Positions 1 through 57,184 of a stretch of 57,184 nt of DNA are shown piece after piece (the stretch's first letter is position 1; each line of letters opens with the position of its first letter). This stretch comes from an uncultured Clostridia bacterium (lineage in GTDB: Bacteria > Bacillota > Clostridia > TANB77 > CAG-508): positions 1-57,184 of the forward strand of contig CAMVJW010000010.1 of NCBI GenBank assembly GCA_947167965.1. The letters run 5' to 3'. The notes beneath the pieces are model-generated. The model worked only from the letters and a program-made list of their open reading frames with translations. It was not told the origin of the DNA and did no database searches. The translations under genes were made by a program, and so were the position numbers.

Positions 1-1
1 T

Positions 2-760
2 AGTCCCACCATTTTTAGCAATTACCTCTCTAATATTTTTACCAATTTTATAATGTGTTTTATTTGCTTCTTTTTCACTGTCAATATTATCTTTTTTTAA
101 TCTTGATTCAGTTTGTGTTATGCGGAATAGATTGGCTGCAAGTTCTTCACTTCCCATATTATCTAGAATATCTTCTCTATATCTTAATCCTTTTCTTTTT
201 GCAATATCATCAGCTGTTTCTCCATTATATAAGCCTTTATAACCGCTATTGTGAAATTTATCAAAATTTTTAACTCCTGCATTCTTTGCAGCTTGATTTA
301 ATGAATAGTTTCCTTTTCTTGTTAAATTTCTTTGATAAAATCTTTTTTCATCTTCGGTTAGCATACTATATTCTTTTTCACTTATTTCTTGTTTTCTAGT
401 TTGAACTGCAAAATATGTTTGAGCAAGTGCAATAACTTTTTTTCTACTATCTCCGTTTTGTGCTATTAAATAACAAGCATAGCGAGTTAATTTATAATCT
501 TTAATCTCAATTTCAGCATTATTAGCACGTTTTGACAACTTCCTGACGTCAGGAAAATGTTCAAATGTACTAATACCACTATTTTCACAAGCATCTTTAG
601 CTTTATTGATTACTTTTTCAAAATTTTCCCATTTGTTGTACTCTAAGATGGTCATAAGTTCTCTAGCGTACCAAAATTCAACACCATTTTCATCAACGTG
701 TTTAATTTCCTCAAATGATTTATTATTTTTATCTATTTCTTTCAATAGTATCAGCTCCAT
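2..760 (-). CDS. dinD: DinD-like DNA-damage-inducible protein, 3' part cut by window edge
   Basis: The frame is open from an ATG at 760, preceded by a modest ribosome binding site, to the window edge, giving 253 codons. It reads MELILLKEIDKNNKSFEEIK near the start and has the FWYARELM and FPDVRKLSKRANNAEIEI blocks typical of the DinD/BRO-N group. It ends in IREVIAKNGGT, which in DinD proteins precedes a short C-terminal tail, so only a little should be missing. E. coli DinD inhibits RecA filaments late in the SOS response. In Gram-positive bacteria the role is less clear. The LexA box in its promoter (separate entry) supports SOS control. The family assignment is confident and the function is inferred. 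Confidence 0.85.
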   Translation of the reverse strand, partial: MELILLKEIDKNNKSFEEIKHVDENGVEFWYARELMTILEYNKWENFEKVINKAKDACENSGISTFEHFPDVRKLSKRANNAEIEIKDYKLTRYACYLIAQNGDSRKKVIALAQTYFAVQTRKQEISEKEYSMLTEDEKRFYQRNLTRKGNYSLNQAAKNAGVKNFDKFHNSGYKGLYNGETADDIAKRKGLRYREDILDNMGSEELAANLFRITQTESRLKKDNIDSEKEANKTHYKIGKNIREVIAKNGGT

Positions 761-784
761 TTCTTTATATTATATTTTGTTGCT

Positions 785-813
785 ATTATAAAACATCTGT
801 TCATACTTGTCAA
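785..813 (-). promoter_or_regulatory. dinD promoter with LexA (SOS) box between -35 and -10
   Basis: On the minus strand there is TTGACA (813-808), a 17-bp spacer and TATAAT (790-785). Inside the spacer, at 802-791, lies GAACAGATGTTT, which fits the Bacillus/Clostridium LexA consensus GAACRNRYGTTY at every position. The transcript would start about 20 bp upstream of the dinD ATG. LexA bound here would block RNA polymerase. Confidence 0.85.
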
Positions 814-831
814 TTAGTTTTTCAATATTTG

Positions 832-1182
<351 letters not shown>

Positions 1183-1201
1183 TTAAAACCTCCTAAAAAA
1201 C

Positions 1202-1238
1202 AAACAAAGTGCTAGTCTGATAACTAACACTTAAAAAC
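1202..1238 (-). terminator. rho-independent terminator downstream of 1295-1567
   Basis: Read on the minus strand, AAGTGTTAGT and ACTAGCACTT form a stem around a 6-nt loop, followed by TTTGTTTGTTTTTT. It lies between the unknown gene at 1295-1567 and the recombinase remnant. Confidence 0.7.
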
Positions 1239-1294
1239 CAACTTTAATATTTACTTGTCATATAACTTGCTGAAAATAAAGAAAACTTCTAGTA

Positions 1295-1567
1295 TTAGTT
1301 ACCACTGATAAAATCTCTTAATTTTGAGAGTGGATATTTATTTGCTAAATTACCTATGTAAAAATATTCGTGTTCATTAAAGAATAAATATATCTTATCT
1401 TTAATAACTGCAGTATGTGGTTCTACATAAGCAAGATTAGTTTTTTCTACCATTCTCAAATTACCATTCTTTATCTTTGGTTCACAATTACTAAAAGTGC
1501 AAGCCCATTCAATCTTAGAATGTAATTCTTTACTTATTGCTATTTCTTTTTTAACTGTAGATATCAT
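1295..1567 (-). CDS. hypothetical protein, 90 aa
   Basis: This is a small soluble protein with no recognised family. It starts MISTVKKEIAISKELHSKIE, has two cysteines (CTFSNC), and then a mixed beta-rich stretch (VIKDKIYLFFNEHEYFYIGN). The start at 1567 follows GAAGGAG at good spacing. It lies between a terminator and the attL region, next to remnants of mobile DNA, so it could be cargo of an older island. No function is proposed. Confidence 0.55.
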   Translation of the reverse strand: MISTVKKEIAISKELHSKIEWACTFSNCEPKIKNGNLRMVEKTNLAYVEPHTAVIKDKIYLFFNEHEYFYIGNLANKYPLSKLRDFISGN

Positions 1568-1640
1568 ATCACAAAAGCTCCTTCTTTCAATATTTTGAGG
1601 CTATTTCTTACTTTTATTACCAATTTCAATAATTAAAAGT

Positions 1641-1669
1641 AAAAAAATAAGCCGACTAAATCGACTTAT
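1641..1669 (-). terminator. terminator that probably served the tRNA-Gly before phage insertion
   Basis: On the minus strand, ATAAGTCGA and TCGGCTTAT pair (one G-U) and are followed by TTTTTTT. It lies ~80 bp beyond attL, so in the unoccupied chromosome it would sit just downstream of the tRNA-Gly 3' end. The prophage has moved it 28 kb away. Confidence 0.65.
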
Positions 1670-1745
1670 ATAAGTGATACGATATTCACTTTGTTTTCTT
1701 TAAATTCAGTTATATCAATATGTATAACTGGTTCGACGAAAACGC

Positions 1746-1761
1746 ATTATGGAGCGAGTAG
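1746..1761. repeat. attL core (16 bp)
   Basis: ATTATGGAGCGAGTAG is identical to 29872-29887, with different bases on both sides. Its reverse complement is the last 13 bases of the tRNA-Gly including CCA, plus TAAT. Apart from the core, the terminator at 1641-1669 and the arm repeats at 1884-1910, I see no gene between 1568 and 1912. Confidence 0.9.
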
Positions 1762-1883
1762 TCAAAATTCCATTTTTTCTCTCATATCTATAAATGTCTT
1801 AAAAATATTTTTATGCTATTTTAAGCACTTTTGCTAATTTTAAAAACTGTCTAAAGTATTTATGTATATATTATAAAACTTTA

Positions 1884-1910
1884 CCTATTGCATTATTTAT
1901 TGCATTAATT
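1884..1910 (+). repeat. paired direct repeats, candidate integrase arm sites (left arm)
   Basis: TATTGCATTA occurs twice, joined by a short linker, about 125 bp inside the attL core. The same pair, with one base changed, occurs at 29793-29818 inside attR. Tyrosine integrases of this type bind such arm repeats through an N-terminal domain. Confidence 0.7.
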
Positions 1911-1912
1911 CT

Positions 1913-2065
1913 TTATCTATTAAACCTAATATAATTTTTCATCCAAATATTAATCAAAACATCCAACTTCTGACTTTGTTTTAAAATTTTATCATAACTA
2001 TAATCGTGATTAATCATCTTGTCCAATTTTCTTTTGTTAATCCAAATTAGAAAATTTAATAACAT
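1913..2065 (-). CDS. Spo0E-like aspartyl-phosphate phosphatase, 50 aa
   Basis: The ORF is too short for usual cut-offs but has an ideal start: AGAGGTGATAATT followed by ATG at 2065. The protein reads INKRKLDKMI, then a short turn, then ILKQSQKLDVLIN. This is the Spo0E family pattern of two antiparallel helices: I..KRK...I in helix 1 and SQ.LD.LI in helix 2. B. subtilis Spo0E has SQELDVLINEY at the same place. Spo0E proteins remove phosphate from Spo0A~P and so hold back sporulation. The gene lies inside the prophage, ~150 bp from the attL core, and is divergent from a zinc-ribbon gene. Tandem Spo0A boxes lie in its promoter region. I infer a lysogenic-conversion role: tuning host sporulation. 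The family call is confident; activity is untested. Confidence 0.85.
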   Translation of the reverse strand: MLLNFLIWINKRKLDKMINHDYSYDKILKQSQKLDVLINIWMKNYIRFNR

Positions 2066-2084
2066 AATTATCACCTCTAATTAC

Positions 2085-2128
2085 ATTATACATTATGTTA
2101 AATAAAAAGTCTGTCGAAAGGTGTCGAA
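2085..2128 (-). promoter_or_regulatory. promoter of the Spo0E-like gene with two tandem Spo0A (0A) boxes
   Basis: TGTCGAA occurs at 2112-2118 and again at 2122-2128, separated by AGG. Both are perfect 0A boxes, and the 10-bp period is that of known Spo0A dimer sites such as abrB. On the minus strand a TATAAT (2090-2085) lies 20 bp upstream of the Spo0E-like ATG. Its -35 region is poor (CAGACT at 2113-2108) and abuts the boxes, as expected for a promoter that needs an activator such as Spo0A~P. Repression is also possible. Confidence 0.7.
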
Positions 2129-2149
2129 AAAGTAAAAAAATTAATAATT

Positions 2150-2177
2150 TTGATTTTTTTTATATAATTAGTATAAA
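2150..2177 (+). promoter_or_regulatory. candidate promoter for zinc-ribbon gene 2221-2406
   Basis: TTGATT (2150-2155), a 16-bp spacer and TATAAA (2172-2177) lie ~45 bp before the gene's ATG. The Spo0A boxes end ~21 bp upstream of the -35, so this promoter could share their control. Confidence 0.45.
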
Positions 2178-2220
2178 AAAATACAAATTTTTCTATATGT
2201 TATATGAAGGAGGTGGAAAA

Positions 2221-2406
2221 ATGTTTAATTCAAATAATATTTATAATAGAACTTTCATATGTTCTAAATGTAATAAACCTTATAAGCTAGTAAAATTTAA
2301 CAAAAATGATTCAAAAGAAAAAATTTGTAATTTTGAATTTATTGGTTACACATCAATTCAAACAGAATGTCCATTCTGCAATTGCAGCAACTGTGCAGAT
2401 TTGTAA
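2221..2406 (+). CDS. small zinc-ribbon-like protein, 61 aa
   Basis: The ATG at 2221 follows GAAGGAGGTGG at good spacing. An in-frame upstream ATG at 2095 lacks a ribosome binding site and is less likely. The protein has CSKC near residue 13 and a Cys-rich end, CPFCNCSNC, so it probably binds one or two zinc ions. No family is recognised. It is divergent from the Spo0E-like gene, shares its Spo0A-box region, and is followed by a strong terminator. It may be a partner or regulator in the same sporulation-linked cargo unit, which is inference from position only. Confidence 0.7.
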   Translation: MFNSNNIYNRTFICSKCNKPYKLVKFNKNDSKEKICNFEFIGYTSIQTECPFCNCSNCADL

Positions 2407-2428
2407 GATATTTACCAATAATGCAAAA

Positions 2429-2462
2429 AAGAGGTAGACTATAATTAATAAATCTACCTCTT
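2429..2462. terminator. bidirectional terminator between zinc-ribbon gene and lysin
   Basis: AAGAGGTAGA (2429-2438) pairs with TCTACCTCTT (2453-2462), with A-tract before and T-rich sequence after. It ends transcription from both the + gene at 2221 and the late operon on the minus strand. Confidence 0.8.
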
Positions 2463-2465
2463 ATA

Positions 2466-3992
2466 TTATTTATAATTATTTACATTTATATAAGCTACTC
2501 TACCTGTAGCTTTTACTTTTACTTGATCCACACTAGAATTTATATTCTTTAAAATAGTTACTGTAGTATTTGCTTTATATGTGTACCTAGTTCCACTTAA
2601 ATTTGAATTTTTGTATAAATTACAAGCTTTTAACTTTTTAGTTGATCCTACTGTTCCTCTTGCTCCGGTTATTGTTACATTCGAATAAGCACTATTATTT
2701 ATATATGCTTTTCTTCCTGTAGCTAATACTTGAATATAATCTACAGATGAACTTATATTCTTTAATATTCTAATAGTAGTATTTGCCTTATAATTGTATT
2801 TTTTACCTGTTAAATTACTATTAGAATATAAAGTCATAGCTCTTGTTAATTTCTTTGTCTGTCCTGCATTATTTGTTAAATTTAAGGTATCTATATCTCT
2901 GCTTGTATAGTCTAAACATATCCAACCTAAATCAGTTTTACCCCAATTTTGTGATATAGCCAATATAGTTACTACCCTATTCCTCAAATAACTTCCTATT
3001 TGTTTATATGATGTACTAGCACCTTGTCTTATTCTTAAACTAGATGCTGTTATTTTTACTTGATAATTTGTAGTTTGAACTGTGTCATTTGTTGATACCG
3101 TTGACACAGTAGTTTTATTTTCTTTTTCTACACTATTTGCATCATAACCATAACAGAAAAATTGTTTATAATTTGCATATTTTCTAAAATTATCTACTGA
3201 ACAATACACAGTGTTTCCACTTACTGTTACTTTTCCTCTTCTGGTACTAGTTTCAAATTTACCACTATATAAATATGGATCATATATCTTTAAAGTATTA
3301 CCTTCTATTCCATAGATTACTATATAATGTCCTCCAGTTGTAAATAATCCATTTCCACAACTTGCTATTATATAATAATCACTCTGTAATAATTCTATTG
3401 CTCTATCTAAATAAGAAGTTTCTGCATAGTCTATATCAAACTCATCTGCTACAGCTCTGTAAGCACTCCAATAAGTTCCATTATTTGCTGAACGATATCC
3501 GTTTTCAATGAATACATCTGCTAAAGTTCTTATATCTACATATCCCTTTATACTATCAATTATCATTGCTGCCGAAGCTACTCCACAACCACTTGAACCA
3601 ATAGTTTGTGAACTATTCCCTGTTAATGTATAAGGATAATATCTCCATCTATTATCTATTTGAGAAATATATGTCAATTGTGGGTTGTCATCTGTATGTA
3701 AATTCCAATGTTTTGCATCTCCTTCGTATGCTATATCTCCTTGAAGTTCAAAGCTTTCATCTTCTACTTCTTGAACTTCAAGTGTTTGTTCATCATTTTC
3801 TGTTAATTCTGGTATTTCAGTACTAGACATATTTATTACTTTTATTTCATCTGAGATTATTTGTATCGCTTCTTCTAGTTTATTTGTATCTATTTGTCCT
3901 GTTTGTTTATAATTAAAATAAACACTTAAAAACAAAATAAATACTGTTAATAATACTAGAATATAGCTAAATATTTTTTCTTTATCTTTCAT
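2466..3992 (-). CDS. membrane-anchored C39-type lysin with SH3 and duplicated C-terminal domains, 508 aa
   Basis: This is probably the phage endolysin. Residues 8-26 form a single hydrophobic segment, followed by an acidic linker (30-90). Residues ~106-285 match the peptidase C39-like 2 fold: catalytic Cys136 in GSSGCGVASA, His222 in TTGGHYIVIYG and an Asp238 in IYDPY. Residues ~310-362 look like an SH3b domain (ASSLRIRQGASTSYKQIG). Two near-identical ~57-residue units follow (380-436 and 452-508, both containing YKANTT and ATGR.AYIN), likely wall-binding. It is the last gene of the late operon, after the holin-like gene. The N-terminal membrane segment is unusual for a Gram-positive phage lysin and suggests signal-anchor-release export. 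An alternative is a lysogen surface protein. Confidence 0.75.
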   Translation of the reverse strand: MKDKEKIFSYILVLLTVFILFLSVYFNYKQTGQIDTNKLEEAIQIISDEIKVINMSSTEIPELTENDEQTLEVQEVEDESFELQGDIAYEGDAKHWNLHTDDNPQLTYISQIDNRWRYYPYTLTGNSSQTIGSSGCGVASAAMIIDSIKGYVDIRTLADVFIENGYRSANNGTYWSAYRAVADEFDIDYAETSYLDRAIELLQSDYYIIASCGNGLFTTGGHYIVIYGIEGNTLKIYDPYLYSGKFETSTRRGKVTVSGNTVYCSVDNFRKYANYKQFFCYGYDANSVEKENKTTVSTVSTNDTVQTTNYQVKITASSLRIRQGASTSYKQIGSYLRNRVVTILAISQNWGKTDLGWICLDYTSRDIDTLNLTNNAGQTKKLTRAMTLYSNSNLTGKKYNYKANTTIRILKNISSSVDYIQVLATGRKAYINNSAYSNVTITGARGTVGSTKKLKACNLYKNSNLSGTRYTYKANTTVTILKNINSSVDQVKVKATGRVAYINVNNYK

Positions 3993-4003
3993 AGTGCACC
4001 TCC

Positions 4004-4288
4004 TTAATCAATTAATTGAAATTTATGAACTAATATATTTATATCGTCAATAAAAGAGTTTCCTTTTAGTTTTTTGTATTGTTCAAAACTATAATCAAAG
4101 CTCTGTAATTGATATTTTGTTATTTGCTTTTTATCTTTACATCTATCATAAATAGATAGCATATCGTTTCTCAAACTGCATTTTGTTGCATCTATCATTG
4201 CTTTTTCAAATTTATACATAGCACCTAAAAGAGTACAGACAAACATTATCTGTACCCAATAATTTTTTATAAAATTTATAACTGGCAT
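4004..4288 (-). CDS. holin-like small membrane protein, 94 aa
   Basis: It has one clear membrane segment near the N-terminus (about residues 8-25, NYWVQIMFVCTLLGAMYKF) and a charged, helical C-terminal part. The place between the tail-fibre gene and the lysin, and the 11-bp gap to the lysin, fit a holin or holin accessory protein. Classical holins have two or three membrane segments, so this could instead be an XhlA-like partner or a lysis regulator. No specific holin family is recognised. Confidence 0.5.
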   Translation of the reverse strand: MPVINFIKNYWVQIMFVCTLLGAMYKFEKAMIDATKCSLRNDMLSIYDRCKDKKQITKYQLQSFDYSFEQYKKLKGNSFIDDINILVHKFQLID

Positions 4289-4404
4289 TTTTTGCCTCGC
4301 TTTCTTTAGAATTTTATATTTTTACCTTTTTCTATTAAATTAAATAATTTAATCATTTAATCGCCTATTTTTACATTATATCTACACATTTGTTTTTAAT
4401 TAAA

Positions 4405-6675
4405 TTATTCGTCAATAGATGGTATTGTTCCGTAAGTAAATCCTCTATTATTTCCAGCGCCTACTCTAACTAAATCAATATGTTTAGTTTGTTTATTTAT
4501 ACAAATAATATCAAATGCTTGCTCATAAACTGTTCCAGCATCTCTTCTATATCCAAGCTGCGAATAATCATCATTATAATGAGCATCACAAGTAGTTTGG
4601 AAATATACCACATTATTATCAATTCCAATACCATCTTGATGCATATGCCCACATGCAACAAATAATACATTTGCTTGTTTGTTCCCTGTAAAATCTGCGT
4701 GAATATTATAAACTGCTGTTCCGTATGTATCTTCCCAATTAAAAGTAGTTCCATTATTTAAAGCTTTAAACATTTCTCTATGTCTATAATAGTTGTTATT
4801 GTCCTTAATAGGTTGATGTGTAAATATAGCAACACTCCAACCGCTTGTTGGAAATACAAAAGCTTTATTTACTAGCCATTCCGTACAAGCAACTGAAAAT
4901 CCTTTTTTTTCGCCTGTTTCTTCTGTCGAAAGTATTATATATCTTATTTTTTGTTTTTCATTATCATAATAACAATAATTTCCATAAGGATTATTTTCAT
5001 CATATACAACCTTATCTGTTTGCCTTTTGAAAAGAATGCCAAATAATTCATTCGGTTCAATTCTTACTTGTTCTTGATAATATGCACCATAACCATTATT
5101 ATCATGATTTCCAACATTTCTAATTATTCTATTGTTTAAAGCAACATTAAAAGAATTTATACTTTCATATAATTCTGATATTGCTAATTCTTTTGTATTT
5201 ATTACTGATGAACTACCAAAGGCACTATCTCCACCATCAAATACCATTGATAGATTAGTTTTATTATATATCTCTTTTAAAAGATAAGGACTATTCATTG
5301 AATTACTAGGTACGTGTATATCTGTTATAAATCCAACTGTGTCTCCATTGACACCAATATTTTGTTCAAGTGCATTAATTTCATCTATCTTACTATTTAA
5401 ATGCTCTTTATAATATGTTGGTATTCCAGAATTAATATCTTTAACAACTGTATTTAAATCTTTGTAAATATATTTTTTAATACTTAATGGATAACTATTT
5501 CCTACTCTATGTGAAATTAAAAGTTTTGTAGCACCATAAGGAATTTTAAAATCAAATTCAGTAGCTTGGTCAGATACATTAGTAGTTAAATAATCAATAA
5601 CATTTAAATCATCATCTGTAAAAAATATAGGATAAATTGAGCCAGATGTAGGTTTATATAAACTTACCTTATAATGTTCATTAAATGATACAGAATAATC
5701 TTTATGATAATTAGATGATCCACTTTGTGTATATAGATAAGTTTTATTAAATTTTTTAGCAGCATAATATCCGTATTCACTATCTTCAGCATCATCTGTT
5801 ATATCAATTACTTCTCCTAAATCATTCTCCAGTTTATCTATTATAATATTATCTACATAATTAAAATTGTTATTAATTAAATCTATAACTTCTTGATTAG
5901 ATATATTTGATTTAATATAATCTAAATTACCAAAATAGTAAGGAATAATCATTATATCTTTAATTTCACAAGCAACATCATTCCAAATACGGAAATTATT
6001 AATATCACTTGATAATTCTATATCAAAAGAATTTCTAACATTAAAGTCTTGATTATTTAAAATTTTGCTTGCAACAATAGTAGTGTCATTACGAAATTGA
6101 ACAGTAAAAGTACCTGATGTTCCTGTTGAAACTAACGAAATTATATACTTTTCAGCTTTTAAATTTAAAGGTACACTATCAAAATTAGCTCTAGTCCAAC
6201 TTAAATCTCTTTTATCATAAAGATTAACCGAACCTTTATCAATAAAGTTAATTAATTGGTTCACAGCATTACTATTTTCCGCTGTTTGGTATGCTCCACC
6301 ATCTTGCCAAGTAGTACCATCATGCCAATACCAATGTCCATCAGTGGTATTTACATATACCCTAGTAGTATCTGTCATTTCACTTACAGAACTTGCTACT
6401 AAAGGACTTCCACTTGCTAAACTATTTATTTGATTCTGTAAATTATTATTTGCTATATCTACTTCTTGCTTACTTGCCTTTACACTATCGCTGTTATTTA
6501 GTCTTTCTCTTAATGTGTTGAATGTCCCTCTTGCCTGTGCTACTTCCATGTTAGAACTTCCCTTTTCAGTTGCATCTTCATATGTTTGTTCTATTGCAGA
6601 AGCTATGCTTTCTCTTACATCTTTGCCTAATCTTGCATTTCTTATATTTTTTATAAGTTCTATTATACTAGCCAT
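4405..6675 (-). CDS. tail fibre / baseplate protein with C-terminal metallophosphoesterase domain, 756 aa
   Basis: The N-terminal ~85 residues (IELIKNIRNARLGKDVRESI) are the attachment region common to Firmicutes phage baseplate and fibre proteins. Residues ~100-130 (VYVNTTDGHWYWHDGTTWQ) are a motif often seen in such fibres. From ~445 to the end is a calcineurin-like phosphoesterase with all metal ligands in order: D452-x-H454, GGD483, GN523-H524-D, H620 and GH677-x-H679. Being at the tail tip, it probably binds the cell surface and cleaves a phosphodiester there, for example in a phosphate-containing wall polymer. The substrate is inferred. It overlaps the upstream Tal gene by 1 bp. Confidence 0.8.
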   Translation of the reverse strand: MASIIELIKNIRNARLGKDVRESIASAIEQTYEDATEKGSSNMEVAQARGTFNTLRERLNNSDSVKASKQEVDIANNNLQNQINSLASGSPLVASSVSEMTDTTRVYVNTTDGHWYWHDGTTWQDGGAYQTAENSNAVNQLINFIDKGSVNLYDKRDLSWTRANFDSVPLNLKAEKYIISLVSTGTSGTFTVQFRNDTTIVASKILNNQDFNVRNSFDIELSSDINNFRIWNDVACEIKDIMIIPYYFGNLDYIKSNISNQEVIDLINNNFNYVDNIIIDKLENDLGEVIDITDDAEDSEYGYYAAKKFNKTYLYTQSGSSNYHKDYSVSFNEHYKVSLYKPTSGSIYPIFFTDDDLNVIDYLTTNVSDQATEFDFKIPYGATKLLISHRVGNSYPLSIKKYIYKDLNTVVKDINSGIPTYYKEHLNSKIDEINALEQNIGVNGDTVGFITDIHVPSNSMNSPYLLKEIYNKTNLSMVFDGGDSAFGSSSVINTKELAISELYESINSFNVALNNRIIRNVGNHDNNGYGAYYQEQVRIEPNELFGILFKRQTDKVVYDENNPYGNYCYYDNEKQKIRYIILSTEETGEKKGFSVACTEWLVNKAFVFPTSGWSVAIFTHQPIKDNNNYYRHREMFKALNNGTTFNWEDTYGTAVYNIHADFTGNKQANVLFVACGHMHQDGIGIDNNVVYFQTTCDAHYNDDYSQLGYRRDAGTVYEQAFDIICINKQTKHIDLVRVGAGNNRGFTYGTIPSIDE

Positions 6676-8183
6676 TAATTATTACCTCCTTCTAGGGCTT
6701 GTACCCTTTGTTCTAAAGCTTGAAATGTAGTTTTATCTACATAGTTATTTAAATTAAGTAATTCTTCCCAAGCTGTTCCTGTATAAATATATCTTGTATA
6801 TTGGTTTGTAGTTGAATCAATTATTTTGTAAATATCTCCCTTTGTTGGATTTTGGATATTTGCTAAATCTGTCACATTTGATACAATTCCTTTTTCTGTA
6901 TATACACCATCAAATTTTTGATTAATTTGTTGTTTATAATTATTAAAGGTTGTTGTTTTTACATATTCCCCAGGAACATCTTGTATAACTTGTTTAACAT
7001 CTCTCATATCATTGTTCAAAGTTTGCACATTTTGCTTTATTTCTGTAACATTGACTACATTATTTTCTACAGTTTGATTTAATTTCTTTTCCGCTTCTAT
7101 TTGTTTTTGTGTGAAAGACTTAAACACAGCACCCAAAGTCATTTTACATTCACTTGGTTTGTCTAGTGCTAAGCTTAATTTGCTTAATAAGAAGTATCTA
7201 TCTAAGTTATGTGGCTTTGATAATACCCTTACATATTCCCCAATGTGAAAAGCCTCTATATTTACATCTAAATTGTGTAAATCTGCTGCACTTACATTAA
7301 TTGATATTGTTTTATTTATTCTATTTTGTAGTTCTTGATTTCCTTTTGTTAAAAGATTTTCTGGGAGTGTTACATCATTAAATACAACTTGGTGTTCTTT
7401 CACTCCAAAAAGCGAAATTGCCGAATTATCTTGCACATAATCTAAGCCATTATTTACACTTTTTATTGTTAGATATTCTCCAGTTTGTTCATCCTTTTTC
7501 CCTAAAGGTACAATTCTTGTTTTTACATCTTCAGAACTAATAAATTGAGATAAATCTAATTCATTTTTGCCAAATTCAATTATTTGAGATGAGCTATTTT
7601 CGTATTCAGCTAAATAGTCAATCCAACGTGTACCATCTTCATTGGCTCCAGTTTCAAAATGTCCACCTAGAATATTTAATAACTTTTCATTCATTTCTGA
7701 TTTTGTACTTGGATAATTAATATTTGCTCTTGTTATATATCCATTTGGATCTATTACAGTACATCTTCTAGGTGTAAACTGTTTGTTTACATCTACTACA
7801 GAATTATGTTCGTTTACATACTTTTGGAATAATGGTCCTACATCTCCCTCATATGAATAAGGCCTTATAATAGAATCATTAAAAAAAGAAAGCTCGCCTT
7901 CACATTCGACTTGCTTTCTATTCCAAAAATCAAATTTTTCAGAGTATGCTGTTCCTCTGAACAACTCTGTTTTTACATTTCTGTTTCCTATCTTATCAAC
8001 TTGAAATACTTTTATAATTGATTTTTGCTGTTCAATTCTATCGTATAAATCATTTTGAGGTGGAAGTGTAAGAGAAAGTGTTCCATTCTTACCTACCTCT
8101 AAATTTAACACAGGAGATAGAACTATTCTGTTCTTTAGTCTTACATCGTATAGAATTTCATCATCACATGTTATTTGATACAT
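6675..8183 (-). CDS. tail-associated protein (Tal / prophage tail endopeptidase family), 502 aa
   Basis: The position after Dit and before the fibre gene, and the content, match Tal-type baseplate hub proteins. The first ~370 residues are the gp27/gp44-like hub (LEVGKNGTLSLTLPPQND, WIDYLAEYENSSSQIIEFGKN in short blocks). Residues ~375-440 are a helical, coiled-coil-like segment (EKKLNQTVENNVVNVTEIKQ), and the end (YTRYIYTGTAWEELLN ... ALEQRVQALEGG) is a typical fibre-attachment tail. The protein closes the tail tube and helps penetrate the wall. It overlaps Dit by one base. Confidence 0.8.
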   Translation of the reverse strand: MYQITCDDEILYDVRLKNRIVLSPVLNLEVGKNGTLSLTLPPQNDLYDRIEQQKSIIKVFQVDKIGNRNVKTELFRGTAYSEKFDFWNRKQVECEGELSFFNDSIIRPYSYEGDVGPLFQKYVNEHNSVVDVNKQFTPRRCTVIDPNGYITRANINYPSTKSEMNEKLLNILGGHFETGANEDGTRWIDYLAEYENSSSQIIEFGKNELDLSQFISSEDVKTRIVPLGKKDEQTGEYLTIKSVNNGLDYVQDNSAISLFGVKEHQVVFNDVTLPENLLTKGNQELQNRINKTISINVSAADLHNLDVNIEAFHIGEYVRVLSKPHNLDRYFLLSKLSLALDKPSECKMTLGAVFKSFTQKQIEAEKKLNQTVENNVVNVTEIKQNVQTLNNDMRDVKQVIQDVPGEYVKTTTFNNYKQQINQKFDGVYTEKGIVSNVTDLANIQNPTKGDIYKIIDSTTNQYTRYIYTGTAWEELLNLNNYVDKTTFQALEQRVQALEGGNN

Positions 8184-8893
8184 TATAGACTACCTCCTCT
8201 ATACTCAATTGTTACTGTTCCATTGCCAATAAACTTAAGTATGTTCTCTCCTTCGCATATTTCAATGTCAGGCGAATAACTTCCTCCAGCTGGCAAGTTA
8301 TATGTTTGCTCATTAAAAATCAATTGTAGTGGATTCTCGCAAACAAATTTTGGGACAACCTTTTGTCTTCTACCTAAAATTGATACTTCTAATTCTCCAT
8401 CAACAACTAAATCTCTTGTTTCGTTTATTATTCCTGTTTCAAAATCAAATGGATCCCATAACCAATCTTCATCTGAAGATGTTAAATCATATTTGTAAGG
8501 TTCAACATCACATACAATAACTATTGTTCCAATAGATTTATCACTTTTTAAAGGATTTACTTCTGCAGAACCTTTATAATAGAAATTTTGGTCCTCATCT
8601 AATATTATTTTTTCAAAATCTTGTCCATGTATATAGTTTAAAATATCACTCATGAGAGATTTCCACAAATCATACCTTTTAGTTGTAACAAAAGTGAAGG
8701 TAATATTTCTATTTTTATATTTTACATCTCCAGTTAAGTTTTTTGAAAAATCCAATTCTCCATCTGATCCTGGTATATCAATTTTGTTTTTTTTAGGTTC
8801 TGGGGAGCCAATGTCTGTATGTGAAAGTATTAGCCCCCACTTTTCAAAAGTATGTATATTATCAAATAATACACCTCTTTTTAATACATTCAT
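8183..8893 (-). CDS. distal tail protein (Dit family), 236 aa
   Basis: The start, RGVLFDNIHTFEKWGLILSH, followed by the IPGSDGELDFSKNLTG block, is the hallmark of siphovirus Dit proteins. The C-terminal part (LVVDGELEVSILGR...IEICEGENILKFIGNGTVTIEYR) is the beta-sandwich domain. Dit forms the hexamer linking tail tube to baseplate. Length and location between the tape measure and Tal are as expected. Confidence 0.85.
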   Translation of the reverse strand: MNVLKRGVLFDNIHTFEKWGLILSHTDIGSPEPKKNKIDIPGSDGELDFSKNLTGDVKYKNRNITFTFVTTKRYDLWKSLMSDILNYIHGQDFEKIILDEDQNFYYKGSAEVNPLKSDKSIGTIVIVCDVEPYKYDLTSSDEDWLWDPFDFETGIINETRDLVVDGELEVSILGRRQKVVPKFVCENPLQLIFNEQTYNLPAGGSYSPDIEICEGENILKFIGNGTVTIEYRGGSL

Positions 8894-10731
8894 TAGCTTC
8901 CCCTCTCTTCCTTATCTTGTATTTTTCTTAATTCTTCATTTATTCCTGGAGCATAATGTGCAATTATAGTTCCATCATCCGCAACAATTGGTTGATTCAT
9001 CAATTCTTTAAATTGTGGAAAATATGCAAGTAATATATCTATTAATCTTTCCAATAATCCTACTTGTCTTGAATCTGAATTGCTGTTATTTCCAAAATAT
9101 GCTCTTGATTTTGCTTGCCTATAAGTTTCATTTTCTTCTCTAGTTAATACCGCTTCTCCTTTATGTAATACTGCTGGAAAATCATCTTCAGGTACATAAT
9201 CTAATCCTACTTTTAATCTTGGAAGTTCATTAATATGAAATCCTTTTCCTCCAACTCCTGGAACCCAATCTGGTATTTGGATTTTATTAAGTCCCCTTAT
9301 AAATGTATTAATTCCATTTATTATCATATTTATTGGCGCTTTAAAAATATTTCCTAACCCTGAAACACTATTAGAAAATATATTTTTCACATTATCCCAA
9401 GCACCTCTCCAATTTCCTGTAAATACATTCTTTACAAAATCTATAATATTTTGAAATGAGTTTTTTACAAGCTCTACATGTGTTTTTATGCTTTGAAATG
9501 CGGAAATAAATACACTTCCTATTATTTGACTTACAGCTGTTATTGCAGATTGAAGTCCTGGTAATATCCTCTGAATAAAATTAGATAATAGACTTACTAA
9601 TGGCGGTAAAATCATATTTATTAGTTCTATCAAAGGTTCCAAAAGCATCATAAATAAATCTATAATTGGTTGCAATAATTGTATTAATGGAGATAATAAA
9701 GGCAACAAACTATTTAATATTTGTACTAAAATAGGCAAAACAGCTTGCACTATTTGCAATATAGGTGGTAATAACATTTGAAGCAACTGTACTATTACAG
9801 GTAATATAGCTGAAACAATTTGCGTAAATACCGGCAATAATTGCGATAATAAATCCATAATAACAGGTAATAATGTTTTTGCTAATTCCATTAATGGTGG
9901 CATTATTTGACTTGCTAAATCAGTAATTACAGGAGTTAATTGTGCAATCATGCTCTGGATCATTGGCATATTTTCTATAAGTAAATCTGCAAATTGTTGT
10001 AAAATTGGTGTTACTGCTGCACCAACGGTATTTTTTAATCCTCCCAAACTGCTTTTTATATCTGCAACTGTATCTCCAAATTTTACACCTGCTGAAACTG
10101 CATCTCCTGACATTACAATACCTAATTCATCAGCTCTATCTTTTAATTCTTGTATTCCATCAGCTCCAGATACTAGTAATGGTTTCATATCTACATATGC
10201 TTTTCCAAATAAATCTGTACCTAATGCTGTTGCTTCAGCAGTATCTCCCATTTCTGCAAGTTTCATTAATGTATCATCAAATACATCATTGCTACTTCTC
10301 ATTGTTCCATCTGCATTGTAAACACTTACACCTAATTTATCGAACATATCTTTAGTTTTTTCATTTCCTTCAGATAGTTCTCCCATTCTATCATTTAATT
10401 TTTTTGCAGATTTCTCAACAGATTCTAAACTTACTCCAGATTGTCCTGCTGCATATTCTAATCTTTGTAAATTTTCTACTTCAATTCCTGTTCTTAAACT
10501 TGCTTTGTCAAATTTATCAGCATATTCTGCACTATTATTTGCTACTCCTAATATTGCAGTTCCTGCAACAGTTGCTGCAGTTGCAATTGCTGCTCCCCAT
10601 TTAGCAGCAGCTTTGATTCCATTTCCTAATGTTTGACCTATTGATTTACCTTTTTTATCTGTTTTTTCCATTTTTGCATCTGCATCAGTTGTATCAACAA
10701 AAATGCTCCCAAATAATTTAAATATTTCCAT
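8893..10731 (-). CDS. tape measure protein, 612 aa
   Basis: The ATG at 10731 (MEIFKLFGSIFVDT) has AGGTG 6 bp upstream; a GTG three codons earlier is the alternative. The N-terminal ~90 residues include a hydrophobic segment (AAAKWGAAIATAATVAGTAILG), then a helical domain (KASLRTGIEVENLQRLEYAAG). A long hydrophobic repeat region follows at ~235-400, with proline and LL at roughly 11-residue steps (LLPVIMDLLSQLLPVFTQIV). The end (GGKGFHINELPRLKVGLDYVP) is the common Gly-rich motif. It sets tail length. It is short for the family, predicting a short tail. Confidence 0.88.
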   Translation of the reverse strand: MEIFKLFGSIFVDTTDADAKMEKTDKKGKSIGQTLGNGIKAAAKWGAAIATAATVAGTAILGVANNSAEYADKFDKASLRTGIEVENLQRLEYAAGQSGVSLESVEKSAKKLNDRMGELSEGNEKTKDMFDKLGVSVYNADGTMRSSNDVFDDTLMKLAEMGDTAEATALGTDLFGKAYVDMKPLLVSGADGIQELKDRADELGIVMSGDAVSAGVKFGDTVADIKSSLGGLKNTVGAAVTPILQQFADLLIENMPMIQSMIAQLTPVITDLASQIMPPLMELAKTLLPVIMDLLSQLLPVFTQIVSAILPVIVQLLQMLLPPILQIVQAVLPILVQILNSLLPLLSPLIQLLQPIIDLFMMLLEPLIELINMILPPLVSLLSNFIQRILPGLQSAITAVSQIIGSVFISAFQSIKTHVELVKNSFQNIIDFVKNVFTGNWRGAWDNVKNIFSNSVSGLGNIFKAPINMIINGINTFIRGLNKIQIPDWVPGVGGKGFHINELPRLKVGLDYVPEDDFPAVLHKGEAVLTREENETYRQAKSRAYFGNNSNSDSRQVGLLERLIDILLAYFPQFKELMNQPIVADDGTIIAHYAPGINEELRKIQDKEERGS

Positions 10732-11035
10732 CTTTATCACCTGCCTTTTGTTGATTTTTTTCGTACATTTGCATTATTTTCATTCCATCTTCTATTATTT
10801 CTTCATCTGTCATTAAATTATTGTTCTGTTTTGTTTTTGTATTTTCTTTAATCTTGTTTTTATAGGTTTCAAATGACATATACTCTGCTAATCCCGCTTC
10901 CATGAGAGGATATAAAGTAAGCCATCTCTCATATAATTCTTTTTCATAAGCGAACTGCAAAAAATCCACTAATTTACTTAGTGGATAATCTTTAATATTA
11001 GCCATACCATAGTATTTGTTGAGTAAATATATCAT
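10718..11035 (-). CDS. tail assembly chaperone, C-terminal frameshift partner (gpT-like)
   Basis: This 105-codon frame has a poor start of its own: the ATG at 11035 is only 2 bp from GAGG. It is continuous with the -1 frame opened at the T TTT TTA slip site in the upstream gene, so it is most likely made as the extension of a 229-aa fusion. The helical, acidic sequence (PLSKLVDFLQFAYEKELYERWL...) and its place just before the tape measure gene fit the lambda gpGT arrangement. The fusion holds the tape measure protein during tail assembly. Confidence 0.75.
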   Translation of the reverse strand: MIYLLNKYYGMANIKDYPLSKLVDFLQFAYEKELYERWLTLYPLMEAGLAEYMSFETYKNKIKENTKTKQNNNLMTDEEIIEDGMKIMQMYEKNQQKAGDKDGNI

Positions 11036-11040
11036 TTCCT

Positions 11041-11406
11041 CTACTTTGATATGACTTGATTCTTTAAAAAACTTGTTAGCCCCTTATCATTTATGACCTC
11101 TTTAACAAATTCAACTACATCTATTTTTTGAGCTTCTTCTTTAGGAATCTCTTTGTAAACAGAAATAAATTCTATTAATTCATCTCTTACTTCATATAGC
11201 TTTGTTCCTAATTTTAGAACTACTTGTACTCCAATTTCCTTTTGTAAAGATTCAGCAATTTCTTTAGCTTCTTCTTCACTTTTTCCTTTGCTCTTTTCTT
11301 TCACAGATTTACTATATTCAAACATTTCTTTAATAAAATCTTTGTCTATTTGAATTTTATCTGTAATTTTACTAATTAAGCATATTGAATCAATTGTTAA
11401 TTTCAT
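11041..11406 (-). CDS. tail assembly chaperone, upstream frame (gpG-like), 121 aa
   Basis: An all-helical 121-aa protein lies between the major tail protein and the tape measure, the standard gpG position. It ends six codons after the slippery heptamer at 11071-11065. Most ribosomes would stop here (121 aa). A minority would shift -1 and make a 229-aa product sharing the first 114 residues. It overlaps the tail protein stop codon by a few bases. Confidence 0.8.
   Translation of the reverse strand: MKLTIDSICLISKITDKIQIDKDFIKEMFEYSKSVKEKSKGKSEEEAKEIAESLQKEIGVQVVLKLGTKLYEVRDELIEFISVYKEIPKEEAQKIDVVEFVKEVINDKGLTSFLKNQVISK
11065..11071 (-). promoter_or_regulatory. -1 programmed frameshift slippery heptamer T TTT TTA
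   Basis: In the zero frame the codons read AGT TTT TTA AAG. Slipping back one base gives AAA GAA TCA AGT and stays open for 115 codons to 10718. The heptamer fits X XXY YYZ exactly and lies 24 bases before the zero-frame stop codon. Confidence 0.85.
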
Positions 11407-11978
11407 TATCCTTCCTCCACATCTTCAATATTATCTACATTTTCAATTGAATATGGTTTTGAATCTTCATCATATCTATGATGTGCATTATAAACTAGCT
11501 CGATTTCTCCTTCAGCCTTTTGAACAGCTGAAAAGTCTAATCCATTTTCATCAAGTGCATTAAATATAGTTATTTTAATAAACTTACCATCTACTTTTTG
11601 AGCAAACATCGTAATATTCTTGATATATTCATCTTCACTTATTAATCCAATGTTTCCACCTTCAATTTTTGTTATTTTATGTGTGTTTTCATCTTTTGTT
11701 ATCGTAGCACCTGGTAGTTTATCTGCTAATGTTTCTAAACTTGTATTTAGTGTTTTAGCAGTCAATGTGGCATTTTCTTCATCAATTGTTTTTAGCCCTT
11801 TTGTTCTTCCTTTTTTACCATCAAACTCTATATCTCTATAAGTTCTCTCAACTTTAAAATTTGTACCACCCCTTAAAGGTGCTATCATTTGTTGATTTTC
11901 TTCTCCATAATTTTTTATTAATATACCATGATCTATTTGAATGTTTTCTACTTGCTCTTTAGTCAATTTTGTTTCCAT
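11406..11978 (-). CDS. major tail (tube) protein, 190 aa
   Basis: The ATG at 11978 (METKLTKEQ) follows GGGAG at good spacing, while an upstream in-frame ATG at 12023 does not. The sequence is beta-rich with few helices (APLRGGTNFKVERTYRDIEFDG, ISEDEYIKNITMFAQKVDG), as in phi13/TP901-type tube proteins. It lies between the tail terminator and the chaperone pair. Confidence 0.8.
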   Translation of the reverse strand: METKLTKEQVENIQIDHGILIKNYGEENQQMIAPLRGGTNFKVERTYRDIEFDGKKGRTKGLKTIDEENATLTAKTLNTSLETLADKLPGATITKDENTHKITKIEGGNIGLISEDEYIKNITMFAQKVDGKFIKITIFNALDENGLDFSAVQKAEGEIELVYNAHHRYDEDSKPYSIENVDNIEDVEEG

Positions 11979-11994
11979 TTTAATTTTTCTCCCT

Positions 11995-12372
11995 TCATTC
12001 AAAATTAAATAAATGTATTTCAAACGATAATATTCTTTTCTTTATCGTTCTATCTTCTTCTTTATCTGTTAAACAATTGCTAAACCATATTACATACGCA
12101 TAATTTTCTTTTACTGCTCGTTTTTGATGTAAAAGCTTTTTTAAATCATCACAAATTGTTTCAATTTCTGTAGTATCTTCTTCTTTATCATATACACTTA
12201 TATCTAAAGAATATTGTGTTAAAACTTCATTTCCTAGCTCTTTAATATCTACAACAGCATAAGGAAATTGTGCTTTATTGAATGATGTAAAGAAATAATT
12301 AGATACAACTGATTTTATTTCTTTATATAATTCTTCTCTAATAAAATTTCTAGGTGTTTTTATATTACTCAT
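11995..12372 (-). CDS. tail terminator / head-tail joining protein, 125 aa
   Basis: The start at 12372 (MSNIKTPRNFIREEL) has GGAG 7 bp upstream; the longer frame to 12393 has none. The pattern (N-terminal helix, then YAVVDIKELGNEVLTQYSLDI and VYDKEEDTTEIETICDDLKKLL) matches small siphovirus tail terminators placed just before the tube gene. The family call rests mainly on position and fold pattern. Confidence 0.65.
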   Translation of the reverse strand: MSNIKTPRNFIREELYKEIKSVVSNYFFTSFNKAQFPYAVVDIKELGNEVLTQYSLDISVYDKEEDTTEIETICDDLKKLLHQKRAVKENYAYVIWFSNCLTDKEEDRTIKKRILSFEIHLFNFE

Positions 12373-12784
12373 TTCCAATCTCCTCATTTTCATTTATTAA
12401 TCCTAATGCTTTATTTTCGTCTTCAATGGATTTGATATAAGTACCTTGTATTCTTCGTATATCATCTATATTATTAAGAACTGCATTTTTTAACATATTT
12501 TCTTGTTGTACCTTTGTTGTTCCTAATTCTTGAAATCCTAAGTAAAATCCACCTGGCTTATATCCAACCTGTAAGCTTCCATCTTTTCTTGCCCAATATT
12601 GTGTGTTTTTTCTTCCTCTTCCTGTATTTCTTCTTATTACTTTTTTTGCTTCTCTTGTAACAAATTTTCCAACATCTTTATTTGCTGCATGAACTAGTTC
12701 TTTTAGCATATATTGAGTTCTATCTACCTGGCTAATGTATTCTACTCCATTTTTTGTTATTTTAATTGCACTAGGTACTGCCAT
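12365..12784 (-). CDS. HK97 gp10-like tail completion protein, 139 aa
   Basis: The start at 12784 (MAVPSAIKITKNG) is 6 bp after AGGAGG. The conserved core KFVTREAKKVIRRNTGRGRKN, then KDGSLQVGYKPGGFYLGFQELGT in short pieces, is typical of the gp10-like family, where F..E.GT is diagnostic. It joins head and tail. It overlaps both neighbours by a few bases. Confidence 0.82.
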   Translation of the reverse strand: MAVPSAIKITKNGVEYISQVDRTQYMLKELVHAANKDVGKFVTREAKKVIRRNTGRGRKNTQYWARKDGSLQVGYKPGGFYLGFQELGTTKVQQENMLKNAVLNNIDDIRRIQGTYIKSIEDENKALGLINENEEIGNE

Positions 12785-13091
12785 ACATATCCTCCTCATT
12801 ATTTACTTGACTACTACATGTTAATTCTATTTTTTCATCATTTCTTATGTATGTTCTTGTAATTTTATATTGGATATCATGATATTTTAAATATGCTTCA
12901 TTGTTATATTCAAATTTCCAAATAACAGCTGTAAAATTTGGCTTTAATCCAACTGCAGCTGCTTGATAACTTTGATTTTGTCCTATACTTTGTATTTCAG
13001 CATATCTTTTTACTTCTGTTATTTTGTTTATAACATCACCTTTAGAATTAACTTCAGTAGTATTCTGCAATAAATAAATAATTTCATCCAT
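12771..13091 (-). CDS. head closure (head-tail adaptor) protein, 106 aa
   Basis: This small beta-barrel type protein (VKRYAEIQSIGQNQSYQAAAVG, WKFEYNNEAYLKYHDIQYKI) resembles SPP1 gp16/HK97 head closure proteins in length and position. It plugs the head-tail channel. Its ATG at 13091 directly follows the stop of the upstream connector gene. Confidence 0.75.
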   Translation of the reverse strand: MDEIIYLLQNTTEVNSKGDVINKITEVKRYAEIQSIGQNQSYQAAAVGLKPNFTAVIWKFEYNNEAYLKYHDIQYKITRTYIRNDEKIELTCSSQVNNEEDMYGST

Positions 13092-13418
13092 TTATTCTTC
13101 TTCCTCCTGTGATACTTGTTCTGTAGTATATTCAGTAGTGCTACTCATAAAGTTCTTATTTTCTTCAAATATAATTTTATTTTCATTTGCGATATTAGGC
13201 TCTGTATATCTATAATTTGCTCTTATATATGCAACAATGGTTTGTTTAATGTAGTCATCATTTCCTTTTATTCTTGATGAATGAATGCCAGATAAAATTA
13301 ATTTCTTAATTGCAGAATTTCCAAGTTCCCTTAATTCATCATCAAATTCCTCTATTGTTAAACCTACACTCTTTCTTAAATTTACGATTGATATTATACT
13401 TATTATATCTGGATTCAT
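13092..13418 (-). CDS. head-tail connector (gp6-like), 108 aa
   Basis: It is mostly helical (IEEFDDELRELGNSAIKKLILSGIH, DDYIKQTIVAYIRANYRY) with a variable acidic tail. This pattern is seen in HK97 gp6-like connectors that sit under the portal. It lies in the expected gene order, capsid to connector to closure to gp10-like. Confidence 0.75.
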   Translation of the reverse strand: MNPDIISIISIVNLRKSVGLTIEEFDDELRELGNSAIKKLILSGIHSSRIKGNDDYIKQTIVAYIRANYRYTEPNIANENKIIFEENKNFMSSTTEYTTEQVSQEEEE

Positions 13419-13432
13419 TTAAATCACCTTTC

Positions 13433-13813
13433 TTATTTTTCTTGAAATTTTAATAATTCTTCAATTATTTCTTCTTTTTTAGCTTTAGTTAATTCGCATT
13501 TTAATTCTTCAGCCAAATCTTTTAATTGATTTACTGTCATATTTTCTAATTGTTCTTTTGTATATTTTTCTATATTTTCTTCTACATTTTCTGTTTTATC
13601 TGTTTGTTCGTTTTCTGTTTTTCCATTATCAGCTTCAGGTATTAAATTTTCTTGTTCATCTGAGTCTAAAATAATATCAACTACTCTTCCAAATTTTTTC
13701 ATATTTAGTTCTTTCATTCTTTCAATAGTAACATCTAAAACAGTGTCCTTAACTATTATTTCTTTACTATATTTATCTTTAAATGTTCTTTCTACTTCAT
13801 ATTTTATAATCAT
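13433..13813 (-). CDS. small head-region protein with C-terminal HeH/SAP-like motif, 126 aa
   Basis: The start at 13813 (MIIKYEVERTFKDKYS) lies 8 bp after GGAGG. The N-terminal third is beta-rich and the middle is a Glu/Asn-rich linker. The end, YTKEQLENMTVNQLKDLAEELK, is a helix-extended-loop-helix motif like HeH/LEM/Rho-N domains found in many phage head-region proteins. The role is not established; nucleic-acid or connector binding is possible. Confidence 0.65.
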   Translation of the reverse strand: MIIKYEVERTFKDKYSKEIIVKDTVLDVTIERMKELNMKKFGRVVDIILDSDEQENLIPEADNGKTENEQTDKTENVEENIEKYTKEQLENMTVNQLKDLAEELKCELTKAKKEEIIEELLKFQEK

Positions 13814-13874
13814 TTCAGTTTCCTCCAATATTAAAATTTGGGGAATATTCTTATCGAATTATTCCCCATTAAAA

Positions 13875-15095
13875 TTAGCCTTCTTCAACTTCTGCAGCAG
13901 CTTTTTTAACTCTTACAAATCCGTTATGAGCAACTACATTTCCTCCAGCAAATACTGAACCTCTGTGAGCAATTTGTCCTTCTTTAAATTTATAATCTTC
14001 ACTTTCTTTTACTTCAAGTGCAGAGAATAAAGCTACTTCATAGTTACTTAAAGAACCATAAGCCATACAATAATCTCCTACATTTGCTGTTTTCAATGAA
14101 TTTGCAGCTGAATTTAATACAAATGGAACTTTATTTATCTTTCCAGTATTTCCATTTATCTCTATATCATAGTAGTCTTTGCCATCGTTAGTTTTAACAT
14201 TTGCAAATTCTTGTAAATCTTTTTTGCATAATATTAAACATGCATCAGCTACTACATCTTCATCTCCTGCATAAGCATATATAATTTTATTTAGTGTTTT
14301 ATTATCTATTACTGAAATCTCTATATCTGTATTGCTATCAATTGCAAATTTATTTGGATTTGTAAATATTCCTTGTAGTCTTCCTTTTGTTCCATCTCCT
14401 ACTAAAATATCTTTAGATAGTTTTTTCTTTGTTGCTATTGTCATACCTTTAACAATTTCATCATGATATGCTGCATCTGCTAATCGTTTTACTTCTTCTG
14501 GCTCTTCTGAATATGCTGTAATCTTTTGTTTATTTATTTCAGCATAATTGAATACAGTATCTGCTTGATGATAATTTCCATCGTTATCTGTTGCACCACC
14601 TTCACCATGTGAAACTACATATCCTCTTTCATAAGATTCTCCACCTTCAAGTGGTGTAACTGTTACTAAATCAATTAAAGTAGATACTTCATTAAAAGTT
14701 CCTTTTACTCCATTTGCTGTATATTTTGGAACAGCAATTTGACTACTTCCTACTGTAATTGCTCTTTTTTCTCTTAAAGCTTTTCCTCTTTTTGATTTTT
14801 CATCAATTGTTAATTCTTCTGAATCATCAGCATTTCTTTTTTCTTCTCCTGGTCTATTAACTATTCTTAATTCACCAACTTTGTTTCTTTTTGTTAATTC
14901 TTCAGCATTTTTTCTTTGTTCATCTTGTTCTGCTTCTTCTACTGCTGCTTCCTCTTCTTCATTTAAATTTTCTAGTTCTCCTTGTAAGGCTTTAATTTCT
15001 TCATCAGTTAATTCAACTGTTCCTTCAATTTGAGCATTTAATTTAGCTCTGATTTCTTTTTTTCTTTGTAAAATTTTTCTTAATTTTTCGTTCAT
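13875..15095 (-). CDS. major capsid protein, HK97 fold, 406 aa
   Basis: Residues 1-~115 are a charged coiled-coil (KLRKILQRKKEIRAKLNAQIE...EEEAAVEEAEQDEQ) that acts as internal scaffold (delta domain) and is cut off by the prohead protease. From ~115 the HK97-type capsid domain follows, with DEIVKGMTIATKKKLSKDIL, then VGDGTKGRLQGIF and the C-terminal EGQIAHRGSVFAGGNVV block. About 415 copies would build a T=7 shell in typical relatives. It lies downstream of portal and protease in the standard order. Confidence 0.9.
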   Translation of the reverse strand: MNEKLRKILQRKKEIRAKLNAQIEGTVELTDEEIKALQGELENLNEEEEAAVEEAEQDEQRKNAEELTKRNKVGELRIVNRPGEEKRNADDSEELTIDEKSKRGKALREKRAITVGSSQIAVPKYTANGVKGTFNEVSTLIDLVTVTPLEGGESYERGYVVSHGEGGATDNDGNYHQADTVFNYAEINKQKITAYSEEPEEVKRLADAAYHDEIVKGMTIATKKKLSKDILVGDGTKGRLQGIFTNPNKFAIDSNTDIEISVIDNKTLNKIIYAYAGDEDVVADACLILCKKDLQEFANVKTNDGKDYYDIEINGNTGKINKVPFVLNSAANSLKTANVGDYCMAYGSLSNYEVALFSALEVKESEDYKFKEGQIAHRGSVFAGGNVVAHNGFVRVKKAAAEVEEG

Positions 15096-15117
15096 AATTT
15101 TTACCTAACCTTTCTTT

Positions 15118-15768
15118 TTAATATGTTTTTAATAATAATTTTCTACTTCTTTCTTTTTGCAATTGGGCTCTCTCCAGAGCTTTTTGTTCCTTTTCAGCCA
15201 CCGCCAATCTTGAACTCCTTGCAGAGATTGAAGTTGTATCATAAGCGGGAATATCCACCGCACTGACATCGTATAATTTATCAATTTTTAGTACACGCCA
15301 TGTATGTGTTTCTTGATTGTATGATTCTTCTTTTATTGTGAAGCAAAAGCTCATTCTATCTATGTAACCACCTTTTATTTCTTCGTATAGTTTTCTTCCT
15401 TCATCTGTACCATCTAGTCTTGCTTCAATATTTAATCCATTACTATCTATATTTAATCTTAAAGTGTTATTTCTGGTCCTTGCTACTACTTTTCCAGAAT
15501 GATTATAATTAAATATAACATCTGACATATCTGCTTCATTAAAAGCATTTCTGTCTATTACCTCTTTGTATTCTGTTTCTCCACATTTAAATAATGTTGT
15601 TTCACTTTCAAAAGTCACGGCTTGACCTTCAACAATCATCTCTTGTACTTCTTGTCCATTTTCATCTTGTATTGTTTCTGCTCTAGTTTTTAAATTCATA
15701 ACTGTCCTGTACATTCTGTCATCTCTTAGTTTTCTTAATTCTTCTTGAATTTTTTCTTTTTCATTCAT
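15118..15768 (-). CDS. prohead protease, HK97 family (U35), 216 aa
   Basis: It has the family's catalytic blocks: DVIFNYNHSGKVVART (His), IKGGYIDRMSFCFTI (Ser) and LYDVSAVDIPAYDTTSISAR near the C-terminus. It cleaves the capsid delta domain and itself during head maturation. It overlaps the portal gene by 8 bp, indicating translational coupling. Confidence 0.88.
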   Translation of the reverse strand: MNEKEKIQEELRKLRDDRMYRTVMNLKTRAETIQDENGQEVQEMIVEGQAVTFESETTLFKCGETEYKEVIDRNAFNEADMSDVIFNYNHSGKVVARTRNNTLRLNIDSNGLNIEARLDGTDEGRKLYEEIKGGYIDRMSFCFTIKEESYNQETHTWRVLKIDKLYDVSAVDIPAYDTTSISARSSRLAVAEKEQKALERAQLQKERSRKLLLKTY

Positions 15769-16987
15769 TATTGTTTCCTCCCTTATTATTTTTTCCTAAT
15801 TGATATTCATCAGCTATATCTGAATTAACATCATTTAATGACTGTAGTAATTTATCTCCTCCAGGTACTGGAGCTCTATTCCACATTTCCCTTTGTTCGT
15901 TTATTGAGAATAAGTGTTTCAACTCTTTGCATATTGTAACTTTTGTGCTATTAGATGCATTTGCTAATCTATTTGCTTCAAATACTACTTCATTTCCATA
16001 GTATTTTTCTGTTCTTGTAAATAATTTTGTAGTAAATTCCTGGCTCATTTGAATTGCAAAAGGTTCTATAGTTGTTTCAAAATATGCAATCCATTCATCA
16101 TCAGTGAAATTGCCTCTTACTATTTTTTCATTTGTATTAAAATAATCGTAAATTTCTTGTTTTGTGTAATCCATCTGAGCTTTGTTAGGTACATATGGTT
16201 CTGATTTTGTTTCGTGAAATTTATATCGTGGATCTGTATATGCAATTCCTTTATCATTATTGTTAATATCAAGATATCTTTCTGAGAAATCTTTTACTTG
16301 TTTGTCTCTATCATCTGGATTTAAAACTTGTGCAAATTCTAATATACCTCTTATAAATGCGGTATTTTTTATTGCATTTGGAATACCCTGCAATGTCATA
16401 TTGGTTACTTCTAATTGCGGTGTTAAAGCTTTTATATTGCTTTCTCCCCAAAAGTCGTTTTCAGAAAAATGCTTTCTGATATGTATTACATCGGTATAAC
16501 TTGCAATTTTGTTTTCCCCATTTCTAAATCTAAATTTAATATATAAATTGGATTTTTCATCTTCTAATAACTCAACTGCTGATGCTTCAAGTGGATAAAT
16601 TCCTAATATTCCATCCATACCTTGTACATTGGGATCTCTATCAATATAAGCAAACGCATTATTGTTGATATCTCTTTGTATCATCATTTTTTGAATAAAA
16701 TCAAATATCGTCATATACTTATTAGGATTTTTTAATATCCTCTCCAAGTTTTTATTTGGTGATACTATAATTTCTTTTTCATATTTTCTAATATGTTTTG
16801 GATTTAATTTTCCTGCATTCATTCCATTTGTTCCAATTGCTGTTCTTACAGTATTGTTATCATATATTTTCCCATTCCATTGATAAAATGTGGAATCACT
16901 ATTATTTAATAGCTTAAAATTATTAATTATTTTATATTTAGGTTGCTTCGTTCCAAATATGTTGGAAAACATACTTCTTACTTTCAC
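15761..16987 (-). CDS. portal protein, HK97 family, 408 aa
   Basis: It starts with GTG at 16987, 7 bp after GGAGAG. Typical portal blocks are AIGTNGMNAGKLNPKHI, MTIFDFIQKMMIQRDINNNAF (wing and stem), DVIHIRKHFSENDFWGES, and the crown-side helix EPFAIQMSQEFTTKLFT. It forms the dodecameric DNA entry ring. Length matches the HK97 group. Confidence 0.88.
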   Translation of the reverse strand: MKVRSMFSNIFGTKQPKYKIINNFKLLNNSDSTFYQWNGKIYDNNTVRTAIGTNGMNAGKLNPKHIRKYEKEIIVSPNKNLERILKNPNKYMTIFDFIQKMMIQRDINNNAFAYIDRDPNVQGMDGILGIYPLEASAVELLEDEKSNLYIKFRFRNGENKIASYTDVIHIRKHFSENDFWGESNIKALTPQLEVTNMTLQGIPNAIKNTAFIRGILEFAQVLNPDDRDKQVKDFSERYLDINNNDKGIAYTDPRYKFHETKSEPYVPNKAQMDYTKQEIYDYFNTNEKIVRGNFTDDEWIAYFETTIEPFAIQMSQEFTTKLFTRTEKYYGNEVVFEANRLANASNSTKVTICKELKHLFSINEQREMWNRAPVPGGDKLLQSLNDVNSDIADEYQLGKNNKGGNNNE

Positions 16988-17000
16988 TTTTTCACTCTCC

Positions 17001-18710
17001 TTATATCATGTTCACATAGTCATTTTTCTTTTGTTCTAATATTACATAAGCATTTAATAGTGCTGCAGTTCCATCTATCCTTAATCTTTTTTTACTCTTG
17101 TCTGGTTGTATATTACCATTTCTATCTACATCTGTACTTGTATTACTTAAACACCATTTATCTATTGGATTATTATTATAATTTACTAATTTGGATTTTA
17201 AATCTGCTCCTAAATTTTGCATTGGTGCTGATAATGTTTTTTTACCTTGATATACTGCTATCATAGCTTCAGCACCAAAGTACCCTTTCATTTCTTCAAC
17301 CCAATATTCAGCTGACCAGGCATCATACCCTATCCAAGGAATATAAATACCGTATTCATCTCTTATTTCTACAAACCATTGTGTTACATATTTGGGATGA
17401 ACTTTATTACCTGGGCAAGTTCTTAAAAATCCTTTTTCTTTCCATTTGTCATATGGAATTTTATCTTCTTTTACTCTTGTTTCAAGTAAATCTTCTGGCA
17501 ACCAATACATTTGCAAAACATATATTTCTGGATCATTCGGAATCATAAATATTACTTTAGCTGCTGTTAAGTCTGTTGTTTTTGATAAGTCAGTTCCACC
17601 AATTCCATATTTTACCTTCATTTTTGCTAAATTAAATGTAGATTCATTGTTTAATTCTTCAAATGTAAGCCATGTTGCAACACTTGTTTCTCTAACATTA
17701 AAATCTTTGCAAAGTAAATTCTTTAATTCATCTGGTTTTATTTTTGCTCTAGCAACTTTATCTTTAAGTCCTTTTATCTTTTTGATTGTTCCTAGACCTG
17801 GATTAGCTTTTATCCAACAACTCTCATCTGTCCATTCTTCTTTTTTATCCAGTTCATATATAACCGCAAGTAAAGTTTCATCTATAAAGTCTGATGAAGG
17901 ATCAATATATCCATTGATTACATTTGTTGCATATTCATATTCACTATCAAATACATTTTCTCTTACTGTACCCATTGTAGAAGTTTCTAAAAATAATGGT
18001 TGATCTCTTGAATCCATTGAGTCATAAGTAACATCTATTAAATTTTTATCTTTCATAGCATGAACTTCATCTGCTGCAACAAAAGAAGCATTTAAACCAT
18101 CTAGTGTGTCTGAATCATTTGCTAGAGGTTTAAATACTGCTTCTTCTTCCTCATAATATAATTCAGCTATTAATGGTTTTACTCTTTTTAAAAGAATTGG
18201 ATTTTTCTTTACCATTCTTTTAGCTTCTTGCCAAAGTATTTTTGCTTGATCCTTTTTAGTTGCTATCGAATAACATTCTGCTCCTGGCTCTCCATCCATC
18301 AAAAGCATATATAAACCTATTGCTGCAGCTAATGTTGATTTTCCATTTTTTCTTGCAACAAATAAGATTACTTTTCTATATTTTCTAAATCCTGTATCTT
18401 CATCAATAAAACCAAAAATTGCAGATACAAATGCTTTCTGCCATAATTCTAAAATAAAAGGTTGTCCTGCAAATTTCTTACCTTTGCTATGTTTACAAAA
18501 CTTTTCTATAAATTCAATTGCATCTAAAGCTCTTTCTTCACTAAAAATATATTTATGTTCTTCTACTTCCTCTGTAAATTCATTATAGACTTTAACTATT
18601 CTAGGATTTTTTATATCCTTTACTAACTTTTCATAAACAATTTTTACTTTTCTGGATGTTATTATTTCACCAGCATTTATTTTTTCATAATATTGTTCTA
18701 TATAATTCAT
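17001..18710 (-). CDS. terL: terminase large subunit, 569 aa
   Basis: This is the ATPase/nuclease motor for DNA packaging. Walker A is seen as ARKNGKST at residues 119-126 and Walker B as FVAADE with D214 and E215. The nuclease domain starts near GIGGTDLSKTTDLTA, with further acidic residues downstream (GYDAWSAEYWVEEM). Length and motifs are those of the large subunit partnered by P27-like small subunits, usually cos-type phages. It overlaps the small subunit gene by 4 bp. Confidence 0.92.
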   Translation of the reverse strand: MNYIEQYYEKINAGEIITSRKVKIVYEKLVKDIKNPRIVKVYNEFTEEVEEHKYIFSEERALDAIEFIEKFCKHSKGKKFAGQPFILELWQKAFVSAIFGFIDEDTGFRKYRKVILFVARKNGKSTLAAAIGLYMLLMDGEPGAECYSIATKKDQAKILWQEAKRMVKKNPILLKRVKPLIAELYYEEEEAVFKPLANDSDTLDGLNASFVAADEVHAMKDKNLIDVTYDSMDSRDQPLFLETSTMGTVRENVFDSEYEYATNVINGYIDPSSDFIDETLLAVIYELDKKEEWTDESCWIKANPGLGTIKKIKGLKDKVARAKIKPDELKNLLCKDFNVRETSVATWLTFEELNNESTFNLAKMKVKYGIGGTDLSKTTDLTAAKVIFMIPNDPEIYVLQMYWLPEDLLETRVKEDKIPYDKWKEKGFLRTCPGNKVHPKYVTQWFVEIRDEYGIYIPWIGYDAWSAEYWVEEMKGYFGAEAMIAVYQGKKTLSAPMQNLGADLKSKLVNYNNNPIDKWCLSNTSTDVDRNGNIQPDKSKKRLRIDGTAALLNAYVILEQKKNDYVNMI

Positions 18711-19072
18711 CTATTTCTTCTTTGTTTAAATTCTTCAAATTCATCTTCAAATTTGGGTAGCTCTCCTGGTGGAATAAGCTCCAGCAATTGTTTAATAGTT
18801 AAATTATAATTTTTTAACATAGCATTATATGTTTTTACCGCAGGTTGCTCCCTTGTAAATTGCTGTTTTCCTTGTTTAAAGTCTTCTACCACTCCATTTT
18901 TTTCAATAATTTCAATTAATTCTGTAAGTTGAACATACATAAATGCTGCTTGCTCAATTAAGCCTTTTACAAGTTTTTTCTTATTATCTGGTACTCTTTC
19001 AAAAAGGTTTTCTAATTCTGTTATTTTCTTTTCTTTCATTTCTATTTTTTTCTTTTTTGTCAATACTTTCAC
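18707..19072 (-). CDS. terS: terminase small subunit, P27 family, 121 aa
   Basis: A Lys-rich N-terminus is followed by a helical core (LVKGLIEQAAFMYVQLTELIEII) and KTYNAMLKNYNLTIKQLLELIP, the YN..LK.Y pattern of P27-type small terminases. It binds the packaging site. The predicted start is a GTG at 19072 with only a weak ribosome binding site, so an internal start is possible. It lies directly next to the GC-rich cos candidate. Confidence 0.8.
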   Translation of the reverse strand: MKVLTKKKKIEMKEKKITELENLFERVPDNKKKLVKGLIEQAAFMYVQLTELIEIIEKNGVVEDFKQGKQQFTREQPAVKTYNAMLKNYNLTIKQLLELIPPGELPKFEDEFEEFKQRRNR

Positions 19073-19089
19073 CCACTTTTTTTGTATTG

Positions 19090-19180
19090 ACCCCCCCTCG
19101 TATAAAATGACTTGTGTGATTTTTGGAGCTGCCCCCCTCGGTCCTTAGGGGGTATATTATCCATTTGAATGTGGGGGGGA
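19090..19180. other. candidate cos site (GC-rich patch between HNH gene and terminase)
   Basis: In a surrounding of very low GC there are four runs of five to seven G or C: CCCCCCC (19091-19097), CCCCCC (about 19132-19137), GGGGG (about 19148-19152) and GGGGGGG (about 19173-19179). CCCCCCTCG is repeated directly 41 bp apart, and CCCCC/GGGGG flank CTCGGTCCTTA as an inverted repeat. In HNH/P27 phages the cohesive end is cut at this place. Confidence 0.55.
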
Positions 19181-19483
19181 TTTTTTTAAAATTAAATTTC
19201 CATCTTCATCAAATTGTACATCTTCTTTTGTTGATTTATCTCTTAAATGTTCTTGTGTGTGACACTTTTGGCAGATATATTCAAAGTTATCAAAGTTTAA
19301 TGTTATCATAGGATCATTTATATTCTCTGGTGTAATCTCTTTTATGTGATGAACTATTTTGCCTTTTCTTTCTTTACATCTCGGACAAGTTTTATCTGGA
19401 AGTGATGCTATGAATGCTTGTCTGCATCTTTCCCAGGCATTTGATTTATAAAACTTTTCTGCATACTCTTTGATTGTTGCCAC
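19157..19483 (-). CDS. HNH endonuclease, 108 aa
   Basis: The protein contains CPRCKERKGKIVHHIKEITP, then LNFDNFEYICQKCHTQEH, i.e. two CxxC zinc pairs framing the HH...N...H active site. Phage HNH proteins encoded beside the terminase nick the cos site together with the large subunit. It starts at a GTG (19483) after AGAGAG and overlaps the upstream Cys-rich ORF by 76 bp. The 3' end runs into the cos-like patch, which encodes its Pro-containing tail. Confidence 0.88.
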   Translation of the reverse strand: MATIKEYAEKFYKSNAWERCRQAFIASLPDKTCPRCKERKGKIVHHIKEITPENINDPMITLNFDNFEYICQKCHTQEHLRDKSTKEDVQFDEDGNLILKKSPPHSNG

Positions 19484-19557
19484 CTACTCTCTTTAAAACA
19501 TTTATATTTATTTTTACATTCTTCACATTTCTTTTGCATACATATACTTAAATTCAT
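19408..19557 (-). CDS. small Cys-rich protein overlapping HNH gene, 49 aa
   Basis: ATG at 19557 is preceded by GGAGG with a 4-bp gap, a strong start. The first 20 residues hold four cysteines (C6, C11, C14, C20), likely a metal site. The frame differs from HNH and continues 76 bp into it. Translation may couple to HNH expression, or the product may be a short accessory packaging protein. No family is recognised. Confidence 0.5.
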   Translation of the reverse strand: MNLSICMQKKCEECKNKYKCFKESRWQQSKSMQKSFINQMPGKDADKHS

Positions 19558-19577
19558 TTTTCCTCCAATTAACACAA

Positions 19578-19611
19578 ACAGGAACTTATCAAATTAATGA
19601 TAAATTCCTGT
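19578..19611. terminator. hairpin between late regulator and packaging genes
   Basis: ACAGGAA (19578-19584) pairs with TTCCTGT (19605-19611), with an inner TTATC/GATAA pairing. T-tracts on either side are weak, so this may be a partial terminator or a late-promoter regulatory structure rather than a full stop. Confidence 0.4.
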
Positions 19612-19713
19612 CTTTAATAATACATAAGGAGAATCAAATGCGAGACTCTATTTTTTCATAATACTAATTTACAATATGTAATTTCAAATTTCAATGGTTA
19701 AATTTTCCGATTG

Positions 19714-20181
19714 TTATGTTGATTTTCTTGCAATACTTCCAAAATACCTAATTGCAAATTCTCTTAAAGCTTTATTTTTTATATTATATATTGTATCGTT
19801 GCTGTCTTCACTATATCCTAACTCAGCAGCAATTTTTCTCATACTTTTCTTTTTTTGTCCCTCAATATATTTTAACTGTATAAATTTTCCTAGTGTTTCA
19901 TCTTCTTTATCTATTTGTTTAAGTATATTATTTACTATTACAAGTTCCGCTTCTGTTTCTTTAATTTGTTCATTTATTTGCATTATTTCACACATCTGAG
20001 TTATAGTATTATTTGAATAATTTTGTCTTTGTATTCCTGGTTTAGAATAATCAATTCCTCCAAGTTCTTTTGGCTTACCTTGATTTGCTATGTAATTCTT
20101 TCTTGCATTTAAGTTATTTATACTGTCATTAAGCTTTCTATGATTTATAAGAATATCTTCCGCTTCTTTAATATAATTCAT
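19714..20181 (-). CDS. late transcription regulator with sigma-70 region 4-like helix-turn-helix, 155 aa
   Basis: The N-terminal half is helical (INEQIKETEAELVIVNNILKQI). The C-terminal ~60 residues (FIQLKYIEGQKKKSMRKIAAELGYS, then DTIYNIKNKALREFA) form an HTH like that in ArpU/RinA-type phage activators. These switch on packaging and structural genes late in infection. Position at the end of the early operon, just before the HNH/terminase genes, supports this. GGAGG lies 7 bp before the ATG. Confidence 0.75.
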   Translation of the reverse strand: MNYIKEAEDILINHRKLNDSINNLNARKNYIANQGKPKELGGIDYSKPGIQRQNYSNNTITQMCEIMQINEQIKETEAELVIVNNILKQIDKEDETLGKFIQLKYIEGQKKKSMRKIAAELGYSEDSNDTIYNIKNKALREFAIRYFGSIARKST

Positions 20182-20205
20182 CTGAAAACCTCCATTTCTT
20201 TAGTT

Positions 20206-20397
20206 TTATACATTATGTGCTATCGTTGGTGTTATTCTATTTCCTTTATCTTTTATATTTGTTGTTGCATTATACATTTTGCACCATCTTTTTATTCCAT
20301 ATTTGCTAATTTGAAACTCCCTCCAGTTTCTTCTTATTTTGTTATTTCCTTGTGCTTTTTTTAATTTATTTCTATTAATTTTTCTTTCAATGTTCAT
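20206..20397 (-). CDS. hypothetical basic phage protein, 63 aa
   Basis: This small, strongly basic protein (MNIERKINRNKLKKAQGNNK, then WREFQISKYGIKRWCKMYN) has no recognised family. It overlaps the upstream gene by 4 bp and is part of the tightly packed early operon. Nucleic-acid binding is possible from the charge. Confidence 0.6.
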   Translation of the reverse strand: MNIERKINRNKLKKAQGNNKIRRNWREFQISKYGIKRWCKMYNATTNIKDKGNRITPTIAHNV

Positions 20398-20582
20398 CTT
20401 TTACATAATCCTTTCCAATATTTTTTTAATTCTTGTCTTATTGTATAAGTATCTTCGTCTAAATTTTCAAATATTACATTTTTAAATAGCTTCTTAGTAT
20501 TTTCTGATAATTCATGAGTTGTTGGACTTAAAGCATACATTAATTTGTTTTCTAGTTTTTCAATATATTCTTTATCAGTCAT
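20394..20582 (-). CDS. hypothetical early phage protein, 62 aa
   Basis: Good start: ATAGGAGGAG before ATG at 20582. It is helical and charged (MTDKEYIEKLENKLMYAL) with no recognised family. It is tightly linked to both neighbours. Confidence 0.6.
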   Translation of the reverse strand: MTDKEYIEKLENKLMYALSPTTHELSENTKKLFKNVIFENLDEDTYTIRQELKKYWKGLCKR

Positions 20583-20591
20583 CTTCTCCTC

Positions 20592-20945
20592 CTATATCTC
20601 TGGCATTTCATAAATATCATTTGTCATTTGTTTTATTTCAGTTTTTAAATCATAACAAATTGCATCTTTCTCATATCTTCGATTTAGTTTTTCTAAATCT
20701 TCATCTCTCAAATTTCCCTGAAATTGAATCAGTTTCTTGCCTTTATATGCTTTAATTATTTCTTGCAATACTTCCATTGCTCTTTCTTCTGTTGAATATT
20801 TTCCTAATCTTTTATATGTATTAAAGTAATAAGCTGTTATAGTATATATAAAATTGCGATAATTTTGCTCGTGTTCTTCTACTTCAATATAATTAAAACT
20901 ATCTGTACTTATTATTGTTTTTTTATTTTGGCTAACTATTATCAT
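20592..20945 (-). CDS. hypothetical early phage protein, 117 aa
   Basis: It begins MIIVSQNKKTIISTDSFNYI and continues with ITAYYFNTYKRLGKYSTEERAMEVLQEI. This pattern (a short value such as a residue range in a strand, then STEERA..VL.EI) occurs in many Firmicutes phage early proteins of unknown role. GGAGGAG precedes the ATG. No function is assigned. Confidence 0.65.
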   Translation of the reverse strand: MIIVSQNKKTIISTDSFNYIEVEEHEQNYRNFIYTITAYYFNTYKRLGKYSTEERAMEVLQEIIKAYKGKKLIQFQGNLRDEDLEKLNRRYEKDAICYDLKTEIKQMTNDIYEMPEI

Positions 20946-21484
20946 TTTTTCTCCTCCATAATTTTATTAACGGTCATTGCCAATTCATTTATTTTGTCAT
21001 ACATTAATTTATAAACTAGCTCTGTTCCATCTTTGAAGTATACTTCATTAGGATCTAATGGTTTTATGATTTCTTTATCATCTTTTATTCTTCTATCATC
21101 TAAAAGCTGTTGTAGTACTTCTCTTCTAGTGTGAATATCCATTAATCCCCAACTTATACTTGCATCTGAATATTCTTCTCTTTCTTCATCACTAATTCTA
21201 TTTTGTAAATCTTGTTCTTGCTTATCTAATTCTTCTATTTTTGCTTTTATTTTGTCTATCCATTTTGTATAAGTTTCTTTTATTGCATCTTCACAAAGCA
21301 TTAAATTTTTTGCTTGTATTTGTACTTCTTCTTCTAATCCATATTTATCTTCTTTTAATTCTTCTATTTCTTTAGATTGTTTTTCTGTTAGATTTAAAAG
21401 TAACTTTAATTCTTCGCTTTCAGGAAACATATACAATATTTTTTTTATTTTCTCTATTGCTTTCTTTTCTTCATCACTTAACAT
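20942..21484 (-). CDS. coiled-coil early phage protein, 180 aa
   Basis: The first ~115 residues are almost all charged helix (EKQSKEIEELKEDKYGLEEE, then IKAKIEELDKQEQDLQNRI), so a coiled coil is likely. The end contains a short region DPNEVYFKDGTELVYKLMYD. GGAGG precedes ATG at 21484. No recognised family; a scaffold or DNA-metabolism accessory role is possible. Confidence 0.65.
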   Translation of the reverse strand: MLSDEEKKAIEKIKKILYMFPESEELKLLLNLTEKQSKEIEELKEDKYGLEEEVQIQAKNLMLCEDAIKETYTKWIDKIKAKIEELDKQEQDLQNRISDEEREEYSDASISWGLMDIHTRREVLQQLLDDRRIKDDKEIIKPLDPNEVYFKDGTELVYKLMYDKINELAMTVNKIMEEKK

Positions 21485-21488
21485 TGTT

Positions 21489-21794
21489 TTATTCCTCCTT
21501 TAACTTCCAAAGGTCTTCTCTTTTTATTCCTTCATCTATATCTAATAAGTCAAAAACATCTTCTAAAGTGCTTAATCCTCCAGTATACAATTTTTGTTCT
21601 GATGAACCTCTTGTTTTAGGATTAAAATCTTCATAAGCAAATTGATTAACCATATCTATTAATAAATTTTTATATTCTTTATTTTTCTCTTTTTCTTTTT
21701 CATAAGCTGTTAGTAATGTATCTGTTGCTTCATTTATATCTTCATATTCAACCCCATGGCTATATAATGTTTCTATGCTTTCCTTTATATTCAT
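21489..21794 (-). CDS. hypothetical early phage protein, 101 aa
   Basis: An acidic helical protein (TLYSHGVEYEDINEATDTLLT ... LEDVFDLLDIDEGIKREDLW) with no recognised family. It overlaps the upstream zinc-ribbon gene by 4 bp (ATGA type), suggesting coupled translation. Confidence 0.6.
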   Translation of the reverse strand: MNIKESIETLYSHGVEYEDINEATDTLLTAYEKEKEKNKEYKNLLIDMVNQFAYEDFNPKTRGSSEQKLYTGGLSTLEDVFDLLDIDEGIKREDLWKLKEE

Positions 21795-21979
21795 TTACTT
21801 ACACCTCTTTCCAAGGATTTATAACATTTTTCACAAAAATCATATTTTTTCTTTCTGACATTTAATTTTGTAATATGTACATTAATCACATATCTTTCAT
21901 TTGATTTAATTCTTTTTTTACATCGATCACATAAATATTCAGATTTATTATTATTTTTATAATCAATTTTTATTAACAT
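21791..21979 (-). CDS. small zinc-ribbon protein, 62 aa
   Basis: It contains CDRCKKRI and CEKCYKSL, two CxxC knuckles 32 residues apart that should bind one zinc. AAGGAG precedes ATG at 21979. Such proteins are common in phage early regions; the role is unknown. Confidence 0.68.
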   Translation of the reverse strand: MLIKIDYKNNNKSEYLCDRCKKRIKSNERYVINVHITKLNVRKKKYDFCEKCYKSLERGVSK

Positions 21980-22264
21980 TTATTCTCCTTTTTCTACTTT
22001 CGATAAAACTTTTCTTATAGCACATTTATAAATATTTGCTAAATTTGATTTAGTTAGGTTTATTAATATATCAACCGCTTCATTTAGTTCTAATTCTCTA
22101 TCATTGCTTTTAAAATTTTCTATTTCTTTTTGTAGTGCAGATATTTCTTTTCTCATTTGATTAGCACCTTCAGACATATAATTATTACTTTTATCTGATA
22201 CATAATTACTTAATTCATCTAGTTTTCTATCCAGCTCTTTTTCTAAACTATCCAAACTACTCAT
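21980..22264 (-). CDS. hypothetical early phage protein, 94 aa
   Basis: Helical and highly charged throughout (MSSLDSLEKELDRKLDELSN, MRKEISALQKEIENFK), probably a coiled coil. AAGGAG precedes the ATG. No recognised family. The stop codon abuts the next gene's ribosome binding site. Confidence 0.6.
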   Translation of the reverse strand: MSSLDSLEKELDRKLDELSNYVSDKSNNYMSEGANQMRKEISALQKEIENFKSNDRELELNEAVDILINLTKSNLANIYKCAIRKVLSKVEKGE

Positions 22265-22279
22265 ATATACTGCTCCTTT

Positions 22280-22435
22280 TTATTTAATTCTTAATCTAAT
22301 TTTTACATTATTTATGCTATTACTGCTTTCAATTGCTTTTTTTACTTTTTCTTTGTATTCTGCTGCACCTTCTTTTTTACCTAAACCATAGAATACAAGT
22401 GCTGTTATAATAAATATAAATATTTTAGATAACAT
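22280..22435 (-). CDS. small single-pass membrane protein, 51 aa
   Basis: ATG at 22435 follows AGGAGG. The protein has one membrane segment at residues 4-19 (KIFIFIITALVFYGLG), then a basic helical tail with a KKEGAAEYKEKVKKAIE run. No family is recognised. It sits in line with the early operon between RusA and the 94-aa gene. Confidence 0.55.
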   Translation of the reverse strand: MLSKIFIFIITALVFYGLGKKEGAAEYKEKVKKAIESSNSINNVKIRLRIK

Positions 22436-22443
22436 ATTTCCTC

Positions 22444-22854
22444 CTAATATTCCTCAATTTTTACATAAATTTTTGGTTCTGTAGCATATTTCTTTTCGAC
22501 TTCCAATTTAGTTACTTGCGTATCATCTTTAAAAGCAAATTTATTCATACTGTCTAATACTATTTTTGTTATATTATCTATATCTGGCTTTTTAGTTGGA
22601 CTTATACTTTGATTTAACATTTCCGCTTCTTTTTTCTTACTTGTACTTTTGGGAATATCAAAATAAGCTACAATACTTACCTTTATTCTATTTTCTATTT
22701 GTTTAAAATTAGGATAATTCATACAGAACCATTGTCTTAATCCATATTCATATAATTTTGTTTTTGTTGGTGTATATGCTCTTCCTGTTCTTGTATTCAT
22801 TCTCGGCCTTGCCTTACCAACTATTTCTCCTGGTACTTCAAATTCATAAATCAT
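22444..22854 (-). CDS. rusA: RusA-family Holliday junction resolvase, 136 aa
   Basis: The start IYEFEVPGEIVGKARPRM, the TPTKTKLYE block, and above all KPDIDNITKIVLDSMN with paired aspartates, followed by FKDDTQVTKLEVEK, define RusA. The enzyme is a dimer that resolves four-way junctions made during phage recombination or replication. Length is normal for the family. Confidence 0.92.
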   Translation of the reverse strand: MIYEFEVPGEIVGKARPRMNTRTGRAYTPTKTKLYEYGLRQWFCMNYPNFKQIENRIKVSIVAYFDIPKSTSKKKEAEMLNQSISPTKKPDIDNITKIVLDSMNKFAFKDDTQVTKLEVEKKYATEPKIYVKIEEY

Positions 22855-22868
22855 TTTTTTCCTCTTTT

Positions 22869-23171
22869 CTATTTGTTTTTCTTTTTTTGATTATAGCTTT
22901 TGTATTTTTTTAAATACTCTTCGTTACTGACATTGACTCTGGTAACTCTTATATATTTTTTATCTTTCCATTTGCACAATATAACAGTTGTATATCCATC
23001 TAATAGTGTTTTTTCACTGTTTATAATAACCTTGTCCATAAATTTTTTTGTATCTTGAAAAAATCTCCATTTTGCATTTAATTTTTCAGTTCTTGGTATT
23101 TTGTATTCTTTCGGTATTTTAATATTCCTCACATTTTCAAATCCTAGTAAACTCATAATAAAATCTAACAT
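22869..23171 (-). CDS. hypothetical early phage protein, 100 aa
   Basis: Basic protein (MLDFIMSLLGFENVRNIKIP, ending KYKSYNQKKKNK) with a probable beta core (GYTTVILCKWKDKKYIRVTRV). No recognised family. It overlaps the end of the replisome organizer by 7 bp. Confidence 0.6.
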   Translation of the reverse strand: MLDFIMSLLGFENVRNIKIPKEYKIPRTEKLNAKWRFFQDTKKFMDKVIINSEKTLLDGYTTVILCKWKDKKYIRVTRVNVSNEEYLKKYKSYNQKKKNK

Positions 23172-23981
23172 TTTTTTAAATCCTCCATTCTTAAACTTTT
23201 TCTATCATTAATCTTGTTCGTTGCTTCCATTTCTTCCTGGATGCACCTCATGAAATATTTAATAAATCCTTCAGCAGTAGACATATGGTTTAAACATACA
23301 TATTTTTTGGTTTTTTCATATCTAAATAAAAATTGTTCTCTTGTAATTGTATTTAAAAAAATTTTGTATGGACTAAAATAAATTTCGTGTATTAGCCAAT
23401 ACTGTATTTTATAATCTTGCTTGACACAAATATCCATATATTTCATAATTCCTGGATTTTCAATATACAAATCCAATCTTTTAAGCACCAAAACAATGCT
23501 GTCTTTATCAACAGGTTTCATATTTTCAAATTTTTGCGCGCCTTTATTATTTATAATATAATTAAAATATACATCTAGTTTAGTTATTATATGTTCGTTT
23601 GCAATTTCGTCTGCTTGTGCGTTCGGTCTTTCGTTCGGTTGTTCGTTTGCCTGTTCAATGTTGTCAAATTTATCAAAATCATTATTTGAATTATCTTTAT
23701 ATAATTCAATAATTGAATATCTTGAAGCATCATTTTGATTTGAGCCGCTTCTTGTATGTTATATATTCAGATGTAATAAGCTCGTTTCTAGCTCTATAAA
23801 GAGCAGAATCACTTAGTTTACATTTACTTTTAAGAATTGAATTTACTATTTTGACATCACTTTTCCAGCCTGATTTCTTAGCTATTATCAATATAACACC
23901 ATACAAAGAAATAGCATTAGAAGAAACTGGTCTGTAGTCTAACATAGAATAAAATTCTTCAAGTTGTTTTTCTAAATTCAT
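23165..23981 (-). pseudogene. DnaD-like phage replisome organizer broken by a +1 frameshift
   Basis: From ATG at 23981 (MNLEKQLEEFYSMLDYRP, AGGAAGG upstream) the frame encodes the organizer N-terminal winged helix (AISLYGVILIIAKKSGWK, KLSDSALYRARNELI). It ends at a TGA near 23730 after YITYKKRLKSK. If one base is skipped at the AAG AAG C GGC junction (~23746), the frame reads on as GSNQNDASRYSIIELY through a repetitive NEQPNERPNAQ linker into the DnaD-like C-terminal part that stops at 23165. The joined product is about 271 aa, normal for the family. These proteins load the helicase at the phage origin. An internal ATG at 23521 could give only the C-terminal part. An extra C is the simplest cause; a sequencing error cannot be excluded. 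Confidence 0.75.
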
Positions 23982-24082
23982 TTGTTTTTCCTTCCTGTAA
24001 ATCTCTCCTAATGCTTGATTTTTCAATTAATTTATGTTAAAATAAGCTTAAGAGTATTTACTTAATCTAAATATTCTAAGAA

Positions 24083-24253
24083 CTAATTTCCGTGTCCAGC
24101 GCTAATTGGTTCTTTTATTTTGTATTTTTTCAATAGTTCGTGATATTTGTTACTTATTGCTGCTAATACTAATCTGTATTTTTGTTCTTGTATTTTTAAT
24201 GTTGTATCATTATTAAATTGTATTGTTATATTTGAAACTTTTTTAGGCTCCAT
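24083..24253 (-). CDS. hypothetical phage protein, 56 aa
   Basis: The start at 24253 (MEPKKVSNITIQFNND) lies after AAAGGAGAG. An earlier in-frame ATG at 24307 lacks a site. The helical stretch KYRLVLAAISNKYHELLKKY follows a short beta part. No recognised family. Confidence 0.6.
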   Translation of the reverse strand: MEPKKVSNITIQFNNDTTLKIQEQKYRLVLAAISNKYHELLKKYKIKEPISAGHGN

Positions 24254-24266
24254 TATTCTCTCCTTT

Positions 24267-24419
24267 CTATCCCAAATAACCAATTGTTGAAATCCAACTA
24301 AAGCCATTTGTGATTATTTTTTCTACTAAAACACCTATTACAAAGGCATTTAACATTAATACCATTGTCATTTCTCCTGATATTTGTATTTTCTTTTTTC
24401 TTTTCACTTGTTTCTTCAT
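24267..24419 (-). CDS. small membrane protein, 50 aa
   Basis: ATG at 24419 follows AGGAT. The protein has a very basic N-terminus (MKKQVKRKKKIQ) and one hydrophobic segment at ~17-33 (MTMVLMLNAFVIGVLVE). No recognised family. It lies between the Xis-like gene and the 56-aa gene in the early operon. Confidence 0.5.
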   Translation of the reverse strand: MKKQVKRKKKIQISGEMTMVLMLNAFVIGVLVEKIITNGFSWISTIGYLG

Positions 24420-24423
24420 TTTC

Positions 24424-24621
24424 TTATCCTCCTCTTAAATCTCTTCTTACGCTCATATATTCTTTAAATGATTCTAGTAACACCTGATTTTCTTTTCCTA
24501 TTTTTATTACAGGAAAATCTGGTTGTGACATCATTTTCATTACTGTACATGTTGAATATCCTGTTATTTCTTCTAAGTCACTTACTGTTAATAATCTAAT
24601 TTCTTTTTTTAGGTCGTCCAT
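24424..24621 (-). CDS. excisionase/MerR-type helix-turn-helix protein, 65 aa
   Basis: LLTVSDLEEITGYSTCTVMKMM is a MerR-like HTH as in HTH_17/Xis proteins, followed by a short wing (FPVIKIGKENQVLLESFKEYM). GGGAG precedes ATG at 24621. As the second gene after the Cro-like regulator it is a good candidate for excisionase or an early regulator. The two roles cannot be separated from sequence alone. Confidence 0.7.
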   Translation of the reverse strand: MDDLKKEIRLLTVSDLEEITGYSTCTVMKMMSQPDFPVIKIGKENQVLLESFKEYMSVRRDLRGG

Positions 24622-24639
24622 TTTTTCATCTCCCTTCTT

Positions 24640-24690
24640 TTATTTAGTGATCGTGTCGCATTTAATTTTTAAATTATTTAATAGTTTCAT
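24640..24690 (-). CDS. possible 16-aa leader peptide before the Xis-like gene
   Basis: ATG at 24690 has GGGAGATATTT just upstream and opens a 16-codon ORF (MKLLNNLKIKCDTITK) ending 18 bp before the Xis-like ATG. Its codons 10-16 overlap the 14-bp element TGCGACACGATCAC that recurs in the integrase leader. It may be a regulatory uORF or chance. Confidence 0.3.
   Translation of the reverse strand: MKLLNNLKIKCDTITK
24647..24660 (-). repeat. 14-bp element shared with the integrase leader
   Basis: TGCGACACGATCAC on the minus strand, ~26 bp before the Xis-like ATG. The integrase leader has TGCGACACGACCAC at 28494-28507 on the + strand, 13 of 14 bases the same and in sense orientation to its gene. 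Confidence 0.45.
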
Positions 24691-24700
24691 AAATATCTCC

Positions 24701-24940
24701 CTATTTCTCTGTTGAATTTTTTTCAACTTTCTTTGTAAAAAAAAGATTCCAAGCTTCTTCGACTGAATTTATTTCTAATAATTCAATAGCTTTACTTATC
24801 TCATTACTAGAAAATTCGAATTGATTGTTAAGTTTTGCACTTAAAGTATTCGGTGCCATTTCTATTGCTGCAGCAAAGTCATTTTGAGTACCATACATTT
24901 CTTTTATTTTTCCTTTAAGTTTATCAAAATTGTATTCCAC
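24701..24940 (-). CDS. Cro-like repressor (DUF739-type HTH), 79 aa
   Basis: GTG start at 24940 with GGAGG 8 bp upstream. KIKEMYGTQNDFAAAIEMAPNTLSAKLNN is an HTH of the DUF739/Cro type, common as the first early gene in Firmicutes phages. It is divergent from the CI-like gene across the operator region. An operator copy (24711-24727) lies inside its own 3' end, encoding EKNST. Confidence 0.82.
   Translation of the reverse strand: MEYNFDKLKGKIKEMYGTQNDFAAAIEMAPNTLSAKLNNQFEFSSNEISKAIELLEINSVEEAWNLFFTKKVEKNSTEK
24711..24727. promoter_or_regulatory. operator-like palindrome copy 1 (inside the 3' end of the cro-like gene)
   Basis: GTTGAATTTTTTTCAAC is identical to the copy at 24960-24976. It lies just upstream of the leader ORF and Xis-like gene and may give a second control point within the operon. 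Confidence 0.6.
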
Positions 24941-24959
24941 TATTATTTCCTCCTTTCTT

Positions 24960-24976
24960 GTTGAATTTTTTTCAAC
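24960..24976. promoter_or_regulatory. operator-like palindrome copy 2
   Basis: GTTGAATTTTTTTCAAC lies 11 bp downstream of the -10 of the cro-like promoter, between it and the GTG start. A bound repressor would block the early operon. Confidence 0.7.
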
Positions 24977-24987
24977 TTGTTGTGATT

Positions 24988-25016
24988 ATATTACCAAACT
25001 AAAAATTAAATGTCAA
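24988..25016 (-). promoter_or_regulatory. early (cro-side) promoter
   Basis: TTGACA (25016-25011), 17-bp spacer, TAATAT (24993-24988) on the minus strand. It is flanked by the palindromes at 24960 and 25025. Confidence 0.85.
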
Positions 25017-25024
25017 TACTTTTT

Positions 25025-25039
25025 TTGAAAATTTTTCAA
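25025..25039. promoter_or_regulatory. operator-like palindrome copy 3
   Basis: TTGAAAATTTTTCAA is a perfect 15-bp palindrome just upstream of the cro-side -35. It shares the TTGAA/TTCAA half-sites of copies 1 and 2. Confidence 0.65.
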
Positions 25040-25066
25040 TTTTTTTATATTTTTTTTAGAAAGTTA

Positions 25067-25095
25067 TTGATTTTTTTTCAATTTTTCTTTATAAT
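25067..25095 (+). promoter_or_regulatory. CI-side promoter overlapping operator copy 4
   Basis: TTGATT (25067-25072), 17-bp spacer and TATAAT (25090-25095) precede the repressor gene. The imperfect palindrome TTGATTTTTTTTCAA (25067-25081) covers its -35, so repressor bound here could shut off its own gene. Confidence 0.75.
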
Positions 25096-25115
25096 TTAAG
25101 TATTGGAGGTATATT

Positions 25116-25778
25116 ATGCAAATTGTTGAAAGTTTTCAAAATAGACTAAAAACAGCTATGTCTATTAGAAATATTAAACAAGTAGATCTTGTTGAAAAAG
25201 CAAAAATAGACAAAACATTATTAAATAAATACTTAGCTGGAATTTCAAATGCAAGTCAAAAAAAGCTAACTGTTTTAGCTGATGCTTTAGATGTTAATGA
25301 AGTGTGGTTAATGGGGTATGATGTTTCGATGCAAAGAACATTTGACAACAATATTACTGGAGTTGATAAAAAAACAATTGATAGAGCTACAGTTTTTGTT
25401 TATGGAACTATACCTGCTGGCACTCCAATTGAATTAATAGAAAATATTTTAGATACAGAAGAAATAGATTCAGAAATGCTAAAAGGTGGAAAACAATACT
25501 TTGGACTAAAAATAAAAGGAAGCTCTATGTATCCTGAATATCTTGATGGAGATACAATTATATTAGAAAAAGTTGATGACTGCGAAAGTGGACAAGACTG
25601 TGTTGTTATGGTTAATGGAGATGATGGCACATTTAAAAGAGTGTTTAAAAATGAAAATGGCATTATATTGCAACCTCTTAACCCAGAATTTCAACCTATG
25701 GTCTATACTAATGAACAAATCGAAAAATTACCAATCAAAATTATTGGTAAAGTTGTTGAATTAAGGAGAAAGAAATAA
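25116..25778 (+). CDS. CI-like repressor with S24 self-cleavage domain, 220 aa
   Basis: Residues 8-66 are an HTH_3 domain (IKQVDLVEKAKIDKTLLNKY). After a linker the LexA/S24 domain has the cleavage bond A101-G102 (TIPAGTP), catalytic Ser137 (KGSSMYPEY) and Lys174 (GTFKRVF). RecA-stimulated self-cleavage would induce the prophage after DNA damage. GGAGG precedes ATG at 25116. It is divergent from the cro-like gene and its stop overlaps the next ATG by one base. Confidence 0.92.
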   Translation: MQIVESFQNRLKTAMSIRNIKQVDLVEKAKIDKTLLNKYLAGISNASQKKLTVLADALDVNEVWLMGYDVSMQRTFDNNITGVDKKTIDRATVFVYGTIPAGTPIELIENILDTEEIDSEMLKGGKQYFGLKIKGSSMYPEYLDGDTIILEKVDDCESGQDCVVMVNGDDGTFKRVFKNENGIILQPLNPEFQPMVYTNEQIEKLPIKIIGKVVELRRKK

Positions 25779-26209
25779 TGAAAAAAATAGCAATTATTTT
25801 ATCAATATTAAGCATTTTTGTTGGTTTTATTATAGGATACTTCTCATATCAACCTATACAAAAATTAAATAAAGAAAAATATTATGAATATTTCGATAGA
25901 ACATATTCATATGAGTATAATTATCAAATTGCAAAAGATGCAAGTATTAAATATATTTTAACTTTTAATAGAGATAAATCTTTTATTTATTATACAATCA
26001 ATGATGAAAAAAAAGAGATTTTATTTCAAGGAACATATTGTTATAATACTCAAACTAAAATAATTAATTTAACATATGAAAAAGATGGAGAAACTTGGAA
26101 TAAACAGGCTACTTGGGCTAAAACAGATAGTAATAAAATAATTAGATGGAGATATGCTGACAACCCAAACGAAGAAACAAATTATATCTTACTAACTTTA
26201 GAAGAATAA
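25778..26209 (+). CDS. membrane-anchored or secreted protein cotranscribed with the repressor, 143 aa
   Basis: The first ~25 residues are a signal-anchor (KKIAIILSILSIFVGFIIGYF). The rest is a small beta-rich extracellular domain (YILTFNRDKSFIYYTINDEKK, FQGTYCYNTQTKIINLTYEKD), like small lipocalin-style phage morons, but with no lipobox. The TAATG overlap with the repressor means it is expressed in lysogens. A role in superinfection exclusion is plausible but not shown. Confidence 0.65.
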   Translation: MKKIAIILSILSIFVGFIIGYFSYQPIQKLNKEKYYEYFDRTYSYEYNYQIAKDASIKYILTFNRDKSFIYYTINDEKKEILFQGTYCYNTQTKIINLTYEKDGETWNKQATWAKTDSNKIIRWRYADNPNEETNYILLTLEE

Positions 26210-26320
26210 TTCAAAAATCAAACTATTTTTAAATTTACAATTAGACATATGAAAGATGCAGTAGATTTTTATACAGAAAATATAGATATATAGTATAAGG
26301 AGAAAGAAAGAAAGAAATAA

Positions 26321-26521
26321 ATGAAATTTGGAATGAGAAAACCCAGTTTTAAAAAAAGTATTAAATCTAAAACCATTGGAAAAGCAAAAAAAAATGTTAA
26401 AAAGGCCCTAAATCCATTCTATGGTAAAAAAGGTACAGGATTTGCAAAAAATCCTAAAAAATCAGTAAAAAATAAAATTTATAAGAAAACAACATTTAGT
26501 TTTTGGGATTTATTTAAATAG
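26321..26521 (+). CDS. very basic small protein, 66 aa
   Basis: MKFGMRKPSFKKSIKSKTIG, rich in Lys, with an NPFYGKKGTGFAKNPKK core and a hydrophobic C-terminus FSFWDLFK. Such basic proteins recur beside repressors in Firmicutes phages. No function is known to me. AAGGAG lies upstream, at a rather long distance (~15 bp). Confidence 0.6.
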   Translation: MKFGMRKPSFKKSIKSKTIGKAKKNVKKALNPFYGKKGTGFAKNPKKSVKNKIYKKTTFSFWDLFK

Positions 26522-26593
26522 TTCTTAATGTTAAGTTTAACTTTTAAACTTATCTTTATATAAAAATATATGTAGTAATTGGAGGTGTAAGAA

Positions 26594-26797
26594 ATGCAAT
26601 ATGTTGTTTTACAAGTCGTACTAAAAGAAAAACTAATAGGAACTGGTTCTGGAAATTTAACTCAATTAGAAAAAGTTATAAACGATCAAGCAGCTAAAGG
26701 CTATAGACTTCATACAATTAGTCCCACTTCTTCTGGAAGCAAAGGCTTACTTGGTGGAGATAGAATACAAGCAACTTTAGTTTTTGAAAAATTATAA
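26594..26797 (+). CDS. DUF4177-like small protein, 67 aa
   Basis: GGAGG precedes ATG at 26594. The pattern YVVLQVVLKEK ... LEKVINDQAAKGYRLHTIS ... QATLVFEKL is that of DUF4177 proteins: a beta-alpha-beta unit with the AA.GYRL motif. The function of the family is unknown. It is in the lysogeny region and probably cotranscribed with the repressor. Confidence 0.7.
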   Translation: MQYVVLQVVLKEKLIGTGSGNLTQLEKVINDQAAKGYRLHTISPTSSGSKGLLGGDRIQATLVFEKL

Positions 26798-26799
26798 AA

Positions 26800-26843
26800 A
26801 AGAGACAAAGTACACCGCTCCTAAACACTGTACTTCATCTCTT
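26800..26843 (-). terminator. strong hairpin with T-tract on the minus strand
   Basis: Stem AAGAGA-AAGTACA (26800-26814) with TGTACTT-TCTCTT (26829-26843). The T6 run is on the minus strand (+ strand A-tract at 26794-26800), so it stops minus-strand transcription. A second small hairpin (GTACATA/TATGTAC, just to the right) may belong to the same short RNA. The + strand also gets a hairpin after the DUF4177-like gene. Apart from these hairpins I see no feature in 26846-27124. Confidence 0.6.
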
Positions 26844-27124
26844 ATGTACATAAATAATATGTACTTATCTTTATATATCACTTATTTTATATTTTGATGT
26901 AAAAATTTTACGAAAGTGTAAAAATCTTATATGAAAATATGAAATTTTATTATTTAAATTTCTAATGACAAAGTGCTTAGATATTAAATAATTGGATGAT
27001 TTATAAGATAATACATGTTAAAAATTACCTATTAAAGTTATTGATATAAAAATTTAATATATGAAAATTATAATTGATTTTTATATATAGAAATACAAAC
27101 ATTTAAAATAAGGAGGATGTTAGA

Positions 27125-27967
27125 ATGAATAGAGCGGTTTCTGATGTCAAAAACATTGAAGCCACTAAAGAAAAATCATATAAAAAACTAATTAATTTTT
27201 ATCGTATTGTGGTTAATCCTAGCTTTATAGAATCCGGTAAAACTCCAAATAATATCATAAGAGATTCATTACTAAATGTTTTTAATAAAAATGCTATATT
27301 TAATTTAGATGATGTAACAATTGAAAAAATTTCTATGTGTAATGACTATATTTTTGGAAGTATTTGTAGGAAGAGTGACTTAGATGTATTAACCGAAATA
27401 AAAGATGCAAAAGATTCCAAGAATATTAATAATACTGATATTATTATTGAAAATTATACCTATTTTTATCTTAATTTTAATGAATTAGCATCATCTGTTA
27501 TAAAAACAAAAAAGATTCCAAGTTCTGACTCTTATATAAAACTACTTATTGAAAAAAATTGTAGTTTAAACATAGAAATAGCACCTTTCATAAAAAATCA
27601 GTCTGAAATTAATTCTATGTTAGCAAACTCTTTTTCTCTTACTTTTTTTGATAATTCAAACAACTATATTGGAGTAAAACAAACTGAGTTATATAATTGC
27701 GAATTTAAGGAGTTATCTATTAAAGCAAAACTTAAAGATAAAAATTCAAAAAGTGCTAAGGACTTCGTAAAAAATTTAGTGAAAGTATTTAAAAACAATC
27801 CTGATGTAAAATCACTATCAGCATCTACTGATAGTGAAGATATCGATTTATTAAGAAGTTCCTTTACTAAACATGTAAGTATTGAACTTTCAAAAAATTA
27901 TAAAAATGATTTAGGAAAAATCCAACATGTTTTAGAGAAAGAATTACAATTTATTATCAAAACATAG
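27125..27967 (+). CDS. unknown accessory (cargo) protein, 280 aa
   Basis: Good start: AAGGAGG before ATG at 27125. A soluble, mixed alpha/beta protein without membrane segments. Visible blocks: INFYRIVVNPSFIESGKTPN, CNDYIFGSICRKSDLDVL, IIIENYTYFYLNFNELASSV and a Lys-rich middle with KAKLKDKNSKSAKDF. The block order (beta-strand start, FGS-C...DLDVL, then ENYTYFYLNF) looks like a conserved enzyme-like or nucleic-acid-binding core, but I cannot name a family. It lies between the repressor block and the integrase, a classic site for phage defence or conversion genes, and is convergent with the membrane protein at 27944. Confidence 0.6.
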   Translation: MNRAVSDVKNIEATKEKSYKKLINFYRIVVNPSFIESGKTPNNIIRDSLLNVFNKNAIFNLDDVTIEKISMCNDYIFGSICRKSDLDVLTEIKDAKDSKNINNTDIIIENYTYFYLNFNELASSVIKTKKIPSSDSYIKLLIEKNCSLNIEIAPFIKNQSEINSMLANSFSLTFFDNSNNYIGVKQTELYNCEFKELSIKAKLKDKNSKSAKDFVKNLVKVFKNNPDVKSLSASTDSEDIDLLRSSFTKHVSIELSKNYKNDLGKIQHVLEKELQFIIKT

Positions 27968-28351
27968 TCTATAAAGATAATATGCTGATATTATAGTTTC
28001 TTGTAACCCTAAAACAAAAACCAATGCTATAAACATATCTGAAAATCTTAACAGCCATATTATAATACATATAACTAAAAAGATAATGCCTAAACTTATG
28101 CACCTACCAAAAATTTTTTTATGTTGATGTTTTTCAAATCTCTTCATATATTCTGTATTTTTAGGCACTGAAGCAAATATTGTAATTGCCGTAACTAAGA
28201 ATCCCACCAATGTGCCGGACATTTGTATTATAGTTGATATATCATATGTTAACGATTTTATGTATTCAAATTTAAAATAACTAAAAATTAATACTATTAT
28301 AGTCACAATTGGAAATACAATATAACAGTATTGTTTTATTAATTTTATCAT
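27944..28351 (-). CDS. four-helix membrane protein of unknown function, 135 aa
   Basis: Hydrophobic segments at about residues 9-27, 38-61 (MSGTLVGFLVTAITIFASV), 82-104 and 107-126. A basic loop (KRFEKHQHKKIFG) lies between the second and third. The GFLVTAITIF...PKN...F motif recurs in small prophage and defence-linked membrane proteins, but I know no defined function. Its last 8 codons overlap the 3' end of the convergent gene at 27125. Candidate exclusion or abortive-infection effector. Confidence 0.6.
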   Translation of the reverse strand: MIKLIKQYCYIVFPIVTIIVLIFSYFKFEYIKSLTYDISTIIQMSGTLVGFLVTAITIFASVPKNTEYMKRFEKHQHKKIFGRCISLGIIFLVICIIIWLLRFSDMFIALVFVLGLQETIISAYYLYRLCFDNKL

Positions 28352-28436
28352 AATACCACCTCATTTGTTTATTATTATATATTAACTTTATCAAAAAGTA
28401 AACAAAAATTTGGTATTTTTTATGAAAAATTAGATG

Positions 28437-28465
28437 TTGACAAAACACACGTTTTGTTTTAATAT
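28437..28465 (+). promoter_or_regulatory. integrase promoter with an inverted repeat in the spacer
   Basis: TTGACA (28437-28442), 17-bp spacer and TAATAT (28460-28465). CAAAAC-ACAC-GTTTTG (28441-28456) is an inverted repeat lying across the -35 and spacer, a likely operator. It differs from the TTGAA/TTCAA operators at 24.7-25.1 kb, so a different protein may act here. Confidence 0.8.
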
Positions 28466-28475
28466 ATAAAAAATT

Positions 28476-28603
28476 GGAAAAAGTGTTCAAGTTTGCGACA
28501 CGACCACTTTTTCCCAACAACACTATTGAAAGTGTTACAAGTATAATATCAAATTATGCTTCCATTTTCAATAGTTTATTAAAAAAAATTATTGAAAAAA
28601 TGG
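28476..28603 (+). promoter_or_regulatory. structured integrase leader with mutually exclusive pairings near the ribosome binding site
   Basis: Hairpin 1: GGAAAAAGTG (28476-28485) pairs with CACTTTTTCC (28505-28514); its loop holds the TGCGACACGACCAC element. Then segment A (CTATTGAAA, 28523-28531) can pair with B (TTTCAATAG, 28566-28574). B extended leftwards (CCATTTTCAAT from 28562) can instead pair with C (ATTGAAAAAATGG, 28591-28603). C contains the first bases of the GGAGG site, so B-C would hide it and A-B would free it. Seen as sequence complementarity only. Confidence 0.5.
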
Positions 28604-28614
28604 AGGTATTTTTT

Positions 28615-29787
28615 ATGGAAAGAAAAAACAAAAAAACTAAATCTGTAGGAAATGGCGAAGGATCATTATATTATTCTGAAAAATTACAAAAATGGATTTT
28701 TCAATATGTTTATAATGGTAAAAGACAAACTCTTACGCAGAAGAAAAATGAAAAGGTAAAAGATTTTAAAGCTAGAGTTACTAAAATAAAAAATGATGTA
28801 AATAATGGAACATACATTGAGAAAAACAATGAAACTTTTATTTCTATCTTAGAAGCTTTTGTTGAACAAAAACATGAAGATGGTCTTGTAACTGATAGAA
28901 CTTATGGTAGAGATTTATCAACTGTTGAACAAATTAAAAAAACATGTAATAATTTCATTGATAAACCTATTCAAAAAATAAAGGTAGAAGATATTGAAAA
29001 AAGTAAAAAATATATAAGAGAATACTCTAATTCTGTTATTACAAAAATGTGGATATTAATTAATAAAACTTTTCAAATTGCAGCTATTAGAAGAAAAATT
29101 CCTTATAATATTATGATGGATGAAACACTGAAAAAACCTATTTCTAAAAAAGCTCAAATTCAAACTGAAGCTTTAACAGTCAAAGAAGAAAAAGATCTTA
29201 TAAAAATACTAAATACCAGTGAAATCCATCATAAATATAGAAATATTATACTTTTACAACTTTACACAGGTATGCGTATAGGAGAAGTTTTAGCTTTAAG
29301 TAAAGATTGTATAAATTTAAAGAACAATACATTAACTGTATATCGTACTTTAACTCAAGATGAAAGTTACAATGTAATAATGGGAGAACATACAAAAACT
29401 TTTAAAAAATCAACTGGAATAGATTTAGGTAAAAGAACTTTTCCAATGAATGCAAATGTAAACAAAATAATTAAAGAAATTCTTAATTCTAAAACAGCTA
29501 ACATTAACGGACTTTTATTTTGGAATAATTCAAAACAAACATATATTACACCATCAGAAATAAATAGTTGGCTTAGAAGAATAAATCAAAAATATCATAT
29601 AACAGATACTTCCCTACACTCTCACAAACTTAGGCATACTTTTATAACTCGATGTGTAGAAAATAACATGTCCTTAAAAGTTATTCAAACATTAGTAGGA
29701 CATGTTCAAGGAAGTTCGATAACTAATGATATTTATACCTCTGTATCTGAAGATTTTATCAAAGATGAATTAAAAAAACTAAGTTAA
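28615..29787 (+). CDS. int: tyrosine integrase, 390 aa
   Basis: The start at 28615 (MERKNKKTKSVGNGEGSLYY) has GGAGG 8 bp upstream; the longer frame back to 28474 runs through the structured leader. An AP2-like arm-binding N-terminus (GEGSLYYSEKLQKWIFQYVYN) is followed by a core-binding SAM-like domain (~70-170) and the catalytic domain: Arg in LYTGMRIGEVLALS, H337-K-L-R340 (HSHKLRHTF), H363 (LVGHVQG) and nucleophile Tyr374 (NDIYTSVS). It catalyses insertion into tRNA-Gly. It ends 85 bp from attR and is the rightmost prophage gene. Confidence 0.95.
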   Translation: MERKNKKTKSVGNGEGSLYYSEKLQKWIFQYVYNGKRQTLTQKKNEKVKDFKARVTKIKNDVNNGTYIEKNNETFISILEAFVEQKHEDGLVTDRTYGRDLSTVEQIKKTCNNFIDKPIQKIKVEDIEKSKKYIREYSNSVITKMWILINKTFQIAAIRRKIPYNIMMDETLKKPISKKAQIQTEALTVKEEKDLIKILNTSEIHHKYRNIILLQLYTGMRIGEVLALSKDCINLKNNTLTVYRTLTQDESYNVIMGEHTKTFKKSTGIDLGKRTFPMNANVNKIIKEILNSKTANINGLLFWNNSKQTYITPSEINSWLRRINQKYHITDTSLHSHKLRHTFITRCVENNMSLKVIQTLVGHVQGSSITNDIYTSVSEDFIKDELKKLS

Positions 29788-29792
29788 AAAGT

Positions 29793-29818
29793 CTACTGCA
29801 TTACTATTGCATTAATTA
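29793..29818 (+). repeat. paired direct repeats, candidate integrase arm sites (right arm)
   Basis: TACTGCATTA and TATTGCATTA lie side by side ~55 bp before the attR core. The same arrangement occurs at 1884-1910 next to attL, in the same orientation. Confidence 0.7.
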
Positions 29819-29827
29819 CAAAAAATA

Positions 29828-29870
29828 AAACCACATAACATATTGATTTTTCAATATTTATGTGGTTTTT
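29828..29870. terminator. bidirectional terminator between int and tRNA-Gly
   Basis: AAACCACATA and TATGTGGTTT with inner ATATTGA/TCAATAT form a long stem (loop TTTT) followed by T5 on + and T-rich DNA on minus. It ends int transcription, and in the lysogen it also ends the tRNA transcript. Confidence 0.85.
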
Positions 29871-29871
29871 T

Positions 29872-29887
29872 ATTATGGAGCGAGTAG
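29872..29887. repeat. attR core (16 bp), overlapping tRNA 3' end
   Basis: Identical to 1746-1761. The phage copy restores the last 12 bases of the tRNA (including CCA), so the gene remains complete in the lysogen. Confidence 0.92.
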
Positions 29888-29949
29888 AGGGAATCGAACC
29901 CTCATCACCAGGTCGGAAGCATGGGATTCTGCCATTAAACTATACCCGC
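29876..29949 (-). tRNA. tRNA-Gly (anticodon TCC)
   Basis: 74 nt with encoded CCA. The acceptor stem GCGGGTA/TACTCGC pairs with one G-U; D-arm GTTT/GAAT and T-arm GAGGG/CCCTC are present. The anticodon loop CTTCCGA gives TCC. The anticodon stem CCATG/CCTGG has a T-C mismatch at 30-40, and position 37 is G where A is usual. It serves as the prophage attachment site. Confidence 0.88.
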
Positions 29950-30026
29950 AAAAACTTTATATATTATATTATACTAAGCTATTTTTTTCAACTTGTTTTT
30001 TTCAAAAAAATAATACAAATTATCCC

Positions 30027-30055
30027 TTGATATAACATTTTATTTGTGTTATTAT
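30027..30055 (+). promoter_or_regulatory. pflB promoter
   Basis: TTGATA (30027-30032), 17-bp spacer, TATTAT (30050-30055). The ~100-bp leader before the pflB ATG has no obvious terminator or riboswitch. Confidence 0.65.
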
Positions 30056-30159
30056 AATTTGAGAAAAAAAGAACATACTATAGATAGATAAAAAGCTTAT
30101 CTCTTGGTATTATTAATATCTTAAAGCCTAGAGTAAAGCGAGAAAGGAAGCGTATTTAA

Positions 30160-32397
30160 ATGAATTTTGATGCCTGGAAGGACTTTGAAGATGGAGATTG
30201 GAAAAATGAAATCAATGTACGTGATTTCATCCAAAAAAACTATACCCCATATGAAGGAGATTCAAGTTTTTTAACTGGACCTACAGATAAAACAAGAGAA
30301 TTATGGGCTAAAGTTTTAGACCTATATAAAAAGGAAAAAGAATCTCCTGGTGGAGTTTTAGATATTGATACTAAAACAATTTCAACAGTTTCTAGTCATG
30401 ATGCTGGTTATATAGATAAAAATTTAGAAGAAATAGTAGGCTTACAAACAGATGCACCTTTAAAAAGAGCAATTATGCCATTTGGTGGTATAAAAATTGT
30501 AGAAAAATCATGTGAAGCATACGGAAAAGAAGTTGACCCTGAAGTTGATAAAATATTTAATGGTATTAGAAAAACACATAATGATGGTGTATTTGATGTA
30601 TATACTCCTGATGTAAGAAAAGCACGTTCTAATAAACTTTTAACTGGACTTCCTGATGGATATGGTCGTGGAAGAATAATTGGAGATTATAGAAGAGTAG
30701 CTCTTTACGGAGTAGACTATATAATAGGTGAAAAAAGAAACGAATTAGAATCACTAGATTTTGATGATTTAACAGAAGATATTATACGTCATCGTGAAGA
30801 AATTTCTGAACAAATAAAAGCATTAATTCAACTTAGAGTTATGGCTGAAAAATATGGTTTTGATATATCAATGCCTGCAACAAATGCAAAAGAGGCAATA
30901 CAGTGGTTATATTTTGGATATCTAGCAGCAATAAAAGATCAAAATGGTGCAGCTATGAGTTTAGGAAGGACATCTACCTTCTTGGATATATATATTCAAA
31001 GAGATTTAGATAATGGAACTTTAACAGAAGAACAAGCTCAAGAATTAATGGATCATTTTATTATGAAGCTTCGTCTTGTAAGATTTTTACGTACTCCAGA
31101 ATATAACGAATTATTCTCAGGAGACCCTGTTTGGGTAACTGAAAGTATTGGTGGAATGGGTATAGATGGAAGAACATTAGTTACTAAAAACTCTTTTAGA
31201 GTTTTACATTCACTTCAAAATTTAGGTCCTGCTCCAGAACCAAATTTAACTGTATTATGGTCAACAAGACTTCCTGAAGGATTTAAAAGATTTACTACTA
31301 TGTTATCAATTAAAACTTCAGCAATTCAATATGAAAATGATGATGTAATGAGAATAACATTAGGAGATGACTATGGTATAGCATGTTGTGTCTCTCCTAT
31401 GAGAATCGGTAAACAAATGCAATTCTTTGGAGCACGTGCAAATCTTGCAAAAACTTTACTATATGCAATCAATGGTGGTATAGATGAAGTTACAAAAAAA
31501 CAAGTTGCTCCTAAATTTGCCCCAATCACATCTGAATACTTAGACTTTAACGAAGTTGTTGAAAAATATGGGCAAATGATGGATTATGTTGCTAAAATAT
31601 ATATTAAAGCTTTAAATTGTATTCATTATATGCATGATAAATATTCTTATGAAGCTATAGAAATGGCTTTACATGATAAAGATGTTTTTCAAACTATGGC
31701 TTGTGGAATTGCAGGTTTATCAGTAGCTGCTGATTCTCTTTCAGCAATTAAATATGCCAAAGTAAAAACAATACGTGATGAAAACGGTCTAGTAGTAGAT
31801 TATGAAGTTGAGGGAGATTATCCTAAATTTGGAAATGATGATGACAGAGTTGATAAAATAGCAGTTGAAATAGTTAAAACATTTATAGAAAAAATTCGTA
31901 GACATCCAACATATAAAAATTCTAAACACACTTTATCAATTTTAACAATAACATCTAATGTAGTTTATGGAAAAGCAACAGGAAATACTCCAGACGGACG
32001 TAAAGCAGGAGCTCCATTTGGGCCAGGAGCAAATCCTCTTCATGGTAGAGATACAAATGGTGCATTAGCAGTAATGAATTCTATTGCTAAACTTCCATTT
32101 GAAGCAGCTGAAGATGGAATTTCTTATACATTTGCTATAACTCCATCAACCTTAGGAAAAACACTTGATGATCAAATAGAAAATTTAGTAAATATGTTAG
32201 ATGGATTTTTTGCACAAACAGGACATCACATAAATGTTAATGTCTTTGATAGAAGTTTACTTGAAGATGCTATGGAGCATCCTGAAAAATATCCTCAACT
32301 TACAATTCGTGTTTCAGGATATGCAGTTAAATTTACATCTTTAACACGTGAACAACAATTAGATGTAATAAATAGAACTATTCACGAAAGAATATAA
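30160..32397 (+). CDS. pflB: pyruvate formate-lyase, 745 aa
   Basis: This glycyl-radical enzyme converts pyruvate and CoA to acetyl-CoA and formate without oxygen. Active-site cysteines C409-C410 are in [12 protein letters not shown], and the radical glycine is near residue 720 in [13 protein letters not shown], 25 residues from the end. Length and the [10 protein letters not shown] and [18 protein letters not shown] blocks are typical of true PflB rather than other glycyl-radical enzymes. It is followed by its activase, with a hairpin terminator between, so pflA is probably transcribed at a lower level. It indicates strictly or facultatively anaerobic fermentation. Confidence 0.95.
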
Positions 32398-32403
32398 TTA
32401 AAT

Positions 32404-32437
32404 ATAGACCGTATCAACGATTCGGTCTATTATTTTT
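32404..32437 (+). terminator. intrinsic terminator between pflB and pflA
   Basis: ATAGACCG (32404-32411) pairs with CGGTCTAT (32423-32430), followed by TATTTTT. It would reduce read-through into pflA. Confidence 0.8.
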
Positions 32438-32485
32438 AATACATAAATTATAATATACTTTAATAGAAAGGCTAAAACTTAAAAT

Positions 32486-33214
32486 ATGGAAGAACAAAAA
32501 GATTTAAGATATTATGCTAAAGTTCACTCAATAGAATCATTTGGTACATTAGATGGCCCTGGTATTAGGTTTGTACTTTTTTTACAGGGATGTAGTTTAA
32601 AATGTAAATATTGCCATAACCGTGATACTTGGGATATAAATGGTGGAGAATACAAATCTTTAGATGATATTTATAATAAAATTAAAAAATACAAAAATTA
32701 TATAAAAAATGGTGGTGTTACAGTAACTGGTGGAGAACCTTTACTTCAATATCAGTTTCTAATAGAATTATTTACCAAACTAAAAAAGCAAGGAATCCAT
32801 ACATGTATTGATACCTCAGGAATGGTAGCTTTAACAGATAAAATAAAAGAATTAATTGAACTTACAGATTTGTTTTTACTAGATATAAAACATATAGATT
32901 CTAAAAAGTGTAAAAATTTAGTTGGTTTTTCAAATGAAAAAGAGCTAGCATTTGCAAAATACCTAAGCAATATTGGAAAACACATGTGGATAAGACAAGT
33001 TTTAATACCTGGAATAACAGATAATAAAGATGATTTAATTAAATTAAAAGAATTTATTTCTACTCTAAATACTGTAGATAAAATTGAAATATTACCATAT
33101 CACACATTAGGGAAATATAAATGGAAAGATTTAGGTCTTCCCTATGAACTTGAAGATATTCCTACTGCTACAGATGATGATATTAATAATGCAAAAGCAA
33201 TTCTAGGAATATAA
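32486..33214 (+). CDS. pflA: pyruvate formate-lyase activating enzyme (radical SAM), 242 aa
   Basis: The radical-SAM cluster is C36-x3-C40-x2-C43 (QGCSLKCKYCHNRDTW), followed by VTVTGGEPLLQ. The start HSIESFGTLDGPGIRFVLFL is diagnostic of PflA. It uses SAM to make the glycyl radical on PflB. Downstream of pflB by 88 bp across a terminator. Confidence 0.95.
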   Translation: MEEQKDLRYYAKVHSIESFGTLDGPGIRFVLFLQGCSLKCKYCHNRDTWDINGGEYKSLDDIYNKIKKYKNYIKNGGVTVTGGEPLLQYQFLIELFTKLKKQGIHTCIDTSGMVALTDKIKELIELTDLFLLDIKHIDSKKCKNLVGFSNEKELAFAKYLSNIGKHMWIRQVLIPGITDNKDDLIKLKEFISTLNTVDKIEILPYHTLGKYKWKDLGLPYELEDIPTATDDDINNAKAILGI

Positions 33215-33330
33215 TATTTTTAATTAATCTACAATATTTTTCATAATTAATTATAAAAAGTATTCCAATTTACGATTTTTTATGATAGAATATTTAAAAA
33301 TTTGACATACAAATTAATAGGAGGAAAATA

Positions 33331-33570
33331 ATGGAAGTAGTTAAGTGTTCTCGTTGTGGTGCATTTTATTCAAACACAGGATATGTTTGTCCAAAATGTA
33401 CTGATAAAGACAATTTTGAATTTTCAACTTTTAAATCTTATATAGAAGAAAATCGTGCTGACATACCATCATTAAATCAGATTTCTATTTATACAGGAAT
33501 TACAGAAAAGAATTTAAACAGATTTTTAAACTATGATGGACTAGGAGAATATAAAAAATTATTTAAATAA
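33331..33570 (+). CDS. zinc-ribbon plus helical protein (YvyF/TIGR03826-like), 79 aa
   Basis: VKCSRCGAFYSNTGYVCPKC is a zinc ribbon, followed by a small HTH-like part (IPSLNQISIYTGITEKNLNRFL). This pattern resembles the flagellar-operon protein YvyF, but no flagellar genes are nearby. It stands alone between pflA and tyrS, with GGAGG before the ATG and a terminator after. Likely a small regulator. Confidence 0.65.
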   Translation: MEVVKCSRCGAFYSNTGYVCPKCTDKDNFEFSTFKSYIEENRADIPSLNQISIYTGITEKNLNRFLNYDGLGEYKKLFK

Positions 33571-33600
33571 AAGTTTATATGATTTATTATGTTATATTTT

Positions 33601-33628
33601 AAAACAGTACCATTAATGTACTGTTTTT
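33601..33628 (+). terminator. intrinsic terminator before tyrS
   Basis: AAAACAGTAC pairs with GTACTGTTTT around CATTAAT, followed by T-rich sequence. It closes the 33331 gene. No T-box leader is present before tyrS. Confidence 0.8.
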
Positions 33629-33657
33629 ATTTAGTAAAAAGAGAGGAATGAAATTTT

Positions 33658-34872
33658 ATGCAAAACGTATTTGATATTTTACAAGAAAGAAATTATATAG
33701 AACAAATGACACATCCTGAACAAATGAGAGATTTATTTGAAAAAGAAAGTGTTCCATTTTATATTGGAATTGATCCAACTGCAGATAGCTTACATGTTGG
33801 TCATTTCGTATCATTAATGGTAGCTTCTCACATGCAAAAATGTGGTCATAAACCAATTATTCTTATGGGTGGAGGTACTGCTTTAATAGGTGATCCATCA
33901 GGAAAAACAGATATGAGAAAAATGATGACTCATGAAATTATTAATCAAAATGTTGAATGTATAAAAAAACAAGTTGAAAAATTTGTTAGCTTCGAAGGTG
34001 AAAATGCAGCAATTATAGTAAATAATGCAGATTGGTTATTAGATTTAAAATATATAGAATTTATGAGAGAAATTGGTTCTAAATTCACAATTAATAGAAT
34101 GCTTGCTGCCGAGTGTTATAAAGCTAGAATGGCTGAAGGACTTACATTTTTTGAAATGGGCTATATGCTTATGCAATCTTATGACTTTTTATATTTATAT
34201 AATAAATATGGTTGCAAACTAGAAATGGGCGGAAATGATCAATGGTCAAACATAATTGGTGGAGTTGAGTTAATACGTAAATTTGAAAAAGATGATTCAT
34301 TTGGTATGACTTTCAAGCTTTTAACAACAAAAGAAGGTAAAAAAATGGGTAAAACTGAAAAAGGTGCATTATGGTTAGACCCAGAAAAAACATCACCTTA
34401 TGATTTTTATCAATATTGGAGAAATATAGAAGATGAAAGTGTTTATACAGTTGCATGTATGTTAACATTCTTACCAATGGATGAAATCAGAAAATTTGCA
34501 TCTTTAAAAGATTCTGAAATAAATGAAGCTAAGAAGAAAATTGCATTTGAAATTACAAAATTAGTTCATGGTGAAGAAGAAGCTATTAAAGCCGAAGAAT
34601 CTGCAAAAGCTCTTTTTGAGGGAAATGGTTCTTTAGATAATATGCCTAAAGTAAAACTATCAAATCCAAATTGTAGTATAGTAGATGCTATAATCGAATG
34701 TAATATTTGTAGTTCAAAATCACAAGCAAAAACACTAATTTCTCAAGGAGCAATATCCTTAAATGATGAAAAAATAACAGACATAAATTATACACTTTCA
34801 GACAAAGATTTTGAGCCAGAAAATACAATATTAAAAAAAGGTAAAAAAGTGTTTTATCGTTTAGAATTTTAA
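33658..34872 (+). CDS. tyrS: tyrosyl-tRNA synthetase, 404 aa
   Basis: Class Ic synthetase. The HIGH-like motif is in DPTADSLHVGHFVSLM and the KMSKS-like motif in GKKMGKTEKGALWLD. Tyr/Asp recognition is in YMLMQSYDFLYLY, and ELGGNDQWSN appears here as EMGGNDQWSN. The last ~70 residues are an S4 RNA-binding domain (CSSKSQAKTLISQGAISLND). KMGKT in place of KMSKS is common in the TyrZ-like group, so this may be that subtype. GAGAGG precedes ATG at 33658. Confidence 0.93.
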   Translation: MQNVFDILQERNYIEQMTHPEQMRDLFEKESVPFYIGIDPTADSLHVGHFVSLMVASHMQKCGHKPIILMGGGTALIGDPSGKTDMRKMMTHEIINQNVECIKKQVEKFVSFEGENAAIIVNNADWLLDLKYIEFMREIGSKFTINRMLAAECYKARMAEGLTFFEMGYMLMQSYDFLYLYNKYGCKLEMGGNDQWSNIIGGVELIRKFEKDDSFGMTFKLLTTKEGKKMGKTEKGALWLDPEKTSPYDFYQYWRNIEDESVYTVACMLTFLPMDEIRKFASLKDSEINEAKKKIAFEITKLVHGEEEAIKAEESAKALFEGNGSLDNMPKVKLSNPNCSIVDAIIECNICSSKSQAKTLISQGAISLNDEKITDINYTLSDKDFEPENTILKKGKKVFYRLEF

Positions 34873-34953
34873 TTTGGGGACAGTCCCATTTTGAAAACGG
34901 GACAGTCCCGTTTTCAAAATGGGACACACTTACTTAAATTCTGGGACACACTT
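34871..34953. repeat. REP-like palindrome with GGGACA motifs
   Basis: Arms CCCATTTTGAAAACGGGAC and its exact complement are separated by one A (34885-34923, 39 bp). GGGGACAGTCCC-type sequence begins it, and TGGGACACACTT is repeated 22 bp apart on the right (around 34920 and 34942). Such GGGACA(GT)CCC palindromes are spread by REP-associated Y1 (IS200-like) transposases. No transposase is in the window. Confidence 0.75.
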
Positions 34954-34968
34954 TATAATTTAAAAATA

Positions 34969-35010
34969 AAAAAGCTAGGTATTACATTTTTTAATTACCT
35001 AACTTTTTAT
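34969..35010. terminator. bidirectional terminator between tyrS and UPF0182 gene
   Basis: AAG-C-TAGGTA pairs with TACCTA-A-CTT (one mismatch), flanked by A-tract left and T-tract right. Confidence 0.65.
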
Positions 35011-35037
35011 TATTTTTTATTAATAAAAAATCCACTT

Positions 35038-37866
35038 TTACTCAATAGTATTATTTTCGTTATTATTTATATTATTATTTGTTGTAGTGTTGTTAACAGT
35101 TGTTAAATTATTAGTTTCATTTAAAGTATTATTTTCTGTACTGTTATCTATAGTATTATTTTTCTTTTCCTTTTCCTTTTTTACTTGTTTCTCTAAAATA
35201 CCTATTAGTTCTTGTAATTTTTTTATATCTGATCCCATTAATTCCCAATCATTACTTTTTAAAGATTCTGATAGATTATCATTAGCCTTTATTAAAGTAT
35301 CTATAGTTTCGTATAAATCCTCTGTTGTTTCTATTTCAATAGATGCAGAATATTGTGGCTGTGCAGAGATTAAATTTTGTAAAGCTTGTTTTAAATTATC
35401 CCCTATTGCCACTTTATTTCCTGAAGCTACGATTACCTTTTTTAATACAGGTAATTTACTTTCATTAATTAATGTTTGATAAATTGGCTCTACATATATT
35501 AAAGTATTTTCTATTGGTAATATTATCATATTTTTTGTAATTTTTGCACCTGTTACTGAAAGCGCATCTAATTCAGCTTTTATTGTTTCATCTTGTGAAA
35601 TTAGTACATCTAATTGTGTAGGTCCAAGAATTATTGTATCTGAGTGGAAGTTTTTGATTTTAAGTTTATTTTCCCCATTTTCAACTGTACCAACTAAATA
35701 TGATGTAATACTTTGCTTATCTTTTGGCGTAAATATTTGTATTAATCCTACTTCGTCATCTTTTACTGTTGTATAATATGAATTAAAAGAACTTGCTACT
35801 TTACTATTTGTTTGAACATTTTTGTAAGTTGCCTTTTGCCATGTATCATCACTTCTATATAGAACATCTGCTTTTGTGTTATGATATTCTTCAAGCATTG
35901 TAGCTTGAACATCATATAAGAATTTAGGATAAATAAACTGTGCTTTAATGCTTTCTGAAATTTGACTATCTAAGTCTTCAAACAACTCTGGATAAACTTT
36001 TCTATATGCCATAGCCATTGGGTCTGTTCTATCTGTAATATAATATTTCATTTTCCCAGTATATGCATTTATTATTACTTTTATAGAGTTTCTAATATAA
36101 TTAATTCCTCTTTTTTGATTATCATATTGAATTTCGGTATATGTAGAACATGGATAACTGCTAGAAACTGTATATGCATCAATAACCCAATATATATCTC
36201 CATTATTATCAACTACTGGATAAGGCTCATTATCATAAATTATATCTGGAAGAGCTTTTTTAGCTCTTTTTAAAATATTTCTATTTATTAATACTTTGCT
36301 TTCTTTATTAACTGCACCAGAAAAAGCAATTTTTATATCTTTTTCTTTTAGTCCTAAAACTACTCTATCTATAAAATTTAAATTTAATCCTGCAGAGCCA
36401 GAATAACTTGTTTCATATTCTATATCATTATCTGCATAATCAAATTCTTTTTTATCTTTTACATTAGTTACAACTGTTGTATCTGTATTTAATCCATAGT
36501 AAATTTGAGGTGTTTTTATTTTTATTTTTTCATCTGCACCAGAAATATCATTTTGGATATATTCAATCTCCCCATTTTCTGAATAATTTGTTGCAGATGT
36601 AAATATTAAGCCGTAACCATGTGTATATTCATAAGTTTTACTATTATAAGTTCTTTTATTATTTACTATTTCTCTTGGTGAAACATAAACTAGTTTATTT
36701 TCATCATCAATTTTATATTTAGAAAGTTTTGCCACAGGATAAGTATAATAACCTGTACCTTTTTGGTTTTCTTCTAAATAGTCGACTGATATTTGTTTAT
36801 CTACAATTACTGCATTATTTATTATATTTTGATTGTTCTCAGTTTCATCTGGGGTAATAGTTCCTGAATAATTTATACTTTCTAAATTGCAGTCTATTCC
36901 ATAAGCCTTTTTCGTAGCAGAAATATTGTTTTCTATGTTTAATCTTTCTTTATCAAATTCATTTGGTCTAACAAAGATAAAATCAAAACCAACCATTACA
37001 ATAAATAGTGAAACCAAATATATTGGAACAATTGCTAAATCTTTTAATATTTTTGTTTGATATCCTTTTTTAAAGCTTCTAATTGCCTTATTTACTGAAA
37101 ATAGCAATATAATAGCAAGTATTATATATCCCCAAAATTTTATTGTTTTATCTATGATTCCTGCACCTGCTAGCTTTATATTATTGTCTGTTTTTAGAAA
37201 ATTGTCAAAAACAATATCCATTGAGCATACCCCAATATATAATGCAATACATAATGTAATAACTTTTAAGTTTCTGAAAATTGTTTTCATAAGTGGGCTA
37301 TTTTTAAGAGTTTCTTTATCAATTCCATCAAAGTATTTATTAAATACAATAACGTAATATATAAATGCATAAACAATTAATGCTATAAATAAAATCATAA
37401 TATACATTATTCCCATTTTTATTAATGGTTCTATGTACATAAAAAATGATATATCTAAATTAAATATTGGATCTGTTTCTCCAAAACTTGTATTGCTAAA
37501 TAATAATATTATATTTGGTGTAAAAATGTTTTTTATAAATATACTCTCTATAATTGATACAATAAGTGCAATTGATTTATTTGGTAGTCTTGGTATTTCC
37601 TTTTTCTCTTGTTCAAAAAAAGTTTTTAATCCTTTTTTTATTTTCCTTCCTGAAAAATACATAAATAAAAATATTAAAACAAAATTAATAATCATTACCA
37701 TATATTGAAATTTTTGTTTTATTAAAAATGTATTTAAGTAATTCTCCCCTAATTCTTTAAATTCTAAATAATTGCCTCTATAATTAATAAAAGCAATTAA
37801 TCCAAAAAATATTAAAAAAACTATAACCATTATTCTACGTATAGATAATATTTTATTTTTTTTCAA
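35038..37866 (-). CDS. UPF0182 (COG1615) integral membrane protein, 942 aa
   Basis: The most likely start is TTG at 37866 (KKNKILSIRRIMVIVFLI), 7 bp after GGAAG; an upstream TTG at 37887 precedes the site. About seven membrane segments fall in the first ~310 residues, followed by a large extracellular domain. Family blocks are seen: KYLFNTI-like FNKYFDGIDKETLK, RPNEFDKERLNIENNI, THGYGLIF, and MAMAYRKVYPELFE. The C-terminus has an Asn/Thr-rich tail. The family's function is unknown. It is monocistronic. Confidence 0.88.
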   Translation of the reverse strand: MKKNKILSIRRIMVIVFLIFFGLIAFINYRGNYLEFKELGENYLNTFLIKQKFQYMVMIINFVLIFLFMYFSGRKIKKGLKTFFEQEKKEIPRLPNKSIALIVSIIESIFIKNIFTPNIILLFSNTSFGETDPIFNLDISFFMYIEPLIKMGIMYIMILFIALIVYAFIYYVIVFNKYFDGIDKETLKNSPLMKTIFRNLKVITLCIALYIGVCSMDIVFDNFLKTDNNIKLAGAGIIDKTIKFWGYIILAIILLFSVNKAIRSFKKGYQTKILKDLAIVPIYLVSLFIVMVGFDFIFVRPNEFDKERLNIENNISATKKAYGIDCNLESINYSGTITPDETENNQNIINNAVIVDKQISVDYLEENQKGTGYYTYPVAKLSKYKIDDENKLVYVSPREIVNNKRTYNSKTYEYTHGYGLIFTSATNYSENGEIEYIQNDISGADEKIKIKTPQIYYGLNTDTTVVTNVKDKKEFDYADNDIEYETSYSGSAGLNLNFIDRVVLGLKEKDIKIAFSGAVNKESKVLINRNILKRAKKALPDIIYDNEPYPVVDNNGDIYWVIDAYTVSSSYPCSTYTEIQYDNQKRGINYIRNSIKVIINAYTGKMKYYITDRTDPMAMAYRKVYPELFEDLDSQISESIKAQFIYPKFLYDVQATMLEEYHNTKADVLYRSDDTWQKATYKNVQTNSKVASSFNSYYTTVKDDEVGLIQIFTPKDKQSITSYLVGTVENGENKLKIKNFHSDTIILGPTQLDVLISQDETIKAELDALSVTGAKITKNMIILPIENTLIYVEPIYQTLINESKLPVLKKVIVASGNKVAIGDNLKQALQNLISAQPQYSASIEIETTEDLYETIDTLIKANDNLSESLKSNDWELMGSDIKKLQELIGILEKQVKKEKEKKNNTIDNSTENNTLNETNNLTTVNNTTTNNNINNNENNTIE

Positions 37867-38010
37867 ATTAAGATCTTCCTTTCTCAAATTATTTGATTAA
37901 CACATTAATATTTTACTATAAAACGCCTAAAAAATCAATATTTTCAATATGTTACAAAATTTACCACTAAATATTTTGATATTTTAAAACATTTACATCA
38001 ATTAATTACA

Positions 38011-38916
38011 CTATATTATGGCTTTTACAAAATCTTCACTATTAAAGATTTCCATATCATCTATTTGTTCTCCAACTCCAATAAACTTTACCGGAATTTT
38101 GTTTTCTTCAACTATTCCAACAACTACTCCACCTTTGCTTGTACCATCTAATTTGGTTAATACTAATCCTGTTACATCTGTTTCTTCTCTAAAAGCTTTA
38201 ACTTGGTTAATCGCATTTTGCCCTGTAGTACTATCAATTACTAAAAGTACTTCTTGAGATAAATCTCCCATTTCTTTGTTTATCACCTTTTTTATTTTAT
38301 GAAGTTCATCCATTAAATATTTTTTATTATGTAGTCTTCCGGCTGTATCTACAATTAAAACATCACTTTCTGTTTCTTTAGTTAATCTAATAGCATCATA
38401 AACAACAGATGCAGGATCAGAGCCTTCTTCTCTTTTTACAATTTCTGCTCCACTTCTATTAGCCCAAATTTCTAATTGTTCCACAGCAGCAGCTCTAAAT
38501 GTATCTGCAGCGGCAATTACAACTTTTTTACCTTCTTTTTTTAATCTATTTGCAATCTTTCCTATTGATGTTGTTTTCCCAACTCCATTAACTCCAACAA
38601 CCAATATTACAGATGGTTTAGTTTCTAATTTTAGTGAATTATCTACATTATCAAAAATTGATTGAATTTCTTCTCTTAAAGCTTGCTTTACTTCTTCCTC
38701 ATCTTTTATATTTTCTCTTTTTATTCTTTTTCTTAAATTATCTACTATTTTAACAGATGTACTCATTCCCATATCTGACATTATCAAAACTTCTTCTAAT
38801 TCTTCTAAAAAATCTTCATCTACTTTTCTAAAACTACTAAATACATTGTTTATTTTAGAATCAAATGATTCTTTTGTTTTACTTAATCCTGATTTTAATT
38901 TATCAAAAAATCCCAT
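38011..38916 (-). CDS. ftsY: signal recognition particle receptor FtsY, 301 aa
   Basis: SRP-GTPase NG domain: P-loop GVNGVGKTTSIGKIA, DTFRAAAVEQLEIW, DTAGRLHNKK and TKLDGTSKGG. The N domain is the helical bundle at 1-85. The acidic A domain of E. coli FtsY is missing, as is normal in Firmicutes. It docks ribosome-SRP complexes at the membrane. GAAAGGAACG precedes ATG at 38916. ffh is not adjacent. Confidence 0.95.
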   Translation of the reverse strand: MGFFDKLKSGLSKTKESFDSKINNVFSSFRKVDEDFLEELEEVLIMSDMGMSTSVKIVDNLRKRIKRENIKDEEEVKQALREEIQSIFDNVDNSLKLETKPSVILVVGVNGVGKTTSIGKIANRLKKEGKKVVIAAADTFRAAAVEQLEIWANRSGAEIVKREEGSDPASVVYDAIRLTKETESDVLIVDTAGRLHNKKYLMDELHKIKKVINKEMGDLSQEVLLVIDSTTGQNAINQVKAFREETDVTGLVLTKLDGTSKGGVVVGIVEENKIPVKFIGVGEQIDDMEIFNSEDFVKAII

Positions 38917-39057
38917 AATAACTATCGTTCCTTTCAGAATACTTATACTTTAATTCTTTTATTTTACTTATTTATTTTTAAAATATTATATCAACAATAA
39001 TAAAAAAAAACAAGGAAAAAACGCGATTTTCAATACATATAACTGATTTTTACACTT

Positions 39058-39108
39058 TTTTCACAAAACTTTCACAAATCTATTGTATTATTTTACTAAA
39101 CTTAATAT
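39058..39108 (+). promoter_or_regulatory. htrA promoter with repeated TTTCACA motifs
   Basis: TTGTAT, 17-bp spacer, TATAAT (39103-39108) form the promoter. Just upstream TTTTCACAAAA and CTTTCACAAAT are direct repeats 11 bp apart. CssR boxes before B. subtilis htrA/htrB have a similar TTTTCA(C/T)A form, so stress control by a CssRS-like system is possible. Confidence 0.55.
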
Positions 39109-39133
39109 AATATTTAAATGGAGGAATTTTTAT

Positions 39134-40390
39134 ATGGAAAACGACGGATTCGAAAAAATAATAGATAATAATCATTCATCAAACTCATTTTTTAGAAACT
39201 TTTTAATACCATTTATTAGTGGAGTTTTAGGATGTACCTTAGTTCTAGGAACATGTTTTGGTATACCAAATATAAAAAACAAAATATTTAATACAACAAA
39301 CACAAATAATAGTAATAACTCATCTCTTACATCCAATACTAATGCTTCTACACCTACACCAGGAACCGTAAATACAGATTTAATATCATTAAAAAACTAT
39401 TCAGATACTGCTGTATATGCTGCAAATAAAATTTTACCATCAATTGTTGGTATTTCAATCACTTATGATATAACAACATCTTCATATATGAATATTTTTG
39501 GTTTTGGCACTAGAAACCAAACAACACAAGCAACAGCTTCAGGTTCTGGTATTATTATAAGTGAAGATGGGTATATTGTTACAAATAACCATGTTGTAAG
39601 TTCATCATCAAATTCAACATATTATGAAATATCTGAAGCAACATCAATAAAAATCAAATTATATAATGATGATACACAATATGATGCTAAAATAGTTGGA
39701 AAAGATTCACAAACTGATTTAGCTGTATTAAAAATTGAAAAGAATGGTCTTACCGCTGCAGAATTTGCAGACTCTGACACACTAAAAGTTGGAGAATTTT
39801 CTATGGCTGTTGGAAATCCACTTGATTTAGGTACAACAATTACATGTGGTGTTATAAGTGCTTTAAATAGAAAAGTACAAGATTCAGAAAATTCAACAAC
39901 ATATACATGTATACAAACAGATGCAGCAATAAACTCTGGAAACAGTGGTGGTGCATTAGTTAATTCAAATGGTCAAGTAATAGGAATCAATACTTTAAAA
40001 ATATCAAGCGAAGGTGTTGAAGGTATCGGATTTGCAATTCCAATAAATTCTACTACAGATATAATCAATCAATTAATTACTTATAAAAAAGTAAAAAGAC
40101 CATACATTGGAATCTCTGGAAGAGATTTAGATGAGGCTACTGCTAAAAAATATAATTTAGTTGTTGGAATATATGTAGTTTCTATAGATGAATATTCAGC
40201 TGCAGAAAAAGCAGGACTAAAAAAAGGTGATGTTATTACAGAATTTGATGGTAAAAAAGTTACAAATATGGACGAATTAAACAATATTAAAAATTCACAT
40301 TCAATTGGAGATACATTATCTTTAAAGGTTACTCGTGAAGGTTCAGAAAAAGAATTAAGTATTACACTTGGAGAACAAAACTCTAATTAA
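39134..40390 (+). CDS. htrA: HtrA-type membrane-anchored serine protease, 418 aa
   Basis: The start at 39134 (MENDGFEKII) follows GGAGG; the frame extends further up without a site. One membrane segment (about residues 21-43) and a Ser/Thr/Asn linker lead to the trypsin-like domain with His153 (TNNHVV), Asp195 (SQTDLAVL) and Ser271 (INSGNSGGA). A single PDZ domain follows (IGISGRDLDEATAKK...KAGLKKGDVITEFDG). It degrades or refolds damaged exported proteins outside the membrane. Confidence 0.93.
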   Translation: MENDGFEKIIDNNHSSNSFFRNFLIPFISGVLGCTLVLGTCFGIPNIKNKIFNTTNTNNSNNSSLTSNTNASTPTPGTVNTDLISLKNYSDTAVYAANKILPSIVGISITYDITTSSYMNIFGFGTRNQTTQATASGSGIIISEDGYIVTNNHVVSSSSNSTYYEISEATSIKIKLYNDDTQYDAKIVGKDSQTDLAVLKIEKNGLTAAEFADSDTLKVGEFSMAVGNPLDLGTTITCGVISALNRKVQDSENSTTYTCIQTDAAINSGNSGGALVNSNGQVIGINTLKISSEGVEGIGFAIPINSTTDIINQLITYKKVKRPYIGISGRDLDEATAKKYNLVVGIYVVSIDEYSAAEKAGLKKGDVITEFDGKKVTNMDELNNIKNSHSIGDTLSLKVTREGSEKELSITLGEQNSN

Positions 40391-40490
40391 ACTTCACACT
40401 TTTTTCACATAATGGACATAAAAATAGGGTATATTATATATAGTTAATTATAATAATTAACTTATTTAAGAAAACATCCCCTTTTATTAT

Positions 40491-40521
40491 AAAAAGAGAA
40501 GCTTTCCCCGCTTCTCTTTTT
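40491..40521. terminator. bidirectional terminator between htrA and 40534 gene
   Basis: A perfect 12-bp stem AAAAAGAGAAGC/GCTTCTCTTTTT with loop TTTCCCC. It ends both convergent transcripts. The AT-rich stretch 40391-40490 has no gene. Confidence 0.9.
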
Positions 40522-40533
40522 CTTATTTCTATT

Positions 40534-41388
40534 TTATTTAAATATAATTACATCCATTTCGCTTGTAAATTCAGTATTTCCGTATGGATATACCACATAT
40601 AAATATCCTTTTTCTCCTACAAAATATACTTCTGAATTTTCAATTTTATATTTACTATCTTTTGAATCTCGAACATTTACATTATATCCTAATTCTTTTA
40701 ATTTAATATTCTGTTCTTGAGCTGAATCAATCTCATCTTTTATTTTTTCATTTGCACTTTTTACATCTAAACTTTTATTTTTAATCAAATCATTTATACT
40801 TACAATCTTATTATCTTTTAAATTATAATTATATGATTGAATAACTATTCTTTGATGACTATCATTTCCTTCTTTTAACTCAGATAAAATAATTAAAGAT
40901 AATACCTCATTTTTAAGATAAGCCTTATATTTAACATTATACACTATTTTTTCTGTTCCATTATATTTTAATACGCTTTCTGCTTTATCTCTAAAAACAG
41001 ATCTAATCTCTTGGTTTATTTTTATAGCATTCTCAGAACTTATATTAAAATATGGTATCTTTATGTCTATAGAAAAATTATCTTTTTCATCTTGATTACT
41101 ATATGCCATAACTATTAAATCAGCATCACTTTTTAATTTATTAACGTTTTCTGGATATTCTTCTAAAACATTTATATCATTTGTGAAAATATTTAAAAAA
41201 TCCTTTTTTAGTGTAATTATTTCTTCATCATTTTCTTCTGCTGATATTCCAAATATTACACCTAATTTTTCATCCTTAAAGTATTGCATATATACACCAA
41301 CACCTATTGCAAATACACAAATCAATATTAATACAATATATATAACATGTATTACTCGAAATTTCTTTTTTTCAATTACAGGTCTCAT
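40534..41388 (-). CDS. RsiV/DUF3298-like membrane-anchored protein, 284 aa
   Basis: One membrane segment at ~15-35 (VIYIVLILICVFAIGVGVYM), then an extracellular domain: IKIPYFNISSENAIKINQEI and the VVYPYGNTEFTSEMDVIIF end match DUF4163/DUF3298 as in RsiV. No sigma factor gene and no cytoplasmic anti-sigma region (only ~12 residues inside) are seen, so it is more likely an RsiV-domain protein than a working anti-sigma factor. A possible lysozyme-sensor-like role is inference. Confidence 0.72.
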   Translation of the reverse strand: MRPVIEKKKFRVIHVIYIVLILICVFAIGVGVYMQYFKDEKLGVIFGISAEENDEEIITLKKDFLNIFTNDINVLEEYPENVNKLKSDADLIVMAYSNQDEKDNFSIDIKIPYFNISSENAIKINQEIRSVFRDKAESVLKYNGTEKIVYNVKYKAYLKNEVLSLIILSELKEGNDSHQRIVIQSYNYNLKDNKIVSINDLIKNKSLDVKSANEKIKDEIDSAQEQNIKLKELGYNVNVRDSKDSKYKIENSEVYFVGEKGYLYVVYPYGNTEFTSEMDVIIFK

Positions 41389-41408
41389 CTTAATATCCTT
41401 TCTATTTT

Positions 41409-42194
41409 TTATAATAACTTTTGTCTAACATATTCATATAGTATTACTCCTGTAGCAATAGAAGCATTTAAACTTTCTGTTTTACCTAGCATTGGAATTT
41501 TTGCTTTTTCATCTGCTATATTTTGTATTTCTTTAGATACCCCATTTGCTTCATTTCCAATAACTACAGCAACCTTTTTCAATTTTATATCATAAATTGA
41601 CTTTTCTGTATCTAAACTAGTAGAAATTACTTTAAAATTGTTATTTTGTATTTCTTGTATGGTATTTTTTAAATTATCACATTCTATAATATTTACTCTA
41701 AAAATTGCTCCCATTGTTGATCTTATAACCTTTGGGTTATAACATTCTGCTGTTCCCCTAGATACCAAAATTTGCTTTATATTGCAACTATCTGCAGTTC
41801 TAATTATTGTTCCTAAATTTCCTGGATCTTGTATATTATCTAGTATTAAAATAAAATCTTGAGAATAGTCTATATTTAAATTATTATCATTTTTACTAAT
41901 AACCGCTAGTATTCCCTGTGGTTTTTCAACATCAGAAATTATATAAAAAATCTTTTCAGGGACAACTATATATTCAATACCATTATCATCTTTTAAAAAA
42001 TCTTGTATATTAGCTGATTCTAGATTATTTTCAGAAATAACAATTTGTTTAATATTAGCATTTTCAATAATAGCTTCTTTTACTAGCTTAATTCCCTCTA
42101 TTAAATATTCATTAAATTCTGTTCTATATTTTTTTTCTTTTAATTTAGATATATGTTTTATTAATGCATTTTCTTTACTTGTTATTTTTTGCAT
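41409..42194 (-). CDS. TrmH/RlmB-type RNA 2'-O-ribose methyltransferase, 261 aa
   Basis: SpoU (SPOUT) fold: motif 1 LILDNIQDPGNLGTIIRTAD, motif 2 VAVVIGNEANGVSKEI, motif 3 IPMLGKTESLNASIATGVIL with the SAM-binding knot. The N-terminal ~90 residues are the substrate-binding domain (NEYLIEGIKLVKEAI). It methylates rRNA or tRNA; the exact site cannot be told. Next gene on the same strand is another SPOUT enzyme. Confidence 0.88.
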   Translation of the reverse strand: MQKITSKENALIKHISKLKEKKYRTEFNEYLIEGIKLVKEAIIENANIKQIVISENNLESANIQDFLKDDNGIEYIVVPEKIFYIISDVEKPQGILAVISKNDNNLNIDYSQDFILILDNIQDPGNLGTIIRTADSCNIKQILVSRGTAECYNPKVIRSTMGAIFRVNIIECDNLKNTIQEIQNNNFKVISTSLDTEKSIYDIKLKKVAVVIGNEANGVSKEIQNIADEKAKIPMLGKTESLNASIATGVILYEYVRQKLL

Positions 42195-42224
42195 TATATT
42201 CTATATTCCTTCCTTAAATATATA

Positions 42225-42737
42225 CTAATCAAAATAATTACTTATTTCTTGTAGATCTTCAAATCCATGTTGCCTTAAAATCTCGTAAGTAATTATAGCT
42301 ACAGAATTTGATAAATTTAATGATCTAAGTGTAGGAAGCATTGGAATTCTAATTGTCTTTTTGTCTAAATATTTTTGTAGTAAATCTTCTGGCAATCCCT
42401 TTGTTTCTTTACCATATAAAACAAAAACTTCATCCATATTTGAATAGTCTATATCAGTGTATTTTTGTTTTCCTTTTGTGGTTGCAAAAAACATATTATT
42501 ATCTTCAGGTGGATACTTTTTTAAAAAATCATTTAATGAAATATGCTCTTCTATATCTAATTTATCCCAATAATCAAGTCCTGCTCTTTTTAGAGCTTTT
42601 TCATTTAAAGAAAATCCTAATGGATGTACTAAATGTAATTTTGCTCCAGTAATTGCACATGTTCTTGCAATGTTTCCTGTATTTGCTGGAATTTCTGGTT
42701 CAACCATAACAATATTAATTTTCAATTCTAAATTCAT
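42225..42737 (-). CDS. trmL: tRNA (cytidine/uridine-34) 2'-O-methyltransferase TrmL
   Basis: VMVEPEIPANTGNIARTCAITG, HLVHPLGFSLNEKALKRAGLDYW, VLYGKETKGLPEDLL and IPMLPTLRSLNLSNSVAIITYE are the TrmL signature blocks. It methylates the wobble base of Leu tRNAs. The start is uncertain: ATG at 42737 directly abuts AAAGGA (spacing 0), while TTG at 42725 has a 12-bp gap. Both give the full domain. Confidence 0.9.
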   Translation of the reverse strand: MNLELKINIVMVEPEIPANTGNIARTCAITGAKLHLVHPLGFSLNEKALKRAGLDYWDKLDIEEHISLNDFLKKYPPEDNNMFFATTKGKQKYTDIDYSNMDEVFVLYGKETKGLPEDLLQKYLDKKTIRIPMLPTLRSLNLSNSVAIITYEILRQHGFEDLQEISNYFD

Positions 42738-42898
42738 TCCTTTCACAAGATAAAACCCAAGTTTGGAAAGGATTACATAGTAATTAACCTTCAAACTTAT
42801 TCCATATTCCTATAATATTAATAATACCATAAAATAACAAATACTGCAAGGATATCAAGTAAAACTGGCATTTTAAAAGCTTTTATTTATTATTTTTA

Positions 42899-42927
42899 TT
42901 GATTTATTATTTTTTTTATTGTATAAT
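42899..42927 (+). promoter_or_regulatory. promoter of the Yip1-like gene
   Basis: TTGATT (42899-42904), 17-bp spacer, TATAAT (42922-42927), ~43 bp before the ATG. Confidence 0.75.
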
Positions 42928-42970
42928 AACCAATATATAATAATATATATAATAAAAGGAGGATTATTCA

Positions 42971-43690
42971 ATGGACGAAGAGAAAAATGAAAACATTGAA
43001 AATGATGTTAATGAAGTTTCATCTGTAGAAAATACTAATGTTGAAAATGACATCAAACAAGAAACTGTAAATACTTTTAATGAAGCAAAAGAAAAAATGA
43101 AAAACATTAATTTTAAGGAAGAAGCAGAAATTGGTAAAGGGTTATTTAAACAATTATTTACAAACCCTCGCGAGGCTATTTATGAAATTGCACATGATCC
43201 AAATAATAGCTTTTTTAAAACAGCACTTTTACTTGTAATCATTTGGGCAGGATTATTATTAATTAGAGAAGTTATATATTATATGGGTAGAAAATACTTT
43301 ACATTTACTTTTAAAGATTTTCTTACTATAATTAAAACTACAATTAGTCCAGTTTTGACAATTATAGCTCTTACAGCTTCAATGTATATTTTTAATAAAA
43401 AATCAAAAAAATCACTTATTACAACTATTACTGCATTTACTGTAGCTAAAATTCCTGTAATTGTATCTGTACTTTTAACTTATTTAAGATACATTAGTCT
43501 TAATACTACTTATATAACTTCACCTATTAATGCATTTTTAAGTGTTATATCAGCTGTTTTAATTTACTTTGCAGTTAAATCATTAGCTAATGAAGAAGAT
43601 GAATCAGAATCTTTAAAACTATTTATTAAAGTTATAGGTGTTTATTATATTATCTATTTTGCTTTAAGTTTCTTAGGTCTTTATATTTAA
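42971..43690 (+). CDS. Yip1-like multi-pass membrane protein, 239 aa
   Basis: A charged, acidic N-terminus (~75 residues) is followed by about five membrane segments (LLLVIIWAGLLLIREVIYY, VLTIIALTASMYIF, FTVAKIPVIVSVLLTYL, AFLSVISAVLIYFAV, GVYYIIYFALSFLGLYI). The DPNNSFFKTALLLV start of the membrane region resembles YIP1-family proteins. Function unknown. It stands alone between divergent/convergent genes. Confidence 0.7.
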   Translation: MDEEKNENIENDVNEVSSVENTNVENDIKQETVNTFNEAKEKMKNINFKEEAEIGKGLFKQLFTNPREAIYEIAHDPNNSFFKTALLLVIIWAGLLLIREVIYYMGRKYFTFTFKDFLTIIKTTISPVLTIIALTASMYIFNKKSKKSLITTITAFTVAKIPVIVSVLLTYLRYISLNTTYITSPINAFLSVISAVLIYFAVKSLANEEDESESLKLFIKVIGVYYIIYFALSFLGLYI

Positions 43691-43710
43691 AAATAACCGT
43701 AAATTTATAT

Positions 43711-43738
43711 AGGGCATCCTTTCGGATGCCCTTATTTT
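43711..43738. terminator. bidirectional terminator between Yip1-like gene and lepA
   Basis: AGGGCATCC/GGATGCCCT with loop TTTC and a T6 run on the + strand; A/T-rich on the other side. Confidence 0.88.
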
Positions 43739-45559
43739 TTATTTATTTTCTTCATCATCTAATTTAAGTACTGATAAAAATGCCTCTTGTGGCATTTCTA
43801 CCTTTCCAATTTGTCTCATTCTTGCTTTTCCTCTTTTTTGTTTTTCTAATAGTTTTTTCTTTCTTGTAATATCCCCCCCATAGCATTTAGCTAATACATC
43901 TTTCCTTAAAGCAGAAATAGTCTCTCTTGCAATTACAGTTCCGCCTACAACCGCTTGTAAAGGTATTGTAAACAAATGCCTCGGAATTACACCTTTTAGT
44001 TTTTCTACCATTTTTCTTCCACGTGTATATGCCATATCTTTATGTACAATAAAAGAAAGTGCATCTACCGCTTCCCCATTTACATGAATATCAAGTTTTA
44101 CAAGTTTTGCTTGTTTATATTCTTTAAATTCATAATCAAATGAGGCATAACCTTTTGTTTTAGATTTTAAATTATCAAAAAAGTCGTAAATTATTTCATT
44201 TAAAGGCATCTCATAAATAAGATTTACCCTGTTTTCATCTAAATATTTCATATCAATATACACACCACGTCTATTTTGGCACATTTCCATAATTCCACCA
44301 ACATATTCTTTTGGTGTTAATATATTTGCTGTAACTATTGGTTCTTCCATAAATGCAATTTCAGCTTGTGGTGGTAAATCACCTGGATTATATATATCTA
44401 AAACTTCTCCATTTGTTTTATGAACTTTATATATAACAGATGGAGCTGTTGTAATTAACCCTAAATCAAATTCTCTATCTAATCTTTCTTCTATTATTTC
44501 TAGATGTAATAATCCTAAAAATCCACATCTAAAACCATATCCTAATGCATTTGAAGTTTCTTGTTCATATTCTAATGCTGCATCATTTAATTTTAGTTTT
44601 TCTAGTGCAAATTTTAATGCCTCAAATTGGCTTCCATCTATTGGATAAATACCACAATATACCATAGGTTGTACTTTTTTATACCCTTTTAATGGTTCAT
44701 CAGCTGGATTTAAATTCTGTGTTATAGTATCACCAACATGTATATCAGATAAACTCTTTATGCTAGCTGCAATATATCCTACTTCTCCTGCTTTTAATTC
44801 TTTAGCAGGCATATAACTTCCTGGAGCAAAATAACCTAATTCTGTAACTATAAACACTTTGTTTGCTTGCATTAGACGAATTTCGTCGCCAACCTTTACC
44901 ATTCCATCTACTACTCTTACATAAGCTACAGCACCTTTATAATTATCATAATACGAGTCAAATATTAAACACTTTGTTTTAGATGTTTCATCTCCGTCAG
45001 GGCAAGGTAAATCAGTCACAATTTTTTCTAGAACTTCTTCCACATTTAAACCTGTTTTTGCAGAAATACATGGACACCCTACTGCTGGAATTCCAATTAT
45101 GTCTTCTATCTCTTTTTGAACTTCTTCAGGTCTCGCACTTGGAAGATCTATTTTATTAATTACAGGTAAAATCTCCAGATTATTATCAATTGCTAAATAA
45201 ACATTTGCAAGGGTTTGAGCTTCAACTCCTTGGGTACTATCTACAATTAAAATTGCTCCATCACATGCTGCTAAACTTCTTGATACCTCATAATTAAAGT
45301 CAACATGTCCTGGAGTATCTATTAAATTAAAAGTATATTCATTTCCATCTTTAGCTTTGTATTTCATCCTAACAGACTGAGCTTTAATTGTAATTCCTCT
45401 TTCACGTTCTATATCCATATTGTCTAATACTTGCTCTTCCATTTCTCTTTTTGAAAGAGAACCAGTCAGTTCAATTAATCTATCCGCTAAAGTTGATTTT
45501 CCATGATCAATATGTGCAACTATACTAAAGTTTCTAATATATTTTTGATATTCGTTCAT
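43739..45559 (-). CDS. lepA: elongation factor 4 (LepA), 606 aa
   Basis: GTPase motifs [14 protein letters not shown] (G1), ERGITIKAQ (G2), DTPGHVDF (G3), NKIDLPSA (G4). The LepA-specific C-terminal domain ends [17 protein letters not shown] ... [18 protein letters not shown]. It promotes back-translocation or recycling of stalled ribosomes. In many Firmicutes lepA neighbours hemN/hrcA, absent here. GGAG precedes ATG at 45559. Confidence 0.96.
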
Positions 45560-45648
45560 ATTTCTCCTTTTTTAATTTCCAACTTTCCTAAAGTTTACCA
45601 TATTCAAGCCATTTAGTCAATTAGAATCTATGACAGTTCTCTTTCCCC

Positions 45649-45981
45649 CTATTCTAATCCTCCATATAGATTATAAATTTTATTATATCCCAACTTTTTT
45701 AGCTTTTTATATGCTTTTATGCTTCTATATCCACTTGAACAATATAAAACAATTTCTATATTTTTATTTTTTATTATATTTACAAAATTATTATTAATTT
45801 CATATTCAGGTATATTTATACTTCCTTCTATATGTCCTTCTTTATATTCTTTATGATTCCTAACATCTATTATCACTGCACCTTGAAGTTGCTTTTTTTT
45901 TAATTCACTTAAATTAATATCATAACTTGCCATATGTCTAAAAAATTTTCTATTAATTCTTGTTGTTATTTTTTCAAACAT
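45649..45981 (-). CDS. rhodanese-like protein, 110 aa
   Basis: The start at 45981 (MFEKITTRINRKFF) follows GGAGG; the ATG four codons earlier is part of that site. Rhodanese blocks: GAVIIDVRNHKEYKEGHIEGSINIP and VLYCSSGYRSIKAYKKLKKLGY, with the active-site Cys followed by SSGYRS. Sulfur transferase or phosphatase-like; partner unknown. Confidence 0.85.
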   Translation of the reverse strand: MFEKITTRINRKFFRHMASYDINLSELKKKQLQGAVIIDVRNHKEYKEGHIEGSINIPEYEINNNFVNIIKNKNIEIVLYCSSGYRSIKAYKKLKKLGYNKIYNLYGGLE

Positions 45982-46128
45982 AAATTCCTCCATAACAGTA
46001 TGAAAATGAATTTTTCTATACTCTTATATATTATGATTATTATTACTCAAAATTGATAATATTAATATATTTTAATGTCAAATTATGTCGATTATTCTGT
46101 TTTATGTATATCTAATTATGTAATGTAG

Positions 46129-46210
46129 TTATCCACATTGATTGTGGATAATGTGGATAACTCTGTGAATAACTTTAAAATATACTCATTCACAAATTTA
46201 GTTATTCACA
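46129..46210. promoter_or_regulatory. cluster of five DnaA boxes without a nearby dnaA gene
   Basis: TTATCCACA (46129-46137), TGTGGATAA (46143-46151), TGTGGATAA (46152-46160), TGTGAATAA (46164-46172) and TTATTCACA (46202-46210). Three are perfect, two have one change. Both orientations occur and AT-rich DNA flanks the cluster. It fills most of the 390-bp gene-free gap 45982-46374 together with a terminator at the right. Candidate DnaA titration or regulatory site; a chromosomal origin is less likely without dnaA/dnaN. Confidence 0.75.
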
Positions 46211-46303
46211 TTTAACATGTTGATAATTTGTGTATTAAATTTATTTTTCATTATTAAGTTTTTATGTATAGTATTTTTATGCTAATATTTCAAATATAAT
46301 AAA

Positions 46304-46347
46304 AACCTATAAGGGATGCTGTCTTTTTTACAGTACTCTTATAGGTT
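46304..46347 (-). terminator. terminator of the yefM-yoeB operon
   Basis: AACCTATAAG (46304-46313) and CTTATAGGTT (46338-46347) form the stem, with TTTATTA after it on the minus strand. It lies ~30 bp beyond the toxin stop codon. Confidence 0.7.
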
Positions 46348-46374
46348 ACATTTTATTTAATGGCTTATTTTATT

Positions 46375-46636
46375 TTAATCCTTATAGTGACCTTTACAAG
46401 ATATTACAACAACATCTCCATCACCATTAAAATCATATACTAAACGATTCTTTTCATCAATTCTTTTACTATATCCTTTTCTGTTTTTTAGAATTTCACT
46501 TTTTCCTATTCTACTGTCTGTTCTATTTCTTTATATGTCTAAAAGAAGCGCATTTATCTTTTTAAGTGTCTTTTTATTATCTTTTTTGCCAACTCAAATA
46601 ATCGCTCCATCCTCTTTCAATAAAAATACTATTCAT
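46375..46636 (-). pseudogene. yoeB: YoeB/Txe-type toxin gene inactivated by frameshift and nonsense mutation
   Basis: Starting at ATG 46636, overlapping the antitoxin stop, the frame reads MNSIFIERGWSDYLSWQK and then stops because a run of six A (five expected) shifts it. With one A removed it continues DNKKTLKKINALLLDI, meets a TAA where Lys is expected, and goes on RNRTDSRIGKSEILKNRKGY, SKRIDEKNRLVYDF and SCKGHYKD to 46375. The ancestral length (~86 aa) and the RRIDE..RLVY and GHY motifs are those of YoeB, a ribosome-dependent RNase. The toxin is dead. Confidence 0.85.
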
Positions 46637-46898
46637 CCGCCATTGCCTCCAAATCTTTCATTGATTTAATGACAACTTTGCCTTCATCCATCTCCCTAAA
46701 ACTTTCTTCTAGCTTCTTCATATATTCAAGGTTTTCTTTTGCTTTTTGTAATTCATTAAATGCTTTTAAGTCAATCCAAACCATATTTTCTTTTCCGTTA
46801 CCATTTCGACTAACAATAATAATATCGTTATCTTCAACTACTGCATTACAATATTTTTTAAAATTTTTTCTAGCTTCACTTACACTTATTGCTTGCAT
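46629..46898 (-). CDS. yefM: YefM/Phd-family antitoxin, 89 aa
   Basis: MQAISVSEARKNFKKYCNAV opens the YefM DNA-binding fold, and the VVIKSMKDLEAMADE tail would bind YoeB. It is intact with a good AAGGAG site. It sits on its own promoter with a TGTACA palindrome. Because the downstream toxin is broken it is an orphan that could only regulate itself or neutralise a related toxin elsewhere. Confidence 0.9.
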   Translation of the reverse strand: MQAISVSEARKNFKKYCNAVVEDNDIIIVSRNGNGKENMVWIDLKAFNELQKAKENLEYMKKLEESFREMDEGKVVIKSMKDLEAMADE

Positions 46899-46923
46899 AA
46901 CTACTCATCTCCTTTATTAATTT

Positions 46924-46971
46924 TGTACGTTATCTTATACATAATATTGTACAATATTATATGTTTGTCAA
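46924..46971 (-). promoter_or_regulatory. yefM promoter and TGTACA operator
   Basis: ATAATATTGTACAATATTAT (46941-46960) is a perfect 20-bp palindrome centred on TGTACA; a second half-like TGTACG is at 46924-46929. E. coli yefM-yoeB uses a long and a short site with a TGTACA core. -35 TTGACA at 46971-46966; the -10 region lies inside the palindrome. Confidence 0.85.
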
Positions 46972-47045
46972 GAATAATTATACACAGTTGTAATTATTTC
47001 AATAAAATCAGGTGAATAAATTCTATCAAAGTTATGCATTTTAAG

Positions 47046-47318
47046 TTAAAACATAAACTTAAAATATAGAATTATTGATATTTCCAAAATTACAATTAAT
47101 GGCATTCCTATTGTAAACTTCTTCTTTTTTGTTTTATGGTGAAATACATACATTCCTGCAATAGTACCTATTCCTCCACCTAAAAAGCAAAATCCAAATA
47201 ATGTGTTTTCTGGTATTCTTCTATCAGCCATTTTAGCTTTATGCTTATCAATTCCCATTGCAATAAATCCTAAAATATTAATTACTAACATATATATTAT
47301 AATATATTTAATATTCAT
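47046..47318 (-). CDS. DUF1294 membrane protein, 90 aa
   Basis: Hydrophobic start (IIIYMLVINILGFIAMGIDK), then DKHKAKMADRRIPENTLFG and the GGGIGTIAGMYVFHHKTKK motif of DUF1294, with a last membrane segment at the C-terminus. The family's function is unknown. It is 9 bp beyond alaS on the same strand and probably cotranscribed. Confidence 0.85.
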   Translation of the reverse strand: MNIKYIIIYMLVINILGFIAMGIDKHKAKMADRRIPENTLFGFCFLGGGIGTIAGMYVFHHKTKKKKFTIGMPLIVILEISIILYFKFMF

Positions 47319-47327
47319 TTTTTATTA

Positions 47328-49079
47328 TTACTCCAATATAGCTTTAATTCTTCTAACTCCTGATGAGCTTGATTCTTCTTTTTTAATTTTAAAGTGTCCA
47401 AGTTCACTTGTATTTTGAACATGAGGACCACCACAAAGCTCTAGTGATACATCTCCAATTTTATAAACTGAAACAATATCTCCATATTTTTCAATAAACA
47501 TAGCTTCTGCACCTTGCGCAATTGCTTCATCTTTTTTCATTTCTAATTTTTCAACAGGAATTGCATCTTGAATCCATTTATTAACTAATTCCTCAGTTTT
47601 AGCTTTTTCTTCATCAGTCATTTTAGCTGGATGTGAAAAGTCAAATCTTAATCTTTCTGCTGTAATGTTACTTCCTCTTTGATGTACATGTGATCCAAGA
47701 ACTTGCTTTAATGCTGCATTTAATAGATGTGTTGCTGTATGATATTTTGTTTCCATTTCTCCAGTTGAAGCTAAACCACCTTTAAATCTTTTATCTGACC
47801 CAGCTCTTGATTTTTCTTGATGTTCTTTAAATAATTTATCAAATTCCTCCATAGAAATCTTTATTCCATTTTCTGTAGCTAAATCTTTAGTAACCTCTGG
47901 TGGAAAACCGTAAGTATCATATAATCTAAATACAACCTTTCCGTCTATTGTATCTTTTCCTTGTTCTTGTAGTCTTTTAACTTCTTTTTCAAATTCTCTT
48001 TCCCCATGATTTAATGTTTTTATAAATTTATCTTTTTCCTCTACTATTACTTGTTTAATTGTTTCTCTATTTTGTTCTAATTCTGGATACATTTCATTTA
48101 AATTATCCACATTTATATCAATTAATGTTGATAATTCATTTAAATCTATTTGAAGTTTGTTCATTTGTCTTATCATTCTTCTGATTAAACGACGTAAAAC
48201 ATAACCTCTATCTAAGTTTGATGGTCTTCCACCATCAGCAATTATCATCATACTTGAACGTAAATGTTCAGCAACAATTCTTCTACTTTCAATTATATCT
48301 ACTTTTTGAAGTTCTGCTAATTTATCCATAACTGGTTTAAATAATTCTGTATCAAATGGTGTTTCTTTTCCTTGTAAAAGCATTGTCATTCTTTCTAGCC
48401 CTAAACCTGTATCTACATTTTGTTGTTTTAATTTTGAATATCCATTTTCATCTTTATAATATTCCATAAATACATTATTCCAAATTTCAACATATTTACC
48501 ACAATCACATGATGGCTGGCAGTTTTCAGAGCAAGCTGGTTTTCCAGTGTCATAGAACATTTCTGTGTCCGGTCCACAAGGTCCTGTTTCTCCAGCAATC
48601 CACCAGTTATCATCTTTACCATAATAGTAAATATGGCCATCTAAAATTCCAGCATCTTTCCAACATGAAGCTGCTAATTCATCTCTAGGGCAGTCTTCAT
48701 CTCCTTCAAAAACTGTTACATAAAGCTTTTCTACTGGAATTTCAAGTTCTTTTGTTAAAAAATCAAAACTCATTTTTATTGATTCTTCTTTAAAATAATC
48801 TCCAAGTGACCAATTTCCAAGCATTTCAAAATATGTTAAATGGCGGTTGTCTCCAACTTCATCTATATCATTTGTTCTTACGCATTTTTGATAGTCTGTA
48901 AGTCTTTTACCTTCTGGATGTGGTTGTCCTAATAAATATGGCACTAAAGGTTGCATACCAGCAGTATTAAACAATACAGATGGATCATTTTCTGGTATTA
49001 ATGGACTTGATGGAATAACTTTATGCCCATGTGCTTTAAAAAAATTTAAATATTTATTTCTAATTTCAATTGCTCTCAT
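47328..49079 (-). CDS. alaS: alanyl-tRNA synthetase, short form without C-terminal DHHA1 region, 583 aa
   Basis: The start at 49079 (MRAIEIRNKYLNFFKAHGHK) follows AAGGAG. Class II catalytic core (NTAGMQPLVPYLLGQ, ERMTMLLQG), tRNA-recognition helices, then the editing domain with TATHLLNAAL (HxxxH) and LELCGGPHVQNT (CxxxH). It stops right after VRRIKAILE, about 290 residues short of the usual ~875. So the dimerising C-Ala (DHHA1) part is absent. Short forms are known in some Firmicutes and can still charge tRNA. A full-length copy elsewhere in the genome is possible. Confidence 0.9.
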   Translation of the reverse strand: MRAIEIRNKYLNFFKAHGHKVIPSSPLIPENDPSVLFNTAGMQPLVPYLLGQPHPEGKRLTDYQKCVRTNDIDEVGDNRHLTYFEMLGNWSLGDYFKEESIKMSFDFLTKELEIPVEKLYVTVFEGDEDCPRDELAASCWKDAGILDGHIYYYGKDDNWWIAGETGPCGPDTEMFYDTGKPACSENCQPSCDCGKYVEIWNNVFMEYYKDENGYSKLKQQNVDTGLGLERMTMLLQGKETPFDTELFKPVMDKLAELQKVDIIESRRIVAEHLRSSMMIIADGGRPSNLDRGYVLRRLIRRMIRQMNKLQIDLNELSTLIDINVDNLNEMYPELEQNRETIKQVIVEEKDKFIKTLNHGEREFEKEVKRLQEQGKDTIDGKVVFRLYDTYGFPPEVTKDLATENGIKISMEEFDKLFKEHQEKSRAGSDKRFKGGLASTGEMETKYHTATHLLNAALKQVLGSHVHQRGSNITAERLRFDFSHPAKMTDEEKAKTEELVNKWIQDAIPVEKLEMKKDEAIAQGAEAMFIEKYGDIVSVYKIGDVSLELCGGPHVQNTSELGHFKIKKEESSSSGVRRIKAILE

Positions 49080-49110
49080 ATTTGTCTCCTTACTAATTTT
49101 AATTCTGTAC

Positions 49111-49139
49111 ATTATATAGCAAAATAGCTGTTTTGACAA
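49111..49139 (-). promoter_or_regulatory. alaS promoter
   Basis: TTGTCA (49139-49134), 17-bp spacer, TATAAT (49116-49111), leaving a ~25-base leader, too short for a T-box. Confidence 0.75.
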
Positions 49140-49160
49140 GTTATTTTCCTTTTAAATATA

Positions 49161-49190
49161 AAAAACTTTAGTAATCAAACTAAAGTTTTT
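49161..49190. terminator. terminator of the 49190 gene
   Basis: Perfect 12-bp stem AAAAACTTTAGT/ACTAAAGTTTTT with loop AATCAA. It touches the stop codon of the gene. Confidence 0.85.
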
Positions 49191-51067
49191 TATATTTCTT
49201 TTCCATCTTTACCTGTTATACTATTTAAACTTTCAGTTTCTGGAAAAGATACTGTTGTCCCATCACTTAGTTCATACCATATTCTTTTACTTCTATGTAA
49301 ATTTTTATTACCTGTATCATATTTATCATTTGTGTTTGGCGATACTTCCAGTTGCTTTTTAAAAATAGCGTATCTTGTTCCTTTTTGTAAACTATATGCT
49401 TCATACATATTGAACTTTGGAATTTGTATTCCGACTTTTTCAACTTGTTTTTTTATTAATTTTTCAATGTCTTTATCTCTATAGTTTTTAACTTTTTCTG
49501 CAAATTCTTTGTCTTCCATTGCATTTACAGCAATTTCAATACATAATAGATTTTTCCCAATTTCAGATGAAGTTTTAGATTTAATTATTCTCTCTATTAA
49601 TTCACTAACATATTCAATTAGAACCGGATTCGTTATACTCCTTTCTGAAGTAACCTTAACATATAAATTTCCTAAGCTTTCTCCTAAATTTTCTTTTCTA
49701 AATTCTCTTTGAGTTTCCATTTTGATAATATCCATTAGATTTTCTGGCTCAGAGAAATGTTTTCCATCATTTGATATTTCAATCTTAATATCTGTATCTA
49801 ATTGTGCGCCAAGATTGTTGATTAGTCGATTTATTAAATCAAATTTTAATCCTTCAATATCAACTATTGTATCTCTTGCATTGTATGGCTTAATATATTT
49901 AGAATCATATAAAGGCTGATAATTAACCCAAATATAATCTTCTTTTACTTTAATTCTGTGATAATCGTCTACCTCTAATGACTCTAATAAAACAGGATTT
50001 CTTTTTATTATATCATTTATCACACCTAATCTTTCTAAAGCATCTTTATCTTGTATATTACTTTTTAAAAAACTATTTATTCCATCTAATTTGGTAAACT
50101 CTTTTAACCCTAATGAATTCTGCCCAAACTCGCTAATTTCTCTAGATTTTTTTAAAATTACTCTTAACTCATCTTCTCTTTCTTTATATGTATTGTGCAA
50201 AACATCTGTAATTTTATTTTTTCCTGTTTTGCTGTCTGAATTTTCTTTTCCAAATTGTATATCTTTAGCTGTAGTCTCTCTATTATATCCACTATATATG
50301 TCTCCTACTATACTTGACAAAGTCAAAAACATATTTGGATCTTTACTACATACATCTGCTAATGTCAATGTATAAAAAGCTCTAATTGTATCATTTTCAC
50401 TCTTAGCATTAAGTATTATTGAAACACTTTCTTTAAATTTTTTTATAATATAATTTATATTTTCATTTGAATTAGTTTGATTTATATAAACATCAACCGA
50501 ATCTAATTCGTCAACATCTGGAACATTAATGCTAGCTATATCTAACTCTGTGCCTTTATCATTTGAATATATTGTATTTCCACTTTTTAGTCTTACAGTA
50601 TAATTTACATTTTGATTATCTAATTCTTGTTTTATATTTTCTTCAAAACGTATTATTTCATTTGCAATTAAGCATTTCTTTATATTTGGGACTATATCTG
50701 AGTCTTTTATATTTTCATTATTATTTTCATTTAATAAATCTAATTCATCTAATCCTTGAGATAAATACTTATAATTACTATCTTTTTTTACAAAACCTAA
50801 TAATTGCTCATTTAAGTCGGGATAATTGTTTATATTAGTTGCTACTAAATCACATTTTTCTAATAACTGTTTGTATTGTTTATATTTTGAACTAGAGTCT
50901 TCTGGTTGAAAATCATCATTTTCTTGATTTAAATCACTTTCAACTCTTGTTTTTTGTGAATAAGTATTGCTAGGTGCAAAAATTGAGCCTACAAATGTTG
51001 CACCTGCAAGGGCGATAGCAACAATTTTATAAAGTATTCCTTTCTTTTTATTTTGACCTTGTTTCAT
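49190..51067 (-). CDS. exported protein of unknown function, 625 aa
   Basis: It starts with a signal peptide or anchor (KGILYKIVAIALAGATFVGSIFAPS), then is soluble, mostly helical and charged. There are no Cys-rich or known catalytic motifs I can recognise. Residues ~60-110 (QYKQLLEKCDLVATNINN, YLSQGLDELDLLNE) loosely resemble the N-terminal part of the 313-aa neighbour (LEKKCNSIVNAFKN, QNLDILEVAELFN). Own promoter and terminator. AAGGAAATAAAG precedes the ATG. Confidence 0.65.
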   Translation of the reverse strand: MKQGQNKKKGILYKIVAIALAGATFVGSIFAPSNTYSQKTRVESDLNQENDDFQPEDSSSKYKQYKQLLEKCDLVATNINNYPDLNEQLLGFVKKDSNYKYLSQGLDELDLLNENNNENIKDSDIVPNIKKCLIANEIIRFEENIKQELDNQNVNYTVRLKSGNTIYSNDKGTELDIASINVPDVDELDSVDVYINQTNSNENINYIIKKFKESVSIILNAKSENDTIRAFYTLTLADVCSKDPNMFLTLSSIVGDIYSGYNRETTAKDIQFGKENSDSKTGKNKITDVLHNTYKEREDELRVILKKSREISEFGQNSLGLKEFTKLDGINSFLKSNIQDKDALERLGVINDIIKRNPVLLESLEVDDYHRIKVKEDYIWVNYQPLYDSKYIKPYNARDTIVDIEGLKFDLINRLINNLGAQLDTDIKIEISNDGKHFSEPENLMDIIKMETQREFRKENLGESLGNLYVKVTSERSITNPVLIEYVSELIERIIKSKTSSEIGKNLLCIEIAVNAMEDKEFAEKVKNYRDKDIEKLIKKQVEKVGIQIPKFNMYEAYSLQKGTRYAIFKKQLEVSPNTNDKYDTGNKNLHRSKRIWYELSDGTTVSFPETESLNSITGKDGKEI

Positions 51068-51101
51068 TTCTTTATTTCCTTATTTTAATTTATTAATAAG
51101 T

Positions 51102-51130
51102 ATTTTACCATAATTTACATAATATTTCAA
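51102..51130 (-). promoter_or_regulatory. promoter of the 49190-51067 gene
   Basis: TTGAAA (51130-51125), 17-bp spacer, TAAAAT (51107-51102) on the minus strand. Confidence 0.6.
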
Positions 51131-51221
51131 TTCTATATTTAATATAATTGTGTTTAATTCAATTAGTTTTACCTCTTAAAAACTTGTTTAATTTTATTTA
51201 ACACACAGTAAAACAAAATAA

Positions 51222-51255
51222 AAAACATTAGTTTAATTATACACTAATGCTTTTT
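51222..51255 (-). terminator. terminator of the 51278 gene
   Basis: CATTAGT (51226-51232) pairs with ACTAATG (51243-51249). The minus strand continues in T-rich sequence (+ strand A-tract 51220-51225). Confidence 0.75.
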
Positions 51256-51277
51256 ATGCTTGTTATACTTTTTAAAT

Positions 51278-52219
51278 TTAATATCTACCTTGCAATGTAT
51301 ATCTATTTGGATTATCTCCATTTTCTTTTTCATAATCTTTTTTGTATCCTTCACCATTTTCATATTTTGGGTATGGACTGTTTTTTTTCTCCTCTATACA
51401 AGAAACATTCACATTTTTAAAACTCTCTGGTAACCTTACATTAATTTTATTTCCTGGTTTAAATTTAACTCCTTGTAGTGCATAGCTTCTTAAATCAAGT
51501 TTAAAAGCTGTTCTAGCATCATTATTTTCACTTACTTCAGCACTTCCATATTGCGCTATTTCATCTTGTTCCATGCCAAGATACTTCATGCAATAATACG
51601 ATGCGGCCCATACAATTTCTTTTGCAATTTGTTCTGAATTACCTTCTTGTAAAGATTTGTCAAATTTAGCTTTTAATTCATTAGGTATCAAGCCCTCTTC
51701 ATCTTTTAACAAATCATAAATCGCATTTGTAAATGCTGTTATATCGAGTTCTGAATATAATTTTCCATCTTCTTGTATAAAAGAATTGTTTTTAATAATT
51801 TTGTCTATTATATAATTAATTCCTTCTTCGAAAGCACTAGATTCTTTTACAATGTTTACATCACCTGAATTAAACAATTCAGCAACTTCTAGAATATCTA
51901 AATTTTGTTGTTTAAATCCTAATGTATCATTTGTCTCAATAAAGGATACTAGCTGATTTATTGCATTATCAATGTCTTCTTGATTCTTAAATGCATTAAC
52001 TATAGAATTACACTTTTTTTCTAATTCTTTTAAATCTTTTTTTGAAATACTTTCTTTAGCTGAGTCAGTTTTAGAAAAAGACTTGCTTACTTCTGTAAAT
52101 TCAGAAGCTGCAGAAGCTGCAGAAGCTCCAATCAAAGCTGCAATTACTAAAGCCATAGGATTTTTACGAATTATTCCCCATAATTTCTTTGGATTTCTTG
52201 AATTTTTTGATTTCTTCAC
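51278..52219 (-). CDS. exported protein of unknown function, 313 aa
   Basis: GTG start at 52219. N-terminus is basic, then a hydrophobic stretch with ALIGASAASAASEF, a likely signal peptidase site. The rest is helical and acidic, with no recognised domain and a charged tail (KKNSPYPKYENGEGYKKDYE). The Ala-rich signal is encoded by a small 9-bp tandem repeat (AGAAGCTGC, 52104-52130). It is divergent from the germination operon. The role is unknown; the surface or spore-coat compartment is possible. Confidence 0.6.
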   Translation of the reverse strand: MKKSKNSRNPKKLWGIIRKNPMALVIAALIGASAASAASEFTEVSKSFSKTDSAKESISKKDLKELEKKCNSIVNAFKNQEDIDNAINQLVSFIETNDTLGFKQQNLDILEVAELFNSGDVNIVKESSAFEEGINYIIDKIIKNNSFIQEDGKLYSELDITAFTNAIYDLLKDEEGLIPNELKAKFDKSLQEGNSEQIAKEIVWAASYYCMKYLGMEQDEIAQYGSAEVSENNDARTAFKLDLRSYALQGVKFKPGNKINVRLPESFKNVNVSCIEEKKNSPYPKYENGEGYKKDYEKENGDNPNRYTLQGRY

Positions 52220-52275
52220 TATTCATTAACATTTCCTTTTCATTCTTATTAATATTTGGTTTAAATATTAGAAAA

Positions 52276-52305
52276 ATTATATAATCTTTCTACATAATTT
52301 GTCAA
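52276..52305 (-). promoter_or_regulatory. promoter of the 51278-52219 gene
   Basis: TTGACA (52305-52300), 18-bp spacer, TATAAT (52281-52276). It looks like a vegetative promoter. No clear sigma-G promoter for the germination operon was identified in 52306-52423. Confidence 0.65.
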
Positions 52306-52423
52306 CAGTAATTAAAAGAAAATATGAATAAATCTATGTCTTGTGTAAATACTATATTAAATAATTATATGCATTACTATTTTTTATTAATTTTAAAGTA
52401 TTATAGAAGGATTTGAATTATAA

Positions 52424-54064
52424 ATGAATATTAAAGAATTATTCTCATATCAGCCTAAAACTGAATATAATTTTGAATTAACTCCATATAAGTCTATTAT
52501 ACCTAAAAATGTAACTTCTACTAAAAATATAGATTCAAATATAGATATTAATTTAAAAAGCATTAAAACTGTTTATAATATTGACATCAATTCAGATATT
52601 ATAATAAGGAATTTTACACTTACAATTCAAAATAAAAAATACAAAGCTTTTCTATTATATATTGATGGAATGATAGATTCAAAATCTATCAATAATTTTG
52701 TATTAAGCCCTCTAATGTTAGATTCTTGCATTATTGACCCTAAAAGTTTAAATACTAATAAAAATAGCATAATTGTTAAAAAAATACCTGAATTTAATTT
52801 AGAAGATTATATTTATAATACTCTTGTTCCTCAGAATAATTTAAAAAAAGAAAGTACAATCAATAACCTAGCAGAAGGAGTAAATTCAGGTAACTGTGCT
52901 CTTATTGTTGATACTTTAACTATTGGATTTAATATAGATGTTAAAGGATTTAAGCAAAGAAGTATTGATACTCCTAAAAACGAAAATATTATAAATGGAC
53001 CTCAAGAAGCTTTTGTAGAAAATATAAGAGTAAATACCTCTCTTATAAGAAGAATTATAAATAATGAAAACTTAATAATAGAATCCTTAAATGTAGGAGA
53101 TATAAGTAAAACATATTTAGCAATATGTTATATGAAAAATATAATAAATCCAAATTTAATAAAAGAAATAAAATATAGATTAAACAATATAAAACTAGAT
53201 AGTTTGCTTTCAACAGGTCAGCTTGTTCAACTAATAGAGGAAAACAATAAGCTAAGTGTTCCTACATTAATAGAAACTGAAAGACCAGATAAATGTGCAA
53301 AATATATAATGCAAGGAAGATGTGTTATTTTAGTTAATGGTAGCCCATATGCAATTATCCTACCAAGTTTATTAATTGATTTTATATCTTCACCTGAAGA
53401 TACTAATTTAAAACCAATCTTTGCAAACTTTTTAAAAATTTTAAGAATATTGGCATATTTTGTTACTTTATTAGTTCCTGGTGTATTTATAGCTATAACT
53501 GGATTTCATCACGAAATACTACCCACTGAATTATTATTTTCTATCCTAGCAAGTAGAGAAAATGTTCCTTTCCCAATCATTTTCGAGCTTCTTATAATGG
53601 AAATTTCGTTTGAACTAATTCGAGAATCTGGTATAAGAATTCCTGCCCCAATAGGATCTACTATAGGAATTATTGGAGCTATTATATTAGGAGATGCTGC
53701 AGTTTCGGCACATATTGTAAGTCCAATATTAATAATAATTGTTGCAATTACCGGATTAAGTTCATTTGCAATTCCAGATTTTGCATTTTCCTTCCACCTA
53801 AGAGTTTATAGGTTTGTATTTATACTATTAGGCTATATTGCAGGGTTTGTAGGTATTGCTGCTGGCTTATTGGTTTATTTAAATCTATTATGTGATATAA
53901 ATTCATTTGGTGTAAACTATGCTTCACCTTTAACTAATTCTTTATATCAGCATTACAGTAGTTTTTTTGTTAAACCAGCATGGAAAAAAGAAGAACGAGC
54001 TTCATATATTAAACCAATAAAAAAATACTCTCAACCCAAAATATCTAAAAAATGGCTTTTTTAA
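52424..54064 (+). CDS. gerKA: spore germinant receptor subunit A (GerKA-type), 546 aa
   Basis: GerA family: soluble N-terminal domain with GPQEAFVENIRVNTSLIRR, IESLNVGDISKTYLAICYM and the ETERPDKCAKYIMQGRCVIL block. About five membrane segments follow (ILAYFVTLLVPGVFIAITGF ... LVYLNLLCD), including HHEILPTELLFSILASRENV. It forms the A part of a nutrient-sensing complex in the spore inner membrane that opens ion release. The ligand cannot be told from sequence. Confidence 0.93.
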   Translation: MNIKELFSYQPKTEYNFELTPYKSIIPKNVTSTKNIDSNIDINLKSIKTVYNIDINSDIIIRNFTLTIQNKKYKAFLLYIDGMIDSKSINNFVLSPLMLDSCIIDPKSLNTNKNSIIVKKIPEFNLEDYIYNTLVPQNNLKKESTINNLAEGVNSGNCALIVDTLTIGFNIDVKGFKQRSIDTPKNENIINGPQEAFVENIRVNTSLIRRIINNENLIIESLNVGDISKTYLAICYMKNIINPNLIKEIKYRLNNIKLDSLLSTGQLVQLIEENNKLSVPTLIETERPDKCAKYIMQGRCVILVNGSPYAIILPSLLIDFISSPEDTNLKPIFANFLKILRILAYFVTLLVPGVFIAITGFHHEILPTELLFSILASRENVPFPIIFELLIMEISFELIRESGIRIPAPIGSTIGIIGAIILGDAAVSAHIVSPILIIIVAITGLSSFAIPDFAFSFHLRVYRFVFILLGYIAGFVGIAAGLLVYLNLLCDINSFGVNYASPLTNSLYQHYSSFFVKPAWKKEERASYIKPIKKYSQPKISKKWLF

Positions 54065-54094
54065 AGTTTTAATCCACATTTGAAAGGAGTTTTG

Positions 54095-55204
54095 ATGGAA
54101 AGAAAAATATCGAATTATGAAGCAATATGTAGTTTCTTAATAATTTCTATTGCCAATCTTGTTTTAACCTCAGGAAAAATATTAATAAAATCCGAAAAAT
54201 CTGCAAGCATTTTAAACAGTTTATTTGTAAGCATTTTAGCTTTATTAATATTTTTAATAATGAGTAAATACTTAAAAAAGTTTAATGGTAAGAATCTAAT
54301 AGATTTATCTGAAATATTAGGTGGTAAATATTTTAAGTTTTTAATTGGTTTTTTATATATTGTATATTTTTTTATTAGATATGCCATATTTTTACGAAAA
54401 ATTGGTGATGCCCTGCAATTAATATATTATCCATTAACACATATAGTATTTATAATTGCATTAATAACTATTTCTAGTGGAATTGTTTCAAGTATTGGAA
54501 ACAATAGCATATTTAAAAGTACCTCCATTTTATTACCATTAATTTATTCTACAATTATATTAATTTTTATAGGGAATAGTAAAAACTTTAATTTTAATAA
54601 TATTTTTCCAATATTAGGAAATGGTTTATCCGAAACATTTTTATCAGGAGCTAGTAATATTTTCGTTTTTAATGGACTTATTTATCTATACTTTATTCCA
54701 CATAAACTTAAAAATCCTGAAAAGATACAAAAAATTGGAATTATTTTTTGGTTTTTTAACTTTATATATTTATTGTTTTGTATTTCTGATATTGTGTTGT
54801 TATTTAATAATGTAACTAATCATTCTGAACTGCCTCCTTTATATATGTCAGTTAGATATATAGAATTTGGTACATTTTTTCAGCGACTTGATTCAGCAGT
54901 TATTTTTATCTACATTTTGGGGTTATTATGCACATTAGCAATTAATTTAACTATAACTTTAGATATTATAAAACAAATTACAAATATTTCAAATACTAAA
55001 CCTTTATTATATCCATGTCTTCTTATAAGTTTTTCAATTGCTTTAAGCTTAAACCCTAATACTGTAGTTGAAATATTTGAAAATCAAATTTCTAAAGCAT
55101 TATATATTATTTTAGTAATTATTATTCCGTTATTTATTTTTATATTTACTACATTAAAACAAAAAAACGAAAAAAAGGAGGCTATTAGTGAAAGTATTCA
55201 TTAA
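54095..55204 (+). CDS. gerKB: spore germinant receptor subunit B (GerKB-type permease), 369 aa
   Basis: The start at 54095 (MERKISNYEAICSFLIISIA) follows AAAGGAG; an in-frame ATG at 54080 is the alternative. About ten membrane segments in the APC/spore-permease fold. Substrate-binding subunit by homology to GerBB/GerKB. It overlaps the C gene by 17 bp. Confidence 0.9.
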   Translation: MERKISNYEAICSFLIISIANLVLTSGKILIKSEKSASILNSLFVSILALLIFLIMSKYLKKFNGKNLIDLSEILGGKYFKFLIGFLYIVYFFIRYAIFLRKIGDALQLIYYPLTHIVFIIALITISSGIVSSIGNNSIFKSTSILLPLIYSTIILIFIGNSKNFNFNNIFPILGNGLSETFLSGASNIFVFNGLIYLYFIPHKLKNPEKIQKIGIIFWFFNFIYLLFCISDIVLLFNNVTNHSELPPLYMSVRYIEFGTFFQRLDSAVIFIYILGLLCTLAINLTITLDIIKQITNISNTKPLLYPCLLISFSIALSLNPNTVVEIFENQISKALYIILVIIIPLFIFIFTTLKQKNEKKEAISESIH

Positions 55205-56561
55205 ATGGATTTTCATAATCACTACTATTTTGGTTTTTCTTTATGCATTTTCTTCATCATATTATTCACAAAATATAGATCACTTAGATTATGTAATAGC
55301 CCTTGGTATTGATTCAGTTCCAAATAATAATACTTTAAGAGTCTCCTTTGAGTTTGCAAATCTAGGTTCTTTTTCTGAAAATTCTTCTTCTACTAAAACC
55401 GAGCCTATTATTAATACAATTTTAGCAGCATCTATACCAAATGCTATATCTATAATGAATGCATATTTAGGGAAACAGCTTAATTTATCTCACTGTAAAG
55501 TTGTAGCTTTTTCTAAAGACTATGCATCTAAAGGTATCTCAAATGATATTTCATATTTAACACATAATATACAAATTAGACCTACAACAAATATTGTAGT
55601 ATCTGATAATGAGGCAGTAGAATATCTTAGGAATTCAGTTTCTTCTCTTGAGCAAGTTTTAACAAAATATTACTCTATCTTTCCAACTTCAAGTGAATAC
55701 ACAGGCTACACATCTAATGTTCCTCTAGGTTTATTTTATGAAAATATATTAAATTCAAATTGTGGAACTGTAGCTATATTAGGTAGTCAAGTTCATTCTA
55801 GTAGTCAAAATAATAATAATTCTCAAGAGACAGGTGATAGTTCTTCTTCCGACTCTCAAGATTCTAAGGAAAAAAATACAGAATCAGAATCAGAGTCAGA
55901 GTCAGACAATAAAACTAATTCAAATAAAAAAAGTAATACGGTCGATGAAAAAAATATATCTAACTCTATAGAAAATAATTCTAATTATCAATCTTTTGAC
56001 CCTAAAACAGTAATAATTGAAGGTGACCATGGAACAGAAAATATTGGTCTTTCTGTTTTTAAAGATGATAGATATATTGGAAATCTTACCACTATAGAAA
56101 CTTTGTGTTATTCATTGTTAAAAAATGAGGTATCTAATTTTTTAATTACAATTGATAGTCCTTTTAATGAAAATGAAAAATTAGATATATATGCAGAATC
56201 TCTTTCAGAAGCTACAATTAACATTGATTTATATGATGACCATCCTAAAATAAATATTCAAATGAATTTATCTGCTGATGTTTTAAATATACTAAACTTA
56301 GAAAATATTAGCTATGATGATGCTTTAAATGTTACTAATCAAGAGTTAAAAAAATACTTAATACAACAATTTAATGATTATTTGTATAAAACTTCTAAAG
56401 AATATGATTCAGATATTAATTGTTTTTATAAAATTGCAAGAAAAAAATTTTTAACAATTGATGATTTAAATAATTACAACTGGTCTGAAAAATACAAAAA
56501 TGCAGAGTTTAATATAGAATTTAATGATGATATAGTATCAAATATTTTAATTAAACAATAA
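55188..56561 (+). CDS. gerKC: spore germinant receptor subunit C (Ger(x)C family), 457 aa, without a lipobox
   Basis: GTG start at 55188, 7 bp after AAGGAG, inside the end of the B gene. GerC blocks: HLDYVIALGIDSVPNNNTLR, LNLSHCKVVAFSKDYASKGI, IRPTTNIVVSDNEA, and the C-terminal helical domain. The usual LxGC lipobox is missing: the start reads VFLYAFSSSYYSQN with no Cys, so it is anchored by its hydrophobic segment or not at all. A Ser/Asp/Glu-rich linker (about residues 210-265) makes it longer than the usual ~370-400 aa. Confidence 0.88.
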   Translation: MKVFIKWIFIITTILVFLYAFSSSYYSQNIDHLDYVIALGIDSVPNNNTLRVSFEFANLGSFSENSSSTKTEPIINTILAASIPNAISIMNAYLGKQLNLSHCKVVAFSKDYASKGISNDISYLTHNIQIRPTTNIVVSDNEAVEYLRNSVSSLEQVLTKYYSIFPTSSEYTGYTSNVPLGLFYENILNSNCGTVAILGSQVHSSSQNNNNSQETGDSSSSDSQDSKEKNTESESESESDNKTNSNKKSNTVDEKNISNSIENNSNYQSFDPKTVIIEGDHGTENIGLSVFKDDRYIGNLTTIETLCYSLLKNEVSNFLITIDSPFNENEKLDIYAESLSEATINIDLYDDHPKINIQMNLSADVLNILNLENISYDDALNVTNQELKKYLIQQFNDYLYKTSKEYDSDINCFYKIARKKFLTIDDLNNYNWSEKYKNAEFNIEFNDDIVSNILIKQ

Positions 56562-56586
56562 GAGAAGGGAAGGAAATTAAACTTAA

Positions 56587-56766
56587 ATGAATACTTTTTT
56601 TATTAAAATTTTCTTTAGTTTAATATGTTTTTATTTGTTTTTATATATAATATCTTTTTCTATTTTTGAGATTAAAAATAATAAAAATGTTTTAGGTGGT
56701 GTATTTACTCTTGTATTATCAATTACAGCTATTTTATATAGTAATATAGTTTTTTGGATTAATTAG
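56587..56766 (+). CDS. two-helix small membrane protein, D-subunit-like, 59 aa
   Basis: MNTFFIKIFFSLICFYLFLY, then FEIKNNKNVLGGVF, then TLVLSITAILYSNIVFWIN: two membrane helices with a short polar loop. Start 25 bp after gerKC. The ribosome binding site GGAAGGAA is ~10 bp upstream. D subunits of B. subtilis/B. megaterium receptors have this length, topology and gene position. Confidence 0.65.
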   Translation: MNTFFIKIFFSLICFYLFLYIISFSIFEIKNNKNVLGGVFTLVLSITAILYSNIVFWIN

Positions 56767-56928
56767 CTTTTTATATTCATTTCTTCATTAACTATATTCA
56801 TCCTTTAAACAAATTAGAGTGAGATTCAAAGCCGAATAAAAGTAATATCAATTCTTTATTATTTACAAAAATATGTTGTTTTATTCTTTAATTAAAAATG
56901 TTTCTATTTACTATCATCTTTTAAGAGA

Positions 56929-57041
56929 TTGCCACTTTTTACAGCGTTTTTTGAAGTTTATTGCCACTTTTTGCAGCTATCTTTTTAGAATTATTGCCAC
57001 TTTTTGCACCTATTTTTTTGAGACTACTGCCACTTTTTGCA
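56929..57041. repeat. four TTGCCACTTTTTGCA-type repeats at 32-33 bp spacing
   Basis: TTGCCACTTTTTACA (56929), TTGCCACTTTTTGCA (56961), TTGCCACTTTTTGCA (56994), CTGCCACTTTTTGCA (57027). Between them are AT-rich fillers. The ~33-bp period is about three helical turns. Reverse reading (TGCAAAAAGTGGCA) resembles multi-repeat ends of IS21-family elements. No transposase ORF is seen in the 355-bp gap 56767-57121 that holds them, so it may be a solo IS end or a protein-binding array. Confidence 0.7.
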
Positions 57042-57051
57042 CATTTTAAAA

Positions 57052-57086
57052 AAAGACCGATATAATTTTAGTTTATATCGATCTTT
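57052..57086 (-). terminator. terminator of the gene at the right edge
   Basis: AAAGACCGATATAA (57052-57065) and TTATATCGATCTTT (57073-57086) pair with one G-U on the minus strand, followed by T7. It lies ~36 bp after the stop codon of the edge gene. Confidence 0.8.
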
Positions 57087-57121
57087 TTATTTTATTATTT
57101 AAAGCTATAATCTTATTAGCC

Positions 57122-57184
57122 TTATTTTTTCTTTAAATAGATTCCTGCTGTTAATATCATTACTCCTACTACAATTGTTATATT
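57122..57184 (-). CDS. 3' end of a protein with C-terminal membrane anchor, partial
   Basis: The last 20 codons read NITIVVGVMILTAGIYLKKK and stop. A hydrophobic stretch followed by KKK is typical of sortase-type or simple C-terminal membrane anchors, but no LPxTG is in view. The rest lies beyond the window. Confidence 0.45.
   Translation of the reverse strand, partial: NITIVVGVMILTAGIYLKKK

What the first reader, a model, noticed from the sequence alone, without database searches (positions are those of the whole stretch)
1913..2065. A prophage-encoded Spo0E-like phosphatase next to attL
A 50-codon gene, invisible to normal length cut-offs, encodes a protein with the Spo0E helical hairpin signature (KRK...I and SQKLDVLIN). 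It lies between the attL core and the lysis genes, so it is phage cargo. Spo0E proteins dephosphorylate Spo0A~P. A lysogen would therefore be able to delay sporulation, keeping the host in a state where the phage can be produced instead of being locked in a spore.
Basis: partly seen in the sequence, partly recalled or inferred. Interest (0 to 1): 0.85.

Follow-up and report, generated by a model that had tools for sequence, protein, structure and literature searches.

The report
Prophage brake triggered by host sporulation
A virus integrated in a Clostridia genome carries a 50-amino-acid protein of the Spo0E family, which is predicted to switch off the host's sporulation master regulator Spo0A, and its promoter carries two perfect Spo0A-box motifs, so the gene is likely turned on by the very signal that it would shut down.

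Summary
The 50-codon gene at 1913-2065 (minus strand) passes Pfam's Spo0E cut-off (26.6 vs 23 bits), has the SxxxD signature in 49 of 49 aligned sequences, is predicted as a two-helix hairpin, and lies inside a tRNA-Gly prophage between the attL core and the lysis genes. Its core matches the host's spoIIGA and spoIIE promoters: GACA-N21-TANNWT in 19 of 25 and 18 of 27 scored, in 17 of 18 phage-clade spo0E genes, 0 of 29 ordinary chromosomal spo0E genes and 4 of 157 controls. So the gene is probably a Spo0A~P-induced negative-feedback brake on sporulation. Binding, activation and phosphatase activity are untested, and a full weight matrix of spoIIGA promoters does not recognise this window's promoter. 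Promoter plus gene recur beside attP in other phages and at chromosomal loci. A second unnamed 57-aa family uses the same phage slot and a related promoter. Phage spo0E homologues were already in print; the searches I ran listed no paper on this wiring. New variant of a known kind.

The parts
1746..1761 (.). attL core, 16 nt, identical to 29872-29887
   Evidence: exact repeat
1913..2065 (-). Spo0E-family gene, 50 aa (alternative GTG start at 2074)
2070..2078 (-). ribosome-binding-like site AGAGGTGAT
2085..2090 (-). -10 element TATAAT, 21 bp from the proximal Spo0A box
2112..2118 (-). proximal Spo0A box TTCGACA (TGTCGAA on +), at the -35 position
2122..2128 (-). distal Spo0A box TTCGACA, 10 bp upstream of the proximal box
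2425..2462 (-). intrinsic-terminator-like hairpin plus T run between endolysin and the spo0E promoter
   Evidence: fold z -3.49, 0 of 200 shuffles as stable; not listed by the simple scan, whose loop limit is 8 (here 10)
2466..3992 (-). endolysin-like protein (C39-type peptidase, SH3-type repeat)
28474..29787 (+). tyrosine integrase
   Evidence: phrog_1, E 8.3e-48
29872..29887 (.). attR core at the 3' end of tRNA-Gly
29876..29949 (-). tRNA-Gly (TCC), integration target

Best explanation
The 50-codon gene at 1913-2065 is a Spo0E-family gene of a prophage integrated at tRNA-Gly, and it is predicted to be switched on by the host's phosphorylated Spo0A through two tandem Spo0A boxes and then to dephosphorylate Spo0A~P, so that it would act as a negative-feedback brake on sporulation of the lysogen. 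Shown by sequence: family membership, position beside attL, a terminator-like hairpin before its promoter, two perfect boxes, and the 21-bp spacing shared with host spoIIGA and spoIIE promoters. Inferred: that Spo0A binds and activates rather than represses; that the protein removes phosphate from Spo0A; that perfect boxes make it fire earlier than host genes with weaker boxes; that the benefit is to keep the lysogen out of the spore or to defer commitment.
For: Spo0E: PF09388 26.6 bits over the cut-off of 23; SxxxD in 49 of 49; AlphaFold2 hairpin, pLDDT 96.5; top Foldseek match 2c0s, a B. anthracis aspartyl-phosphate phosphatase, probability 0.90, TM 0.76, E 0.59. Promoter: the tandem-box pattern with up to 1 mismatch occurs once in 57 kb and in 0 of 100 shuffles. 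Best-fit spacer (19-23 allowed) is 21 in 18 of 18 phage-clade loci (window, 16 viral contigs, L051), proximal box exact in 17 of 18. Over 36 homologous loci (33 distinct upstreams), 31 have box plus -10 within 1 mismatch each, 30 of them with a 20-22 bp spacer; shuffled upstreams average 0.47, maximum 3. GACA-N21-TANNWT: 19 of 25 spoIIGA, 18 of 27 spoIIE, 17 of 18 phage-clade spo0E, 0 of 29 ordinary chromosomal spo0E, 4 of 157 control ORFs. Pattern scan of 192 genomes: 19 hits in 16 genomes, reversed control 0; viral contigs 21 vs 2 for the reversed control. Host Spo0A is canonical, its DNA-binding domain aligning end to end with 1lq1. Phage cargo: a relative of the window's endolysin upstream in 12 of 17 viral loci, integrase or recombinase downstream in 11 of 17 (my tally).
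Confidence: 0.7

Rival explanations
1. Spo0A~P represses the gene instead: the Spo0E-like protein would be made in growing cells and shut off as sporulation starts, giving a double-negative, switch-like loop.
For: The proximal box lies at the -35 position, where a bound protein can exclude polymerase.
Against: A 21-bp spacer is poor for unaided sigma-A (recalled) and is the one found at host spoIIGA and spoIIE promoters, whose B. subtilis counterparts are up-regulated by Spo0A~P (PMC4213463, passage).
Confidence: 0.12
2. A constitutive or late-expressed anti-sporulation moron, with the boxes playing no part.
For: Same direction as the lysis genes.
Against: A strong terminator-like hairpin precedes its promoter; box, spacer and -10 are kept while flanks diverge.
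Confidence: 0.08
3. The protein binds another response regulator or an RRNPP-type regulator, and Spo0A control only times its expression.
For: Spo0E of C. difficile also binds RstA (PMC11115286, abstract); Spo0E-Spo0A interactions are species-specific (same paper, passages).
Against: Spo0A is the known target of the family and the promoter points to the same protein.
Confidence: 0.1

Closest known systems
Spo0E family phosphatases (Spo0E of Bacillus and C. difficile; YisI and YnzD recalled)
   Same: PF09388, SxxxD signature, two-helix hairpin, host with Spo0A
   Different: phage-borne; a subfamily with MLLNFLIW and ILKQSQKLD conserved; Spo0A-type promoter with 21-bp spacer instead of the TTGACW-N17 promoter seen in 20 of 29 ordinary chromosomal spo0E genes
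Phage spo0E homologues beside RRNPP quorum-sensing genes (Bernard et al. 2023, PMC10075063, section 11 read)
   Same: viral spo0E homologue, proposed sporulation control
   Different: there control is predicted from an adjacent peptide receptor; here none was recognised among six neighbouring proteins and host Spo0A itself is the predicted regulator
Phage phi29 Spo0A boxes (Meijer et al. 2005, seen only as cited in PMC9437464 passages)
   Same: phage DNA read by host Spo0A
   Different: phi29 is virulent and is halted by Spo0A, so that it is trapped in spores; here the boxes stand before an anti-Spo0A gene
spoIIGA and spoIIE promoters of the same host group
   Same: GACA at the -35 position, 21-bp spacer, sigma-A-like -10
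   Different: the boxes here are perfect consensus and in tandem 10-bp register; no scored host promoter has an exact TTCGACA followed by a -10 at 14-25 bp

Membership tests
Spo0E-like (PF09388) | profile score over the curated cut-off | tested here: met
   26.6 vs 23 bits
Spo0E-like (PF09388) | SxxxD signature with its conserved Asp | tested here: met
   SQKLD in the protein; QSQxxD in 49 of 49 aligned sequences
Spo0E-like (PF09388) | small two-helix hairpin | tested here: met
   AlphaFold2 helices 2-19 and 24-49, pLDDT 96.5 (prediction); the shape alone is not specific
Spo0E-like (PF09388) | dephosphorylates Spo0A~P | not testable with these tools
   needs biochemistry
Spo0A-activated sigma-A promoter (spoIIG/spoIIE type) | Spo0A box at the -35 position | tested here: met
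   TTCGACA exact at 2112-2118, second at 2122-2128
Spo0A-activated sigma-A promoter (spoIIG/spoIIE type) | long spacer as in the host group's own spoIIGA and spoIIE | tested here: met
   21 bp
Spo0A-activated sigma-A promoter (spoIIG/spoIIE type) | recognised by a weight matrix of host spoIIGA promoters | tested here: not met
   window -9.7 against best background 6.9; 9 of 18 relatives exceed it. The claim is therefore 'works like', not 'is a copy of'
Spo0A-activated sigma-A promoter (spoIIG/spoIIE type) | Spo0A-dependent transcription in cells | not testable with these tools
   needs a reporter
tRNA-integrated tailed prophage | integrase, att repeat in a tRNA, terminase, portal, capsid, tail genes | tested here: met
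phage spo0E under RRNPP quorum sensing | adjacent RRNPP receptor gene | tested here: not met
   no such Pfam or PHROGs match among the six neighbouring proteins scanned between 832 and 6675; the rest of the prophage was not scanned for it

The most novel reading that the evidence does not exclude
Phages and chromosomes of these Clostridia, and perhaps conjugative elements, share a portable Spo0A-sensor brake: a spoIIG-like promoter with near-perfect tandem Spo0A boxes plus an exchangeable small effector, Spo0E-like or an unnamed 57-aa helical protein, kept by phages in the slot between endolysin and attP. The element eavesdrops on the host's decision to sporulate and cancels it at low Spo0A~P.
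Probability: 0.5. Interest if true: 0.85.

Novelty: new variant of a known kind. Interest (0 to 1): 0.68.

Why it matters
That phages manipulate sporulation has rested mainly on phage sigma factors, Rap-type systems and homologues placed by context (PMC10294663, PMC10075063). Here one promoter and a 50-aa protein give a complete, predicted feedback loop that can be tested with a reporter, a gel shift and one deletion. The conserved slot and promoter also offer a way to find unnamed sporulation effectors: the 57-aa family was found by its promoter alone and then seen in the same slot.

Tried and rejected
Weight matrix of spoIIGA promoters: fails for this window, works for 9 of 18 relatives; only the core is claimed. 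TIGR02764 was the wrong model for SpoIIE (it is PdaB); replaced by PF19732. Simple promoter scan: 9 found against 8.2 expected, and its 16-18 bp limit cannot show this promoter. Named phage genomes: no tblastn match for three queries; published phage Spo0E proteins were not recovered either and I did not check whether those records are held, so this says little. 'The phage copy is the host's only Spo0E': it is the only hit in the assembly, but the M16 peptidase that neighbours chromosomal spo0E in relatives also gave no match and completeness is 83%, so the region may be missing; not claimed. A phage-repressor operator reading of the boxes: TTCGACA occurs 3 times in 57 kb, twice here, which does not look like a set of operators. 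Structure search for the 57-aa family gave two meaningless matches. One literature search for Spo0A boxes in prophages was too loose (2,118 papers, 15 listed). Rows dropped: L047 (its 5' end is disrupted; kept as a miss); L127 from spoIIGA and L206, L213 from spoIIE (no start or no complete ORF); second fragments L136-L138 and L214. The 157 controls come partly from loci fetched for the promoter pattern (L162-L169), so they are not fully independent. Of 20 regions fetched for long Spo0E proteins my motif search resolved 3 as two-domain proteins; the others were not settled.

Full report
What is there. The ORF at 1913-2065 on the minus strand encodes 50 aa from an ATG with a ribosome-binding-like site. 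It passes Pfam's gathering score for Spo0E-like proteins, 26.6 against 23 bits; NCBIfam had no match and PHROGs only a weak one. A database search returned 48 relatives, 47 of them 71-88% identical and one 59%. In the 49-sequence alignment S31, Q32 and D35 of SQKLD are invariant, as are M1, L2, L3, F5, L6, N10, K13, L14 and M17 of the N-terminal helix. Pooled pN/pS over 15 coding sequences is 0.24. AlphaFold2 predicts a two-helix hairpin with mean pLDDT 96.5. Foldseek's top PDB match is 2c0s, a B. anthracis aspartyl-phosphate phosphatase, but at E 0.59. A second aligner ranks it 11th among many unrelated hairpins, and sequence search of the PDB gives 2bzb at E 0.54, or 0.08 with the profile. 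The fold agrees without proving anything by itself.

Where it lies. A 16-nt repeat at 1746-1761 and 29872-29887 reaches into the 3' end of tRNA-Gly. Between the repeats lie portal, protease, capsid, terminase, tape-measure and tail genes, a repressor and an integrase. The spo0E gene is the last gene before attL. A hairpin with a T run at 2425-2462, more stable than all 200 shuffles, stands between the endolysin and the spo0E promoter; a like hairpin precedes the promoter in L034.

Other phages. A scan of viral contigs with the alignment gave 17 loci and one of genome contigs 18. By my tally, a relative of this window's endolysin lies within 5 kb upstream in 12 of 17 viral loci, and an integrase or recombinase downstream in 11 of 17: one serine recombinase (L034), ten relatives of this window's tyrosine integrase. 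Of the six others, L038, L042 and L048 end within 0.5 kb of the gene. The slot between endolysin and attP is thus kept while integrases change.

The promoter. Upstream of the ATG, on the gene strand, stands TTCGACA-CCT-TTCGACA, then 21 bp, then TATAAT. TTCGACA is the complement of TGTCGAA, the Spo0A box core recognised by B. subtilis and C. difficile Spo0A (PMC3485338, passages). The tandem pattern is found once in the window and in none of 100 shuffles, even with one mismatch. In 18 of 18 phage-clade loci (window, 16 viral, L051) the best-fit spacer among 19-23 is 21 bp, and the proximal box is exact in 17. In 36 loci (33 distinct upstreams), including relatives only about 50% identical, 31 have box and -10 within one mismatch each; 30 of these have 20-22 bp; shuffled upstreams average 0.47 hits, maximum 3. 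The five misses are L047, L061, L062, L065 and L067. These loci are related, so they are not independent events. The flanks, however, differ widely and the distal box varies while proximal box, spacer and -10 mostly stay.

Why Spo0A. The host genome encodes a canonical Spo0A, whose DNA-binding domain aligns end to end with 1lq1 with the recognition region nearly unchanged, and SpoIIGA and SpoIIE. In the genome set around it, GACA-N21-TANNWT precedes spoIIGA in 19 of 25 and spoIIE in 18 of 27 loci that could be scored. It precedes 17 of 18 phage-clade spo0E genes, 0 of 29 ordinary chromosomal spo0E genes (which have TTGACW-N17 in 20 of 29) and 4 of 157 control ORFs. In B. subtilis Spo0A~P up-regulates spoIIG and spoIIE (PMC4213463, passage). 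That their spacers there are also unusually long is recalled, not read. Across 192 genomes the tandem pattern (18-24 bp allowed) has 19 hits, 17 of them with exactly 21 bp, against 0 for the reversed control. In viral contigs there are 21 against 2 for the reversed control, 19 of the 21 with 21 bp.

Against this reading. A weight matrix of 15 spoIIGA promoters does not score this window's promoter above background (-9.7 against 6.9); 9 of 18 phage-clade promoters do exceed it, the best at 20. Of the 21 viral promoter hits 7 are Spo0E and 1 is the second family; of the 19 genome hits 2 are Spo0E and 5 the second family. The rest precede unnamed genes or none. Ordinary chromosomal spo0E genes often carry one TGTCGAA farther upstream (15 of 29 by my reading), so some Spo0A link of spo0E may be general in this genus.

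A wider cassette. I looked at the neighbours of 13 of the 17 more distant genome loci (gene names by eye). With the promoter: chromosomal places (metG and aldolase region: L053, L055, L060, in part L057; metK: L058, L064; L063; L066) and prophages (L052, L056). With weaker boxes and the 21-bp spacer: L065 of Caloramator beside a terminase relative, and L062 in a conjugative-element-like region; both fail the strict test. L067 was disrupted. A second small family, 57 aa, with no Pfam match over the cut-off for two members and 60 relatives, occupies the same phage slot (by eye). In 11 viral loci (L180 and L181 are the same upstream) the best-fit spacer is 21 in 10, and at least one box of the pair is exact in 10; but the proximal box is exact in only 3, mostly TTCAACA otherwise, so only 2 of 11 pass the strict GACA-N21 test. 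The family resembles the C-terminal half of three longer Spo0E proteins (BLASTP E 5e-6 for one pair taken alone). Promoter, slot and fusion together suggest that it too acts on sporulation; this is inference.

Mechanism. When the lysogen starts to make Spo0A~P, the promoter is predicted to fire; because its boxes are perfect where the host's scored spoIIGA and spoIIE boxes are not, it would fire early. Spo0E is then expected to remove the phosphate and hold Spo0A~P below the threshold for commitment. Spo0E represses sporulation in C. difficile and interacts with Spo0A (PMC11115286, abstract and passages). For the phage this would keep the host out of the spore or postpone entry.

Known and new. 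Phage spo0E homologues are in print: beside RRNPP systems (PMC10075063, section 11), in SecTim467 (PMC4909266, passages), in TP-84 (PMC10969951, passage), and a Spo0E-like function is suggested for the regulatory module of R-type elements of solvent-producing clostridia (PMC10538166, passage). The survey of phage sporulation genes does not mention Spo0E in its main text (PMC10294663, part 1 of 3 read and term search). phi29 is read by Spo0A, but to halt itself (PMC9437464, passages). Searches for Spo0E with prophage (16 papers, 16 listed), with phage (34, 30 listed), with feedback terms (22, 12 listed) and for Spo0A boxes with phage terms (2,118, 15 listed) listed no paper on a Spo0A-driven phage spo0E. 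For most only titles and abstract starts were seen, and the library lacks most subscription journals.

Host.

Noticed in passing
L073, L091, L093, L097, L105, L106, L174-L184: Unnamed 57-aa helical family (SLKYI motif), mostly in the same endolysin-attP slot, under a related tandem-box promoter; no Pfam match over the cut-off for two members tested.
   Followed up: partly
L141 (= L005), L142, L145: Longer Spo0E proteins of 116-124 aa whose C-terminal half resembles the 57-aa family, like natural fusions.
   Followed up: partly
L075, L079, L085 and L078, L080, L103: Two more small gene families behind the same tandem TTCGACA-N21-TATAAT promoter; the first has a third, exact or near-exact box.
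   Followed up: no
L053, L055, L057, L058, L060, L064, L066: Chromosomal copies of the Spo0A-promoter spo0E type at metG/aldolase, metK and other loci, apart from the genus's ordinary spo0E beside an M16 peptidase.
   Followed up: partly
window 2221-2406 (+): 61-aa ORF with two CxxC pairs between endolysin and spo0E, opposite strand; only a sub-threshold Pfam match (RexA, E 0.058).
   Followed up: no
window 832-1182 (-): N-terminal fragment of a serine recombinase just outside attL, perhaps the trace of another element.
   Followed up: no
L003 1024-1809 (G000 contig 5): A second Spo0A_C protein with a divergent receiver domain, followed by a membrane sensor-like gene.
   Followed up: no
window 4405-6675 (-): Tail-fibre-like protein with a C-terminal calcineurin-like phosphoesterase match just under the Pfam cut-off (21.2 vs 21.5 bits).
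   Followed up: no
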